Origin: Flavobacteriales bacterium
Lineage (GTDB): Bacteria; Bacteroidota; Bacteroidia; Flavobacteriales_D; CAJJDF01
Assembly (NCBI GenBank): GCA_020630395.1
Contig: JAHDBM010000011.1
Location: 1 to 64,000 of the forward strand
Direction of reading: 5' to 3'
Length of the DNA: 64,000 nt
Made by a program: the position numbers and the translations under genes. The notes beneath the pieces are model-generated. The model saw only the letters and a list, made by a program, of their open reading frames with translations, was not told where the DNA came from and did not search any database. This document shows positions 1 to 64,000 of the stretch, one piece after another (the first letter of the stretch is position 1; each line of letters opens with the position of its first letter).

Positions 1-56
1 TTTAACGTATGTAAAATACGGAAAAAAGACGATTTGATTAAATCTTTTTATTAACG

Positions 57-77
57 AGATTGTTACGATAACAATCT
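57..77 (+). terminator. Possible terminator hairpin of an upstream gene outside the window
   Basis: Perfect 9-bp arms agattgtta / taacaatct with 3-nt loop, followed by a T-rich run. Confidence 0.35.
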
Positions 78-149
78 TTATTATTTTTCTTTATTATATT
101 GTGTTTTCAAACAACTATAATCAGTCGGAATCTATTCTAAAAATAAAAT

Positions 150-1964
150 ATGAGGTATATAAAATTTGAAATAAACAACTTTAAAGGAATAGAAAATGTC
201 AAAATTGACATGAATAAAATTGATTCAAAGATTTACACTTTAGTTGGATTAAATGAAAGTGGCAAAACAACTATCTTAGAAGCAATTTCTTTACTATGGG
301 ATGCAGTTCCGAAAAGCAGTCATCATAATTTTATACCAAAAAGCAGAAAACATAATTTCACAGACTCTATTACAATAACTGCAACAGTAGAATTAACTGA
401 TGATGATAAAGACAAAATAAACAATTATTTAATTGAAAATTTAGATTTCAAAGAAGTAAAGCCTTTCGCTAACACTTTCTTCATCAAAAAGAATTTTGAT
501 TTTGTCGATTCTAAGAATACGGAAAATGGCCGTATATGGTCTGTAAAATTAAATGGCTTGAAGAAAAGAGCAAAAACAGTAAAAAATTATAATGACAAAA
601 CTGATGAATGGCAAAATTTAGTGAAATTTATTGAGCAAAATATTTTGCCTAAAATAATTTACTATCCAAACTTTCTTTTTGACATTCCTTCATATATACA
701 GATCTACCCAGTTCCAGAAGACAAAAATGAAAGCACATTTTATGATATGCTACAAGATATTTTAGATTCTATGGACCCATCCATGAATATTCAAAAGCAC
801 ATTGTTAAAAGAATTAAAGATAATTCTTCCGGAGATAAAGAATCATTAAAGGCTACAATAAATAGAATGAGTGGTAAAGTCACTTCTTTAGTTCTTGGAA
901 CTTGGGATGAAGTAATGAAAGGCAAAGGAAAAGAAATTGTATTTGATTACGATATCGAAAAAGATGCACACCAATATAAAGACGAAAATAACCAAGATAT
1001 TATTGAAGACAAGTATTTTATTAAAATTGACCTCAAAGATGGATCAGAAACTTATCCAATATCTGAAAGAAGTTTGGGATTTAGGTGGTTTTTCTCATTC
1101 CTTCTTTTTACAGAATTAAGAAAACATAGATCAAAAGACCCAGGAGAAACAATATTTTTATTAGACGAACCTGCTTCTAACTTGCATTCGACTGCTCAAA
1201 AAAGATTACTTCATACATTCGATAAAATTGTAGAAGAAAATAGCAAGTTAATTTACACAACTCATAGTCATTATTTAATCAACCCAAAGCATTTGGAAAG
1301 TGCTTACGTAGTAAAAAATAGCGCTCTAGATTATGGTGACGACATGAATTTTGAAGCTGCTAAAACTCAAATAGAAGGTTACCCATACAAACAATTTGTC
1401 GCAAATTATCCAAGTCAAAAAGATTACTTCCAACCAATATTGGACATTCTTGAATATCAGCCTGGTCTACTGGAAAAAATCCCCAACATAATTATTCTAG
1501 AGGGTAAATGTGATTTTTATGCTTTTCATTATTTAAACGACAATTACGTAAAAAAACCATATAAAGCTCACTTATATCCTGGGAATGGTGCTGGTCAAAA
1601 CGATTCAATCATTGAATTATATTTAGCATGGGGTAAAGACTTTAAAATATTACTAGATAGTGACGAAAGAGGCCAGAGAGAAAAATTAAGATATATCGAA
1701 AAGTATGGACGAATAATCGAAACAAAAATTTTCACATATCAAGATATTGAGTCAAATTGGATAGATTACAAAATTGAAAATATTTTTTCTGAGCAAGATG
1801 TAGATCAAATTATGAAGCTGATAAAACCCAAATACAAAGACTTCAGCAAAGACTTATTTCATAGAGAACTACAAAATTTATCTGCGCAAAAGCAAAAAAT
1901 AAACTTAGAGAAGAAGACACTTGATAATTTCATGAAAATATTTGATTTTTTATTAACAGAATAA
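150..1964 (+). CDS. OLD-family ATP-dependent endonuclease-like protein (AAA/SMC-type ATPase plus TOPRIM)
   Basis: Walker A GLNESGKTT near the N-terminus, Walker B-like TIFLLDEPASNLH, C-terminal TOPRIM-like IIILEGKCDFYAF...ILLDSDERG. Confidence 0.85.
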   Translation: MRYIKFEINNFKGIENVKIDMNKIDSKIYTLVGLNESGKTTILEAISLLWDAVPKSSHHNFIPKSRKHNFTDSITITATVELTDDDKDKINNYLIENLDFKEVKPFANTFFIKKNFDFVDSKNTENGRIWSVKLNGLKKRAKTVKNYNDKTDEWQNLVKFIEQNILPKIIYYPNFLFDIPSYIQIYPVPEDKNESTFYDMLQDILDSMDPSMNIQKHIVKRIKDNSSGDKESLKATINRMSGKVTSLVLGTWDEVMKGKGKEIVFDYDIEKDAHQYKDENNQDIIEDKYFIKIDLKDGSETYPISERSLGFRWFFSFLLFTELRKHRSKDPGETIFLLDEPASNLHSTAQKRLLHTFDKIVEENSKLIYTTHSHYLINPKHLESAYVVKNSALDYGDDMNFEAAKTQIEGYPYKQFVANYPSQKDYFQPILDILEYQPGLLEKIPNIIILEGKCDFYAFHYLNDNYVKKPYKAHLYPGNGAGQNDSIIELYLAWGKDFKILLDSDERGQREKLRYIEKYGRIIETKIFTYQDIESNWIDYKIENIFSEQDVDQIMKLIKPKYKDFSKDLFHRELQNLSAQKQKINLEKKTLDNFMKIFDFLLTE

Positions 1965-1983
1965 TTAGAAAATAGTCAAACAT

Positions 1984-2014
1984 AAAAAGAGCCACTATTA
2001 AGTGGCTCTTTTTT
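1984..2014. terminator. Bidirectional intrinsic terminator between convergent OLD-like gene and dnaA
   Basis: aaaaagagccacta/ttaagtggctcttttttt stem flanked by A and T tracts. Confidence 0.8.
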
Positions 2015-2035
2015 TATAAATTGATGAACTAATCT

Positions 2036-3463
2036 CTAAGAAACATTAAGCTTCTTATCTAATTCAGTAATGTATTTTCTAAATGTTTTATCAGTATCTA
2101 ATAAATTATTTACTGTTTTACAAGCATGTAATACCGTAGCATGATCTTTTCCTCCACATTGCATACCAATACTTGCTAAAGAAGACTTGGTAAGTTTTTT
2201 AGAGAAATACATAGCAATTTGTCTTGCTTGCACAATTTCTCTCTTACGTGTTTTCGATTTCATAAGCTCTACTGGCATATTGAAATAATCAGAAACTACT
2301 TTTTGTATGTAATCTATAGAAACTTCACGAGCAGTGTTCTTCACAAACTTATCGATCATTTGCTTCGCAAGATCTAAGTTTACTGCTTTTTTGTTAAGCG
2401 AAGACTGTGCTATTAACGAAATTAACGCCCCTTCTAATTCTCTTACATTAGTTGTAATGCTATAGGCTAAATACTCAATTACATCATCTGGTAATTCAAT
2501 ACCATCTTGATACATTTTATTTTTAAGTATCGCTATTCTTGTTTCTAAGCTTGGCGCTTGTAAATCGGCAGATAATCCCCATTTAAAACGAGAAAGTAAC
2601 CTTTGTTCTACCCCCTGCATATCAACAGGTGCTTTATCGGATGTTAAGATAATTTGCTTTCCTGTTTGGTGTAAGTGGTTAAAGATGTGGAAAAATACAT
2701 CTTGTGTCTTTTCCTTACCTGCAAAGAACTGAATATCATCAATGATTAACACATCTATCATTTGATAGAAGTGGATAAAATCATTTGTTTCGTTATTCTT
2801 TACAGAATCTATAAACTGATGTGTAAAACGCTCAGATGAAACATACAATACAATCTTATCTGGAAATTGATCTTTAATTTCGATACCTATAGCGTGAGCT
2901 AAATGTGTTTTACCTAAACCAACTCCTCCATAAATTAACAATGGATTAAAAGAAGTACCTCCTGGTTTACTTGCCACTGCATAACCTGCAGAACGAGCTA
3001 AACGGTTACAATCCCCTTCCATGAAGTTATCGAATGTATAACTAGGATTTAGATTTGCGTCTACGTTTACCTTCTTTAAGCCTGGTATTATAAAAGGATT
3101 TTTAATGGCCGACCTATTAACGTTTAAAGGAACATTTATAGGATCGTTTCTTAATGGTTTGTTTTTTGTTGGAATCTTAACCGTGTATGGTTTAGTGTTA
3201 CGGTAGTTATTTTCCATAACAATACTATACTCCAATCTTCCTTCAGTACCTAACTCTCTTTTAATGGTTTTTCTTAACAAAGTGATATAATGCTCTTCTA
3301 ACCACTCATAGAAAAATTGAGAGGGAACTTGGATAGTAAGAACGTCACCTTTCAACTTAACAGGCAATATCGGTTCGAACCAAGTTTTAAAACTTTGCAA
3401 ACTAATATTGTCTTTTATAATTGAGAGACAACTATCCCAAACTTTTACATGATCTTTTTTCAT
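2036..3463 (-). CDS. dnaA: Chromosomal replication initiator protein DnaA
   Basis: GGVGLGKTHLAHAIG, VLIIDDIQFFAGKEKTQ, C-terminal GGKDHATVLHACKTV DnaA-box-binding motif. Confidence 0.98.
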   Translation of the reverse strand: MKKDHVKVWDSCLSIIKDNISLQSFKTWFEPILPVKLKGDVLTIQVPSQFFYEWLEEHYITLLRKTIKRELGTEGRLEYSIVMENNYRNTKPYTVKIPTKNKPLRNDPINVPLNVNRSAIKNPFIIPGLKKVNVDANLNPSYTFDNFMEGDCNRLARSAGYAVASKPGGTSFNPLLIYGGVGLGKTHLAHAIGIEIKDQFPDKIVLYVSSERFTHQFIDSVKNNETNDFIHFYQMIDVLIIDDIQFFAGKEKTQDVFFHIFNHLHQTGKQIILTSDKAPVDMQGVEQRLLSRFKWGLSADLQAPSLETRIAILKNKMYQDGIELPDDVIEYLAYSITTNVRELEGALISLIAQSSLNKKAVNLDLAKQMIDKFVKNTAREVSIDYIQKVVSDYFNMPVELMKSKTRKREIVQARQIAMYFSKKLTKSSLASIGMQCGGKDHATVLHACKTVNNLLDTDKTFRKYITELDKKLNVS

Positions 3464-3674
3464 GAAAGCTGTTTAATTAATGTTTAAAAAATATTGTAAT
3501 TATCTAATTCCAATTCTGTTAAGCTAAAATTTACAAAAATAAACCTTAACTTTTCACCCCTAAATCCACAATCTAAATCGCCCCCTTAGGTGATGAACAA
3601 ATATTGACAAAAAAAAGTTTAAAAAAAAATCAAAAGCCTATTGTTTTTTTGTTTTTTTTGACAGTTTGATTCAA

Positions 3675-4610
3675 TTATTTAATCTTAACAAAATCTTGAC
3701 CGTTTTTACTGTATTCATAGACTTTTTTGGACGTTTTATCAAAATAAAATTCCACTTTACCTAATCTTATTCCCGCCCATCCTACTTGATTAATTAACAC
3801 TTTTTTTCCTTCTTTATTTTTCATCTCTTTAGCTTGATCCAAGAAAGTATGGGTGTGTCCACCAATTATCAAGTCAATATTAGATGTTTTTTCTGCTAGT
3901 TTTAGATCCGAAATTCGATCATCTTGATATTCGTACCCTAAATGAGAAAGACATATAACTAAATCACAATTTTGTTCGGTTTTCAACAATTTAGCATATT
4001 TATTAGCTACAGGAACTGGATCATTATAAATAGTCTCTCCGTATAGTTTTTTATCTACTAAACCATCTAACTCTACTCCTAGTCCAAATACACCTATTTT
4101 AATGTTTCCTTTGTAAAAAATTTTATATGGAATCGTTTTATCTTTTAATATGGTATTAGAAAAATCGTAATTAGAGCATATATAAGGAAACTTAGCATGA
4201 TGGTTAACTGCCATAAAACCATCTAAACCATTATCAAAATCATGATTACCCATAGTAGTTGCATCATATCCCATCTTAGACATTAATGTTAACTCAAGTT
4301 CTCCTCCATACATATTAAAATACGGAGTGCCTTGAAAAATATCGCCTGCATCTAACAATAACACATGTTCATTCTCTTTTCTTATCTTATTAATTAGTCC
4401 AGCACGTCTTGATGCTCCTCCAAGCCCAGGATATTTAGGGTCATTATCTTCAAAAGGATCTACATGACTATGAACATCATTAGTGTGTAACACAACTAAT
4501 TTAACAGCCTCTCCTTTAACCACAAGAGATTCAGCCTTGGCTTGAGAAACCACACCTACACCACCAACTAAGAATAAAGACTGTAAAAACGACCTCCTGC
4601 TATTTTCCAT
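3675..4610 (-). CDS. Bifunctional UDP-sugar hydrolase/5'-nucleotidase-like metallophosphatase domain protein with Tat-type signal
   Basis: LHTNDVHSH, DAGDIFQGT, GNHDFD, GGHTHTFL metallophosphatase motifs; N-terminal SRRSFLQ twin arginine followed by a hydrophobic stretch. Confidence 0.9.
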   Translation of the reverse strand: MENSRRSFLQSLFLVGGVGVVSQAKAESLVVKGEAVKLVVLHTNDVHSHVDPFEDNDPKYPGLGGASRRAGLINKIRKENEHVLLLDAGDIFQGTPYFNMYGGELELTLMSKMGYDATTMGNHDFDNGLDGFMAVNHHAKFPYICSNYDFSNTILKDKTIPYKIFYKGNIKIGVFGLGVELDGLVDKKLYGETIYNDPVPVANKYAKLLKTEQNCDLVICLSHLGYEYQDDRISDLKLAEKTSNIDLIIGGHTHTFLDQAKEMKNKEGKKVLINQVGWAGIRLGKVEFYFDKTSKKVYEYSKNGQDFVKIK

Positions 4611-5397
4611 ACGAAATTCTTTTATCCTTTTTAGCTTCTAACTTATCTCCATCCTCTTTCTCTTCTATTATATATTCTAAGATAGCATCACGTAACTTAA
4701 CCCCAAGTTTCTCTGTTTTAATTGGATTGAGAAAAAAATTCATTTTATCTCCTCCATTAGCTAGATAATCAGAAGTTACCACTCTGTATTCTCTCGAAAC
4801 AATTGATTCTTTATCAATATATGCCTCTTTAACTTTTTTGTTATTAATAATAAGTTTTACCTCTTTAGACAAAGGCACTCCTTTCTTTACAGATAGATTA
4901 GTATCAGATTTTAAGGCTACAAACTCAAACAACTCAATAAGTTTATCTTTAGATAAGGTTATTACAACTAATTCATTTTCGAAAGGCATTAACTCAAACA
5001 CTTTACCTCTTGTAATAGCTCCTTTAGGTAAAGAAGTCCTAAGACCTCCATTATTTAATAACGCAAAATCTATTTCATCTTCATCATTAATCTTCTCATA
5101 ATAATCTTCTCCAATATCCATAACCAAATCGGCTACAAAATTGCCTAAATTACCTTCTGGTATTCCAGTGGTCATTTCTACGACTGACTCATTTAACACC
5201 TCATCCATAGATGCTTTTAATGCATCTCTAAATGGTTTAATTTCTTCTTCTATTGATTTGTCTTCAGATTTTACCTCTTCATTCAATACCACATTAGTAC
5301 TTGCTGTATTGTTCAACACATAATACTGTTTACAACCGTTTAAGAGTATTAACAACAAAGAAAAAACAACTAAATATGTAGAAAATGTGTGCTTCAT
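4600..5397 (-). CDS. 5'-nucleotidase C-terminal domain protein, predicted lipoprotein (start trimmed from the 5439 ORF start)
   Basis: LLNGC lipobox after MKHTFSTYLVV; NLGNFVADLV..., NNGGLRTSLPKGAITRGKVFELMPFEN typical of 5_nucleotid_C; 11-bp overlap with the downstream gene. Confidence 0.85.
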   Translation of the reverse strand: MKHTFSTYLVVFSLLLILLNGCKQYYVLNNTASTNVVLNEEVKSEDKSIEEEIKPFRDALKASMDEVLNESVVEMTTGIPEGNLGNFVADLVMDIGEDYYEKINDEDEIDFALLNNGGLRTSLPKGAITRGKVFELMPFENELVVITLSKDKLIELFEFVALKSDTNLSVKKGVPLSKEVKLIINNKKVKEAYIDKESIVSREYRVVTSDYLANGGDKMNFFLNPIKTEKLGVKLRDAILEYIIEEKEDGDKLEAKKDKRISYGK

Positions 5398-5466
5398 AAA
5401 TTGGAAAACAAACATAGTGATATAGCCTAATAAAAGCAAGAGGCTAAATGTTAATTAACTTTTAGG

Positions 5467-5490
5467 TTAGTTTGAACTAGTTCAAACTAA
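5467..5490. repeat. Perfect 24-bp palindrome ttagtttgaactagttcaaactaa
   Basis: Read directly; intergenic. Confidence 0.9.
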
Positions 5491-5495
5491 GTTTT

Positions 5496-5536
5496 GGATT
5501 ACTTCAATTTCGTTTCTCTCAATCTCGTAATGACGG
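5496..5536 (-). repeat. Degenerate copy of an interspersed intergenic repeat (reverse strand CCGTCATTACGAG...GAAGTAATCC)
   Basis: Sequence resembles the CGTCATTACGAG..GAAGTAATC intergenic repeat remembered from Bacteroidota genomes. Confidence 0.4.
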
Positions 5537-5552
5537 AAATTTAGTTTAGCAA

Positions 5553-7526
5553 TCACTCCTCCATCAGATCCAAAATAGCTTGTTTTAATTTATTCTTTGG
5601 CATAAAATTATATTCTAATACTTCAGCAAAAGGAACTGGTGTATCTAAACTAGCCAATCTTTTTACAGGAGCATCTAATGATTTAAAACAATGTTCATTG
5701 ATAAGCGCAGCTACCTCAGCTCCTACTCCACCTGTATAATTTGCTTCATATAACACCAATGCTTTACTGGTTTTCCTTACCGATTCATAAATAGCATCCT
5801 CATCTAATGGAGCTAATGTTCTTAAATCTATTATCTCAATAGCATTATTTGGTAACTCATCACATATTTCTTTTGCCCAATGAACTCCCATGCCGTAAGT
5901 AATAATTGATAGAGTTGTTCCTTCTTGTATAGTTTTAGCTTTGCCAATCTCTGTCGTGTAATACCCTTCATAAACTTCTTCTTTAAGAGATCTATACAAG
6001 GCTTTATGCTCAAAAAACATAACTGGATTTGGATCTTCAAATGCTGCCAACAACAGCCCTTTTGCATCTTCGGGAGAAGACGGATATACAATTTTTAAAC
6101 CAGGTGTATGAAAAAACCACCCTTCGATACTTTGTGAATGAAATGGCCCTGCAGCCACTCCACCTCCAGTTGGCATACGTACAACAACATCTGCTTTTTG
6201 TCCCCACCTATAATGAATTTTAGCTAAATTATTTACTATTTGGTTAAATCCTACGGTAACAAAATCAGAAAACTGCATTTCCATCATGGCTTTGTAACCA
6301 TTGATACTTAACCCCAAAGCAGAACCAACAATAGCACTTTCACAAAGTGGTGTGTTTCTTACTCTGTCCTTTCCATAAGCTTCTACAAATCCTTCAGTAA
6401 TCTTAAAAACTCCTCCATAATCTGCTATATCTTGTCCCATAAGCACTAGATTATCGTGCTTATCCATTGCTTTTCTTAATCCATCTTGAATAGCATCTAC
6501 AAAACGAATTTCTTTCTTTGGTCCACTACCCTCTATTACTGATTGTTTGTATGGGAAAAACATATCGGCTAACTCAACCTCAGTATTAACTGGGATAGCT
6601 GGTTCATTATTAGCTTGTTCAAAAGCATCTGAAACTTCATTAAACAATTTTTTCCTTAATGTTTCAATTTCTGATATTGTAATAAACTTTTTATCTACCA
6701 AATGATCTTCATATCGCTCTACTGGATCTTTTTTAGACCATTCTTCAACCAAACCTTCTGGATAATACTTAGTACCAGAAGCTTCTTCATGTCCTCTAAT
6801 TCTAAAGGTTAGACACTCTACTAAAATTGGTTTAGGATTTTTCTTAATTTCTTCTCTTAACTTACTTATCGTTTCATAAACCTCAATAATATTATTTCCG
6901 TCTACTTGAACAGCCTCCATTCCATATCCAATCCCCTTATCTATAAATTGCTTACATCTAAATTGCTCGTTAGATGGTGTAGATAACCCCCATTGATTGT
7001 TTTCTACAACAAAAATTACTGGCAAATCCCAAACAGCAGCAACATTAAGTGCTTCATGAAAATCGCCCTCACTTGCTCCTCCATCACCTGTAAATACTAA
7101 TGTAGACTTTTTGTTATCAGATAATAAATTACCCAGTGCTATTCCATCTGCCAATCCTAATTGAGGCCCTAAATGAGAAATCATCCCCACAATTTTATGT
7201 TCTTGGGTTCCAAAATGAAATGAACGATCTCTTCCTTTTGTAAATCCTTTTTCTTTTCCTTGAAATTGACAAAACAAACGTGTTAAATCAATTCCTCTAC
7301 TCGTAAAAACGCCTAAGTTTCTATGCATAGGAAGAATATATTCTTCCTTATCCATAGCCATTGTACAACCAACAGAAATAGCTTCTTGTCCATATCCCGA
7401 AAACCATTTAGATATTTTACCTTGACGCAAATAGATAAGCATTTTTTCTTCTATAATCCTAGGTAATAGAATCGATTCGTATAACGCTATTTGCTTTTCT
7501 TTAGATAAACTTGTTTCAACATTCAT
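5553..7526 (-). CDS. 2-oxoacid dehydrogenase E1 component, fused alpha and beta subunits (branched-chain/pyruvate type)
   Basis: TPP motif GDGGASEGDFHEALNVAAVWDLPVIFVVENNQW; beta half LMGQDIADYGGVFKITEGF...TPLCESAIVGSALG. Confidence 0.93.
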   Translation of the reverse strand: MNVETSLSKEKQIALYESILLPRIIEEKMLIYLRQGKISKWFSGYGQEAISVGCTMAMDKEEYILPMHRNLGVFTSRGIDLTRLFCQFQGKEKGFTKGRDRSFHFGTQEHKIVGMISHLGPQLGLADGIALGNLLSDNKKSTLVFTGDGGASEGDFHEALNVAAVWDLPVIFVVENNQWGLSTPSNEQFRCKQFIDKGIGYGMEAVQVDGNNIIEVYETISKLREEIKKNPKPILVECLTFRIRGHEEASGTKYYPEGLVEEWSKKDPVERYEDHLVDKKFITISEIETLRKKLFNEVSDAFEQANNEPAIPVNTEVELADMFFPYKQSVIEGSGPKKEIRFVDAIQDGLRKAMDKHDNLVLMGQDIADYGGVFKITEGFVEAYGKDRVRNTPLCESAIVGSALGLSINGYKAMMEMQFSDFVTVGFNQIVNNLAKIHYRWGQKADVVVRMPTGGGVAAGPFHSQSIEGWFFHTPGLKIVYPSSPEDAKGLLLAAFEDPNPVMFFEHKALYRSLKEEVYEGYYTTEIGKAKTIQEGTTLSIITYGMGVHWAKEICDELPNNAIEIIDLRTLAPLDEDAIYESVRKTSKALVLYEANYTGGVGAEVAALINEHCFKSLDAPVKRLASLDTPVPFAEVLEYNFMPKNKLKQAILDLMEE

Positions 7527-7762
7527 TTTTCAGGTTTTAATACAATGAAATTATTTAAAGTTAAAGCTGATAAATTAAAACGCAATTTATTTTAATCTTT
7601 ATATTTCAACCTTAAACAACTTCAATGATAAATCAAATTTAGAAGTGTTATTTGAATTTCAATTCTTTTTAATAAATTTTTATGTTTTTCTTTTTATTTA
7701 ACTCAATTTTTGCAAGATTTAATAGATAATATATTATGACACTCTAAAAATCCTTAAACTCT

Positions 7763-8749
7763 ATGGAAATTTGCTTTATTAGTTATGCTTGGGACAAAAT
7801 GGAACCTGATATTGACTCTACCTTATTATTAGCTCATGAATGTGCTAGCAGAGGTCATCAAGTGTATATGTTAACCTCAGATAATTTAACGATAAGAGAC
7901 TCTAAAACAATGGGGTTTTGTGAAAAACTAGATTTGAATTATCAAATATCAGAAGATCCCGAAATTTTCTTTGAAGAAGCTAAGTTTAGCTCTGAAACAA
8001 AAGTATTAGGAGACATGGATGTTATTTTTATGAGAGACGACCCACCATTAGACCCTATTGTATTAAACTTTTTAGATTCAATTGAAGATGATGTATTCTT
8101 AATTAACAGTATTGGAGGTCTAAGAGAAGCAAACAATAAAATTTACACTGCTTCTTATTACGATCCAGAAGGCGAATTTATTCCTGCTACTTATGTTTCT
8201 AAAAACAAAAATTATTTAAGACAAATAATTGAGGAACATGATGGAGATAAAATGATCATGAAGCCTTTAAATGGTTTTGGAGGAAAAGGTGTTATCGTAA
8301 TTGAAAAAAATGCCATGCAAAATGTTAACTCATTATTAGATTTTTACATTCATGGACAAGAAAGTAATAAAAGTAATTATGTAATCATTCAAGATTATGT
8401 TGAGGGTGCAGAAAAAGGAGATGTAAGGGTTATCATGCTACACGATCAACCACTTGGGGCTATTAGACGTGTTCCTGCAAAAGGTGAAGCTCGATCTAAT
8501 ATATCATCTGGAGGAACTGCAGAACATTATGTATTAAACGAAAAAGAAATTGAGCTTTGTAAACGAATTGGAGCTAAATTAGTGGAAGATGGCATCTATT
8601 TTTCTGGCTTAGATTTAATTGGAGGAAAATTAATAGAAGTAAATGTACTAAGCCCTGGAGGTCTGGTAGAAATAAATTGGAATTTAGAAACTCCTATACA
8701 ATCTCTTGTAGTTGACTATCTTGAAGAACGAGTTGCCGAAAAAAAATAA
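7763..8749 (+). CDS. Glutathione synthetase-like ATP-grasp ligase
   Basis: GshB-like motifs: MKPLNGFGGKGVIVI, GAIRRVPAKGEARSNISSGGTAE, FSGLDLIGGKLIEVNVLSPGG. Confidence 0.85.
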   Translation: MEICFISYAWDKMEPDIDSTLLLAHECASRGHQVYMLTSDNLTIRDSKTMGFCEKLDLNYQISEDPEIFFEEAKFSSETKVLGDMDVIFMRDDPPLDPIVLNFLDSIEDDVFLINSIGGLREANNKIYTASYYDPEGEFIPATYVSKNKNYLRQIIEEHDGDKMIMKPLNGFGGKGVIVIEKNAMQNVNSLLDFYIHGQESNKSNYVIIQDYVEGAEKGDVRVIMLHDQPLGAIRRVPAKGEARSNISSGGTAEHYVLNEKEIELCKRIGAKLVEDGIYFSGLDLIGGKLIEVNVLSPGGLVEINWNLETPIQSLVVDYLEERVAEKK

Positions 8750-8755
8750 TGGAAC

Positions 8756-10759
8756 ATGCCTAAATTAAGTATTGACGATATAATTAATAAAATCAAATTG
8801 GAAGAAACGTTTGAAGCTACTGCTTTAGATGGCTCTTTTGATATTAAGATAAATCGTTATGTCCCTTATGTATGTACGGCTATTCATGCAGGACATAATT
8901 TTAGGGATGAGCTTAAAACCAAATGTATTCATACCGAATTTGAAAGATGGTTTGAAGAAGACCCTTTTACAGATGACTTTATATCATCCTTACCCATAAC
9001 ACTTATTGGTAATGACTCTCGTTTTGAATATGATTTAAATAGATCACCTGAAAATTGCATTTATGATGAAGCTTGGGGGAAAAAAGTTTGGAAAAAACCA
9101 CTAACAAAAAGTGAAAAGGCCACATCACTTCAAAAACATAGCAATTATTATAAGGTTACTCATGCACTAATAACTAAACTAGAAGAAAAATTTAAAAGTT
9201 GTATTGTCTTTGATATGCATTCCTATAATTATAAAAGATGGGACAGGCCTGTTCCTGTTTTTAATATAGGTTGTGAAGCTGTTGACAGAGAAAAGTATGA
9301 TAAATACATCAATAAATTCAATACTGAATTAGATAACATTGATTTTAGAGGTATTGATAGTAAATCCGCAATAAATGATGTATTTCAAGGTAGGGGGAAT
9401 AATTTATTATACATAACAGAACACTTTAATAACACCCTTGTTCTTGCCACTGAAGTAAAAAAAATATACTGCAATGAACTAACTGGAGAACCGTATCCTG
9501 AAGAAATTAAATACCTTACTCGCCAATTAAAAAAAGCTATTCTTAACACAGCTTCGTTATTTGCTGAAGAACAAACCAATATTACAGTTACAAACAAAAG
9601 CAAACTACTTACTAAAGAAATTGATAAAAACTTAATTCAAGTAGATAAGCAACTGTATAAAATATTAAAATCATTTGAATTATTAAGTTTTGTAAATCCT
9701 ATTAATATAGACAGAGAAGAAAAAAGATTTTTCAAAAATAAAGAGACCGAAAATCCAAATTTTAAATATGCTCCCATCTTAATTGATTCATTTGAATTAA
9801 AAAAGGAATTATATAGTGTAGAAGTAAATAAAATAGAGGATGTCACTATTAGAAAAATGTACGAAGGTGTTATAAATGCTTTTGCACTTAAAACAGACAT
9901 GCTTTCTCAACTTGGAAAAGATCGTTTTTTATACAGCTCATTAGGTTATTTTGGACAACCTTCTAAAAAAGATATAAGAAATGCCAAATACTTATTAAGT
10001 CTTCCAAACATAAAATCAGATCAAAAAATTCATAAAAAACTAACTGTAGCTGATGCAAAAAAAGCATTTACTGATAGTTTTGAAAGCTACGGGTTTAATG
10101 GGAACATTGGCATGAATAAAGACATGGCTAGTGATGTAATGGTTATTAATAGCAAGAAAAAAGTATTAATTAAACATAATGCCGAATTTACTCCTAAGGA
10201 ATTAAACTATTTGGTTCATCATGAAATTGGTGTTCACATGGTTACTACCATGAACTCTATTGCTCAACCTCTTAAGATTTTTAATCTTGGATTGCCTATT
10301 AACACAAGAACTCAAGAAGGATTAGCTGTACTAGCTGAATATTTATCTGGTAATATTACACTAAAAAGACTACGCACCCTAGCGCTTAGGGTTATTGCTG
10401 TAGATATGATGGTTGGAGGTGCCGAATTTAAAGAGACTTTTTATTACCTGAGCAAAGAGTATAAAGAAGAAAAAAGCGAACTTTTTAACCTTGTAACTCG
10501 AGTTTATAGAGGAGGTGGATTCACTAAAGACTACCTATATCTTGCTGGATTTTGTGAAATGTATAAAAAGTGGAAATTGGGTTATGACTTAACCCCTTTA
10601 CTTATAGGAAAAACTTCTGATAAACATTATAATATTATTGCCGAGATGATGGATAGAGGTTTTTTAAATAAACCTCAATACATAACAGAATGTTTCGAAA
10701 ACCCTGTTCCAGAAAAAAATCATGAGATTTACGAATATATTGTTGACGGATTGATCTAA
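8756..10759 (+). CDS. Fusion: N-formylglutamate amidohydrolase-like domain plus DUF1704/MATCAP-like HExxxH peptidase ('flavohemoglobin expression-modulating QEGLA motif' family)
   Basis: N-terminal AIHAGHNFRDEL...FDMHSYNY; C-terminal HHEIGVHMVT (HExxxH) and TQEGLAVLAEY. Confidence 0.8.
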   Translation: MPKLSIDDIINKIKLEETFEATALDGSFDIKINRYVPYVCTAIHAGHNFRDELKTKCIHTEFERWFEEDPFTDDFISSLPITLIGNDSRFEYDLNRSPENCIYDEAWGKKVWKKPLTKSEKATSLQKHSNYYKVTHALITKLEEKFKSCIVFDMHSYNYKRWDRPVPVFNIGCEAVDREKYDKYINKFNTELDNIDFRGIDSKSAINDVFQGRGNNLLYITEHFNNTLVLATEVKKIYCNELTGEPYPEEIKYLTRQLKKAILNTASLFAEEQTNITVTNKSKLLTKEIDKNLIQVDKQLYKILKSFELLSFVNPINIDREEKRFFKNKETENPNFKYAPILIDSFELKKELYSVEVNKIEDVTIRKMYEGVINAFALKTDMLSQLGKDRFLYSSLGYFGQPSKKDIRNAKYLLSLPNIKSDQKIHKKLTVADAKKAFTDSFESYGFNGNIGMNKDMASDVMVINSKKKVLIKHNAEFTPKELNYLVHHEIGVHMVTTMNSIAQPLKIFNLGLPINTRTQEGLAVLAEYLSGNITLKRLRTLALRVIAVDMMVGGAEFKETFYYLSKEYKEEKSELFNLVTRVYRGGGFTKDYLYLAGFCEMYKKWKLGYDLTPLLIGKTSDKHYNIIAEMMDRGFLNKPQYITECFENPVPEKNHEIYEYIVDGLI

Positions 10760-10795
10760 TAAGTTTAGTAACTTTAACTAACCTTTATTCATTAC

Positions 10796-12346
10796 ATGAA
10801 AGATTCAATATCATTTAAAGACATCAATTTTTTACCACCCATTATTGAGGAGTATTTAAAAAAAGAGAACTCTTTACATGAATTATATAAATATCCTTCA
10901 TCACTTTCATTGATTGAACATGTTATTAAAAACAAAAAACCTGTTGACAGAATAAAACTTGTACATGAATTAAGCAAGCAAAATGCTAGAGCAACTAATG
11001 AAACTAAAGCAAACATATCTCTATTAGCCGATAACAATACGTTTTCTGTGACTACTGGTCATCAGCTATGTTTATTTACTGGCCCACTATATTTTATTTA
11101 CAAAATATTAAGTACAGTTAAACTATGTATGGAGCTTAAATCTGCTTACCCAACTTATAATTTTGTTCCTGTATATTGGATGGCTACCGAAGATCATGAT
11201 GTTGAAGAAATAAATCACTTCTATTTATTTAATAAAAAAATCACATGGGAATCTAAACAAAAAGGTTCAGTTGGTAGGTTTACATTAACTGAATTACAAC
11301 CTGTTTTTGATCTATTAAGAAGTCAGTTTAGAGAAGAAAACATAGTGATAGAGAATATGATTTCTTGTTATGAAGATGCTCCTAATTTAGCTGAAGCAAC
11401 TCGTAATCTTGTCGATTATCTTTTTGGTAAATACGGAGTAGTAACAATAGATGGGGATAATACAACTTTTAAACATCTCTTTTCTCCTATTATAAAAGAT
11501 GAATTGATTAATCAATCATGCGAGCGACTAATTTCAAGAACAAACGAAAAGCTAAGTTTGCTAGGCTACAAAACTCAAGTAAACCCTAGAGAACTAAATT
11601 TATTCTATTTAAAAGATAATAGCAGAGAACGTATTGTACTAAAAGACAACACTTATCATGTTTTAAACACCTCCATTTCTTTTTCAAAAGAAGCAATATT
11701 AAATGAGCTAGAACAATTTTCCGAAAGATTTAGTCCAAACGTAGCATTAAGACCTGTTTATCAAGAATTACTTTTACCAAATGTTGCTACTATTGGTGGT
11801 CCAGGAGAAACAGCTTATTGGCTACAATTAAAATCTACTTTTGAATATCATAACGTCTCTTACCCAATGTTAATATTAAGAAATAGTGCTTTGGTTATTA
11901 GAAAATCTATTCTAAAAAAAATTGACAAACTTGAACTCAATGAGCATGACTTATTCTTAAAGACGAATGAACTAGTTAACAAGGTAATTAAAGAGCGTAA
12001 TCCTATATCTTTCGAGGAAGAAATTAGTGCACTTGAATCCATCTTTTCATTAGCTAAAGAAAAAGCAACAACTGTCGATTTTTCGCTTGAAAAAACCGTA
12101 ATAGGTGAACTAAAGAAAGCTCAAAATTCAATTAATTTAATTCAAAGTAAAACGCTTAAAGCTGAGAAAAGAAACAATGAAACGTTAGTTAATCAGCTTA
12201 CAAGCATCAAAGAGAATCTATTCCCAAATGGAGGTATTCAAGAAAGAACGGATAACATATTAAACTTTTATACTGATGATTTATTTGACAAACTTTTAAA
12301 TCAATTTAACACCTTTGAGGATAACTTATATCTTATAAAACAATAA
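10796..12346 (+). CDS. bshC: Putative cysteine ligase BshC (bacillithiol biosynthesis)
   Basis: TTGHQLCLFTGPLYFIYKI, FVPVYWMATEDHDVEEINHFYLF, TIGGPGETAYWLQLKSTFE. Confidence 0.93.
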   Translation: MKDSISFKDINFLPPIIEEYLKKENSLHELYKYPSSLSLIEHVIKNKKPVDRIKLVHELSKQNARATNETKANISLLADNNTFSVTTGHQLCLFTGPLYFIYKILSTVKLCMELKSAYPTYNFVPVYWMATEDHDVEEINHFYLFNKKITWESKQKGSVGRFTLTELQPVFDLLRSQFREENIVIENMISCYEDAPNLAEATRNLVDYLFGKYGVVTIDGDNTTFKHLFSPIIKDELINQSCERLISRTNEKLSLLGYKTQVNPRELNLFYLKDNSRERIVLKDNTYHVLNTSISFSKEAILNELEQFSERFSPNVALRPVYQELLLPNVATIGGPGETAYWLQLKSTFEYHNVSYPMLILRNSALVIRKSILKKIDKLELNEHDLFLKTNELVNKVIKERNPISFEEEISALESIFSLAKEKATTVDFSLEKTVIGELKKAQNSINLIQSKTLKAEKRNNETLVNQLTSIKENLFPNGGIQERTDNILNFYTDDLFDKLLNQFNTFEDNLYLIKQ

Positions 12347-12352
12347 ATATTC

Positions 12353-12874
12353 ATGAATATTGATAAAAAAATAGCTCAAATGGAAGAAATGAAAAACAAT
12401 ATGATTTCTTCTATAAAAGACTACTCATACCAACAACTTAATCAACAACCAAATGAAAAAGAATGGTCAATAGTTCAAGTTATTTCTCATCTTTTAGATG
12501 CCGAAATTGGCATTGAATATTATATTGATAAGCGTGTAGCAAAAATAAATACACTAAAAAAAACTGGTTTAAAAAATCTTGCTAATAGTAAACTCCTAAA
12601 CACTGTCTTTAAATCTAAGCGAAAATTTAAAGCTCCAAAAGCTGTTTCTAATCCAGCTAACAATAGATCTTTTGAAGAATTATCTAGCGAATGGGATAAC
12701 AGCAGAATTAAACTTATACAAACATTAAAATCAATTCCTCAAAAGCATTATAATAAAGCTATTTGGAAACATCCTTATGCTGGAGAATTAAATACAGCTC
12801 AAGTTATTGATTTTTTCACTAACCATATTCTACATCATCAACATCAAATAAAAAGGATAAAAAAGTCTTTATAA
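12353..12874 (+). CDS. DinB/YfiT-like protein
   Basis: Four-helix DinB pattern with EWSIVQVISHLLDAE and NHILHHQHQIKRI candidate metal histidines. Confidence 0.8.
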   Translation: MNIDKKIAQMEEMKNNMISSIKDYSYQQLNQQPNEKEWSIVQVISHLLDAEIGIEYYIDKRVAKINTLKKTGLKNLANSKLLNTVFKSKRKFKAPKAVSNPANNRSFEELSSEWDNSRIKLIQTLKSIPQKHYNKAIWKHPYAGELNTAQVIDFFTNHILHHQHQIKRIKKSL

Positions 12875-12875
12875 T

Positions 12876-13499
12876 TTATCTTCTTCTAAAACTGTATATA
12901 TCATAAGCAATTCTAACGTTTGGAAAAAAATAAGATAATTTATCTCCACTTATCGTTTTCACTCTATCAATCCTTGCAAATATTCCAAAAGATATAGTTC
13001 CACCATTACAAACGTAATCAACACCAAAAGCATAGGATTGAGATGATTTTAAAACATTTCTTTCTAAAACCTGCGAAGTACTTAAAAACCTTGGCATCCT
13101 AAAATGATGATTAAATAAAAAACTACACCTCCATAACTCAATAATTCTTTTTTTAATTTGAACTGAATAACCTATTCCATGAAAAAAAGTTGAATCATTT
13201 TTATCTAAACTCCCTAAAAAGAGTTGAAAAGAAGGATTTAAACTTATAAAAGATGACGAATATTTATCAGTCTCAAAAAAATATGTAGGTCCAAAACCAC
13301 CTCCTTCATACCCTATCCACCAATTAGATCTACTATGGAACAACAAAGGTGAGCTAACATTATGCAATCCCCAACCATGAGTTTTAGTAGAATCAAAAAC
13401 AGGAATATCTTCTGGAGCTTCTTTTACAACCTTAATACTGCCTCTTTGAGAAAAAGAAGTAAACGATAGTAAACAAATTGATAATAATAGTAATCTCAT
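12876..13499 (-). CDS. Hypothetical exported protein with GxIKVxKE motif (start trimmed to MRLLLLSICLL)
   Basis: Signal peptide MRLLLLSICLLSFTSFSQ followed by RGSIKVVKE. Confidence 0.65.
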   Translation of the reverse strand: MRLLLLSICLLSFTSFSQRGSIKVVKEAPEDIPVFDSTKTHGWGLHNVSSPLLFHSRSNWWIGYEGGGFGPTYFFETDKYSSSFISLNPSFQLFLGSLDKNDSTFFHGIGYSVQIKKRIIELWRCSFLFNHHFRMPRFLSTSQVLERNVLKSSQSYAFGVDYVCNGGTISFGIFARIDRVKTISGDKLSYFFPNVRIAYDIYSFRRR

Positions 13500-13500
13500 A

Positions 13501-14136
13501 TTAAAATCTTCTAATTGCCGGTTTACACAATATTCTATTGCTCCAATCAAATGGTATATACAACACCTTAAATTGAATAAACCTTATTGGATCAATTTGA
13601 ATATTATTATCCATAATCCCTCCATGAAATTCCAAATCGATTGATTTAACTAATTTATAAGCTAATCCCAAACTAAATTGTTTAGCATCATATACTCCAT
13701 TTAAACCAAATTGCTGATTAATTTCTAAAACTGGTTTCAGTCTTCTCAAAAAGATTAGTTTATCGTGAGAAATATGAATATTATATCCTAAGGTTAATTC
13801 AGTAATATTATCGGGGGCAACATATCGAGCCATATTAGCCCCAATCCTGTACATAAATTGATTTAAATATCCTGCTACACCAACATCTAATGAGGTATTA
13901 TTATCAATACTAAACTCCGAATTAAGTTGATGCTTCAAATTTACACCCACATACAATGAAACACGTTTACATTTACTATTTCCCTGAAAGTATCTACATT
14001 GAAATCGAATAGGATCTCGGTATATAGTTTGATTAACCTCAGCTTTTGGCTCTTTTTTTACTTTGATAGTACCTTTTTGTCCTACGACAGAAAATGAACA
14101 TACTAAGGTTATGTAAATTAATAAACAATATTTCAT
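13501..14136 (-). CDS. Hypothetical exported protein with GxIKVxKE motif
   Basis: Signal peptide then QKGTIKVKKEPKAEV; beta-rich remainder. Confidence 0.65.
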   Translation of the reverse strand: MKYCLLIYITLVCSFSVVGQKGTIKVKKEPKAEVNQTIYRDPIRFQCRYFQGNSKCKRVSLYVGVNLKHQLNSEFSIDNNTSLDVGVAGYLNQFMYRIGANMARYVAPDNITELTLGYNIHISHDKLIFLRRLKPVLEINQQFGLNGVYDAKQFSLGLAYKLVKSIDLEFHGGIMDNNIQIDPIRFIQFKVLYIPFDWSNRILCKPAIRRF

Positions 14137-14189
14137 GATATCACTTTAAACCCTATAACGGGTAAAATCAATTTGGTTACATATTAACA

Positions 14190-14951
14190 TTACCCTCTTG
14201 TAAAAGTCCAATCTAAATCAGATGACAAATCATTGTTAAACACATAACCTTCGTAATCAAACCCTCTTAAATCCTCTACTGCATTAATCTTATTTTTAAC
14301 GATATAGTTGGTCATATAGCCTCTTGCTGTCTTAGCATAAGTCATAATCGTTTTGTACACACCATTTTTATTGTCTTTAAAGTTTAGTGTTAGCACATCA
14401 CTATTTAAAGATTTAATATCAATACTTTTAAAATACTCATTAGAAGCTAAATTGATTAACACATCTCCTTTTAGCTCATCATTTAAATACTGAGTTGTTG
14501 TTTCTTTCCAAAAGGCATAAAGGTTTTTCTGTTTTGCGGATACTGGCAACTTTGTGCCCATTTCTAATCTATAGGGTTGAATTAAATCTAGTGGTTTTAA
14601 AACTCCATACAACCCAGATAAAATCCTTACATGTTCTTGAGCAAAATCAAAATCTTTTTTATCAAAACCATCTGCTTTTATACCCTGATAAACAGCTCCA
14701 GTAAACGCTAATATTGCTTGTTTCGCATTATCATTATTAAATTCTTTTGAAAACTCTTGATACCGCTCGTAATTTAAATCACTTAAAGCCGGACTTAGCT
14801 TCATCAGCTCTCCAAGCTTTTTAGCACTTAACTTTTTAAGTTTATTTACTAATTGTTCTGTTTTATTGGGGAACGCTATTTGTGAGTGCTTATCAACAAG
14901 AGTTTGGTCATCAAAATTCAAAGATTTTGCAGGAGATAATACCGTTATCAT
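14190..14951 (-). CDS. yaaA: Peroxide stress protein YaaA
   Basis: MITVLSPAKSLNF, AFTGAVYQG, ILSGLYGVLKPLDLIQPYRLEMGTKL. Confidence 0.95.
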   Translation of the reverse strand: MITVLSPAKSLNFDDQTLVDKHSQIAFPNKTEQLVNKLKKLSAKKLGELMKLSPALSDLNYERYQEFSKEFNNDNAKQAILAFTGAVYQGIKADGFDKKDFDFAQEHVRILSGLYGVLKPLDLIQPYRLEMGTKLPVSAKQKNLYAFWKETTTQYLNDELKGDVLINLASNEYFKSIDIKSLNSDVLTLNFKDNKNGVYKTIMTYAKTARGYMTNYIVKNKINAVEDLRGFDYEGYVFNNDLSSDLDWTFTRG

Positions 14952-14954
14952 TTT

Positions 14955-15893
14955 TTATATTTTATTTAAAAAGTTTTTTATTTCATTTTCCATTTGAGTC
15001 ATTCCCGGTTCTTCTAGAGGTACATGACCACAATTCTCTAAAATTACTAATTCCTTATCACATTTTAATCGATCAAAAAATGGTTTACTAACATCTAAAT
15101 CAACCAACCTATCTTTCTCAGGATGTAACCAAAGTAAAGGACATTTATCAAAATGATCTGGTTCAATAGCAGCTCTAGTAGTTTGTAGCGTTCGTAACCA
15201 TTTTAAATAAATCCAACTACTTGAACCAACCTTGTCTTTAGATAACAAATACACAAAATCCTCATTATTTGCCATCTTTTTAATTTTCGTAAGCTCTCTA
15301 ATTGGTAACCTAACATTATCTAATAGCCCCGCAAAATTATGCATGAATTGACTTCCTTTGGTAGCCATGAAATCATTTCTCGTAATCACTTTTTGAATTT
15401 CTTTATCGGTTGTATCTATTAAAGCTGTAACAATAATACCTTTAACATGAGAAGATAAACAGGCTACTTGATAAGACAACATACCTCCTAAGCTAGCTCC
15501 TAATAAAACTATTTTTTTATTATCTCTTTTATATTCCTTATCAATAAAATCAACTAATAAATTAATCCATTCTTGATATTCAACTGGATGTTTATACTCG
15601 GTTAATCCAAAACCTGGCAAATCAAGAGAAACTGACTCATACCCCTCACCCTTCAACACTACACCAAAAGGAGACATCAATCGTCCATTTCCTCCTCCTC
15701 CATGAACTAAAACAACCTTCGTTTTTCTTTCATTTAAATCAGGTATATAACGATCTATATGTACCATCATATTTTTTCGTTCCCAATGCTCTTCTTTTGG
15801 CTTATTAGAATCTGTAATTCGAAAACGTTCCGGAAAAAAATATTGGAACTTTTTCCATGAATCATAATGAGTATAAAACTTTTTCTTCAGCAC
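14955..15893 (-). CDS. Alpha/beta hydrolase
   Basis: VLVHGGGGNGR, nucleophile elbow GASLGG, C-terminal ENCGHVPLEEP. Confidence 0.85.
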   Translation of the reverse strand: MLKKKFYTHYDSWKKFQYFFPERFRITDSNKPKEEHWERKNMMVHIDRYIPDLNERKTKVVLVHGGGGNGRLMSPFGVVLKGEGYESVSLDLPGFGLTEYKHPVEYQEWINLLVDFIDKEYKRDNKKIVLLGASLGGMLSYQVACLSSHVKGIIVTALIDTTDKEIQKVITRNDFMATKGSQFMHNFAGLLDNVRLPIRELTKIKKMANNEDFVYLLSKDKVGSSSWIYLKWLRTLQTTRAAIEPDHFDKCPLLWLHPEKDRLVDLDVSKPFFDRLKCDKELVILENCGHVPLEEPGMTQMENEIKNFLNKI

Positions 15894-15896
15894 AAC

Positions 15897-18083
15897 TTAA
15901 CGTTTTAACACCCTAACATAATTAATTCCATTCTCAGTAGTAAGTCTTAGAATATACATTCCTTTAGAAAAACTTGATAAATCTATTTCAAAATTAGAAT
16001 TAAAAGGAACAAACCTACTTTTACCATTAACACTAATTACTTCTGCACTTACTTTTCTATCCGTAATACCCTCAATTGTAACAATATCATTAACTGGGTT
16101 AGGGTAAGCTTTTAGTGAATTAACCTCATGTTCTTTCTTAACACTAAATAACGGATCATTTATAAAACTAGATACTCCTCCTCTTCCATTTCCCGAAAAA
16201 ACAAAAAAGTTACTTCCTTGATTTAGTACAGAAGGAACAGCTTGGAGTCCGTTATTTGATAAAACTGTATCAATAAAGTGATAAACAGCACTAAATATAC
16301 TATCGTAAAGGTATACATCCCCTCTCTGCGATCCAATCAGCATTTTTTCTTGCCCATTATGAGTAAAAATAACTGGTGTAGAATATCCTGTAACAGCTCC
16401 ATTAATATCCCAAGGCTCACAAACATTAACATTTCCTAATGAATCACTAATAAATTTAAAAGAAGCATTAATAGATGAGCCAATATTTTCATAATAGGTT
16501 AACCTTCCATTCTTTTTACCTATAATTAAATCTTGATCTCCATCATTATCCATATCATGACATAGAGGTGCAGCAAATTCACCAACATCAATAATTTGAT
16601 TGTTATTATCTTTTAATTGACTTGATGTCAATGTAAAGCTAGCTATTAAACCAATAGGGTTATTCATACAATATGCTAATGTTCCATCTGCTTTACCAAT
16701 TAACATATCACTATCTCCATCCCCATCTAAATCTTTAAAAACTGGATGAAGGGCTAAACCTAAATTTAAAGCACTTAATCCCTGATAATTATCTGTAGCT
16801 TCTTTAAAAACTGCTTTCGTAGTAGTACCAATATTTTCATATAATGCTAGTTTAGAACTATAGGCAACATCTTCTTTATCAAAATAACCATAGTTACCAA
16901 TAACTAAATCCATTAAACCATCTCCATTATGATCAAAAAAAGTTGGTTTAGCATCTTCTCCAACATCAATCATCTCGCTTTGTAAAAAACGAGTAGTATG
17001 CGGGATAAAATTAGTTTGGGAAGTTGAACTAGTATCTATGTAAAGAACTGAATTATCAATATTATCAACTAAAGTAGTTGTATTAGGTGATGCCAATAAA
17101 TCTTTTTTACCATCATTCGTTACATCTTCATAAAAAACACCCGGAAAATAGGCTACATCTATTGGAGCACTGTATGAAGGAAACAAAGAATCTTGTGTAA
17201 TAATAGAACTATTAGTATTAGAGGCTAAACCTCCATTATACCCCATAACTAGGTTGTTAAATGATACATCTCCTAGTAAAACATCAAAAACGGAGTCCCC
17301 ATTTGCATCAAAAGATAAAACTGTTGATCCAATATGTGGTGTTTCTGGAGATGCTACGTTAATTGAGCAAGTATCAAAAAGCATTAATGCATTGGTACTA
17401 ATACCGGTTTCTGAAAAATGCCCCCAACATTCGTTCTTTAATTCATAAACAAGACTATCACAAACACCATAAGTCTCCATGCTCATATTCTTGTAATAAT
17501 TTAAATAGGCTCCAGAAAGTCCAAAAGTTAAAACATCTAAATCTCCATCATAATCAATATCAGTTATTGCTGGTATATCTTGTCCATTAACGAAAATAGG
17601 ATTAGTAGCCACATAAGTATATTGAATGTGAACATCAATTAATGTAAAATTAATAGCTGCACCAACTGAATTGTTTTGATACAACATAATTCCTCCTCCT
17701 CCTCCCATAAATAAATCATTTAATCCATCACAGTTATAATCATTAAATAACACCCAAGTACTTCCTTTTGGGAGCTCAAATTGCTTTTCATATTCATATT
17801 GATATGTTTCTCTAGAATTACCTCCTTGATTGGTATACACTGAATAAATTGATCCTTTACGATCAAAAATCACTAAATCTTTTAGCGTATCCCCTGTAAG
17901 TTCTACTACAGAGTATTGACAAGCTAACATACCACCTGCATAAGGATTTACTAACGTATCTCCTGTTTGATTTAACACCAATATAGAAGCATCATAATTC
18001 AAATGATGTTGACCAAATGTTATGGTACAAATGCCCCTAATTATTGCTACATAAAATATTATTTTAAAAATTTGTAACTTCAT
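15897..18083 (-). CDS. FG-GAP/VCBS-like repeat protein with T9SS type A sorting domain
   Basis: Repeated DxDGDxD/DxNGDG segments; C-terminal KAYPNPVNDIVTIEG...GMYILRLTTENG...RVLKR. Confidence 0.85.
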   Translation of the reverse strand: MKLQIFKIIFYVAIIRGICTITFGQHHLNYDASILVLNQTGDTLVNPYAGGMLACQYSVVELTGDTLKDLVIFDRKGSIYSVYTNQGGNSRETYQYEYEKQFELPKGSTWVLFNDYNCDGLNDLFMGGGGGIMLYQNNSVGAAINFTLIDVHIQYTYVATNPIFVNGQDIPAITDIDYDGDLDVLTFGLSGAYLNYYKNMSMETYGVCDSLVYELKNECWGHFSETGISTNALMLFDTCSINVASPETPHIGSTVLSFDANGDSVFDVLLGDVSFNNLVMGYNGGLASNTNSSIITQDSLFPSYSAPIDVAYFPGVFYEDVTNDGKKDLLASPNTTTLVDNIDNSVLYIDTSSTSQTNFIPHTTRFLQSEMIDVGEDAKPTFFDHNGDGLMDLVIGNYGYFDKEDVAYSSKLALYENIGTTTKAVFKEATDNYQGLSALNLGLALHPVFKDLDGDGDSDMLIGKADGTLAYCMNNPIGLIASFTLTSSQLKDNNNQIIDVGEFAAPLCHDMDNDGDQDLIIGKKNGRLTYYENIGSSINASFKFISDSLGNVNVCEPWDINGAVTGYSTPVIFTHNGQEKMLIGSQRGDVYLYDSIFSAVYHFIDTVLSNNGLQAVPSVLNQGSNFFVFSGNGRGGVSSFINDPLFSVKKEHEVNSLKAYPNPVNDIVTIEGITDRKVSAEVISVNGKSRFVPFNSNFEIDLSSFSKGMYILRLTTENGINYVRVLKR

Positions 18084-18112
18084 GTATATAAATATATTCT
18101 AAAAAATTTAAA

Positions 18113-20419
18113 ATGAAATCATTACTACTTGTCTCTCTTTTCATTTCACAAATATGTAGCGGTCAATATTATTACAATTTACAATCTAATAATGGAAACC
18201 CAAAAGGATTAAATAATGATAATGAAACCAGTTCAGCATCTTTAGTGGGTTGGACCTCAGTATTGGGAGCTAATAATTCATCTCCAACATGGTCTTCTAA
18301 CCAATCTATCCCCTTCTCTTTTTCATTTAATGGGAGTCCTGTTGCTCAATACAAAGTATCTTCTGCAGGTATTTTAACATTTGATATTGGATCGGCAATA
18401 AATCCAACATACTCTAATCATACACTACCTTCTTCGGTTATACCTAATAACTCAATATGTATATCAGGAATTCAAGGATCTGGTTCTAATGATGCTATCG
18501 TATCAAAAACTTTTGGAACCGCACCTAATAGACAACATTGGGTCTTCTTTTCATCATATTCATTAACTGGATCTTCTAATTCATGGTCATATTGGTCAAT
18601 TGTATTAGAAGAAAGCTCCAATATGATCTATATTGTAGATCAAAGACAATATCAAACTACTGGTAATGTATCACTTGGCATACAAATTAACAATACTACA
18701 GCATATACTGTTCTAGGATCTCCTAATGTTTCTCCATTAGCCACTAATGATCCAGCTCCTTTAGATAATGCTTATTATGAGTTTATACCAGGAACTAGAC
18801 CTAACTATGATGTTAAAACAAAATCTGTAAATGCTCCTACTGTTAGTTTTACAAATAATGGAGTTACGATTGGTGCTGATATTATCAATTTTGGACAAAC
18901 TACATTAACTAGTATGGATATTAATTATAATATTAATAATGGAAGTGTTGTAAATAGTAATGTTACTAGTCTAAATTTACCATACGGAAGTAGTTATACT
19001 TGGACTCATCCTACTCAATGGACTCCATCTTCACCTGGCGTGTATACCATAAGAGCTTGGAGCTCCAATATTAATGGTAATCCCGATCAAAACAACTTAA
19101 ACGACACAGCTTATTTTACTATTTACATTAAAGACACGATTCCAAATAGAATAACTGATTATGTTAACTCATTACCATCTAGTGTAATTAATAAACCTAT
19201 AGCAACCAGCTCTGATCAAATAAGCATACCAAATGATTTAGATTTTCATCCATTTAGAGATGAATTATGGGTAGTTAATAAAGGAACTGAATCAACAGGG
19301 AGTCCAATTATTACGATTTACAATCCTGATAAAGCCTCACAAAATAGCTTATATAGAAAAGATGGTAATGCAAAACATTTCATGAATTCTACGACAGGTA
19401 TAGCCTTTGGGGAAAATGGAAATTGGGGTAACTCTCCTGGTGTTTTTGATGCTAACTTTGGAACAGGAACTCCATTTACTGGACCTTCTCTATGGTCAAG
19501 TGATTCATTAGTTTTCGCACAACCAAGTGGTGGTAATGGAAGCCATTTAGATATGTTACACGCTAGTTCGAGAGCAATGGGGATTGCCCATGAAAAAGAT
19601 AATGTATACTGGATATTTGATTCTTACCAAAATGATATCGTAAGATATGATTTTGTTCAAGATCATGGTCCAGGAAATTCTTATCATGATGATGGTATTA
19701 TTAGACGATATCCTGAACTTATTGTTGATCGAATTAATCTTAATATACCTTCACATTTAGTGCTTAACAAAAAAACTAACTGGCTTTACATTGTAGATGG
19801 CGGAAATAATAGAGTCTTAAAATTTGATATTACATCTGGAACAAATACTGGAGCTCCTACTTATGGACCATTTGAAACATTAGCGGAGTATTCCAAATAC
19901 ACTGGAACTACATGGTCAGACATAGTTACAACAGGATTAAATCAACCATCTGGTATTGATGTAATTGGAAACAACATGATTGTATCTGATTACGGTACGG
20001 GCGATATTATATTTTACGATATTTCCGGAGCTACTGCTATAGAAATAGGCAGATATTATACCGGAAACACAGGAGTTACTGGAGTTGTTATTGGCCCAGA
20101 TGGCTATATATGGTATACCAACCAACTAACAAATGAAGTAAACAAAATTGAACCTTCTTCATTTGCAAGTGTTAGTGAAAAAGAAACTATTAATCCTTTT
20201 GTTGTGTATCCTAACCCATCTAATGATGGAATATTTAATGTATCTAACGTACAAGATTACTCATTTGAATTATTCAATGCAATTGGTCAGAATATTCCAT
20301 TTACATTAAATAACAACACCTTAGACTTATCTCAATCAAACAAGGGTGTTTACATCTTAAAAGGTGTTAGCAATGCAAATGAGCAGTTATCATATTCTAA
20401 AAAAATTATCATTAAATAA
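18113..20419 (+). CDS. Beta-propeller (NHL-like) secreted protein with T9SS type A sorting domain
   Basis: LYIVDGGNNRVLKFD; C-terminal FVVYPNPSNDGIFNVSN...KGVYILKG...KKIIIK. Confidence 0.85.
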   Translation: MKSLLLVSLFISQICSGQYYYNLQSNNGNPKGLNNDNETSSASLVGWTSVLGANNSSPTWSSNQSIPFSFSFNGSPVAQYKVSSAGILTFDIGSAINPTYSNHTLPSSVIPNNSICISGIQGSGSNDAIVSKTFGTAPNRQHWVFFSSYSLTGSSNSWSYWSIVLEESSNMIYIVDQRQYQTTGNVSLGIQINNTTAYTVLGSPNVSPLATNDPAPLDNAYYEFIPGTRPNYDVKTKSVNAPTVSFTNNGVTIGADIINFGQTTLTSMDINYNINNGSVVNSNVTSLNLPYGSSYTWTHPTQWTPSSPGVYTIRAWSSNINGNPDQNNLNDTAYFTIYIKDTIPNRITDYVNSLPSSVINKPIATSSDQISIPNDLDFHPFRDELWVVNKGTESTGSPIITIYNPDKASQNSLYRKDGNAKHFMNSTTGIAFGENGNWGNSPGVFDANFGTGTPFTGPSLWSSDSLVFAQPSGGNGSHLDMLHASSRAMGIAHEKDNVYWIFDSYQNDIVRYDFVQDHGPGNSYHDDGIIRRYPELIVDRINLNIPSHLVLNKKTNWLYIVDGGNNRVLKFDITSGTNTGAPTYGPFETLAEYSKYTGTTWSDIVTTGLNQPSGIDVIGNNMIVSDYGTGDIIFYDISGATAIEIGRYYTGNTGVTGVVIGPDGYIWYTNQLTNEVNKIEPSSFASVSEKETINPFVVYPNPSNDGIFNVSNVQDYSFELFNAIGQNIPFTLNNNTLDLSQSNKGVYILKGVSNANEQLSYSKKIIIK

Positions 20420-20512
20420 ATCAGTTAGCTAAAGTATTTACACTCGTTTTTGCTATTAATCCATTGTCCTTTGTAAGTGGTTTCTTACTTTTACTTAGAA
20501 CAAAAATTAAAC

Positions 20513-22453
20513 ATGATTAAAATTACATTACCAGATGGCTCCATTCGTGAGGTAGCTGCTGGAACAACTGCTTTAGACATAGCAACTTCTATTAGTGAAG
20601 GATTAGCACGAAATGTACTTTCTGCTAATATTAATGGTGAAATTTGGGATGCTACTCGTCCAATAACTACTGATTCTAGCTTAAGTTTATTAACCTGGAA
20701 TGATAAAGATGGTAAAAATACCATGTGGCATTCATCTGCACATCTTATGGCAGAAGCACTTGAAGCTCTTTACCCTGGAATTAAATTAGCGATTGGCCCA
20801 CCTATTGAAAATGGATTTTATTATGATGTAGATTTTGGCGAACATGCATTTGGTGATGGAGATTTTAAGAAAGTTGAGGATAAAATGTTAGAGCTTGCTC
20901 GACAAAAAAACAAATTTGAACGAACAGAGATTAGCAAACAAGATGCTGTTTCTTATTTCAAAGAAAAAAATGATCCATACAAATTAGAACTTCTTGAAGA
21001 TCTTGAAGATGGAAACATTACGTTTTACACACAAGGTGGTTTTACCGATTTATGCAGAGGTCCACATATACCTCACACTGGGTTTATAAAAGCTGTTAAA
21101 ATAATGACAGTTGCTGGTGCATATTGGAGGGGTGACGAAAATAACAAGCAACTTACTCGTGTTTACGGAATAACATTCCCTAAAAACAAAGAATTAACGG
21201 CCTATCTCCACATGTTGGAAGAAGCTAAAAAGAGAGATCATAGAAAATTAGGTAAAGAACTTGGTCTATTTACCTTTTCTCAAAAAGTTGGTCAAGGTTT
21301 ACCTCTTTGGCTACCTAAAGGAACTGACCTAAGAGAACGACTAATTGATTTTCTTAAAAAAGCTCAAGAAAAAACTGGTTATGTACAAGTTGCTACTCCG
21401 CATATTGGCCATAAAGATTTATATGTAACATCTGGACATTATGAAAAATATGGCGCAGATTCTTTTCAGCCTATTAAAACCCCTAACGAAGGAGAAGAGT
21501 TTTTATTGAAACCAATGAATTGTCCTCACCATTGTGAAATATTCAATGCTGAACCAAGATCTTACAAAGATTTACCACTAAGATTTGCTGAATTTGGTAC
21601 CGTATATCGTTACGAACAAAGTGGAGAGCTTCATGGGTTAACACGTGTTAGAGGGTTTACTCAAGATGACGCACACATATTTTGTACCAAAGATCAAGTT
21701 GAGCAAGAATTTAAAAAAGTTATAGACATCATTAAATTTGTGTTTAAAGCACTTGATTTTAAAGAGTATACTGCTCAAATATCGCTAAGAGATCAAGAAG
21801 ACAGGACCAAATATATTGGTAGTGAAGAAAATTGGGAACAAGCTGAGCAAGCCATTATTAAAACAACCCAAGAAGCTGAATTAAATACCGTAGTAGAATA
21901 TGGTGAAGCTGCATTTTATGGACCTAAACTAGACTTTATGGTAAAAGATGCTATTGGTCGTAGTTGGCAATTGGGAACTATACAAGTAGATTACACCCTA
22001 CCCGAGCGTTTCGAGTTGGAATATACAGGTAGTGACAATCAAAAACACAGACCCGTAATGATTCATAGAGCTCCATTTGGGTCTCTAGAACGATTTGTTG
22101 CAGTTCTTATAGAACATTGCGGAGGAAAGTTCCCTTTATGGTTAACTCCACAACAAGTAGCTATCCTTCCAATAAGCGACAAGTATAATGAATATGCTGA
22201 AAACCTTTCAGAATTACTAAAAAATTACGATATTCGCGCCTCAGTGGATGCTCGTAACGAGAAGATTGGACGAAAAATTAGAGATACAGAAGTAGAAAAA
22301 ATTCCGTATATGCTAATCATTGGAGAACAAGAAGCCACTGAAAACAAGGTTTCTGTAAGAAAACAAGGAGAAGGCGATTTAGGTTCCTTTTCTATTGAAG
22401 CATTTGCAGAAATAATAAATAAAGAAGTAGAAGAATTAACCAAGTTTAACTAA
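20513..22453 (+). CDS. thrS: Threonyl-tRNA synthetase (start trimmed to [10 protein letters not shown])
   Basis: TGS domain, [27 protein letters not shown], class II motifs. Confidence 0.97.
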
Positions 22454-22466
22454 AAAACATAGTACC

Positions 22467-23021
22467 ATAGCAATAAGAAGACCAAATAACAGAAGAAGGA
22501 GATACGAAAAAAAAGAAGATCCTCATAGAATCAATGAACGAATTACTGCACGTAAAGTTCGTGTGGTAGGTGAAAATGTAGAAGCACAAGTAACCAACAT
22601 TGAAAAAGCATTAGAGATTGCCAAAAATCTAGAATTAGATTTAGTAGAGATTTCTCCTAAAGCTGACCCGCCTGTTTGTAAAATAATGGACTATAAAAAG
22701 TTCTTATACGACTCTAAGAAAAAGGAAAAAGCGCTTAAGTCTAAGCAAACTAAAGTGACAGTTAAAGAAATACGTTTTGGACCTAATACTGATGAACATG
22801 ACTTTAATTTTAAATTAAATCATGCTAAAAAATTCTTAACAGAAGGTGCAAAGGTTAAAGCTTATGTATTTTTTAAAGGACGAACAATTGTATTTAAAGA
22901 AAGAGGAGAAGTACTATTGTTAAAGTTCGTTTCGGAACTTGAAGATTTAGGTGTTCCAGAAGCAATGCCTAAAATGGAAGGGAAGAAAATGATAATAATG
23001 ATTAATCCAAAGAAGAAATAA
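22467..23021 (+). CDS. infC: Translation initiation factor IF-3; proposed ATA start
   Basis: Frame extends upstream of the called GTG as (ATA)[37 protein letters not shown] with no ATG/GTG/TTG before GTG at 22563; operon position after thrS. Confidence 0.92.
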
Positions 23022-23036
23022 CGATAATTTAAAGTT

Positions 23037-23231
23037 ATGCCAAAAGTTAAAACAAATGCTAGTGCCAAAAAACGATTTAAAGTTACGGGTAGTGGTAAAA
23101 TCAAAAGAAAACATGCTTTTAAAAGTCATATTTTGACTAAGAAAAGTAAAAAAAGAAAGAAAGCGTTAACAAAATCTGCTTTAGTTCACGAAGCTGATGT
23201 TAAAAGCATCAAGCAACAATTGTGGATATAG
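23037..23231 (+). CDS. rpmI: 50S ribosomal protein L35
   Basis: [42 protein letters not shown]. Confidence 0.97.
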
Positions 23232-23326
23232 TTAGCCTTACAGGTTTATTATATGTTTAACCAAGTAAAAAAGTAACTAAGACTAGTGTGAAACAAAACA
23301 GCACTTTTTACTAAAAAATTAAAATT

Positions 23327-23674
23327 ATGCCAAGAACGACATACGCAGTAGCGTCAAAAAAAAGAAGAAAAAAAATCTTAAAAGCTGCCAAAGGATACTT
23401 TGGGAGAAGAAAAAATGTTTACACGGTTGCTAAGAATGCAGTTGAGAAAGCAATGTCTTACTCATACATTCATAGAAAACAAAAGAAAAGAAACTTTAGA
23501 AAACTTTGGATCGTAAGAATCAATGCAGGTGTAAGACAATATGGAATGTCTTATTCTAAGTTTATGGGAGAGTATAATAAGTCTGGAATGGAAATGAACA
23601 GAAAAGTTCTTGCGGATTTAGCTATGAACCACCCAGAAGCTTTTAAAGCTGTTGTAGATAAAGTGAAGAAGTAA
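23327..23674 (+). CDS. rplT: 50S ribosomal protein L20
   Basis: [67 protein letters not shown]. Confidence 0.98.
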
Positions 23675-23704
23675 AACACACGATATTTTAACTTTGGATT
23701 ATAG

Positions 23705-23733
23705 AAAAAACGCCCTCAATGAGGGCGTTTTTT
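23705..23733. terminator. Intrinsic terminator after the infC-rpmI-rplT operon
   Basis: aaaaaacgccctcaatgagggcgtttttt. Confidence 0.9.
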
Positions 23734-23740
23734 GTTTGTG

Positions 23741-23917
23741 TTATCTTCTTTTAATAAACAAATAATAAGCAGATAAAGGAACTGTTACCAGAGCAGTTAA
23801 AGATAAACCTAATATTAACATTATATTAGCCCCTGGCCAGTGCATAATCTTAAACATGCTTCCCATTAAATATGATGAAACACTTAATACAACTAAAGCA
23901 TAAACTAAAATTCTCAT
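23741..23917 (-). CDS. Small membrane protein with GldL-like FKIMHWPGA motif (not in supplied ORF track)
   Basis: Hand translation of reverse strand: MRILVYALVVLSVSSYLMGSMFKIMHWPGANIMLILGLSLTALVTVPLSAYYLFIKRR; two hydrophobic segments. Confidence 0.75.
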   Translation of the reverse strand: MRILVYALVVLSVSSYLMGSMFKIMHWPGANIMLILGLSLTALVTVPLSAYYLFIKRR

Positions 23918-24003
23918 AATTTTTTATTTATATAATTAGATTAAAATGAAAAGTAACAAGGATTAAAAAAATAATTCTAAAAAAAATTGACTCTCTTACT
24001 TTT

Positions 24004-24438
24004 ATGAAATATATACTTATAACCTTCATACTCCTACTCTTTTCTTGTACAACTGAAGATAATAATTATAAAATTGACAAACAAGCCATAACTCAAGTCA
24101 TGAAAAACCAAGAAAAAGCCTGGAGCAATGGAGATATTGATGGTTTTATGGAAGGGTATTGGAAATCAGATAGTTTAACCTTTATTGGCAGCAAAGGACC
24201 AACTTATGGCTGGAAACAAACACTCAAGAACTATAAAAAAGGATATAAAACAAAAGATGAAATGGGAACGTTAACTTTTGAAACCATTGAGTTAACTCCA
24301 ATTGCCAATAATGTATATTATATGATTGGTAAATACACCTTAACGAGAAAAGAAGACACTCCAACTGGATATTTTTCTCTACTTTGGAAAAAAATTAATA
24401 CTAAATGGGTCATCATATCCGATCATACGAGTGGGTAA
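24004..24438 (+). CDS. DUF4440/SnoaL-like (NTF2 fold) lipoprotein
   Basis: Lipobox LLFSC; QEKAWSNGDIDGFMEGYW...SLLWKKINTKWVIISDHTS. Confidence 0.75.
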   Translation: MKYILITFILLLFSCTTEDNNYKIDKQAITQVMKNQEKAWSNGDIDGFMEGYWKSDSLTFIGSKGPTYGWKQTLKNYKKGYKTKDEMGTLTFETIELTPIANNVYYMIGKYTLTRKEDTPTGYFSLLWKKINTKWVIISDHTSG

Positions 24439-24458
24439 CATCTTATAAAACAACTATC

Positions 24459-24965
24459 ATGAAATCAATCTATCCAATCATAATGTACGCTATTGCTATT
24501 TCTTCATGTAACAATGTTACTACACCTATTGATGATATTACCAATCAAGAAATAACAATAAACGATTCTATCAAAAAAACCGCTAACGACATATCAAAAG
24601 AAATCACAATTTCATGGAAAATAACAGATACATCTTTATTCGATCCTGAAATTAATGACGCATCTGTCTTACATTTATTCATTGGAGATACAAAAAAAAG
24701 AATACATTCTAGTTTTTCTAATTATACAACTCCACAAACATTATTTTCTTCAGAAGATTTAACTGCTATAAAAGATAGTAATCATACTTTTTCTGAAATA
24801 ATCCCAACTAACATTATAAGCGGCACTTTTGGCTTTCATGCAGGACTTTCAGAAGGTTTTTATGTGATTGAAAAATCAAATAATGAATATGAAGTATTTT
24901 GCTTTTACCTAGATGAAGATATGAATAACTACGAGAAAGAATTGGTTTTAACATATAGTAAATAA
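24459..24965 (+). CDS. Hypothetical lipoprotein
   Basis: MKSIYPIIMYAIAISSCNN signal/lipobox; start trimmed. Confidence 0.6.
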   Translation: MKSIYPIIMYAIAISSCNNVTTPIDDITNQEITINDSIKKTANDISKEITISWKITDTSLFDPEINDASVLHLFIGDTKKRIHSSFSNYTTPQTLFSSEDLTAIKDSNHTFSEIIPTNIISGTFGFHAGLSEGFYVIEKSNNEYEVFCFYLDEDMNNYEKELVLTYSK

Positions 24966-25033
24966 ACTACCCTTTTTCAAGAATACGGGATGCCAACATA
25001 AACTTAATTTATTAGGTATTAAAATAAGGTCAT

Positions 25034-25837
25034 TTATTTTTTTAAACTATAAGCTATACCTATAGAAATAGTAGGTGATGCCCCTTGATTTTTTGCAAAA
25101 AAGGCTCCAAAACCGCTAGCATTTAACCAAAAGTTATCTATAATGTTATAAGATAACTTTAGTCCAGGAGATAGATAATCTCCGTTATTATGATACAATA
25201 CCGTTTCATTTGCAAATATATCATCAGTAACAGATGTATTTAATGCGCCAGCTATATGCAGCATAATAAAAAATGATTGTTTAGCTATTGAAGTATTAAA
25301 ACCAAATTCGGCATCAACTATTACCTGATTTGGAATATTATTCCTATACCTATAACCCAAAGAGCCATAAGTGTAATATGATGATTTTCCATATCCTACT
25401 GACATTCCTAGATCAAAAGCATGCTGGTTGTATCCTGTTCTTAATTCTCCAACTCTTGTACTAATAGGTGCTGTATATCCGTAATGTAATGCTAGTGGGA
25501 TATTATTTAACAGTTGATGTTTAACCTTAACCTTTGAATCACCTAAACTGGATAGTGATACACTATTGGATTGAACCATCTTATAAGGTAAATTTACAAT
25601 TATAGATGTTTTATTAGCTACACTATACTCTCCAAAGAAACCTATAGTATTATCAGTAGTTCTTAAATTAGTTGTTACTACTTCTCCTTGAGAGTTGAAT
25701 ACATCATTATAACTCAAGAAAGTTCCTGATAGTTGACCATAAAACGACCCCTTATTATTAACCCAAGGACTTTGTGCAATTCCATTAAACCCATAAAATA
25801 AAATTACCAAACTTAAAATATACTTAACACATGACAT
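25034..25837 (-). CDS. Hypothetical outer-membrane beta-barrel-like protein
   Basis: Signal peptide; alternating beta pattern, C-terminal SIGIAYSLKK. Confidence 0.6.
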   Translation of the reverse strand: MSCVKYILSLVILFYGFNGIAQSPWVNNKGSFYGQLSGTFLSYNDVFNSQGEVVTTNLRTTDNTIGFFGEYSVANKTSIIVNLPYKMVQSNSVSLSSLGDSKVKVKHQLLNNIPLALHYGYTAPISTRVGELRTGYNQHAFDLGMSVGYGKSSYYTYGSLGYRYRNNIPNQVIVDAEFGFNTSIAKQSFFIMLHIAGALNTSVTDDIFANETVLYHNNGDYLSPGLKLSYNIIDNFWLNASGFGAFFAKNQGASPTISIGIAYSLKK

Positions 25838-25921
25838 TGATACAGATGATTTGATTACAAAACAATTTAATTAACTTTAACCATATTTATAAAGACGATT
25901 AACTATTAGATCATATACAAC

Positions 25922-26674
25922 ATGAAGTATTTATTTTTTTTAAGCACCATTACGTTAATAATATCAAGCTGTAGGAAAGGAGAATTCATAAGAAAAGATA
26001 CACTTTCTTATTATTTAGAACAAAACTCCGAGTTACCTCAAGCTAACCTCATAGCTTGTGCGGCTGGCTCTCCTATTGGACTTAATCAAAATGGGGATTA
26101 TGGATCGTTTATGTTTTTTTATCCTGTGGCTGGTGCAACAGATTTTAAGTACTATGAAGCAAAAAACATAGCAGATTCTTTAGATTTTTCTAAATACATT
26201 GAAAAAATATTACCACAACAACCTGTTTTTAATGGATATTTAAGACGATTTGTATTGGAACCATTTGCAGGAGAAAGAATGGGAATGGTTACTTACATGG
26301 CAAATGGAAATCTCCATATTTGTGATCCCGTAAGAATAAAAACTAACCTTAAACCTACTGAAGTAAATGCTTCTTTAGGGACAATTAACGAAACAGGCAT
26401 TAATCCCGAATTTTCATGGACTGATGGAACTATTGATGAAAATGTAATCTACTTTCAAGTAGTATCTGATACATTGGGTAATCTTATCTCAGGAACGTAT
26501 ACCTATGATAAAAACTTTACGTTTTACGATTTAAGTAATGTGGTGCTTAATATAAAAGATGTAACCCCTGCCCCATCTCTATTACCTAATACCAAATATA
26601 ATTTTACTATGATGGCAGTAAGTGAAGACAATTGGGTTAACCTATTGATTCAAAAGTCGTTTATGACGAATTAA
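25922..26674 (+). CDS. Hypothetical lipoprotein
   Basis: MKYLFFLSTITLIISSCRKG lipobox. Confidence 0.6.
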   Translation: MKYLFFLSTITLIISSCRKGEFIRKDTLSYYLEQNSELPQANLIACAAGSPIGLNQNGDYGSFMFFYPVAGATDFKYYEAKNIADSLDFSKYIEKILPQQPVFNGYLRRFVLEPFAGERMGMVTYMANGNLHICDPVRIKTNLKPTEVNASLGTINETGINPEFSWTDGTIDENVIYFQVVSDTLGNLISGTYTYDKNFTFYDLSNVVLNIKDVTPAPSLLPNTKYNFTMMAVSEDNWVNLLIQKSFMTN

Positions 26675-26677
26675 GAT

Positions 26678-27244
26678 CTATTGAAATAGTTTAAAAATCA
26701 TTCCATATAGTTCTCGAAACACCCATTCAAAAAAGAACGTCATAAAAAATGATCCAAACACTACAACAATAGATTTAACGATATCGGAATTTAGTATATG
26801 TAAAATTCCTCTAAATAGAATTAGTGTAAACCAAGCTATACCAAATAAAGACATTTCATCAGTTGTATTAAATATTACCCTACCATAAGCAATTTCAAAA
26901 ACAAGAGGTAATAAAGAAAATCCATAAACATATAGTAAAGTTTGAAAACTAAACTCTGCTTTTAAGATAGTTAGAATTCTATTGATAAAATATAACTGTA
27001 ATCCACTACGTAAAACTAAATAAAATCCATTCCAACATACCTTTTTCCCTTTTTGGATATCATATTCATCAAATCTATGGCCTCCATCCAAATACAAAGC
27101 TAAAAACACAAAAAACATTAGTATAATCAACCCTATAAAAAACAAGCTTATACCGCCTAATGTAGAAAGTGATCTATTATCATCAAGCCTTTTAAGGGTT
27201 ATAGATGGTATAAAAGGAAAAATAAAAAAATGTAGAGGATTCAT
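26678..27244 (-). CDS. Hypothetical multi-pass membrane protein
   Basis: Several hydrophobic helices. Confidence 0.6.
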   Translation of the reverse strand: MNPLHFFIFPFIPSITLKRLDDNRSLSTLGGISLFFIGLIILMFFVFLALYLDGGHRFDEYDIQKGKKVCWNGFYLVLRSGLQLYFINRILTILKAEFSFQTLLYVYGFSLLPLVFEIAYGRVIFNTTDEMSLFGIAWFTLILFRGILHILNSDIVKSIVVVFGSFFMTFFFEWVFRELYGMIFKLFQ

Positions 27245-27278
27245 AAATGACTTAATGTCCTATTAATTTAAAACTTAG

Positions 27279-30200
27279 TTACTTCAATAAATTAACATGT
27301 CCATGAACTAGCTTATTTCTAGTATTAACATCAGAGTACTTTAGCTTCCATACATAGGTATCTGTTTTGGATCTTACGCCTTTATATTTGCCATCCCATC
27401 CTTGATTCATATCATTAGATTCGAAAATAAGATCTCCCCATCTGTTAAAAATCAGTAATTCATACTCTAATATGTCTTCTCCTTTTACATAAAACACATC
27501 ATTATTTCCGTCTCCATTTGGAGTAAAACTATTTGGAACATATATTACCCCATCTACTGATACAGTAACATCATCAGATACTTCACATCCATATTGATCT
27601 ATCAAGTTTACCGTATAAGTTGTAGTTGTCTCAGGGTTTGCATAATTATCTGTGCAATTTTCACAATCTAATGTTGTATGATAATCCCAATATACAGTTC
27701 CTGGAGTGTGAGTTGGAATAAGCTCTGCACCTTCTCCATAATTTACGATTTTATCTTCCCCTGCATCTATTGATGGTATTGGGAAAAATTCTATTCTAGT
27801 AGTAGCAGTATCCTTACACCCAAGGTTGTCGGCCACAATAACAGTAAAAGTAGTTGGTGTTCCAGGTATTGCTCCTGTATGAGCCATATTAGGATTTAAC
27901 ACTTTATTACTTGGCAACCATTGATATGTACTTCCTCCAGATGCCCATAAATTTATAGTGTCATTAAAACATACAGTATCATCTGGTGATATAACGGCTG
28001 TTGGTTTTTGAACATTTACGACCACTGAATCTGTAACAGTTCCGCAAACATTTGTTACATCCACATAATATGTTGTTGTTACTAATCTATCAGCTATTAT
28101 TAATGTAGAAGATGGATTTGGTATTGTATGATCAGAATACCAGTAATAACTTGTCCCTCCAGAAATTGTTAATTGAATAGCATCCGAAGGACATTTATCA
28201 TGAATTCTTGTCAATACTGGATTTGGTAATCCTTGCTGTATATTAACCGTAACTTGTTCAGTTCCTGTACATCCATCAGCACTAGTAACAGTAACGGTAT
28301 ATAGTGTTGTTGAGTTTGGTGTAGCAATTGGATTGGCAATATTAGGATTACTTAAACCAGTTGCAGGACTCCAAACATAAGTTGCTCCTCCACTAGCCCA
28401 TAACTGAACTGGTGTACCTACACATACTAATGTATCATTTGCAACATCAGTTGTAATAGAGTTTACTGTAATGGTTACATAACCCGTATCTGTATTACAA
28501 ATACTAGTTCCAATAACTCTATAAGTTGTTGTAACTGTTGATGTAGCAATTGGGTTAGCAATATTTGCATTATTTAACCCTGTTGAAGGACTCCAAACAT
28601 AAGAGGTAGATCCATTTGCCCATAATTGAACTGGTGATCCTAAACATATTGCTGTATCTTGTTTATGTGTAATACTACTATTACTTAATACTTCAATTTT
28701 TATAAATAAAGTATCTGGTTTAATACATGAACTTGTAGAATCAATAGCTATTAATCTAACATTATAAATTCCAGGAGTAGTAAAAGTGTGATTTGGACTT
28801 TTTGTGTTGGTCATTGGAGATCCATCAGCAAAATCCCAAAAATATTTATTCCCTCCACTTGTATTACTAAACGTAACATTTAATGGAGCACAACCAACAG
28901 AATCAGGCAATGGAACCGCTCTAGCTTGTATATCACTTATTTCAAAATCAATTTTAAAAACGGTTACATCATAACCGCCACCAGTTTGGTTAGAAGAACT
29001 GTAAGCAGATGGCAATGTAGGAAAACCATTATCAGTACAAGTAGCTTGGTAAACAACTCCTTTCTTATCGAAACGACTAGTACCTCCATCTACATGTGAA
29101 TCAGACGCTCCATAATATGTTCCATAACTTAAGCTAGTAGCATTAGGACTAAGTGCCATTAAATAAAATCCTGCAGGAGTAGATTGAACTGCATTTCCTG
29201 TAATTCCAAATCCGCTTAACGTACTTAACGCCCCATGTCCAGATGCATAAATAAAATTGCAATCATCTACTAAAAAGGCTACTGGTGCCATATTTCGAGT
29301 AGTAGAAGTAAATGCTCTTGTAGTTAAAGCCGGATTAAATTTTGTTATAAAAATTCCATTACCTCCGTTATAACGACCAGCAGTTGCTGAAATAGTTCCA
29401 GCTGTTTGACCCAATATATAAATATCACCTGATAAATCTTTTTCGATAAAAAATGATTCGTCATTACTACTCGATCCAAAATATGATCTATGCAACACTG
29501 ATGTTCCTGTATTGTTTAGAGCTAATACAAATCCATCTCTACCTCCATTATATCCAAAAGCTCCTCCAGAAGGTAAAAACCCATTTCCAGCAGTACCAGT
29601 GATATATATTTTCGTCCCTGATTTCACAACACCATAAGCAGCATCATCAGCAGTACCTCCTAAATAAGTACTAAAGATTAAAGTAGACATATTAGAACTT
29701 AATTTAAAAGCAACACCATCTTGTCCGCCACCTAAACTCGTTTGATAAGCTCCAGCAGATGTTGGAAAGTTATTAGACTCTGTCATACTTGCTACATAAG
29801 CATTACCGGCATTATCAACAATAATTTCTCCTCTAAACTCATCTCCATAATTGGTAGAAATTGAATTTTTTCCATCTTCATCAGCTCCTCCTATAAAAGT
29901 AGACCCTAAAAGACCTCCACCAGTTGGAGACAAAACACTCACCACAATATCTCCCCAACCATTATAGGTATTATCATAAGCTGATGCTGTTGTAGGGAAA
30001 TTACTTGATTCAGTTGTTCCTAATATGTATAATCTTCCGTTATGATCGAATAAAGAATGTGGAAAATCATCTCCAGATCCTCCTAAATAAGTTGCATATA
30101 TTAATGAAGATCCTGTTGGATTATATTTATTAATACACATTTCTCTAGAACCACTATATGACCTTTGATAAGCTCCAGTGGTAGTTGGTAAACCTCCAGG

Positions 30201-31043
30201 AGAAAAACCTGCTCCTGCTGAATATATATTACCTGCTGCATCATAAGTTGCAGTGTGTCCATATATTGGTTCAGTTGTACCCGAATATGTAGATGCTACA
30301 ACAACTGGATCTATTATTAAATCTTTTGTTTTGTCATAATCTCCTATTTCAAAAGAAACTTCATTATTGTTTAATACATAACGTGAAGGAATTTCAACTT
30401 TTTCTCCATTAATAACTTGATAAACATACGGAGCTTGCTCAACAACATCTCCAACAGATGTAGTTAACACAAGGTTCCCTTCTACTAAAGCTACTTTATT
30501 TAATCCATTATAAGCTAACTTAATATCTTTCATATTCCCCCTTGGGTGAACGATAAAGTCGTATTTCATATTAATTCCCTCACTGTAAAGAGAAAGATCA
30601 ATATTAGGATATGCATCTATTGCATTAACTCTTCCATAAAGAGATACATTTTCTACCCATTTGCTTTTATCACTTCCTAATAAATAATTATGATATTCAG
30701 TTTTTTTATTTTCTTCAGTAAAATGATTAAGCTTAGCGTTAACAAAAGATACTTTATAAGCATGACAATCAATTAAATTTTCTTCTTTTGATAATTCATG
30801 TTGATGTTCTGGAGCATGATGTTGATGCTCTCCTATTTCATGTAAATCTTCAAGACTAAATAAATCATACATTAAGCCATTTTCTTGAACAAACATTCTT
30901 CCTCCATGCACATTTACTTTATATAATACACTATCATCAAACTGACCTTTATTTTTAATAAAGTTTAATCCTTCTGTTACCTCCTGAGCAAATACTCCTA
31001 AAGTAGAGAGGATTAATGTGATTATGAATAATGTATTTTTCAT
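27279..31043 (-). CDS. Large secreted protein: DUF7948-like N-terminus, SBBP-like repeats, PKD/Ig-like repeats, type B (gliding motility-associated) C-terminal domain
   Basis: FIKNKGQFDDSVLYKVNVHGGRMFV; repeated YLGGSGDD/YLGGTADDA segments; repeated PVQLWASGG..YVWSP; VPNSFTPNGDGNNDVFYVKG...IFNRWGDLIFES. Confidence 0.85.
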   Translation of the reverse strand: MKNTLFIITLILSTLGVFAQEVTEGLNFIKNKGQFDDSVLYKVNVHGGRMFVQENGLMYDLFSLEDLHEIGEHQHHAPEHQHELSKEENLIDCHAYKVSFVNAKLNHFTEENKKTEYHNYLLGSDKSKWVENVSLYGRVNAIDAYPNIDLSLYSEGINMKYDFIVHPRGNMKDIKLAYNGLNKVALVEGNLVLTTSVGDVVEQAPYVYQVINGEKVEIPSRYVLNNNEVSFEIGDYDKTKDLIIDPVVVASTYSGTTEPIYGHTATYDAAGNIYSAGAGFSPGGLPTTTGAYQRSYSGSREMCINKYNPTGSSLIYATYLGGSGDDFPHSLFDHNGRLYILGTTESSNFPTTASAYDNTYNGWGDIVVSVLSPTGGGLLGSTFIGGADEDGKNSISTNYGDEFRGEIIVDNAGNAYVASMTESNNFPTSAGAYQTSLGGGQDGVAFKLSSNMSTLIFSTYLGGTADDAAYGVVKSGTKIYITGTAGNGFLPSGGAFGYNGGRDGFVLALNNTGTSVLHRSYFGSSSNDESFFIEKDLSGDIYILGQTAGTISATAGRYNGGNGIFITKFNPALTTRAFTSTTRNMAPVAFLVDDCNFIYASGHGALSTLSGFGITGNAVQSTPAGFYLMALSPNATSLSYGTYYGASDSHVDGGTSRFDKKGVVYQATCTDNGFPTLPSAYSSSNQTGGGYDVTVFKIDFEISDIQARAVPLPDSVGCAPLNVTFSNTSGGNKYFWDFADGSPMTNTKSPNHTFTTPGIYNVRLIAIDSTSSCIKPDTLFIKIEVLSNSSITHKQDTAICLGSPVQLWANGSTSYVWSPSTGLNNANIANPIATSTVTTTYRVIGTSICNTDTGYVTITVNSITTDVANDTLVCVGTPVQLWASGGATYVWSPATGLSNPNIANPIATPNSTTLYTVTVTSADGCTGTEQVTVNIQQGLPNPVLTRIHDKCPSDAIQLTISGGTSYYWYSDHTIPNPSSTLIIADRLVTTTYYVDVTNVCGTVTDSVVVNVQKPTAVISPDDTVCFNDTINLWASGGSTYQWLPSNKVLNPNMAHTGAIPGTPTTFTVIVADNLGCKDTATTRIEFFPIPSIDAGEDKIVNYGEGAELIPTHTPGTVYWDYHTTLDCENCTDNYANPETTTTYTVNLIDQYGCEVSDDVTVSVDGVIYVPNSFTPNGDGNNDVFYVKGEDILEYELLIFNRWGDLIFESNDMNQGWDGKYKGVRSKTDTYVWKLKYSDVNTRNKLVHGHVNLLK

Positions 31044-31246
31044 TTTTTTTGTCGGCTTAACTATTTCTATTAACAAAACAATAACTGTGCCAGAAAATAA
31101 TTTTCTTATACTAAGATGACAAATCTAAATACGAATACCCCTACTCGAAGTTTAACTTATTGATAATAATATATTTAATGGTTGATTTAATAAATAAACG
31201 GTAAACTAATAAAAGTGATTTAGTTCATGAAAAAGAGATTGATTAA

Positions 31247-31267
31247 GAGGCACTTAAAACATGCCTC
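31247..31267. terminator. Possible hairpin downstream of rnz
   Basis: gaggca cttaaaaca tgcctc; T-rich sequence on the minus-strand 3' side. Confidence 0.3.
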
Positions 31268-31295
31268 CAATAGTTTTTTGATACAAAAACAATAT

Positions 31296-31325
31296 TGATG
31301 TCATTCCAAACTTGATTTAGAATCT
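31296..31325 (+). repeat. Degenerate intergenic repeat (tgatgtcattccaaacttgatttagaatct)
   Basis: Imperfect palindrome attccaaa/tttagaat; resembles GTCATTCCGAACTTG..GGAATCT repeats of Bacteroidota. Confidence 0.45.
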
Positions 31326-31357
31326 ACTAACTCTATATCCTCAATAGAGTTAATCAA

Positions 31358-31432
31358 CCCTTCGACTCCGCTCAGGGTGACAAATATAATTGAAAAACAG
31401 ATGTTATGCTGAGCTGAGTCGAAGCATATCTC
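31358..31432. repeat. REP-like pair in inverted orientation (cccttcgactccgctcagggtgaca ... tgttatgctgagctgagtcgaagcatatctc)
   Basis: CTTCGACTC.GCTCAG and CTGAGCTGAGTCGAAG are reverse complements apart from mismatches. Confidence 0.65.
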
Positions 31433-31476
31433 TATTTACTAATATTAAATATTGAGAGAATAAATACGTGTATTGA

Positions 31477-32397
31477 TCAAAGCTCAAACACATCCCCTTC
31501 ACTAGCAATTTCAATATTATTATATATTGAAGTGCCTTCTTCTAAAAAAGTCGGATAATCACTTTCTAAATATCTTGCTGAAAAATGACCTATTAATAGC
31601 TTATTTGCTTCAGCTTTTTTAGCAATATTAGCTGCATCTATAACGGTTGAATGAAATGTCTTTTTAGCAATAGCTCTTTCAGCCTCTAAAAAAGTAGCTT
31701 CATGGTACAATAAAGTAACTTGCTTAATAATAGGAATTATCTTTTCCCTATATGCAGTATCAGAGCAATACCCATAACTTCTTGATGGCTCCTGTGAAAA
31801 TGTTAATTTATCATTTGGTATTTCTTTACCTTCTTTTGTAATAAATGAACCTCCCTCTTTTATTGCTGGTATGGCGTAATGTGGAATTTCATAAAATTTA
31901 ATTTTATCGGGTTTCATTTTACGATTCCTAGGTTTTTCTTTAAAGATAAACCCATTCGCATAAATACCATGTTTTAAAGGAATAGTGTAAACTTCTAAGT
32001 TCTTTTCATCCAGAATAATTTCTGATTGCTTAGATTCTAAAAAATGATATACAATATTATACTTAAAAGAAGAATGAGAAGCTTTTAACTGAACATCAAT
32101 GATATCTTTTAATGGTTTAGGACAAAACAGATGTAAATCTTTAGTTCTTCCCAATAAATGCATAGATGACAGCAAACCAATTAAACCGAAATAATGATCT
32201 CCATGTAAATGAGAAATGAATATATGATGAATCTTTAAAAAACTAACTTTTTGTTTTCTTAATTGTACTTGTGTTCCTTCTCCACAATCTATTAAAAATA
32301 CTCTTCCATAAAATTTAATTAGCTGAGCACTTGGTCTTTTCTTAATAGTTGGCAAAGCACTTCCAGAACCTAAAATATGTATAGAGAAATTATTCAT
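31477..32397 (-). CDS. rnz: Ribonuclease Z (start trimmed to MNNFSIHILGSGSALP)
   Basis: LIDCGEGTQVQLRK, FISHLHGDHYFGLIGLLSSMHLLGR, IGHFSARY. Confidence 0.95.
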   Translation of the reverse strand: MNNFSIHILGSGSALPTIKKRPSAQLIKFYGRVFLIDCGEGTQVQLRKQKVSFLKIHHIFISHLHGDHYFGLIGLLSSMHLLGRTKDLHLFCPKPLKDIIDVQLKASHSSFKYNIVYHFLESKQSEIILDEKNLEVYTIPLKHGIYANGFIFKEKPRNRKMKPDKIKFYEIPHYAIPAIKEGGSFITKEGKEIPNDKLTFSQEPSRSYGYCSDTAYREKIIPIIKQVTLLYHEATFLEAERAIAKKTFHSTVIDAANIAKKAEANKLLIGHFSARYLESDYPTFLEEGTSIYNNIEIASEGDVFEL

Positions 32398-32968
32398 AAG
32401 AAGCTTTAATCTCTTCGTATCTAAAACAATCCACAAAATGATCGTTTACCATACCAACAGCCTGCATAAATGCATAGACTATAGTTGAACCAACAAATTT
32501 AAACCCTCTTTTCTTTAAATCTTTACTTAATGCATCTGATTCTTTTGAAGTTGCTGGAACTTCACTCATGTTTTTAAATGTGTTAACTATTGGCTTTCCA
32601 TCAACAAAACTCCATAAATAACTAGAAAAACCACCTTCCTCTTCTATTATCTTAAGATAAGCTTGAGCATTGGTAATAGCCGCATTAATTTTTAGCTTAT
32701 TCCTTACAATCCCAGCATTTTGTAATAACTCATCAATCTTTTGTTGATCGTATTTAGCGATTTTAACTGGATCAAAATTATCGAAAGCTTTGTAATAATT
32801 TTCCGTCTTCTTAAGAATGGTTATCCAGCTTAACCCAGCTTGTGCTCCATCTAAAATAAGCTTAGCAAATAAGTCTTGATCATCATAAACCGGAACTCCC
32901 CATTGTTTATCGTGATAATCAACATATATTGGATCAGTTCCACACCAAGTGCATCTTCCTTTAGACAT
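32390..32968 (-). CDS. tag: DNA-3-methyladenine glycosylase I
   Basis: RCTWCGTDPIYVDYHDKQWGVPVYDDQDLFAKLILDGAQAGLSWITIL. Confidence 0.96.
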   Translation of the reverse strand: MSKGRCTWCGTDPIYVDYHDKQWGVPVYDDQDLFAKLILDGAQAGLSWITILKKTENYYKAFDNFDPVKIAKYDQQKIDELLQNAGIVRNKLKINAAITNAQAYLKIIEEEGGFSSYLWSFVDGKPIVNTFKNMSEVPATSKESDALSKDLKKRGFKFVGSTIVYAFMQAVGMVNDHFVDCFRYEEIKASYE

Positions 32969-33849
32969 TATCCCTTAATTTTATTCTTAGAGGCTAATAA
33001 GGTATTCTTTAATAAAGAAGCTATGGTCATTGGTCCAACACCACCAGGAACTGGTGTGATAAAAGATGCTTTTTCAGCTACTTCATCAAACTTTACATCA
33101 CCCACTAAGCGATAGCCTTTCTTTTTTGTTTTATCGTTTATTCTAGTTATACCCACATCAATAACTACTGCATCTTCTTTAACATAATCAGCTGTAATAA
33201 ACTCTTGTTTTCCTAGTGCAACAATTAATATATCAGCTTGTTGGCATAATTCTTTTAAGTTATTGGTTCTGCTGTGAGTTAACGTTACTGTTGAGTTTCC
33301 TGGATAGGCATTTCGTCCCATCATAATGCTAATTGGAGCACCTACAATATTACTTCTTCCTACTACCACACAATGTTTTCCTGCTGTTTCTATATTATAA
33401 CGTTCGAATAACTGTAAAATACCATAAGGTGTAGCAGGTAAAAAAGAAGGTAAATTTAGTGCAACCTTACCTATATTCTCAGGATGAAATCCATCCACAT
33501 CTTTGTTCGGAGATATAGCTTGCGTTACTTTTTTTGGGTTAATATGATCTGGTAAGGGCAATTGAACAATAAAACCGTCAATTTCGGGATCATTATTTAG
33601 CTTACTAATTTTATTAAGTAATTCTTCTTCAGAAATAGTATCTGGTAACCTTACTAAACTAGATTCAAACCCTACTCGCTCACAAGCTTTTACTTTTGCA
33701 TTAACATACGTTATACTAGCGCCATTACTACCAACCAAGACAGCCGCAAGATGAGGCGTTTTTTTCCCTTTGCCTTGAAGATACTTTACTTCTTCTGCAA
33801 TTTCATCTTGTACTTCTAATGAAGTTTTTTTACCGTCTATTAAAATCAT
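32968..33849 (-). CDS. folD: Methylenetetrahydrofolate dehydrogenase/cyclohydrolase
   Basis: YVNAKVKACERVG, DGFIVQLPLPDHI, CVVVGRSNIVGAPI, TPVPGGVGPMTIASLL. Confidence 0.97.
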   Translation of the reverse strand: MILIDGKKTSLEVQDEIAEEVKYLQGKGKKTPHLAAVLVGSNGASITYVNAKVKACERVGFESSLVRLPDTISEEELLNKISKLNNDPEIDGFIVQLPLPDHINPKKVTQAISPNKDVDGFHPENIGKVALNLPSFLPATPYGILQLFERYNIETAGKHCVVVGRSNIVGAPISIMMGRNAYPGNSTVTLTHSRTNNLKELCQQADILIVALGKQEFITADYVKEDAVVIDVGITRINDKTKKKGYRLVGDVKFDEVAEKASFITPVPGGVGPMTIASLLKNTLLASKNKIKG

Positions 33850-33936
33850 TCCTTTTTGGATTTTTAGATCCTCAGATTAATAGATTCTCAGATAAAACAT
33901 TAATCTGAATATCTAAATATCTGAACGTCCAACTAA

Positions 33937-35289
33937 CTATCTTGGCATTCCGCCTTGCTTTTGCATTTGTTTTAATTGCTTCATCATCCCCATCATCCCC
34001 TTCTTATTGTTCATCATTTGCATCATCTTCTTCGTTTCACCAAATTGTTTCAACAGTTTATTAACTTCTTGAATTGAATTTCCACTCCCTTTTGCAATTC
34101 TTTGCTTACGACTACCATTTAATATAGAAGGGTTCTCTCTCTCAGCATTTGTCATGGATAAAATAATTGCTTCTATACCTTTAAAAGCGTCATCATCAAT
34201 ATCCATATTTCGTGCAGCTTTACCTACACCAGGTATCATCCCAATAAGATCTTTCATGTTACCCATCTTCTTAATTTGCTGAAGCTGACCAAGAAAATCA
34301 TTAAAATCGAATTTATTCTTCGCTATTTTTGCTTGTAATTTCTTTGCTTCTTCTTCATCAAATTGTTGTTGTACTCTTTCTACAAGCGATACAACATCCC
34401 CCATTCCAAGAATACGATCTGCCATACGGTTTGGATGAAATACATCTAAAGCATCCATTTTTTCACCTGTACCAATAAATTTAATTGGTTTAGTAACGAT
34501 AGCTTTTATCGATAATGCAGCTCCACCTCTAGTGTCACCATCTAATTTGGTTAAAATTACACCAGAAAAATCTAAACGGTCATTAAAGGTTTTAGCTGTA
34601 TTTACAGCATCTTGACCCGTCATAGAATCTACTACAAATAAAATCTCATTAGGATTAATAGCAGCCTTAATCTCCTCTATTTCCTTCATCATGGCTTCAT
34701 CAACCGCTAAACGTCCAGCTGTATCGACTATCACAGCATGAAATCCATTTTGCTTTGCATACTGAATACCTGCTTGCGCAATTTTAACAGGATCTTTTTC
34801 TTCTTTATTTGAAAATACCTCTGCTCCTACTTGCTCTCCAACTACATGTAACTGATCTATTGCTGCAGGACGATAAACATCACACGCTACTAATAAGGTC
34901 TTTTTACTTTTAGACTCTTTTAACCATTTCGCTAATTTTCCAGAATGGGTTGTTTTACCCGACCCTTGTAGTCCAGCCATTAAAATAACCGCAGGAGTTC
35001 CATGAATATTCATTTCTTCAGCTTCTCCTCCCATTAACTCTGTTAATGCTTCATGAGTAATTTTAGTCATTAACTGACCTGGAGAAATAGAAGTCAATAC
35101 ATCCCTACCTAATGCTTCGTCTTTTATTTTAGCTGTAAATTCTTTTGCTGTTTTGTAACTAACATCAGCATCTACAAGTGCTCTACGGATTTCCTTTACC
35201 GTTTCGGCAACATTAATTTCTGTAATCTGACCTTGCCCTTTTAATACTTTAAAGGCTCTTTCTAACTTATCTGATAAATTATTAAACAT
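33937..35289 (-). CDS. ffh: Signal recognition particle protein Ffh
   Basis: GLQGSGKTTHSGKLA, VDTAGRL, TKLDGDTRGGAALS, Met-rich C-terminal M domain. Confidence 0.98.
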   Translation of the reverse strand: MFNNLSDKLERAFKVLKGQGQITEINVAETVKEIRRALVDADVSYKTAKEFTAKIKDEALGRDVLTSISPGQLMTKITHEALTELMGGEAEEMNIHGTPAVILMAGLQGSGKTTHSGKLAKWLKESKSKKTLLVACDVYRPAAIDQLHVVGEQVGAEVFSNKEEKDPVKIAQAGIQYAKQNGFHAVIVDTAGRLAVDEAMMKEIEEIKAAINPNEILFVVDSMTGQDAVNTAKTFNDRLDFSGVILTKLDGDTRGGAALSIKAIVTKPIKFIGTGEKMDALDVFHPNRMADRILGMGDVVSLVERVQQQFDEEEAKKLQAKIAKNKFDFNDFLGQLQQIKKMGNMKDLIGMIPGVGKAARNMDIDDDAFKGIEAIILSMTNAERENPSILNGSRKQRIAKGSGNSIQEVNKLLKQFGETKKMMQMMNNKKGMMGMMKQLKQMQKQGGMPR

Positions 35290-35419
35290 ATCTAATACTT
35301 TATTCTTTTGATGAGATTATATCACAATCTCTATTTTTTTCACTCTTAATATGATGCAAAGATACTAAATTTAGCTGTTCTTCCCAGAATATTTAATTGA
35401 TGTATTTTTATATAACTCC

Positions 35420-35459
35420 ACAAAAAAGCCAGCAAAAAAAACAATTTTGCTGGCTAAAA
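35420..35459 (-). terminator. Intrinsic terminator downstream of S46 peptidase gene
   Basis: agccagcaaaa / ttttgctggct stem, T tract on the minus strand. Confidence 0.75.
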
Positions 35460-35480
35460 AAATCTTAAAAATGATATCCG

Positions 35481-37742
35481 TTATTTAACTACAGTCATTT
35501 CATCAATTAGGTGTTTTGCATCTGCAAATTTGTCTATAATAAATAAGGTGTATCGTATATCTACCGAAATTGTTCTTTGTATCGAATTTTCGAATGATAT
35601 ATCCCCACTCATTGCCTCCCAATTACCATCAAATGCAGTACCTATTAACTCTCCATTACCATTAATAACCGGACTTCCAGAATTACCTCCTGTTATATCG
35701 TTATTAGATAAGAAACATACATGTAAATTGCCATCTCTTTTATCAGCATATTGTCCATAATCCTTTTTCTTATATAATTCTTTCAGTTTAGCAGGAATAA
35801 CAAACTCAGGGTTAGTTGGGTCTTCTTTTTCTATCAAACCATCAATAGTGGTAAAATGCTTATTAACACCATCTTTACTCTTTAACATTTTAATCACTTT
35901 ATCACTAGACTTGTATGATTTTACGTTTCCATAAGTTAATCTTTGAGTTGAATTTGCATTAGGATAAAAGCTTTTATCTTTCTGCATTAATCTAACACCC
36001 TCAACAAATAAACGATACCCATCTTCTTTCTTTTGTTCAATATCTCCATATCTACCTTGAGCCCCAAAATACATGTTAATTAAATCATTAGATGCTATTA
36101 CTGCTAAATCTTTTTCCAACTTCTTAGGTATTTTTCCTTTTTCTAGTTTAGCAATAAGCTTGTCCATTTTTTTCTTATTTGCAAATGGGGATTTGCAAAA
36201 CATCTTCTTAGCAAAAGATTTGAAAGAACCATTTTTAGCGTACGTCTTAAAAAAAGCAGGTTGTTGTTCTTTACTAACTTTAGTATGATATAAACCTAAC
36301 AAATTCGCAACTAATTTTTTATCTGTTTTCTTATTGTAATTTTTAAAATGCTCGGCACTTAACTCTTCAAGCCTTCCTATTAATGCTTTGTTTTTAGCAT
36401 CATAAGTTGCCTGTAATTTGCTTTTTTCCTCTTCGGTAGAAGCTTTTTCGATTGCCTCTTTGGTTTTAGCTTGAAAACCTGTAATGGCTTCAATTAATCT
36501 ATTTGCTCTGAAGGTGAATAAAAAGATATCTGCTCCAGTTAACCCAGCTTCTAAGGCATACACATCTCCTACTTCATAATCATCTGACATTTTGTAGTAA
36601 GAAGCAATATTATCTAATGCTTTTCCATACTTTTCTTTTCGTGTATCATCTTTTGATACCCAATCTTTAAATTTTCGTTCTAATGCTAATTTTCTATCGT
36701 AAACTTTGTTAGTTTTTAACTGCTCAGTTTGACCAATATAATATTTCCAGTAATTAGAGGTTTGAGCATATTTTGAAGCGTATTTTATACGAATTGCTTT
36801 ATCAGCATCCATATCTTCTTTCATAGTTTTCAATTTTAAATCACGTATTTCAACTACAGTTGGTCCATGTTTTTCAATTGCTTGCTTAACACCATGAGAA
36901 GACAAATAACGATCTGTACTTCCTGGATACCCCATAATCATAGCATAATCTCCTTCATTAACACCTTTAATAGATACTGGTAAATGATGTCTTGGAACAA
37001 ACGGGATATTGTCTTCACTGTAATCAGCTGGTTTACCATCTTTACCACTGTAAACTCTAAATAAACAAAAATCTCCTGTATGTCTTGGCCACATCCAATT
37101 ATCAGTATCACCTCCGTATTTACCAATAGATTCTGGTGGAGCTCCTACCAAACGAACATCTTTAAATGTCTCGTTAACGAACATGTAATATTCATTTCCA
37201 TAAAAGAAATCCTTTATGTAGGCATTGTAATGAGTTCCTTTAGTAGCGTTAGCAATTAATTCTTCTTTCATAGTTTCAAGAGCCTTAGCTTTCTCAGCAG
37301 GAGAATCATATTTTTTATTCTTTACTGATAACATTTTTTCAGTTACATCTTCCATTCTTACTAAAAATGTAGCTGTTAACCCCTCAACATTTAATTCCTG
37401 TTTTTTATTTTTAGCCCAAAATCCATTTCCTAAATAATCATTTTCGACTGAACTAAATTGTTGAATTGCATCATACCCACAGTGATGATTTGTTAACATT
37501 AACCCTTGATCTGAAATAATTTCACCAGTACAAAATCCTCCTAGTGATACAATTGCATCTTTTAAACTAGATTTATTAACACTATAAATTTCTTCTGCAG
37601 TAAGTTTAAGACCTTTTTCCTGCATGTCTTTATAATTCAATCTCTTTATGAATATTGGTAGCCACATTCCTTCATCAGCTTTAACAGTATACTGAGAGAA
37701 ACAAAAGACTAATACCAATAACAATGAAATACTTTTCCTCAT
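35481..37742 (-). CDS. S46 family dipeptidyl-peptidase (DPP7/DPP11 type)
   Basis: GGFCTGEIISDQGLMLTNHHCGYDAIQQFSS; GNSGSPVINGNGELIGTAFDGNWEAMSGDI. Confidence 0.95.
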   Translation of the reverse strand: MRKSISLLLVLVFCFSQYTVKADEGMWLPIFIKRLNYKDMQEKGLKLTAEEIYSVNKSSLKDAIVSLGGFCTGEIISDQGLMLTNHHCGYDAIQQFSSVENDYLGNGFWAKNKKQELNVEGLTATFLVRMEDVTEKMLSVKNKKYDSPAEKAKALETMKEELIANATKGTHYNAYIKDFFYGNEYYMFVNETFKDVRLVGAPPESIGKYGGDTDNWMWPRHTGDFCLFRVYSGKDGKPADYSEDNIPFVPRHHLPVSIKGVNEGDYAMIMGYPGSTDRYLSSHGVKQAIEKHGPTVVEIRDLKLKTMKEDMDADKAIRIKYASKYAQTSNYWKYYIGQTEQLKTNKVYDRKLALERKFKDWVSKDDTRKEKYGKALDNIASYYKMSDDYEVGDVYALEAGLTGADIFLFTFRANRLIEAITGFQAKTKEAIEKASTEEEKSKLQATYDAKNKALIGRLEELSAEHFKNYNKKTDKKLVANLLGLYHTKVSKEQQPAFFKTYAKNGSFKSFAKKMFCKSPFANKKKMDKLIAKLEKGKIPKKLEKDLAVIASNDLINMYFGAQGRYGDIEQKKEDGYRLFVEGVRLMQKDKSFYPNANSTQRLTYGNVKSYKSSDKVIKMLKSKDGVNKHFTTIDGLIEKEDPTNPEFVIPAKLKELYKKKDYGQYADKRDGNLHVCFLSNNDITGGNSGSPVINGNGELIGTAFDGNWEAMSGDISFENSIQRTISVDIRYTLFIIDKFADAKHLIDEMTVVK

Positions 37743-37892
37743 TTTTATTTAATTTTTAAATTTTGGCTAAAATACCAAAAATCTTAATTCTAATACAAAG
37801 TATAGTTTAAACGGTTATCTAATTTGATTAATGGTATTAGAATTACTCTTCTTTAATTGAACCATTCCTTGATCTTTATTACATTTGACACT

Positions 37893-39833
37893 ATGAAGCT
37901 ATCAATAGTCATAGTAAACTATAATGTTAAGTATTTTCTCAAGCAATGTCTAGATTCGGCAGTGAGAGCAATTGAAAACATTGATGCTGAAATTTTTGTT
38001 GTAGACAATGACTCCAAAGATGGCTCTAACGAAATGATAAAAAAACATTTTAAGGATGTTATTCTTATTGAAAACAAAAAAAATGTAGGTTTTTCTAAAG
38101 CCAATAACCAAGCAATAAGAATTTCTAAAGGTGAATATGTTTTATTATTAAATCCAGATACAATTGTTGCTGAAGATACGTTCGAAAAAGTAATAACCTT
38201 CATGGATAAAACGCCTAAAGCTGGAGGTTTAGGTGTTCGGATGATTGATGGAAATGGTAATTTTCTTCCAGAATCTAAAAGGGGGTTGCCAACTCCTGAA
38301 GTTGCGTTTTACAAAATTTTTGGCTTTTCTACTTTATTCCCTAAATCAGAACGATTTGGAAAATACCACTTAGGAAATTTACCTGAATTTGAAACCAATG
38401 AAATTGATATTTTGTCTGGTGCATTTATGTTTCTTAGAAAAGAAACACTTGATAAAGTAGGGTTATTAGATGAAAACTTTTTTATGTATGGAGAAGATAT
38501 TGATTTATCATACCGAATAACTCTAGGTGGATATAAAAACTATTACTATCCTGATTCTACTATTGTTCATTATAAAGGAGAAAGTACAAAAAAAAGTAGT
38601 GTAAACTATGTTTTTATTTTCTACAAAGCAATGGCCATTTTTGCAGAAAAATATTTTGGAAAAAGTAAAGCTGGCTTATTTAACATACTCATTAAGTTAG
38701 CTATTTTCTTTAGAGCTGGTTTAGCTATTTTTAATAGACTAATCGAAATAATTTTCCTCCCTCTTATTGATGTTTCATTTATATTTTTCGGATTACATTT
38801 TGCAAAAAGACTCTATCAAAATGAACAAGCTATTTTTCATGATTCTCCATTAATGCACATTACTATTGGTGTTTTAACACTTATTACCATTACATCTTTA
38901 TTACTTTCAGGAGCTTATGATAAACCTGTAAAACCTAAATCTATTATTATTGGGTTATTTATTGCTTTACCAATATCTATCTTAACCTATCTTAGTTTTG
39001 ATGATTACTTTATGTTCCCTACAAAAGTTGGTGTACTAGCTATTACAATAGCTTCGGTTGGAACTTTTGCTTCTAGACTAATCTTACATTTTTTAAATAT
39101 TCAAAAACTACGTTCTTCCATTTTATCAAAAGACATTGTTATTTTAGGAGAGGATAATGACTCCGAAAAAACTGAAAACCTTGTTAATTTAACCCAATCT
39201 CTTGCTCAAATAAATATTATTAAAACAAATGGAAAGACATTTAAGCAAAACAGTGTTAAAGACTTACTAAAAGATCATAATCTTAGCACTCCAAAAGAAA
39301 TGATTTTCTGCTCTAAAAGTCTAAATTATAACCGAATAATTGATTTTATGAGTAGAAACAAGAAATCAACTGTTGAATTTAAAATAGCTCATCCTTACAA
39401 CAAATTTATTATAGGAAGTACCAATCTAAACACGTCTGGAGAATTATACACACTTAAGCTTAAAGGTATTTCTAGCAAATCTAATATTCGATTAAAGCGA
39501 ATATTAGATACTTCTATTTCATTTGTATTGCTCTTGTTTATTCCTTTCTACATATTATTCTTAAAGAATAAAACATCATACATACGTAATATCTGGTTGA
39601 TATTAAAAGGTGAACAATCTTTTGTAGGGTATAATAAAAATGCTGAATATGAATCGCTACCACATATAAAAGATGGTGTTTTAAACCTTTTAGATGGAGT
39701 ATCTACTGAACTTAATCCATCTAACATCAGCAAAACAAAGTTAAATAAGATTTATGCTCATGATTATTCTCCTTTTATGGATTTAAAAGTCCTTTTTAGA
39801 GGGTTTAAAAAACTAACTCATAAAGTACTATAA
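37893..39833 (+). CDS. GT2 glycosyltransferase fused to membrane segment and degenerate WcaJ-like sugar-transferase region
   Basis: MKLSIVIVNYNVKYFLKQCL, VDNDSKDGS, LLNPDT; C-terminal RLKRILDTSISFVLLLFIP...LILKGEQSFVGY...DYSPFMDLKVLFRGF. Confidence 0.8.
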   Translation: MKLSIVIVNYNVKYFLKQCLDSAVRAIENIDAEIFVVDNDSKDGSNEMIKKHFKDVILIENKKNVGFSKANNQAIRISKGEYVLLLNPDTIVAEDTFEKVITFMDKTPKAGGLGVRMIDGNGNFLPESKRGLPTPEVAFYKIFGFSTLFPKSERFGKYHLGNLPEFETNEIDILSGAFMFLRKETLDKVGLLDENFFMYGEDIDLSYRITLGGYKNYYYPDSTIVHYKGESTKKSSVNYVFIFYKAMAIFAEKYFGKSKAGLFNILIKLAIFFRAGLAIFNRLIEIIFLPLIDVSFIFFGLHFAKRLYQNEQAIFHDSPLMHITIGVLTLITITSLLLSGAYDKPVKPKSIIIGLFIALPISILTYLSFDDYFMFPTKVGVLAITIASVGTFASRLILHFLNIQKLRSSILSKDIVILGEDNDSEKTENLVNLTQSLAQINIIKTNGKTFKQNSVKDLLKDHNLSTPKEMIFCSKSLNYNRIIDFMSRNKKSTVEFKIAHPYNKFIIGSTNLNTSGELYTLKLKGISSKSNIRLKRILDTSISFVLLLFIPFYILFLKNKTSYIRNIWLILKGEQSFVGYNKNAEYESLPHIKDGVLNLLDGVSTELNPSNISKTKLNKIYAHDYSPFMDLKVLFRGFKKLTHKVL

Positions 39834-39834
39834 A

Positions 39835-41901
39835 ATGTCTTATAACAAAGAATTTATAAATAGAGAAATATCATGGTTATCCTTTAACGAAAGAGTATTG
39901 CAGGAAGCCATAGATAAAAAAAATCCTTTAATTGAACGGATAAGATTTTTAGGTATTTTCTCTAATAATAGAGATGAGTTTTTCCGTGTACGTGTTGCTA
40001 CTGTTAAAAGACTACAAGTCTTAAAAAAGAAAAGTCTTAAAGAAATTGATTTTAGTCCTACTGAATTACTTGAAGAAATAAAAAAAATTACCTTATCTCA
40101 AGAACGTTTGTTTGAGGAGACATTTAATCAAATTCTAGACCAATTAAAATCAGAAGATATACATATTGTTAATGAGTTAAACATTAACAAAAATCATTTA
40201 CAATTTATAGAAGAATATTTTGAAGATAAAATTCGACCCTATTTAATTCCGATCATTCTTAAAAACAAATCTAAACTCCCAGAACTAAAAGATAAATCTC
40301 TTTACCTAGGAGTTAAACTTTACAACAATGAATTAAATGACATTCCTCTATATTCATTAATCGAAATACCCACTAACGTTTCTAGGTTTTTAGTATTACC
40401 AACATTAAAAAATGAAGAAGATTCTGTTATTTTATTGGATGACATTATAAGAATAAATCTTAGAAAAGTTTTTGCTTTATTTCAATTTGATCAAATTGAG
40501 GCTTATGCTTTTAAAATAACTAGAGATGCTGAGCTAGACTTAGAGTATGATATTGATACTGGATTGCTTCAAAAAATGAAGAAAAGTTTAGAAAAAAGGA
40601 AAAAAGGAAAACAAGTTCGTTTTGTTTATGATGGTAATATGCCTATCGATCTATTTCATTATTTAGTAGGTGATGTTAAAAAGAAAGACCTTGAAAACAT
40701 TATTCCTGGAGGCAAATATCACAACTTCAAAGATTTTATACAGTTTCCTAATGTTGGAAATAAAAACCTAACAAATACTAAGCTTCCTCCTCTACCGCAC
40801 CCAATGCTTGAAGGAAAAAATAGTATTCTTGAGGTATTAAGGTCTAAGGATATCATGCTATCATATCCCTACCAAAGCTTTAAGTATGTTGTTGATTTTA
40901 TGCGTGAAGTAGCAATAGACCCTAAAGTAACTGATATACAAATAAACTTGTATAGAGTAGCAAATAGATCCAGAATTATAAATGCTTTGGTAAATGCTGC
41001 TAAAAATGGTAAAAGAGTAACTGTAATAATTGAATTAAAAGCCAGGTTTGATGAAGCAAATAATATACATTGGTCTAACGTTTTACAAGAAAATGGCATT
41101 CGTGTAATATTTGGAGTCCCTGGATTAAAAGTTCATTCAAAATTAATACTGGTTTCTAGAAAAATAGGTAAACAAAAAGAAATGTTTGCTCATATTGGAA
41201 CAGGAAATTTTCATGAAGGAACTGCTAAAATATATGGAGACTATTCTTTATTTTCAAGCGACACAAGAATAACAAATGAAGTAGAAAAACTATTTGCTTT
41301 CTTTGAAAGTAATTATTTAAGACTATCCTTTAGGCATTTAATTGTTTCCCCATACAGTACAAGAAGAAAATTCATATCGCTTATAGATAATGAAATAAAA
41401 AACAGCAAAGCAGGTAAAGAAGCCAAGATAACACTTAAGCTAAATAATTTAACAGACGATCTTCTAATTAAAAAATTATACGAAGCCAGTAACAATGGAG
41501 TTAAAATCGACCTTATTATTAGAGGTATTTGTTGTTTAGTTCCTAACATACCTAAACAAAGTGAAAACATAAAGGTTATTAGTATTGTAGATCGTTTTTT
41601 AGAACATGTTAGAACTATGATTTTTCATAATGATGGAAATGAATTGTTTTATATATCCTCAGCAGATTGGATGCAAAGAAATCTTGATAATCGAATAGAG
41701 GTTACAACCCCAATTTTTGATAAAAAGATTCAAAAAGTAATTAAAAAGATGATCAATATTCAACTAGCCGATAATGTTAAGGCTAGAATTATTGATAAAG
41801 ATAGATCTAATAAATACGTTAAAAATGATGAGGATCAAATTAGATCACAAATAGAAACTTATAAATACTTTAAAAAGTATTGGAAAGAAAAAAGCAAATA
41901 G
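39835..41901 (+). CDS. ppk1: Polyphosphate kinase 1
   Basis: NREISWLSFNERVLQEA, HPYQSF-like SYPYQSFKYVVDF, AHIGTGNFHEGTAKIYGDY, SSADWMQRNLDNRIE. Confidence 0.97.
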   Translation: MSYNKEFINREISWLSFNERVLQEAIDKKNPLIERIRFLGIFSNNRDEFFRVRVATVKRLQVLKKKSLKEIDFSPTELLEEIKKITLSQERLFEETFNQILDQLKSEDIHIVNELNINKNHLQFIEEYFEDKIRPYLIPIILKNKSKLPELKDKSLYLGVKLYNNELNDIPLYSLIEIPTNVSRFLVLPTLKNEEDSVILLDDIIRINLRKVFALFQFDQIEAYAFKITRDAELDLEYDIDTGLLQKMKKSLEKRKKGKQVRFVYDGNMPIDLFHYLVGDVKKKDLENIIPGGKYHNFKDFIQFPNVGNKNLTNTKLPPLPHPMLEGKNSILEVLRSKDIMLSYPYQSFKYVVDFMREVAIDPKVTDIQINLYRVANRSRIINALVNAAKNGKRVTVIIELKARFDEANNIHWSNVLQENGIRVIFGVPGLKVHSKLILVSRKIGKQKEMFAHIGTGNFHEGTAKIYGDYSLFSSDTRITNEVEKLFAFFESNYLRLSFRHLIVSPYSTRRKFISLIDNEIKNSKAGKEAKITLKLNNLTDDLLIKKLYEASNNGVKIDLIIRGICCLVPNIPKQSENIKVISIVDRFLEHVRTMIFHNDGNELFYISSADWMQRNLDNRIEVTTPIFDKKIQKVIKKMINIQLADNVKARIIDKDRSNKYVKNDEDQIRSQIETYKYFKKYWKEKSK

Positions 41902-41945
41902 TTATCACTTTTTAAAACGTCTTTATCTCGTAATTCAACAAAAGA

Positions 41946-43433
41946 TTAGTTTACTCTCCAAAAATATGGAGTAAAAATAAGCGCTACAGTAAATAGCTCT
42001 AATCTACCAAAAAGCATTAAAAAGGATAACACCCATTTTCCTGCATCTGGAATTTCAGAAAAACTATTAGCTGGATTTACTTCATTAATTCCAGGACCAA
42101 CATTACCTAATGAAGTAGCAACAGAGCTAATAGCCGTTAATAAATCTAACCCCATTGCCGTCATGATAATACTACCCAATGTGAACATAAACAAATACAA
42201 AAACAAGAAAGCAAGCAAATTGTAAATAATTTTATTGTGTACAACTTGCCCATTTAAATGAACTGGCACAACTGCATTGGGATGAAGTCTTCTTTTAAAC
42301 TCCATAAAACTATTCTTCATTAGCACCACAATTCTAACAATTTTTATACCTCCGCTAGTAGATCCTGCTGATGCTCCTGAAAACAATAATAAAAAGAATA
42401 TAAACGTAACAAAAGTACCCCATGTTGTAAAAATATCACTTGCAAAACCTGTTGTTGTAATTACACTAACAACTTGAAAAACTGTTCCCCTAACAGCAGT
42501 TGAAAATTCATCTTCAGAGTAATAATAAACAAAAGGAGTTAATACTATTATCAATCCTAAAACAGCAAATAAATAATATTTAAACTCATCATTCTTCCAT
42601 ATTCGTTTAAACTTACCTTTAAATCCAAAATATAATAATGTAAAGTTAGTACCCGCTAAAAACATAAAGATTACAATTACATACTCTATAACTGGAGAAT
42701 TAAATGCCGCAATACTATCTTGTTTTGTTGAAAAACCACCAGTTGAAGTAGTTGTTAGTGAATGGTTTATGGCATCAAAAAAACTCATGCCACAACACAT
42801 TAACACAATCATTTCTACTATGGTTAGTCCAAGGTAAATAATCCATAATCGTTTTGCAGTTTCTTTTATCCTTGGGTGGATTTTATCTTTAGTTGGTCCA
42901 GGAGCCTCATTAACAAATAACTCCATGCCTCCAATACCCAATAGTGGTAAAACAGCAATTGTTAACACAATTATCCCCATACCTCCTATCCACTGCGTCA
43001 TACTCCGCCAAAACAAGATACTTTCTGGCATTTCTTCAATATTATTTAAAATTGAAGCTCCAGTAGTTGAAAAACCAGACATGGTTTCAAAAAAAGCATC
43101 TGAAATTGATGGTATAGATTGACTTATCACATATGGTAATGCTCCAAATAAAGTCATTGATATCCAACCCAATGTAACGATCAAAAATCCATCTCTCCTT
43201 TTAATTTCTGCATCATTACTATTTCTATTCACATACTTTAATAACCCTCCTGTAAACAGTGTTATACTTGATGCAATAGTAAATCCCCAAAATGCATCAT
43301 CTCCATGGTAAACAGAAAAAATTAAGGGTAGCGCCATTAAAAATCCATTTATCAATAACAATGAACCTATAACATTACCTACAACTGAAAAATTGATGAT
43401 TTTATGCTTTTTTTTGGAGAAAATTTTCATCAT
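41946..43433 (-). CDS. trkH: TrkH-type potassium transporter subunit
   Basis: DAFFETMSGFSTTGASIL, FDAINHSLTTTSTGGFSTK, AGSTSGGIKIVR. Confidence 0.93.
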   Translation of the reverse strand: MMKIFSKKKHKIINFSVVGNVIGSLLLINGFLMALPLIFSVYHGDDAFWGFTIASSITLFTGGLLKYVNRNSNDAEIKRRDGFLIVTLGWISMTLFGALPYVISQSIPSISDAFFETMSGFSTTGASILNNIEEMPESILFWRSMTQWIGGMGIIVLTIAVLPLLGIGGMELFVNEAPGPTKDKIHPRIKETAKRLWIIYLGLTIVEMIVLMCCGMSFFDAINHSLTTTSTGGFSTKQDSIAAFNSPVIEYVIVIFMFLAGTNFTLLYFGFKGKFKRIWKNDEFKYYLFAVLGLIIVLTPFVYYYSEDEFSTAVRGTVFQVVSVITTTGFASDIFTTWGTFVTFIFFLLLFSGASAGSTSGGIKIVRIVVLMKNSFMEFKRRLHPNAVVPVHLNGQVVHNKIIYNLLAFLFLYLFMFTLGSIIMTAMGLDLLTAISSVATSLGNVGPGINEVNPANSFSEIPDAGKWVLSFLMLFGRLELFTVALIFTPYFWRVN

Positions 43434-43438
43434 AAAAT

Positions 43439-44779
43439 CTAAAGAAAAAAGCGTTCTATTTTATGAATAGAATCGGTAAGTGAAAATACAATGGCCTTAT
43501 CATTGGGTTCAATTTGAAAATCCCCAAAAGGAATAAAACCTTTACCATCTCTAATAACACCTGCTATTCTAGCATTATCTGGAAATTTAAGATTCTTAAT
43601 CTTTTTTCTGGTAACCTTAGACTTAGCTTTTACATTAAACTCAATAATTTCAGCATCAACACCATGTAAGCTAACGATAGCATCAACATCTCCTTTTCTA
43701 ACATATTTAAAAATGTTACCCGCAGCAATTATCTTTTTATTGATTAACGTATCTATTCCTATATTTTGCGACAAATGGATGTAATCTAAGTTTTCTACAC
43801 GAGCAATTGTCTTCGTGACACCATTATTTTTAGCAACAAGACATGAAATGATATTTCGTTCGGAATCTCCTGTAGCAGCAATAAAAGCATCCATCTCAGA
43901 TAACCCTTCTTCTCTTATAGCTTCAACATTACTACCATCAATATTAAGAACCAAGGTATTTTTTAATACCTCTGTTATCTTTTCACACTTATCTCTATCA
44001 GCTTCTAATAAAATTACTTTGTAAGTATCTTCTAATAGCATAGCAGTCCTCACACCTATCCTACTACCTCCCATTATCATGACATTTCTAATTTCAACAC
44101 ATGATTGGTCACACAATGCAGTTAAATCATCAATTGCTTCTGGTGCTGACATGAAATACATGATGTCATTTTCTAATACTTTAGTATCTCTATCTACCAT
44201 GATAGTATCTTCCAATCTATGAATAGCAATAGGTTTAAAACTTAAATTTGGATTTAAATAAGCACTTTCTTCTACGGTTTTATCTCTTAAAGGAGATTTA
44301 TCGCCTATTGGTAATCCAAAAACAGAAAGACTATCATCTTCAAATCCAAAGCTATCAGTAAAAGCTGATTTAGAAATTAACCTAACTATCTCATCAGCAG
44401 CCAACTGAACTGGAGATATAAGCGTATTCACCCCAAGATCCTTATACATAGATTGTATATCAGGATCTAAGTTTTCCATATTACTTATCCTAGCTATGGT
44501 TTGTTTTGCGCCATATTTTTTAGCAATAATAGAAACTAAAAGATTTGTTTTTTCAGATGAAGTAACTGCAATAAGAAGATCACAAGAAGAAACCTTAGCT
44601 TCTTGTAAAACCTCTAAAGACGTAGCGTCACCTTTAATAGGATAAATATCTATATGAGATTGAACGTAACTAAGCCTAGCTTCATCTTGATCAATAAGGT
44701 AAATATCTTGTAACTCACTAGATAACATTTTTGCTAAATGATAACCAACATCTCCTGCACCTGTAATTATTATTCTCAT
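43439..44779 (-). CDS. trkA: Trk potassium uptake regulator TrkA (two RCK domains)
   Basis: MRIIITGAGDVGYHLAKMLS; second NAD-binding half VMIMGGSRIGVRTAMLL. Confidence 0.94.
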   Translation of the reverse strand: MRIIITGAGDVGYHLAKMLSSELQDIYLIDQDEARLSYVQSHIDIYPIKGDATSLEVLQEAKVSSCDLLIAVTSSEKTNLLVSIIAKKYGAKQTIARISNMENLDPDIQSMYKDLGVNTLISPVQLAADEIVRLISKSAFTDSFGFEDDSLSVFGLPIGDKSPLRDKTVEESAYLNPNLSFKPIAIHRLEDTIMVDRDTKVLENDIMYFMSAPEAIDDLTALCDQSCVEIRNVMIMGGSRIGVRTAMLLEDTYKVILLEADRDKCEKITEVLKNTLVLNIDGSNVEAIREEGLSEMDAFIAATGDSERNIISCLVAKNNGVTKTIARVENLDYIHLSQNIGIDTLINKKIIAAGNIFKYVRKGDVDAIVSLHGVDAEIIEFNVKAKSKVTRKKIKNLKFPDNARIAGVIRDGKGFIPFGDFQIEPNDKAIVFSLTDSIHKIERFFL

Positions 44780-44923
44780 GGATTAAAAAATCATCAATAT
44801 TGACCTATTTGTATCAAATTTAAATCATTTTTTTATTTGATTAAAATAAATCTCGTAAAGCAAAGTATTATACTAAAATAGACCCTATATTTGAATTATA
44901 TATTATTTAAGATTTTATAATAA

Positions 44924-46714
44924 ATGAAGCCAGTTTCGTATGATGATCGTAGAAACACCATTTTGGTGATTATACTGGCTATTGGTATCATTTTTGTCTT
45001 TAGATTGTTATTCATACAAGTCATTAGTCCTAAATGGAAAAATGAAGCCCTGAAAGTATCCGAAACTAAAAGAACGATACAACCGTCAAGAGGGTTAATT
45101 TTTGATAGAAACGGAACATTATTAGCTTTAAACACACCTGGATACGAGCTATGGGTAACTCCAAGAAAAACAAATCATTTTGATACAACTGAATTAGCTA
45201 ATCTTATTGGAGTGTCAGACAGCTTGTTTAAAGCTAATTACCAAAAACTTACCAAAAACCCTAAAACTAAACAACTAATATCAAAAAAAGTTCCTAAAGA
45301 AAATGTACATAGATTAAATGCTGTTTTATATCGACTGAAAGGCTTTGAATTACAGGATAATTCTAGAAGAGATTATCCCTTAGGAATTGCTCCACATGTT
45401 TTAGGATACATTAGAGAAGTTGATAAAAAAACCATTGAAAAAAAACCTTACTACAGACCAAGAGATTTAATAGGAAAGTCTGGCATAGAAAAATACTATG
45501 AAAAAATATTAAGAGGTGATAGAGGAAAGAACCAATTTTTAAAAGATGCCTATGGTAATTTAAAAGAAGTAGTTTCTACCGATTCTGCAAAAGCAGGATC
45601 TAATTTAACAACTACTCTTGATGCTGATTTACAAGCTTACAGTGAATTATTAATGAAAAACAAGATTGGCAGTATAGTAGCTATTGAGCCAAGTACAGGT
45701 GAAATTTTAACTATGGTCTCTTCACCTACTTTTAATCAAGATAATTTAAGATCAGATTCTATTGGAGAGTTATTCCAACCCACATTTAATAGACCATTAC
45801 AGTCCCAATACCCTCCTGGTTCAATTTTTAAAATGGTTCAAGGACTAATTGCTCTTGAAATGGGAGCTATAAACGTTAACACCACTATTGCGTGTAAAAA
45901 AGATTTAGTTGGATGCCATAATCATCCAACTGCACGTTCTCTGCCAGAAGCTATTAAATATTCATGTAACCCTTATTTTTTTCAATCTCTTGGTTTTATG
46001 GCGCATAAAATGGAAGGGAATAGTATTCATGAAAAAAGTGAAAAAGCACTAACCTACTGGAATAAACAAGTGAAATCTTTTGGATTAGGAACTGATTTAA
46101 AAGTAGATGTTCCCAACTATAAAAAAGGAAGCATTCCTAACTGTGCCTTATACGACAAAATGTACAAAGGAATGAACTGGAATTACAGAACCTGTAATTC
46201 TATTAGTATTGGACAAGGAGAAATGCTTATTACTCCGCTACAAATGGCAAATTTAGCTTGTATTTTTGGAAACAGAGGCCATTATTATTATCCCCACTTT
46301 TTAAAACCAACAAAAAACCAACAAATTGATTCTATTTTTACCCAAATAAATTACACTGGTGTAAATAAAGACAACTTTCCTCTTATTGCTGATGCTATGC
46401 AACAAGTAGTTGAAGGTGTTGGTGGAACCGCTAGACTAGCTAAAATAGAAGGTGTTATTGTATGTGGTAAAACAGGAACAGCTCAAAACCCTCAAGGAGA
46501 AGATCATTCTGTTTTTATTGCTTTCGCCCCTAAAGAAAATCCTAAAATTGCTATTTCAGTTTATATAGAAAATGCTGGTTTTGGTGGAACATGGGCTGCT
46601 CCTACTGCAAGTTTAATAATAGAAAAATATCTTACTGATACTATTAAAGATAAATGGAAAGAGAAAAGAATATTAGAAGCTGATTTAATACCTAAAAAAG
46701 AAGAAAATAATTGA
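44924..46714 (+). CDS. mrdA: Penicillin-binding protein 2
   Basis: SRGLIFDRNGTLLALN, QYPPGSIFKM (SxxK), VCGKTGTAQNP (KTG). Confidence 0.95.
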   Translation: MKPVSYDDRRNTILVIILAIGIIFVFRLLFIQVISPKWKNEALKVSETKRTIQPSRGLIFDRNGTLLALNTPGYELWVTPRKTNHFDTTELANLIGVSDSLFKANYQKLTKNPKTKQLISKKVPKENVHRLNAVLYRLKGFELQDNSRRDYPLGIAPHVLGYIREVDKKTIEKKPYYRPRDLIGKSGIEKYYEKILRGDRGKNQFLKDAYGNLKEVVSTDSAKAGSNLTTTLDADLQAYSELLMKNKIGSIVAIEPSTGEILTMVSSPTFNQDNLRSDSIGELFQPTFNRPLQSQYPPGSIFKMVQGLIALEMGAINVNTTIACKKDLVGCHNHPTARSLPEAIKYSCNPYFFQSLGFMAHKMEGNSIHEKSEKALTYWNKQVKSFGLGTDLKVDVPNYKKGSIPNCALYDKMYKGMNWNYRTCNSISIGQGEMLITPLQMANLACIFGNRGHYYYPHFLKPTKNQQIDSIFTQINYTGVNKDNFPLIADAMQQVVEGVGGTARLAKIEGVIVCGKTGTAQNPQGEDHSVFIAFAPKENPKIAISVYIENAGFGGTWAAPTASLIIEKYLTDTIKDKWKEKRILEADLIPKKEENN

Positions 46715-48030
46715 AAACGGCATTAAATAATATAGATTATATAACACTACTACTATGTGTAGTCCTAGCTACTATGGGAGTTTTTGCTATTTATTCTTCT
46801 TCTTACAATGAAGAATTCCCTTCTATTTTTTCACTTAACATGTCTTATGGCAAACAAATTCTATGGGGAGGAATTTCAATAGTAATTGGGGCTATTATTT
46901 TACTATTAGAGCCTGATTTTATTAGAAAAAACACTATATACTTTTATGGTTTTACTATATTCCTCTTATTATTAGTTCTTATTGTTGGAGAAGAACGAAA
47001 CGGGGCAAAAGCTTGGTTTGGTGTTGGAAGTTTTGGTATTCAGCCAGCCGAATTTATGAAAATAGCTGTTAGTTTAATGCTCGCAAAAAAACTATCTGAA
47101 TCAAATGTTTCTATTCGGAAAAATGACACACAAATACAAATAGCAGGTATTATTTTTCTTCCCATTATGCTAATTTTACTTCAACCTGATTTAGGAACAG
47201 TATTGGTCTTTATGGCTTTTATATTGGTTTTATACAGAGAAGGATTATCGGGCAACATTCTTTTATATGGAATATTATTAGTTGTTGTAGCGATATCATC
47301 TCTAATACTAAACCCTTCTAAAACCTCTTTATTTGGCTTTGAATTTAGTTCTCTTTATACGTTAGGCTTTGTTATTACATTAATCGCTATTGCCATCTTT
47401 GCATATATTAATGTTTTCTTTTACAAACGATATAGAAGAAAACCACTTATTAAGCTCCTTTTTGTATTAATAATTTCATTAATTGTTATACCAACTTCTG
47501 TATACTTTTTTAATAAAATACCTGAAGGAAATTATCAAAGAAAAAGAATTGAAATTACACTAGGATTGAGAGAAGACCCTAAAGGGATTGGCTACAATAT
47601 TCATCAAGCCTTATCTGCTATTGGGTCTGGAGAAGGAGCAGGAAAAGGCTATATGCAAGCAACACTCGCTAATAGTAAGTTTAAACAAGTACCAGAACAA
47701 AGTACTGATTTTATTTTTTGCACCATAGCCGAAGAATGGGGGTTTATAGGGGGATTTATATTATTTTCTCTTTTTTTAACGCTCATCATCAGACTTATTC
47801 TAATTGCCGAAAGACAAAGAGCAACATTCGCTAGGGTATATATATATTCAATAGCCTGTATTCTATTTTTACATTTTGCCATAAACATAGGAATGGTAAT
47901 GGGTATTGCTCCTATTATAGGTATTCCGCTTCCCTTTTTTAGCTATGGTGGTTCTTCATTACTTGCTTTTAGCATCATGATTTTTATTGCTCTAAAATTA
48001 GATGCTGAACGATTAGACGCTTTTAGATAA
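46711..48030 (+). CDS. rodA: Rod shape-determining protein RodA (TTG start overlapping the mrdA stop)
   Basis: SEDS family; GIQPAEFMKIAVSLMLAK, LQPDLGTVLVF, EEWGFIGG, PFFSYGGSSLL. Confidence 0.94.
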   Translation: MKTALNNIDYITLLLCVVLATMGVFAIYSSSYNEEFPSIFSLNMSYGKQILWGGISIVIGAIILLLEPDFIRKNTIYFYGFTIFLLLLVLIVGEERNGAKAWFGVGSFGIQPAEFMKIAVSLMLAKKLSESNVSIRKNDTQIQIAGIIFLPIMLILLQPDLGTVLVFMAFILVLYREGLSGNILLYGILLVVVAISSLILNPSKTSLFGFEFSSLYTLGFVITLIAIAIFAYINVFFYKRYRRKPLIKLLFVLIISLIVIPTSVYFFNKIPEGNYQRKRIEITLGLREDPKGIGYNIHQALSAIGSGEGAGKGYMQATLANSKFKQVPEQSTDFIFCTIAEEWGFIGGFILFSLFLTLIIRLILIAERQRATFARVYIYSIACILFLHFAINIGMVMGIAPIIGIPLPFFSYGGSSLLAFSIMIFIALKLDAERLDAFR

Positions 48031-48143
48031 GCCTTATTAACATTTAAGTTGTTAAAGAAATGGTAAAAAGCATTAGCAAGAACAATTCTATATGTTATTT
48101 TTGAGTTTGATTGATATGAACCCAATCACTTTAGATTAAATTC

Positions 48144-51113
48144 ATGATAAGATTTATACAAATACTCATTTTTTCAGCATTTGGCTATGTTTCATTCTCA
48201 CCACTACCAGGTGAAAAAAGTGAGTCAATACAAGAAACATCTATATTAAATAAGCACACGCTTCCTCCCTATTTGATAGGCAATCATCAATGGGCAGATT
48301 CTGTTTTCGATACGTTATCAGCTGATGAAAGAATAGCTCAATTACTTATGATTGCTGCATATTCTAATAAAGATGCAGCCCACGAAAAAAAGATTCTTGA
48401 TCTAGTATCTAAACATAAGATTGGAGGATTAATTTTTATGCAAGGAACCCCTGAGAAACAAGTAAAACTTAATAATAAATATCAAGCTAAAGCTAGGGTA
48501 CCTCTAATGATTGCAATAGATGGTGAATGGGGACTGCCTATGAGGTTAAAGAAAACATTTTTATTTCCTAAGCAAATGACACTTGGTGCAATTCAGAATG
48601 ATTCTTTAATATACCAAATGGGAAAAGAAATGGCACAGCATTGCAAACGAATGGGAATACATGTAAATTTTGCCCCAGTTGTAGATGTTAATAATAACCC
48701 AAACAATCCTATTATAAACTACAGGTCTTTTGGAGAAAATAGAGAAAATGTTTACACCAAAGGACTAGCCTACATGAAAGGTATGCAAGATAATGGAATA
48801 TTAGCTTGCGCAAAGCATTTCCCCGGTCATGGTGATACTGATGCAGATTCTCATAAATCTCTACCAGTTATTAATCATAACATACCAAGACTAGATTCTA
48901 TTGAGCTTTATCCATTCAAAAAATTAATTAAACAAGGTTTAGGGAGTATGATGGTTGCTCATTTATATATCCCAGCTCTAGATTCAACAAAAAATGTAGC
49001 CACTACCCTATCTCCGAAAGTAGTTAATGATTTATTAAAAGATTCTTTACAATTTAAAGGATTAATATTTACTGATGCACTTAACATGAAGGGGGTTAGC
49101 GCATTCTACAAACCAGGAGAAGTTGATGTAAAAGCTTTATTGGCGGGTAATGATATTTTATTATTCTCAGAAGATGTACCTACTGCTATTGCTGAAATAA
49201 AGAAAGCTATTGCTAAAGGTGAAATATCTCAAGAAGAAATTGATAAAAGATGTAAAAAAGTTCTTTATGCTAAAGAATGGTTAAAAGTCTCTAAGAAGAA
49301 AATAAGTGATAAAAGACTAAGAAAAGATTTAAATCCAACATCATCTGAAGTTACTAATCGTTTACTTTATACAAATGCACTTACTATTGCTAAAAACAAC
49401 AATGATCTTTTACCACTAAAAAGATTAGACACTTTATCTATAGCATCTGTAGTTATAGGAGACAGAGTAAACAACACCTTTCAAACCTATTTATCAAAGT
49501 ATACAAAAATTAATCACTACAGTTTAAAAAAAGAAGCATCTCCTTCGCAGGTTGAGGCTATTTTAAAGAAACTACAAAAACACAACACAGTTGTTATTAG
49601 TGTGCATAAAACTAGAATGAATGGATCTTATGGAATTACAAGAAACACCATTAATACCATCCAAAAAATTGCAGAAAAAAATCGTGTTATATTAAATTTC
49701 CCTACAAATCCTTACGCGCTTGATAAATTTGATAGTACCAACAACATTGAGGCTATTATTGTATCCTATGAAGACAATAAATACACCAAAGAACTTACCC
49801 CTCAATTAATTTTTGGAGGTATTGGTGCAAGTGGTAAACTACCAGTATCAGGATCTGCAGATTTTCCTGCAGGAACAGGATTTAATACTCAATCAATACG
49901 GTTAAGATATTCTACGCCAGAAATGGTTGGCATTACAAGTAAAAAACTTATTTGGATAGATACAATTGCCAATAGAAGTATAAGAGATACTGCCTTCCCA
50001 GGCTGTCAAATATTAGTCGCTAAAAATGGTCACGTTATTTATAATAAAGCGTTTGGACATCATACATATAACAGAAAAAGAAAAGTTAAAACAACCGATT
50101 TATATGATGTAGCGTCTGTAACAAAAGTAGCTGTTTCCACACCTTTGGTAATGAAAATGCACCAAGAAGGAAAACTCACATTAGATAGCAAGCTTACTGA
50201 TTACTTACCCGATATTGTTGACTCAACTGCTTATGAAAAAATAGTAATTAAAGATATGTTAGCTCATCAAGCTAGGTTTACCCCTTGGATACCTTTTTAT
50301 AGCGCTACACTAAAAAACAAAGAATTAAACCCTAGATTTTATCGAAAATCAAGAACATCATTCTATAATACTGAGGTAGCAAAAAACATCTATATCTATA
50401 AAAATTATAAAAATGCTATCCTTAAAAGAATTATTAGGACCAAACTTAGAAAAAGAAAAAAATACAAGTACAGTGATGTAGGTTATTACTTTTTAAAAGA
50501 AATAATTGAACGAAAAACAAACAAAAGACTTGACAAAGTAATTGACAGCATGTATTATTCATCTTTAGGTCTTCAGTATGCAACATACAACCCAAAAGAG
50601 AAATACAAATTAAATCAAATTGTTCCTACTGAAAACGACACCATATTCAGAAAACAACTTATTCATGGCTATGTTCATGACCAAGGAGCAGCTATGATGG
50701 GAGGAGTTGGTGGTCATGCAGGGTTATTTTCTAACGCTAATGATTTAGCTGTTATTATGCAAATGTACCTCAACAAAGGTTCTTATGGTGGTATTAAATA
50801 CCTTAATGATACAACTGTTGATGTTTTTACTAAAGCAAATTTTAAAAGTAATGACAACAGGAGAGGTTTAGGCTTTGACAAACCTGTTTTATCACTTAAA
50901 AGTGGACCTACATGCGAACTTGTTTCCTTAGATAGTTATGGACATTCAGGGTTTACAGGAACGAGAGTTTGGGCAGATCCAAAACATGATTTAGTATATA
51001 TATTTTTATCTAATCGGGTATATCCTGATGCGGAAAATTGGAAGATTGTTAGAAAAGATATTAGAACGCGAATAGAAAAAGTGATCTATCAATCTTTTTT
51101 AGATAAAAAATAA
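48144..51113 (+). CDS. Fusion of GH3 beta-N-acetylglucosaminidase (NagZ-like) and serine beta-lactamase/esterase domain
   Basis: CAKHFPGHGDTDADSHKSLP and FTDALNMKGV (GH3); C-terminal SVTK, YSDVGYYF, GHSGFTGTRVW. Confidence 0.9.
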   Translation: MIRFIQILIFSAFGYVSFSPLPGEKSESIQETSILNKHTLPPYLIGNHQWADSVFDTLSADERIAQLLMIAAYSNKDAAHEKKILDLVSKHKIGGLIFMQGTPEKQVKLNNKYQAKARVPLMIAIDGEWGLPMRLKKTFLFPKQMTLGAIQNDSLIYQMGKEMAQHCKRMGIHVNFAPVVDVNNNPNNPIINYRSFGENRENVYTKGLAYMKGMQDNGILACAKHFPGHGDTDADSHKSLPVINHNIPRLDSIELYPFKKLIKQGLGSMMVAHLYIPALDSTKNVATTLSPKVVNDLLKDSLQFKGLIFTDALNMKGVSAFYKPGEVDVKALLAGNDILLFSEDVPTAIAEIKKAIAKGEISQEEIDKRCKKVLYAKEWLKVSKKKISDKRLRKDLNPTSSEVTNRLLYTNALTIAKNNNDLLPLKRLDTLSIASVVIGDRVNNTFQTYLSKYTKINHYSLKKEASPSQVEAILKKLQKHNTVVISVHKTRMNGSYGITRNTINTIQKIAEKNRVILNFPTNPYALDKFDSTNNIEAIIVSYEDNKYTKELTPQLIFGGIGASGKLPVSGSADFPAGTGFNTQSIRLRYSTPEMVGITSKKLIWIDTIANRSIRDTAFPGCQILVAKNGHVIYNKAFGHHTYNRKRKVKTTDLYDVASVTKVAVSTPLVMKMHQEGKLTLDSKLTDYLPDIVDSTAYEKIVIKDMLAHQARFTPWIPFYSATLKNKELNPRFYRKSRTSFYNTEVAKNIYIYKNYKNAILKRIIRTKLRKRKKYKYSDVGYYFLKEIIERKTNKRLDKVIDSMYYSSLGLQYATYNPKEKYKLNQIVPTENDTIFRKQLIHGYVHDQGAAMMGGVGGHAGLFSNANDLAVIMQMYLNKGSYGGIKYLNDTTVDVFTKANFKSNDNRRGLGFDKPVLSLKSGPTCELVSLDSYGHSGFTGTRVWADPKHDLVYIFLSNRVYPDAENWKIVRKDIRTRIEKVIYQSFLDKK

Positions 51114-51158
51114 CCCAATAATACTTAACTAAGACCTAACTACTTCGTAAGTTTAAAT

Positions 51159-53663
51159 ATGAAATTACTTATACTCTTATTTTTACCTCTTTCTTTATGT
51201 TCACAGATTTGGCAATCTAGCCTAGTAAACATTGACACTTCAGGACATTTAACATACTTCCCTGACAGCAACAATTTTATTATACCTGATTATTCTGTTG
51301 TGGGGTATAAAGGAAATGGTGTTTTAGATATTCCTAGCAGTATTCCTATCGTACATACAATAAACCCTATAGCAGGAGATAATACCAATCACATACAAAG
51401 TGCTATAAATTATGTTTCTTCACTGCCAATACAATCAAATGGATTTAGAGGAGCACTTAAATTAAATGCTGGTACATATTACACCTCTAACACATTAACA
51501 TTAAGAGCATCTGGAGTAGTTATATATGGAGATGGAGACGGAGCTACCTCATCAAGTAACACTATTATACATTGTACTTCTACTTCTCAAATCGCTATGC
51601 TAGATGTTGGGGCTGGAAATAAAAATGAATGGTGGGAAAGTAAAGTTCCAGCTACACAAACTAATATTACAGACTCTATAGTACCTGTAGGCTCAAAAAC
51701 ATTTACAGTTCAAAATGCAAGTTCATATAATGTTGGGGATAATATTATAATTTATTACCCATTTACTAACGCGTTATTAGCTGCAATTGACTATGGAGGA
51801 ACTCAAGGAGGACCAAATTGGACTACCTCTTATTTTTCTACTAGAGCAATTCGATATAACACTTTTATTACTAACATAACTGGTAATACTATTACGACTG
51901 TTAGTCCTGTGTTTTATACACTAAATAAATCTTTATCTCAACCCTATATTTACAAATATGACAACAGTAACTTAGTGACTAATATTGGCATTGAAAATAT
52001 TAGATTTGATATGGACTATACCTCAAGTACAGATGAATCTCATCCCGTTACTTGCCTTTCCGTTACAGAAGCTGAAAACGTATGGGTAAGACATTGTACT
52101 GCTTTACATTTTGTTAGATATGGCTTTGTTACTTATTCTGCTAATTATGTAACATTTGATAATTGTGAATCATTAGATCCTATTTCTCAAATTACTGGGT
52201 ATAGAAGATATAATTTTGGGGTAGAAGTTGGTTCTCAAAATACATTGTTCAGTAATTGTCATACTAGAAATGCTCGCCATGCATTTATATCTAATGGACA
52301 ATCTACAACTGCAGGAATGGTAGTTTACAACTGTACTGCAACTGAAAGACATGACGTAGCTGAAGGTCATAAACATTGGACTACTGGTATATTATGGGAT
52401 CAATACTTAGACTATGGTCCACAAAATCATCAACATGCTTTAGGTCTTCATAATAGAGGAAGCTGGGGAAGTGATACCCATGGATGGGCTAATGTTCATG
52501 CTGTAGCATGGAATTGTGATGTAACAGGAAATGCTCCTGATGGTAAAATCATATTACAACAACCTCCAACTGCTCAAAACTATGCTATTGGCTGTAAAGG
52601 TGATGTGATTAATAATAGTCCATGGTCAGCACCTAGGGGCTACGAAGAAGGTACAAACAGTTCAGGTACACTTAATCCTCCTTCTTTGTACATAGCTCAG
52701 TTACATGACCGACTTAATTTAGCTAACGACACAACCCCACCAACTGTACCTTATAATTTAGATACCATTGCTGTAACATACAATACCATTCATATTAAAT
52801 GGAATAAAAGTACTGACAACAACTATGTTAATTACTACATATTAAGAAATAATACTATAATAGATAGTACAGGTGACACTAATTATCTTGATATAAACTT
52901 AGCACCATCTACTGCGTATTTATATTCCATAAAGGCATATGACTTATCTCATAATATATCAACCAATAGTGCTAGCCTATCTGTTGTAACAAAGCCCATT
53001 TCTTACCCAAGAATTGACACGATAAGTTCGGTTCCCCAACCGCTAAACAATGGAGATAAACTATTTGATAATAATATTAATGATAGCTCCAGATGGTCTG
53101 CCGAATTTTATCCTCAATGGGTTATTATTGATTATGGAAAAGATTCAGTGTTTCATACAACCAAACTATGGACATACCAAAATAGAGCATATCAATTTTA
53201 TATATACGCTAGCTCAAATATCAATGATGTTATTAATGAAATACCAGGATCATTAATTGTAGATAGAAGTATTAATACTGCTAATGTTCTACCTATTACT
53301 GATAATTTCCTCCCAATCACAGCTAGATATGTAAAGATAAAGGTTGTAGGTGCATCAGGCTATACAGGTAATTGGATAAGTCTTAATGAATTTGCCATAC
53401 TTGGGTCAGGATCTACTGCTATTCAAGAAACATATGATAATGTTAAGTTAATTCCAAATCCTGCTCAAGATATATTATCATTTGTAACCAAAGACAATGT
53501 TGAAGCCATTGAAATATACTCTATAAGCGGAAAACGAATAAATCAGTTTAAGACCATAGGTCAAAACGCCATAAATATATCTAAACTTAACAAAGGAAAA
53601 TATTTTATTAAATTACAGTTAAAATCTAATAAAATAATAACGACATATTTCATAAAAACATAG
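51159..53663 (+). CDS. Secreted beta-helix protein with FnIII, discoidin-like region and T9SS type A sorting domain
   Basis: AGTYYTSNTLTLRASGVVIYGDGDG; FnIII TPPTVPYNLDTIAVTYNTIHIKWNKSTDNNYVNYYILRN; C-term KLIPNPAQDILSF...KGKYFIKLQ. Confidence 0.8.
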   Translation: MKLLILLFLPLSLCSQIWQSSLVNIDTSGHLTYFPDSNNFIIPDYSVVGYKGNGVLDIPSSIPIVHTINPIAGDNTNHIQSAINYVSSLPIQSNGFRGALKLNAGTYYTSNTLTLRASGVVIYGDGDGATSSSNTIIHCTSTSQIAMLDVGAGNKNEWWESKVPATQTNITDSIVPVGSKTFTVQNASSYNVGDNIIIYYPFTNALLAAIDYGGTQGGPNWTTSYFSTRAIRYNTFITNITGNTITTVSPVFYTLNKSLSQPYIYKYDNSNLVTNIGIENIRFDMDYTSSTDESHPVTCLSVTEAENVWVRHCTALHFVRYGFVTYSANYVTFDNCESLDPISQITGYRRYNFGVEVGSQNTLFSNCHTRNARHAFISNGQSTTAGMVVYNCTATERHDVAEGHKHWTTGILWDQYLDYGPQNHQHALGLHNRGSWGSDTHGWANVHAVAWNCDVTGNAPDGKIILQQPPTAQNYAIGCKGDVINNSPWSAPRGYEEGTNSSGTLNPPSLYIAQLHDRLNLANDTTPPTVPYNLDTIAVTYNTIHIKWNKSTDNNYVNYYILRNNTIIDSTGDTNYLDINLAPSTAYLYSIKAYDLSHNISTNSASLSVVTKPISYPRIDTISSVPQPLNNGDKLFDNNINDSSRWSAEFYPQWVIIDYGKDSVFHTTKLWTYQNRAYQFYIYASSNINDVINEIPGSLIVDRSINTANVLPITDNFLPITARYVKIKVVGASGYTGNWISLNEFAILGSGSTAIQETYDNVKLIPNPAQDILSFVTKDNVEAIEIYSISGKRINQFKTIGQNAINISKLNKGKYFIKLQLKSNKIITTYFIKT

Positions 53664-53766
53664 ATAATATCGAGTACATAACAAATGTTATTATGCTATA
53701 TTTTTACATAAAAAAAGACAACCATTTATTATATTGACACGTAAAATATATAATATATCACGTAAA

Positions 53767-55803
53767 ATGAATAAACTATTACTTTTGAGTGTTTTTTTGG
53801 GTTTTATAATAAACTCTTCCTCACAAAATATATTAGTGATGGACTACAATACTGGCTGGACAACAGACCAAGGTATTGGGAGTACTATATTTAATTACCT
53901 TAATGGCAGTAGACCAACTGTTACTAGAATAAATACTTTACCTGCTTCTTTTCCATTAACTCACGATCAAGTATGGGTTTTTGGAGATCCTGGTACAAAT
54001 TCTGCAGCTAACTTAGCTCCATATCTAAATTATATAAATGCTGGTGGTGCAGTATTTTTTCAATCTGAAGTTACATGTTGTAACAACCAAGCTGCTTTTG
54101 TTGAGTCACTTATTCAACAATTAGTTATTGGAGGAGCTGCATACACTCATAATAATACCATTAGTGGTAATTTTGATTATTCATCTGCCCCAGGAACTAC
54201 CTGTACTCCATTTACAGCATCTGGAGCTGCTCTTAGACCTTACAATGGTGTACCCGCACAAAATGTTTTATTTCCCATAACAAACACCTGTACTCAACCT
54301 CTATACAATGTTGGTATGGCTGCTGGAGTTATGTTTGCTAGTTGTGATATGATTAGTGGTAATGGAGCTCTCGTATCAATTGGTGATTATAATATGCTAG
54401 GTGTTGCTGGATCATGTACCTTAGGAACAAGAGGTGGAAGTGGTGCCGCTGGGTTGGTCACTAATACTATTGATTTAATTGCCGATATATTTCCCAATCT
54501 GTTAAATTGTCAATATGCTACAGATACATTGGACATTGGTAATGATACTGTTTTACCTTGTAATGTCAATAATTTTTTAATCCAATCTAACGTAACAGAT
54601 CCCTCATATACCTATACTTGGTCTACTGGAGCAACTGGTGTTAGCTCTATAACAGTAAATACTCCAGGCACGTATTATCTTGATGTACTAACATCTACTG
54701 GTTGCCCTTATACTGATACTATTGTAATTACGACTAACAACACAGCTAATACGACTATAAACCATGGAATGTGTGCAGGTAACACCTATACTTTTGCTGG
54801 ACAAACTCTTTCTACTGCAGGAACTTATTACGATACCTTAACTAATCCTAGTGGTTGCGATACCATTATTACATTAAACCTATCTGTTGTAACTACAACT
54901 TATGACACTATAAATCAAGCTATTTGTTTCGGAGACGTATATCAATTTGGTAGTCAAAATATTAGTACTCCTGGCACGTATCTTGACACCTTAAAAAGCT
55001 CAGCTGGATGTGATAGTATTGTTACTACGTTAAATTTAACTGTTATTAATTCAACACCAGTTGTTCTAAATCCAGTTATTTGTTTAGGTAGTTCTTATAG
55101 TTTTGGCAATCAAAATTTAAATCAAGGAGGAACATACTATGACACCATAGTAAGTTCATTAGGGTGCGATAGCTTAACTATCCAACTAAATTTAACAGTT
55201 GCTCCACTAATTGAAGAAAACATTAATGCAACTATTTGTGATGGTCAGACATACGCTTTTGGAAGGCAAGTGTTAACTATGCCTGGTACATATCACGATA
55301 CTGTGATTACAACTAATGGCTGTGATAGTGCAACCCACTTAACTTTACAAGTTGATCCATCATATAACCTTACAATTGATACTACAATTTGTGAAGGAGA
55401 TAGTGCTTATATTATAAATCGATTTTTAAGTACTGCTGGTATTCATACCTATCAGCTTACTTCGTCACAAGGATGTGATAGTATTGTAAATTATGATGTA
55501 ACCATAAAAACCGATTGTCATTTATATATATTCTGTGCAAATTCATTTACTCCGGATCAAAATGGTGTTAACGAATTTTTTGGACCAGTAATTGATGGAG
55601 AAATATTAGAATATGAATTCATGATTTTTAACAGATGGGGAGGATTAATATTTTCAACTAAAGACAGAGATGACAGAGGTTGGGACGGCACACATAAAGG
55701 GCAGAAAGTTAAAACCGATATTTATGTTTGGGAAATTCGATATAAATCTCCACTAGAAACAGGACGTAAAATAAAGCACGGAACAGTACAAGTTATGTAT
55801 TAA
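53767..55803 (+). CDS. Secreted repeat protein with type B (gliding motility-associated) C-terminal domain (start trimmed to MNKLLLLSVF)
   Basis: Signal peptide; about five CxGxxYxFGxQxLxxxGTYxDTxxxxxGCDS repeats; CANSFTPDQNGVNEFFGPV...IFNRWGGLIFST. Confidence 0.85.
   Translation: MNKLLLLSVFLGFIINSSSQNILVMDYNTGWTTDQGIGSTIFNYLNGSRPTVTRINTLPASFPLTHDQVWVFGDPGTNSAANLAPYLNYINAGGAVFFQSEVTCCNNQAAFVESLIQQLVIGGAAYTHNNTISGNFDYSSAPGTTCTPFTASGAALRPYNGVPAQNVLFPITNTCTQPLYNVGMAAGVMFASCDMISGNGALVSIGDYNMLGVAGSCTLGTRGGSGAAGLVTNTIDLIADIFPNLLNCQYATDTLDIGNDTVLPCNVNNFLIQSNVTDPSYTYTWSTGATGVSSITVNTPGTYYLDVLTSTGCPYTDTIVITTNNTANTTINHGMCAGNTYTFAGQTLSTAGTYYDTLTNPSGCDTIITLNLSVVTTTYDTINQAICFGDVYQFGSQNISTPGTYLDTLKSSAGCDSIVTTLNLTVINSTPVVLNPVICLGSSYSFGNQNLNQGGTYYDTIVSSLGCDSLTIQLNLTVAPLIEENINATICDGQTYAFGRQVLTMPGTYHDTVITTNGCDSATHLTLQVDPSYNLTIDTTICEGDSAYIINRFLSTAGIHTYQLTSSQGCDSIVNYDVTIKTDCHLYIFCANSFTPDQNGVNEFFGPVIDGEILEYEFMIFNRWGGLIFSTKDRDDRGWDGTHKGQKVKTDIYVWEIRYKSPLETGRKIKHGTVQVMY
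54751..55520 (+). repeat. Five degenerate ~50-aa coding repeats (CxGxxYxFGxQ..GTYxDT..GCDS)
   Basis: Repeat units read in the translated frame: MCAGNTYTF..., ICFGDVYQF..., ICLGSSYSF..., ICDGQTYAF..., ICEGDSAYI... Confidence 0.85.
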
Positions 55804-55843
55804 TAACTTCTGTTATGTTCAAAAGAAAATGTAATTTTATTAC

Positions 55844-56449
55844 ATGAACTTACCTTCTAAAATTGTTGAAGAAGCTGTTGAAGAATTTGCTTCATTACCC
55901 AGTATTGGAAAAAAGAGTGCTTTACGATTTGTACTTCACCTTATCAAACAATCTCCTCAAGATTTAGAAGATCTTTCTAGGGTAATCTTAAAGCTTAAAA
56001 ACGATTTGATTTATTGTAGTAATTGCTACAATATTTCCAATGCTACAGTGTGCGAAATATGCGCTAACCCTAAAAGAGATCATAGTACAATATGTGTCGT
56101 AGAAGATGTTAGAGATATTATGGCAATAGAGAACACCTATCAGTTTAAAGGTGTTTATCATGTACTTGGCGGCATTATATCTCCTATGGATGGCATTGGA
56201 CCAAGTGATTTAAAAATTGAAGAGCTTGTTAATTCTGTTAAAGAAAAAGACATAAAAGAAATCATCTTTGCCTTAAGCACTACCATGGAAGGTGACACTA
56301 CAAACTTTTATTTATACAAACGTTTAAAGGAATTTAACCTAAAGGTTACTACACTTTCTAGAGGAGTAGCTGTTGGTGACGAACTAAGCTATGCGGATGA
56401 ATTAACTTTGGGTAACTCCATTAAAAACAGAACAGTTTTTGAGATTTAG
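55844..56449 (+). CDS. recR: Recombination protein RecR
   Basis: LPSIGKKSALRFVLHL, CSNCYNISNATVCEIC zinc finger, YHVLGGIISPMDGIGP. Confidence 0.96.
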   Translation: MNLPSKIVEEAVEEFASLPSIGKKSALRFVLHLIKQSPQDLEDLSRVILKLKNDLIYCSNCYNISNATVCEICANPKRDHSTICVVEDVRDIMAIENTYQFKGVYHVLGGIISPMDGIGPSDLKIEELVNSVKEKDIKEIIFALSTTMEGDTTNFYLYKRLKEFNLKVTTLSRGVAVGDELSYADELTLGNSIKNRTVFEI

Positions 56450-56453
56450 TTTT

Positions 56454-57059
56454 ATGAGATCACTTGCTTTTATATTAATAATCATAACTCTTATCTTTTC
56501 CTGCAATAATAAAGATATAACTCAACCTCATGACAATGATGCTGATATATTAGACAAAAAAGATATTAATAATGAAGATGACATTCTATCTATAGATGAT
56601 TTGTTGATGGATTCTGTTGAAATATCTAAAGAGTGGAAAAATTTAGACTATGATGAATGTATTATATATTTCACAGAAAATTTTTATGGAAAAAGTTACC
56701 TTGTTGATGAAAAAACATATAAAATAAAAAATGATATTACTGTTTATCTAAAGAAAAAGATTGATCCAAAAGATTCAAAGTTTATAATTCAAAATATATT
56801 TTTAAATAAAATTGAATTTGAAATCCTTGATTGTGTATTTCAGCCTAGACATGCAGTAGTATTTTATAAGAACAGTGTTCCAATAGCCCAATCATCAATT
56901 TGTTTAACCTGCAAACAGTATAACTCTATTCCTGAATCTGGTATGAACTATAAAGAATTCATTAAGATTTTGAATAGATACGAAATACCTTCAAACGGAA
57001 GTGAAATGATAGATTTTTATAAAAAAAATAACATTACACCATCTCCTGAACCATTTTAA
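56454..57059 (+). CDS. Hypothetical lipoprotein
   Basis: MRSLAFILIIITLIFSCNN lipobox; start trimmed. Confidence 0.6.
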   Translation: MRSLAFILIIITLIFSCNNKDITQPHDNDADILDKKDINNEDDILSIDDLLMDSVEISKEWKNLDYDECIIYFTENFYGKSYLVDEKTYKIKNDITVYLKKKIDPKDSKFIIQNIFLNKIEFEILDCVFQPRHAVVFYKNSVPIAQSSICLTCKQYNSIPESGMNYKEFIKILNRYEIPSNGSEMIDFYKKNNITPSPEPF

Positions 57060-58236
57060 CAATCTTCTCTCCTATCGCTAATCCAGCAGTTGCAGCTGGC
57101 GAAGGTGCATTTAATACATGAATGCTGTTTTGAGAATATTCAATTCTAAAATCATCTCTAGTTTCTCCATTTAAACCTAATAATTGAGCTCTAACTCCCG
57201 ATCTACCTTTTTCTATGTCATCCATAGTCAAAGAAGGAATCATTCTTTGTAATGTTTTAAGGAATAATTTCTTGGAAAACCCTCTTCTATACTCCATCCA
57301 AGCATAGCCCATATTACCGCATAACAATTTCCATGTCCCTTTATAAGACAATGCATTTGCTGTATCCTTTAAACTAAAAGCTGTTCTGCTATACCCTTCT
57401 CTTTTAAATGAAAACACTGCATTTGGACCACATTCTATATCTCCATTTGTCATACGGGTAAAGTGAACGCCTAAAAAGGGAAAATCTGGATTGGGAACAG
57501 GATATATTAAATGCTGTACTTTATGCTTTGCTTGTTCGGTTAGCTCATAATAATCTCCTCTAAATGGCACTACTTTTTCTTTCAATTTAACCTCATCAAG
57601 TTTGGCTAAACGATCTGCCTGTAAACCACCACAAAATATAAGTTTTTTTGCTTTATAGCCTTCTCCATTTGCATATATAGTATTGTACTCTTCCCCCTTC
57701 TCTACTCGATCTACTTTACTATTTAATTTTAACTCAACAGGTACTGTATCCTCTGTAACCAATTTTGCTAACGTATTAACAACAGCAGGGTAATCAATTA
57801 TACCTGTACAAGGAACATGGATACCAGCAACAGCTTCTACAAAAGGTTCTATATCTTTTATTTCTTCTTTGGTAACTTTTGCGATTCCTTCAATCTTATT
57901 TTGCAACCCATTGTTAAATATACGATCCATGTGCTGTAACTCACTTTCATTAGTTGCAACAATTACTTTACCACAAATATCATGAGGCACATTGTATTTT
58001 TTAGCAAAAGCAACAAGCTCATGTCTGCCTTCAAAGCAGTTTTCAGCCTTTAAAGAACCAGGTGTATAATACAATCCACTATGAATTACACCTGAGTTAT
58101 GTCCTGTTTGGTGTGCAGAAAGCTCTTGTTCTTTTTCAAAAAGAATAATGTTTGCTTCTGGGAATTTTAACTTTAACTTATAAGCTGTTGACATTCCTAC
58201 TATACCTCCTCCTATTACCGCAAAATCGTATATCAA
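57034..58236 (-). CDS. lhgO: L-2-hydroxyglutarate oxidase-like FAD-dependent oxidoreductase
   Basis: VIGGGIVGMSTAYKL, HQTGHNSGVIHSGLYYTPGSLKA, CGGLQADRLAKL. Confidence 0.92.
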   Translation of the reverse strand: MIYDFAVIGGGIVGMSTAYKLKLKFPEANIILFEKEQELSAHQTGHNSGVIHSGLYYTPGSLKAENCFEGRHELVAFAKKYNVPHDICGKVIVATNESELQHMDRIFNNGLQNKIEGIAKVTKEEIKDIEPFVEAVAGIHVPCTGIIDYPAVVNTLAKLVTEDTVPVELKLNSKVDRVEKGEEYNTIYANGEGYKAKKLIFCGGLQADRLAKLDEVKLKEKVVPFRGDYYELTEQAKHKVQHLIYPVPNPDFPFLGVHFTRMTNGDIECGPNAVFSFKREGYSRTAFSLKDTANALSYKGTWKLLCGNMGYAWMEYRRGFSKKLFLKTLQRMIPSLTMDDIEKGRSGVRAQLLGLNGETRDDFRIEYSQNSIHVLNAPSPAATAGLAIGEKIVKMVQEMV

Positions 58237-58237
58237 A

Positions 58238-60067
58238 TTATTTTTTTATGATTCTTAAAGATGATATTTCATCATCTAAAACTAAACTAATAATATAAAT
58301 ACCATTATCAAAAGATGATAAATCATAATTTATATTATTTTGCCCATCTAAGCTCATAGATTTATTCTCAATAAGATTACCCGATATAGCATAAATATTA
58401 ATACTTACTTCTCCTTTAACACGTTTATTAAGTTTAACAGTAACCATATCATTAACTGGATTAGGATATGCTGTTAGAGCTAATTTAACCTCATCCTCTA
58501 AACTAAGCTCTTGTTCTTTTTCATTTTTAACACCTACATTATTTTGATTTACTTTAAATAACATAGATCTATTTCTAGGTAGCGTAGCATTATCACATGT
58601 ATAACAAGATGCATCTATTATATCTTCTATATTTTTAGCTGGCAACTTCGTGTAAATATTGATAGGTAGTGACGTTAAAAAGTTTGGAATAGAGGTTAGG
58701 TAACAACTTTGCCCACCATTTTGAGATCCAGAAAAATTACTGTTTTTGTTATTACCCGTCCAGGTTCCACATTTATCACCTACATTATACCTCCCTGATC
58801 TGCATCCACTTCCATTACCTCTACACTTGTAATTTTGCTTAATGTTGTGATGTTTTGCTCTAATATCATATCTGCTGTAAAATATCCTTTTGTTTACTTT
58901 GTTCAAAATAAAGATTTGAGACTCATTTTGACAGCTCTTCCCCTTGTCTTCTAACTCTATTTTTGTTTCTGACACATTCCTGTAAAAAGTATTTTCCGAA
59001 CCATTTTCTCCATGAACGGCATCTACAGCAATTTTATCCTCACATAAATTCCCTTCTATTAAATTTTTAGCATTTTTTCCTTTGCCATGTAGCGTTATAT
59101 TCCATGGATGGTTTTGAACTAATCCAAAGTTTTTTGCTTTACCATCATAACAATAATTGTAAGCAACAACATTGTAGTCACTTTTCTTTAAGTTATTAGA
59201 TGTGTTGTTTGAACTACCTTGAATAACCACATTATGTCTTGCCATACCTAACTTATTGTTTTCAATTAAATTATAATCACTTTGGCTAATCAAAACAGAA
59301 TATCCTTGTGTTCCTCCTTTGTTAGTTGAGCCAAATCTTGTACCTCCAATCGTCCAATGGTCATAAAAAAAGCAATTTTTAACTTCGTTATGCCCTTTTT
59401 TATTAATCATTACTGTTGAACCATATCCTCTGTGTACTCGAACACCATTAACCCAAGAATTTTCTGTGTCGTTAAATGAAATGATCGATCTGTTTTTAAA
59501 CTTTCCATTATAATCTTTGTTATGTCTGTATTTTTTAGGAAAAGCATTACGCGTATCAATACTTAAACAATTTACACCTACATTTTTTCTTTCTTTGGCA
59601 GTTATAAAAGTTGCAGCTCCACTGTAAATAGAAGTAGAAATATTGGTAATGATAAAGTTCGTTTTATTAGCGCCCTCACCACTCAATACAATATTGTTTT
59701 TAGAAATAATTATTTTATCAGCCTTATCAAAATAATAAGTTGCTTCTTGAAAATATATAATATTTAAACTGTTACCACTTCTGGTAGAGATTAAATTATT
59801 TAATCTTGATACATCTACTTTCCAACCGTCTTTATAAGGACTAACTATACCCCTTTCTTTATGAACGTTAATACAATTAATTGAATTTGGTAATTTATTA
59901 TCATCTATACCAGCAGTTTGCCAATTATTCGTTAAACTTGTTGAGATTAAACTAGATGATGGTCTAATAATTTGTGAATAAACAGCATTACAATTATAAC
60001 CCGATATATCAGTTAAGATTAATTGAAATAACAATAAAATTAAATAAGAAAATAGTACTTTATACAT
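58238..60067 (-). CDS. Secreted beta-helix (pectin-lyase-like) protein with T9SS type A sorting domain
   Basis: GEGANKTNFIITN, GMARHNVVIQGSSNNT, repeated N-rich rungs; ALTAYPNPVNDMVTVKLN...NGIYIISLVLDD...LRIIKK. Confidence 0.8.
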   Translation of the reverse strand: MYKVLFSYLILLLFQLILTDISGYNCNAVYSQIIRPSSSLISTSLTNNWQTAGIDDNKLPNSINCINVHKERGIVSPYKDGWKVDVSRLNNLISTRSGNSLNIIYFQEATYYFDKADKIIISKNNIVLSGEGANKTNFIITNISTSIYSGAATFITAKERKNVGVNCLSIDTRNAFPKKYRHNKDYNGKFKNRSIISFNDTENSWVNGVRVHRGYGSTVMINKKGHNEVKNCFFYDHWTIGGTRFGSTNKGGTQGYSVLISQSDYNLIENNKLGMARHNVVIQGSSNNTSNNLKKSDYNVVAYNYCYDGKAKNFGLVQNHPWNITLHGKGKNAKNLIEGNLCEDKIAVDAVHGENGSENTFYRNVSETKIELEDKGKSCQNESQIFILNKVNKRIFYSRYDIRAKHHNIKQNYKCRGNGSGCRSGRYNVGDKCGTWTGNNKNSNFSGSQNGGQSCYLTSIPNFLTSLPINIYTKLPAKNIEDIIDASCYTCDNATLPRNRSMLFKVNQNNVGVKNEKEQELSLEDEVKLALTAYPNPVNDMVTVKLNKRVKGEVSINIYAISGNLIENKSMSLDGQNNINYDLSSFDNGIYIISLVLDDEISSLRIIKK

Positions 60068-60156
60068 AATACGTGTTTTAAAAAAATTATATAATGTTAA
60101 AAATAAAACAAAAATGTTACATTATATATCTATTTGCATTAACTTAAAGTTAAATA

Positions 60157-60558
60157 ATGAATTTCACTACCGACATAAAAGTAAGAGGATACCATATAGA
60201 CGTATTTGGTCATGTAAACAATGCTAGGTATTTAGAATTAATGGAAGAAGCTAGATGGAGATATATTGATCGTACTAACTTTACTGCTCTACTAAAAAAA
60301 AATAATTGGGGGTTTGCAGTTGTTAATGTTAACATCAATTACAAAAGAGGTGCATACATAGATGAAATACTTACCATTGGAGTAAAAGTTGAACGAATGG
60401 GTAACTCTAGTATGACTGTAAAACAACATATTCTCTTAAAAGATACTGAGACATTAGTTGCTGATGCTGATGTTACCTTTGTAGTACTCGATTTAGCTAG
60501 AATGAAACCGGTAAGAATAACTGATGAGCTAAAAGAGGCATTTTTAGCTATTAACTAA
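60157..60558 (+). CDS. Acyl-CoA thioesterase (YbgC/FadM-like hotdog)
   Basis: VRGYHIDVFGHVNNARYLELMEEARW. Confidence 0.88.
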   Translation: MNFTTDIKVRGYHIDVFGHVNNARYLELMEEARWRYIDRTNFTALLKKNNWGFAVVNVNINYKRGAYIDEILTIGVKVERMGNSSMTVKQHILLKDTETLVADADVTFVVLDLARMKPVRITDELKEAFLAIN

Positions 60559-60561
60559 ATT

Positions 60562-61176
60562 ATGGGAAGAAAAGCTACAGACAAAAAAAGATACCAAAGC
60601 GAAAAAGCCAAAGAAAAACTGGTAATAAAAGCTATGGTATATTTTCAAAACAATGGAACTGGAGCTACCATGAGTAAAATGGCTAAAGATTTAGCTATGA
60701 GTAAAACGACCATCTATAATCATTTTAAAACAAAAGACGATCTAGTACATGAAGCTATAAAGTTTAAGCTTAGTATTATTAATGACTACGAATCGGTAAT
60801 AGAAAATAAAACGCTTCCTTATATAGAACGTTATAGAAAATCTATGCTATTTTTTTGTGTGCAAGTATTTGATGCCTCTGCTACTTTTTTAAATGATATT
60901 GAACGTGATTTTCCTAAAACCTGGAAACTTATTGAACGATTTCAGTTGAAAGTCTTCTTAAATCTTACTAAGTATTACAAAGAAGGAATAAAAAAAGAAA
61001 TCTTTAAAGAAGCATCTGCCGAATTATTAACCATGAACGACCAATATTTCTTTGCCTTTTTATCCTCTCAAGATTTTCTTAAAAAAAATGATATTGGAGT
61101 GCTAGATGCTTTTAAACAGCATTATCAATCTAAGTTTTTTGGAATTCTAAATCCTGAAAAAGAGCGCTCTTTCTAG
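60562..61176 (+). CDS. TetR/AcrR family transcriptional regulator
   Basis: TMSKMAKDLAMSKTTIYNHFKTKDDLVHEAI helix-turn-helix. Confidence 0.88.
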   Translation: MGRKATDKKRYQSEKAKEKLVIKAMVYFQNNGTGATMSKMAKDLAMSKTTIYNHFKTKDDLVHEAIKFKLSIINDYESVIENKTLPYIERYRKSMLFFCVQVFDASATFLNDIERDFPKTWKLIERFQLKVFLNLTKYYKEGIKKEIFKEASAELLTMNDQYFFAFLSSQDFLKKNDIGVLDAFKQHYQSKFFGILNPEKERSF

Positions 61177-61335
61177 TTTTTTTGGACTAATTTTTCCTTC
61201 ATAGTTCACTTAAGCACAACAATAAAAAAATGTAAACAACTGTTTTTCAAATATATAAACCTAATTTTGATTGAGCAAGTAAAATCTTGCCGTACATTTG
61301 GTTCAGCAAATAAGAACAAATATTTACTAAACAAG

Positions 61336-61758
61336 ATGGAAAAATTAAAAAACTTTATTTACGCAGGGATTGGCTTAGCTAGTACAACTGCAGATAATAT
61401 TAAAGAAACAGTTAACGATTTAGTTGAAAAAGGTAAAATTTCTGATACTGAAGGAAAAAAAATAGTAGACGACTTTTTTAAATCAACTACTGAAATGAGA
61501 GGTGATTTTGAAGAAAGGTTAAAAAGTTTTTCGAGTGAATTAACTGAAAAATTCGAATTCTTAAAAAAGAAAAACACTGAAGTTGATTCTCTAGAAGCTA
61601 AAATTGAAGAGTTAGAAGCTAAATTAAAAGAAGCTAACGCTAAAAAAACAACAGCTAAAAAGACTACTACTCGTAAAACTACTACGGCTAGAAAAACTAC
61701 AGCTAAAAAAACAACAACTAGAAAACCTGCTGCTAAGAAAACTGCAGCTGCTAAATAA
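61336..61758 (+). CDS. Phasin-like coiled-coil protein with Lys/Thr/Ala-rich histone-H1-like tail (start trimmed)
   Basis: MEKLKNFIYAGIGLASTTADNIKETVNDLVEKGKISDTEGKKIVDDFF...AKKTTTRKTTTARKTTAKKTTTRKPAAKKTAAAK. Confidence 0.75.
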   Translation: MEKLKNFIYAGIGLASTTADNIKETVNDLVEKGKISDTEGKKIVDDFFKSTTEMRGDFEERLKSFSSELTEKFEFLKKKNTEVDSLEAKIEELEAKLKEANAKKTTAKKTTTRKTTTARKTTAKKTTTRKPAAKKTAAAK

Positions 61759-61784
61759 TAACATAACCACTTAAAAATAACAAC

Positions 61785-62048
61785 ATGGAAACGATCAAAA
61801 ACATAGTATACGCAGGATTTGGAATTGCTAACGAAGTTAAAGCTAAAGCTGAAGAAAAATATAATAGCTTAGTTGAGGCTGGTAAAAAATATGACGAGCA
61901 AGATGGTAAGCATAAAGTAACTGATTTCTTCAAAACTATCGAAGAAACTACTGATAAGTATGCTCCTAAATTAGACGAATTAAAAGCTAAATTAGAAAAT
62001 CTTAAGCCAGATTTCTTAAAAAAGAACGAAGTAGAAGTTGAGAAATAA
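61785..62048 (+). CDS. Short phasin-like paralog lacking the basic tail
   Basis: METIKNIVYAGFGIANEVKAKAEEKYNSLVEAGKKYDEQDGKHKVTDFFK aligns with the upstream protein's N-terminus. Confidence 0.75.
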   Translation: METIKNIVYAGFGIANEVKAKAEEKYNSLVEAGKKYDEQDGKHKVTDFFKTIEETTDKYAPKLDELKAKLENLKPDFLKKNEVEVEK

Positions 62049-62073
62049 ATCGTAAGATTTATTGTTTATACCA

Positions 62074-62104
62074 AAAAGACCAAGCTATGCTTGGTCTTTT
62101 TTTT
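62074..62104 (+). terminator. Intrinsic terminator after the phasin-like pair
   Basis: aaaaagaccaagc tat gcttggtcttttttttt. Confidence 0.88.
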
Positions 62105-62199
62105 GTATATTTAATTAAATGTAAGCATTCCATAATCTAGTATTAAATAGCTATTATTTAATACTACTGTGAGTAAAATTTAATGCTAATTAATATTTT

Positions 62200-62535
62200 A
62201 TGAGAACTACACTTACTGGTAAAGTTGACTTTTTAAACTATTTAAGTCTTACTAAAAAAACTAAACCATTTTATGTCAAGGCTTATTATAAGCCTACTGA
62301 TATTTCAATAGCGGACTATAAAAAACTATCGATACTCGAATTATCATTTGACAACTATAATAAACTAGATGTTCTTCACAATAAATTTACAACCGAACTT
62401 TTTCTAGGTGATATAAATCTAGGTGGTCACGGAGCTAAATGCCGCATTGTAAAAATTAAACTAGCCGATCTACTTGAGAAACCCAAATCTATTCTGGATT
62501 GGTATGCTAATTATGCTGAAAAAATTTGGTTATAA
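62200..62535 (+). CDS. Hypothetical protein, 111 aa
   Basis: Intact ORF in a coding-consistent position; no family recognised. Confidence 0.5.
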   Translation: MRTTLTGKVDFLNYLSLTKKTKPFYVKAYYKPTDISIADYKKLSILELSFDNYNKLDVLHNKFTTELFLGDINLGGHGAKCRIVKIKLADLLEKPKSILDWYANYAEKIWL

Positions 62536-62543
62536 AAGCAAAA

Positions 62544-62580
62544 TCTCTACTCCCGAAACAATCACGGAACAGAGTAGAGA
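62544..62580. terminator. Possible hairpin between convergent genes
   Basis: tctctact ... agtagaga 8-bp arms, 21-nt loop, no clear T tract. Confidence 0.35.
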
Positions 62581-62605
62581 AATTACTTGATCACTTATAT
62601 ATTAA

Positions 62606-64000
62606 TTATCTAAAAATGGTTACCGGAAACTGATTTGTTACTTCTGTATTAGCATAAAAACCTTCTAACATCACATAATATGTACCTTGATTTAATTGAT
62701 CTCCGTCAAAATCAGTGCCGTCCCATCTAAATTCAGGATCATCAGATTCATACACTTGAATACCCCATCTGTTGTATATTTTTACATTTAAAACATCATA
62801 GCATCTATCATATTTTCCAATTAAATTATATTCATCATTATCACCATCACCATTTGGTGAAAATACATTTGGAACTGTAGCTAAATCTGTTGGTCTATTA
62901 ATGATAATCTTAACCTCTTCAGTAATCGTATCAGCTAATCCATCACAACCATCAGCAATAGCTACTAAATTTAAATTAAATTCATCTGGTACTAAAACTT
63001 CGCACTCATTGGGTGTCCAACAAAATCTAGCTCCAACAAAGCCAGTCCCACTAAAATTATTGGGATCTAATTGTGTAACATTAAATGTCTCATTCACTGA
63101 AGATCCAGTTGTTGCATCTATATAATTAAATGTATAATCGCCACCTGCATTTTGAGTTGGCAAATTATTTTGTGAACCAAAAACTGCTGCATTGCTTGTT
63201 AATTCTATTCTTATTGGATCATTAGGATTAGGATCTAATGCTACAATATCAAAACATCCTAATGCATCAAATTCTAACACTTGAGTTCTTTCAAAATTCG
63301 CAAATTCTGGAGATTCATCATATACACAGTTTAAGGATTCCCACTGATAATCATTAATCATCTCACCTATTTTAACTCCATTTCTAAACTCTTCAACTTT
63401 TATAGAAAAATTATACACCCCTAATGTACTTGATCTAGCTGTTAATATTCCTGTTACAGGATCAATACTCATCATACTTCCTGGACCAAGTATACTTGCT
63501 AAATTATGAACTGGGGTACCTTCCCATGGAACATTATCAAAAGGATATGATAAACTAGTCCAGTTGAGAGGAGTAACTAAAGAAAATCTTAAATCATCTC
63601 CATCTATATCGGTAACACCAAAATCAAACACTTTTACATTTCCTACACAAAAATATGCATCTGTTGGGTATGGAGCCCATTTAGGTGAACTATTACCACC
63701 AGCTATAGCTGGATCTGGAATATATATGTAATATAAACTTCCTTGAGATTCTGGATCAAAAATATTATCCACTATTCTATTTCTACAACATAATCCATAA
63801 GTTAAGTAATATCCGTTAGCATTATTCGCTAATGTTATAGTATCAATAAAATAATATTCTTCTACACATAGGTTTGGTGTGTAACATGGATCTCCTAGTG
63901 CTAAACGATTAATCGTTACATTATTTGATATATCAATAGTTGCAATTTGAACCTGTGGAGATGCATTCGTATCACCATCCCAAACTCCTACAGAAGATGG
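62606..64000 (-). CDS. Partial: secreted protein with type B (gliding motility-associated) C-terminal domain, running off the window edge
   Basis: Frame stays open upstream of the listed start to 64000 (GDPCYTPNLCVEEYYFIDTITLANNANGYYLTYGLCCRNRIVDNIFDPESQ); C-terminal VPNVFSPNGDGDNDEYNLIGKY...IYNRWGIQVYES. Confidence 0.88.
   Translation of the reverse strand, partial: PSSVGVWDGDTNASPQVQIATIDISNNVTINRLALGDPCYTPNLCVEEYYFIDTITLANNANGYYLTYGLCCRNRIVDNIFDPESQGSLYYIYIPDPAIAGGNSSPKWAPYPTDAYFCVGNVKVFDFGVTDIDGDDLRFSLVTPLNWTSLSYPFDNVPWEGTPVHNLASILGPGSMMSIDPVTGILTARSSTLGVYNFSIKVEEFRNGVKIGEMINDYQWESLNCVYDESPEFANFERTQVLEFDALGCFDIVALDPNPNDPIRIELTSNAAVFGSQNNLPTQNAGGDYTFNYIDATTGSSVNETFNVTQLDPNNFSGTGFVGARFCWTPNECEVLVPDEFNLNLVAIADGCDGLADTITEEVKIIINRPTDLATVPNVFSPNGDGDNDEYNLIGKYDRCYDVLNVKIYNRWGIQVYESDDPEFRWDGTDFDGDQLNQGTYYVMLEGFYANTEVTNQFPVTIFR

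Follow-up and report, generated by a model that had tools for sequence, protein, structure and literature searches.

Four closely spaced genes on one strand raise the question of whether they form a single biochemical system or the meeting point of two. They lie in a stretch of 64,000 nucleotides from the Flavobacteriales contig JAHDBM010000011.1, the whole of which we call the window, and an earlier note had interpreted them as a single four-part system with BshC as the source of the thiol. The reading that we prefer, and hold to be reasonably probable, is that two modules have become joined in this lineage in particular; module A would ligate and release an amide independently of module B, which would make and transfer bacillithiol. 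The features concerned are the following.

7763..8749, + strand: GshB-like ATP-grasp ligase (PRK12458-like), module A; 328 aa; PF02951 and PF02955
8756..10759, + strand: fused FGase-MATCAP metallo-hydrolase (predicted), module A; 667 aa; PF05013 and PF08014
8756..9580, + strand: FGase (N-formylglutamate amidohydrolase-like) domain, about aa 1-275 of the fused protein
9722..10705, + strand: MATCAP (DUF1704/QEGLA) metallopeptidase domain with HEIGVH and QEG motifs
10796..12346, + strand: bshC, module B; 516 aa; above the TIGR03998 equivalog cut-off
12353..12874, + strand: DinB/YfiT-superfamily (S-transferase-like) protein, module B; 173 aa; PF12867

An open reading frame and profile check returned the positions, strand, families and spacing of the four genes as first described, with Pfam and NCBIfam assigning, in order, GSH-S_N and GSH-S_ATP, FGase and MATCAP, BshC, and DinB_2, MATCAP being the present Pfam name for DUF1704. 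The four ORFs are separated by 6, 36 and 6 nt, and a convergent ORF, ending at 12876, lies 1 nt from the fourth. A scan of the gaps found no terminator-like site, which makes co-transcription plausible; a promoter scan of the row gave fewer sites than in shuffled sequences. In the congener L033 the end of the FGase-MATCAP gene and the beginning of bshC share 4 nt, suggesting one transcript there, and the row in the window is probably transcribed as one unit. Two overlapping minus-strand ORFs downstream of the row (12876-13550 and 13501-14136) have no Pfam match. None of the four proteins matched a PADLOC model, and an anti-phage defense reading was rejected on that ground.

A single four-gene system was rejected because BshC is near-universal, MATCAP is sparse, the row is confined to one genus and the sister genus lacks module A. 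Among 199 genomes drawn across Bacteroidota, BshC was found in 197 and MATCAP in 12. Of the other eleven genomes with MATCAP, ten had a BshC position listed, and in 10/10 it lay elsewhere; across these ten genomes, the shortest BshC-MATCAP distance on one contig outside the genus was 32 kb (G088). We also compared 125 stretches around MATCAP (80 named GTDB loci, which are the best 80 of at least 584 hits, together with relatives from the order and further loci, a small number of genomes being represented twice). BshC or DinB stood beside MATCAP only in the window and in L033, and the four-gene row was found in none of the 123 other stretches (2/125, both of one genus). Such rarity among relatives counts against the four-part system of the earlier note. 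Among five genomes of a sister genus within the family, all of which lack MATCAP and the ligase, bshC is followed by dinB in 5/5, and an unrelated 114-aa gene lies upstream of bshC in 4/5, the fifth being cut by a contig end; bshC-dinB is thus a family-level pair that module A joined in one genus. Module A stands next to module B in both sampled species of the genus, whose proteins are 50–75% identical, and the arrangement may be non-neutral; its persistence rests on two species because only one congener was sampled.

The same data bear on a four-gene thiol-conjugate pathway, in which BshC would give bacillithiol, the ligase would attach an amino acid to bacillithiol itself or to an adduct, the residue would be taken off again by FGase/MATCAP, and DinB would act as the transferase. 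The single strand and tight gaps fit such a pathway, as do the order kept in the congener with its 4-nt overlap and the genes resembling sulfurtransferases and thiol oxidoreductases that lie close to module A in other genomes, but the modules are never joined beyond the genus, module A also occurs in Proteobacteria and the sister genus carries bshC-dinB on its own, and we judge this pathway highly improbable. A mercaptopyruvate-sulfurtransferase-like two-domain rhodanese lies between ligase and FGase in 27 loci (for example L025:11316-12137 and L028:6770-7609), and with this gene inside the cassette, module A may have a sulfur connection. In L028 (7612-7938) and 14 other loci, an acidic conserved protein of about 108 aa without a Pfam match precedes FGase.

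Module B fits the metabolism of bacillithiol, a protective thiol. BshC, the enzyme that adds cysteine in its synthesis, scored 414 bits against TIGR03998 (cut-off 266), and profile searches of the host genome returned a bshA candidate (529.5 bits) and one PIG-L/BshB-type gene elsewhere, which places the genome among those with bacillithiol synthesis genes. Of the companion genes named in the earlier note, bshA and bshB thus have candidates, whereas gshA has none in the two families searched: the host genome, which is 98.75% complete, has no PF04107 or PF04262 match for a gamma-glutamylcysteine ligase (GshF-type enzymes lay outside this search). The DinB-fold protein retains H46, H158 and H162, invariant in a family alignment of six sequences, and the metal-site histidines of BstA are H67/H160/H164 (PMC5815605). 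It differs from known bacillithiol transferases in scoring far under the YfiT equivalog model (26.7 bits, cut-off 160), although the DinB/YfiT superfamily is too divergent for a low score to exclude transferase function. Its pairing with bshC in the sister genus and its retained three-histidine site uphold the earlier suggestion of a candidate bacillithiol transferase. Module B would make bacillithiol and probably transfer it to electrophiles. A general bshC-dinB pairing across Bacteroidota was rejected: dinB was seen next to bshC in none of 47 readable stretches outside the family, and none of ten neighbors checked against Pfam was DinB.

What, then, does the ligase of module A make? Its AlphaFold model (pLDDT 87.7) has E. 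coli GshB (1gsa) as its top PDB match, with TM 0.86/0.89, RimK coming next, and alignment and structure match place the GshB fold and ATP-site residues in the window protein. The likeness to 1gsa covers the full-length fold, the ATP/Mg residues and an Arg-rich flexible loop; in the alignment, the E. coli GshB row agrees with the 1gsa alignment from residue 19 on. By score, the window ligase falls outside GshB, under all three GshB-type cut-offs (PRK12458, 368.6 bits against 408; PRK05246, 263 against 272; TIGR01380, 224 against 299), and it further differs from GshB in a shorter N-terminal segment, in traveling with hydrolases and in a genome without a GshA of either family. Some cassette ligases do exceed an NCBIfam GshB cut-off (Photobacterium, 291.7 against 272), which is how the cassette ligases come by their database name, glutathione synthase. 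An ordinary glutathione synthase, working in a cassette that makes and degrades glutathione, would agree with these passing scores, the top structural match and the conserved ATP site and loop. The missing PF04107 and PF04262 matches (GshF-type outside the search), the full bacillithiol gene set present instead and the three scores under cut-off led us to disfavor this explanation, which we consider very unlikely. Since bshA, bshB and bshC are present, the two GshA families are unmatched and the ligase lies under the GshB cut-offs, module A is probably neither a glutathione nor a bacillithiol pathway.

The partner of the ligase, the fused protein, is assigned to MATCAP by profile, motif and fold. 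Its MATCAP profile score is 321 bits against a cut-off of 27, the TIGR02421 cut-off is also exceeded, and its model (pLDDT 91.8) has human MATCAP 7z5g (TM by target 0.69) and NFGA 2q7s (0.72) as best solved matches. It carries HEIGVH (H489, E490, H494) and QEG at 520-522, which agree with the HExxxH plus EG definition used for human TMCP1 (PMC10499314), so that motifs and fold are common to human and window MATCAP. The FGase domain belongs to its family by profile, fold and conserved active-site residues (H44, G46, E67/E68/D69, D93/N95/R96, D153 and H155 are invariant), and an alignment of 34 fused homologs left HExxxH and QEG in MATCAP, and H44, D153 and H155 in FGase, unchanged. From these motifs and models, the fused protein is probably a metallo-hydrolase whose two domains are both of zinc type; the MATCAP domain may remove C-terminal residues from a protein and the FGase domain may hydrolyze N-formylglutamate. 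Six long MATCAP proteins of 609–643 aa (L025, L026, L027, L029, L030 and L031) adjoin a second ligase type; their N-terminal domain matches FGase (hhalign 97%, E 3.6e-11) without the metal-site motifs, a degenerate FGase with an intact separate FGase alongside.

Ligase and hydrolase go together far beyond the window. Among 199 genomes of the order, with a ligase ortholog threshold of E at most 1e-30, the ligase was found in 34 and MATCAP in 36, with both in 32, giving a Fisher exact p = 3e-30 that is inflated by relatedness because genomes were counted as independent. The two ligase-only genomes comprise one with the locus at a contig end and one that is 57% complete, and the four MATCAP-only genomes two at contig ends, one with an internal stop and one of a lone type. 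An ATP-grasp gene adjoins MATCAP in 109 of the 125 stretches, and FGase is fused in 42 and adjacent in 70 (112/125), which bears out the linkage of a GshB-type ligase with an opposing NFGA/DUF1704 hydrolase that had been put forward from the window. Families, folds, catalytic motifs, co-occurrence, co-location and the one-genus row are all computed directly, and the ligase-hydrolase core pair is real and uncharacterized. A few loci in Arenibacter, Galbibacter and Robiginitalea have MATCAP without a neighboring ligase or FGase.

Module A recurs across Bacteroidota and also in Photobacterium and rhizobia. Two Photobacterium replicons have the ligase followed by a fused FGase-MATCAP, with the order and fusion of the window. 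On rhizobial plasmids, genes annotated as N-formylglutamate amidohydrolase, QEGLA protein and glutathione synthetase follow one another; these PRK12458, QEGLA (TIGR02421) and NFGA trios bring together the same three families, but in the order FGase-MATCAP-ligase and with FGase unfused, whereas in the window the ligase comes first and FGase is fused to MATCAP. The bacterial proteins related to human tubulin detyrosinase, with no function assigned, thus accompany an amidohydrolase and an ATP-grasp ligase of one particular type, and what is listed as a "QEGLA motif protein of unknown function" becomes part of a testable ligase-hydrolase pair. No paper in the literature searched, which excluded the 2009 amidoligase survey of Iyer et al. 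in Mol BioSyst, takes up DUF1704 or KIAA0895L jointly with ATP-grasp; the association may have been predicted before.

From families and neighborhoods we infer the chemistry of module A, its opposite directions, its substrate and its role in metabolite or tail modification. The ATP-grasp enzyme would activate a carboxylate with ATP and couple it to an amine, so that an amino acid, a small peptide or the tail of a protein acquires an amide; working from the carboxyl side, the FGase and MATCAP domains would cut an amide in that same pool of substrates. Ligation and cutting together would make a ligate-and-release or turnover cycle, as TTL and MATCAP do on tubulin, though the substrate of the ligase may not be that of the hydrolases. 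Like module A, the tubulin tyrosination cycle sets an ATP-grasp ligase, TTL, against a MATCAP-family metallo-carboxypeptidase (MATCAP/KIAA0895L), but module A has no tubulin, its ligase is GshB-like rather than TTL-like, and it has an extra fused FGase domain and genes in an operon. The LysX/ArgX-LysW-LysK system, an amino-acid carrier system in which LysK provides the carboxypeptidase-type release step, likewise combines ATP-grasp ligation with release, and ArgX (3vpb) is among the fold matches of the ligase; it differs in that no LysW-like carrier gene was recognized in the cassette and that the cassette hydrolases come from other families.

Argued from the tubulin analogy, module A could be a bacterial cycle at the C-terminus of a peptide or protein tail reserved for it, with the GshB-like ligase putting a residue on and the relative of MATCAP taking it off, a specific proposal that we regard as doubtful. 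Since the fold closest to that of the ligase belongs to a genuine synthetase of small peptides, it lends protein tagging no direct support. If true, the C-terminal cycle of module A would be a prokaryotic counterpart of tubulin tyrosination, and the eukaryotic remover would descend from the same peptidase family as the module A MATCAP. In Vibrionaceae, a DUF413/MaoP-like gene lies directly upstream of the cassette (L246:6539-6898, L249:5465-5869 and L250:4408-4875), and its product, with a strongly acidic C-terminal tail, is a possible candidate for a tail substrate there.

Expression data bring in another explanation, that module A serves scavenging or osmolyte turnover only, FGase and MATCAP degrading an N-acyl amino acid or a peptide whose pieces the ligase would re-use. 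RNA-seq of Photobacterium damselae at 1% versus 3% NaCl showed a "GshB" gene, A0J47_RS17020, up 38.4-fold and the next-numbered QEGLA gene, A0J47_RS17025, up 27.5-fold (PMC10308900). Because two other Photobacterium carry the ligase followed by FGase-MATCAP, the P. damselae pair, known here from the published table by gene names, is very probably module A under a glutathione name. Public databases label cassette ligases as glutathione synthase, so that expression results in print may have been taken for glutathione biology. Induction at low salt, which would suit turnover of an osmolyte, names no substrate, and a purely scavenging or osmolyte role seems to us somewhat unlikely. The glutamate/dicarboxylate symporter that adjoins the cassette in 54 flavobacterial loci (for example L022:11147-12472) would also suit that role, but its position may be synteny inherited with chorismate synthase, which stands next to the symporter in many cassette loci.
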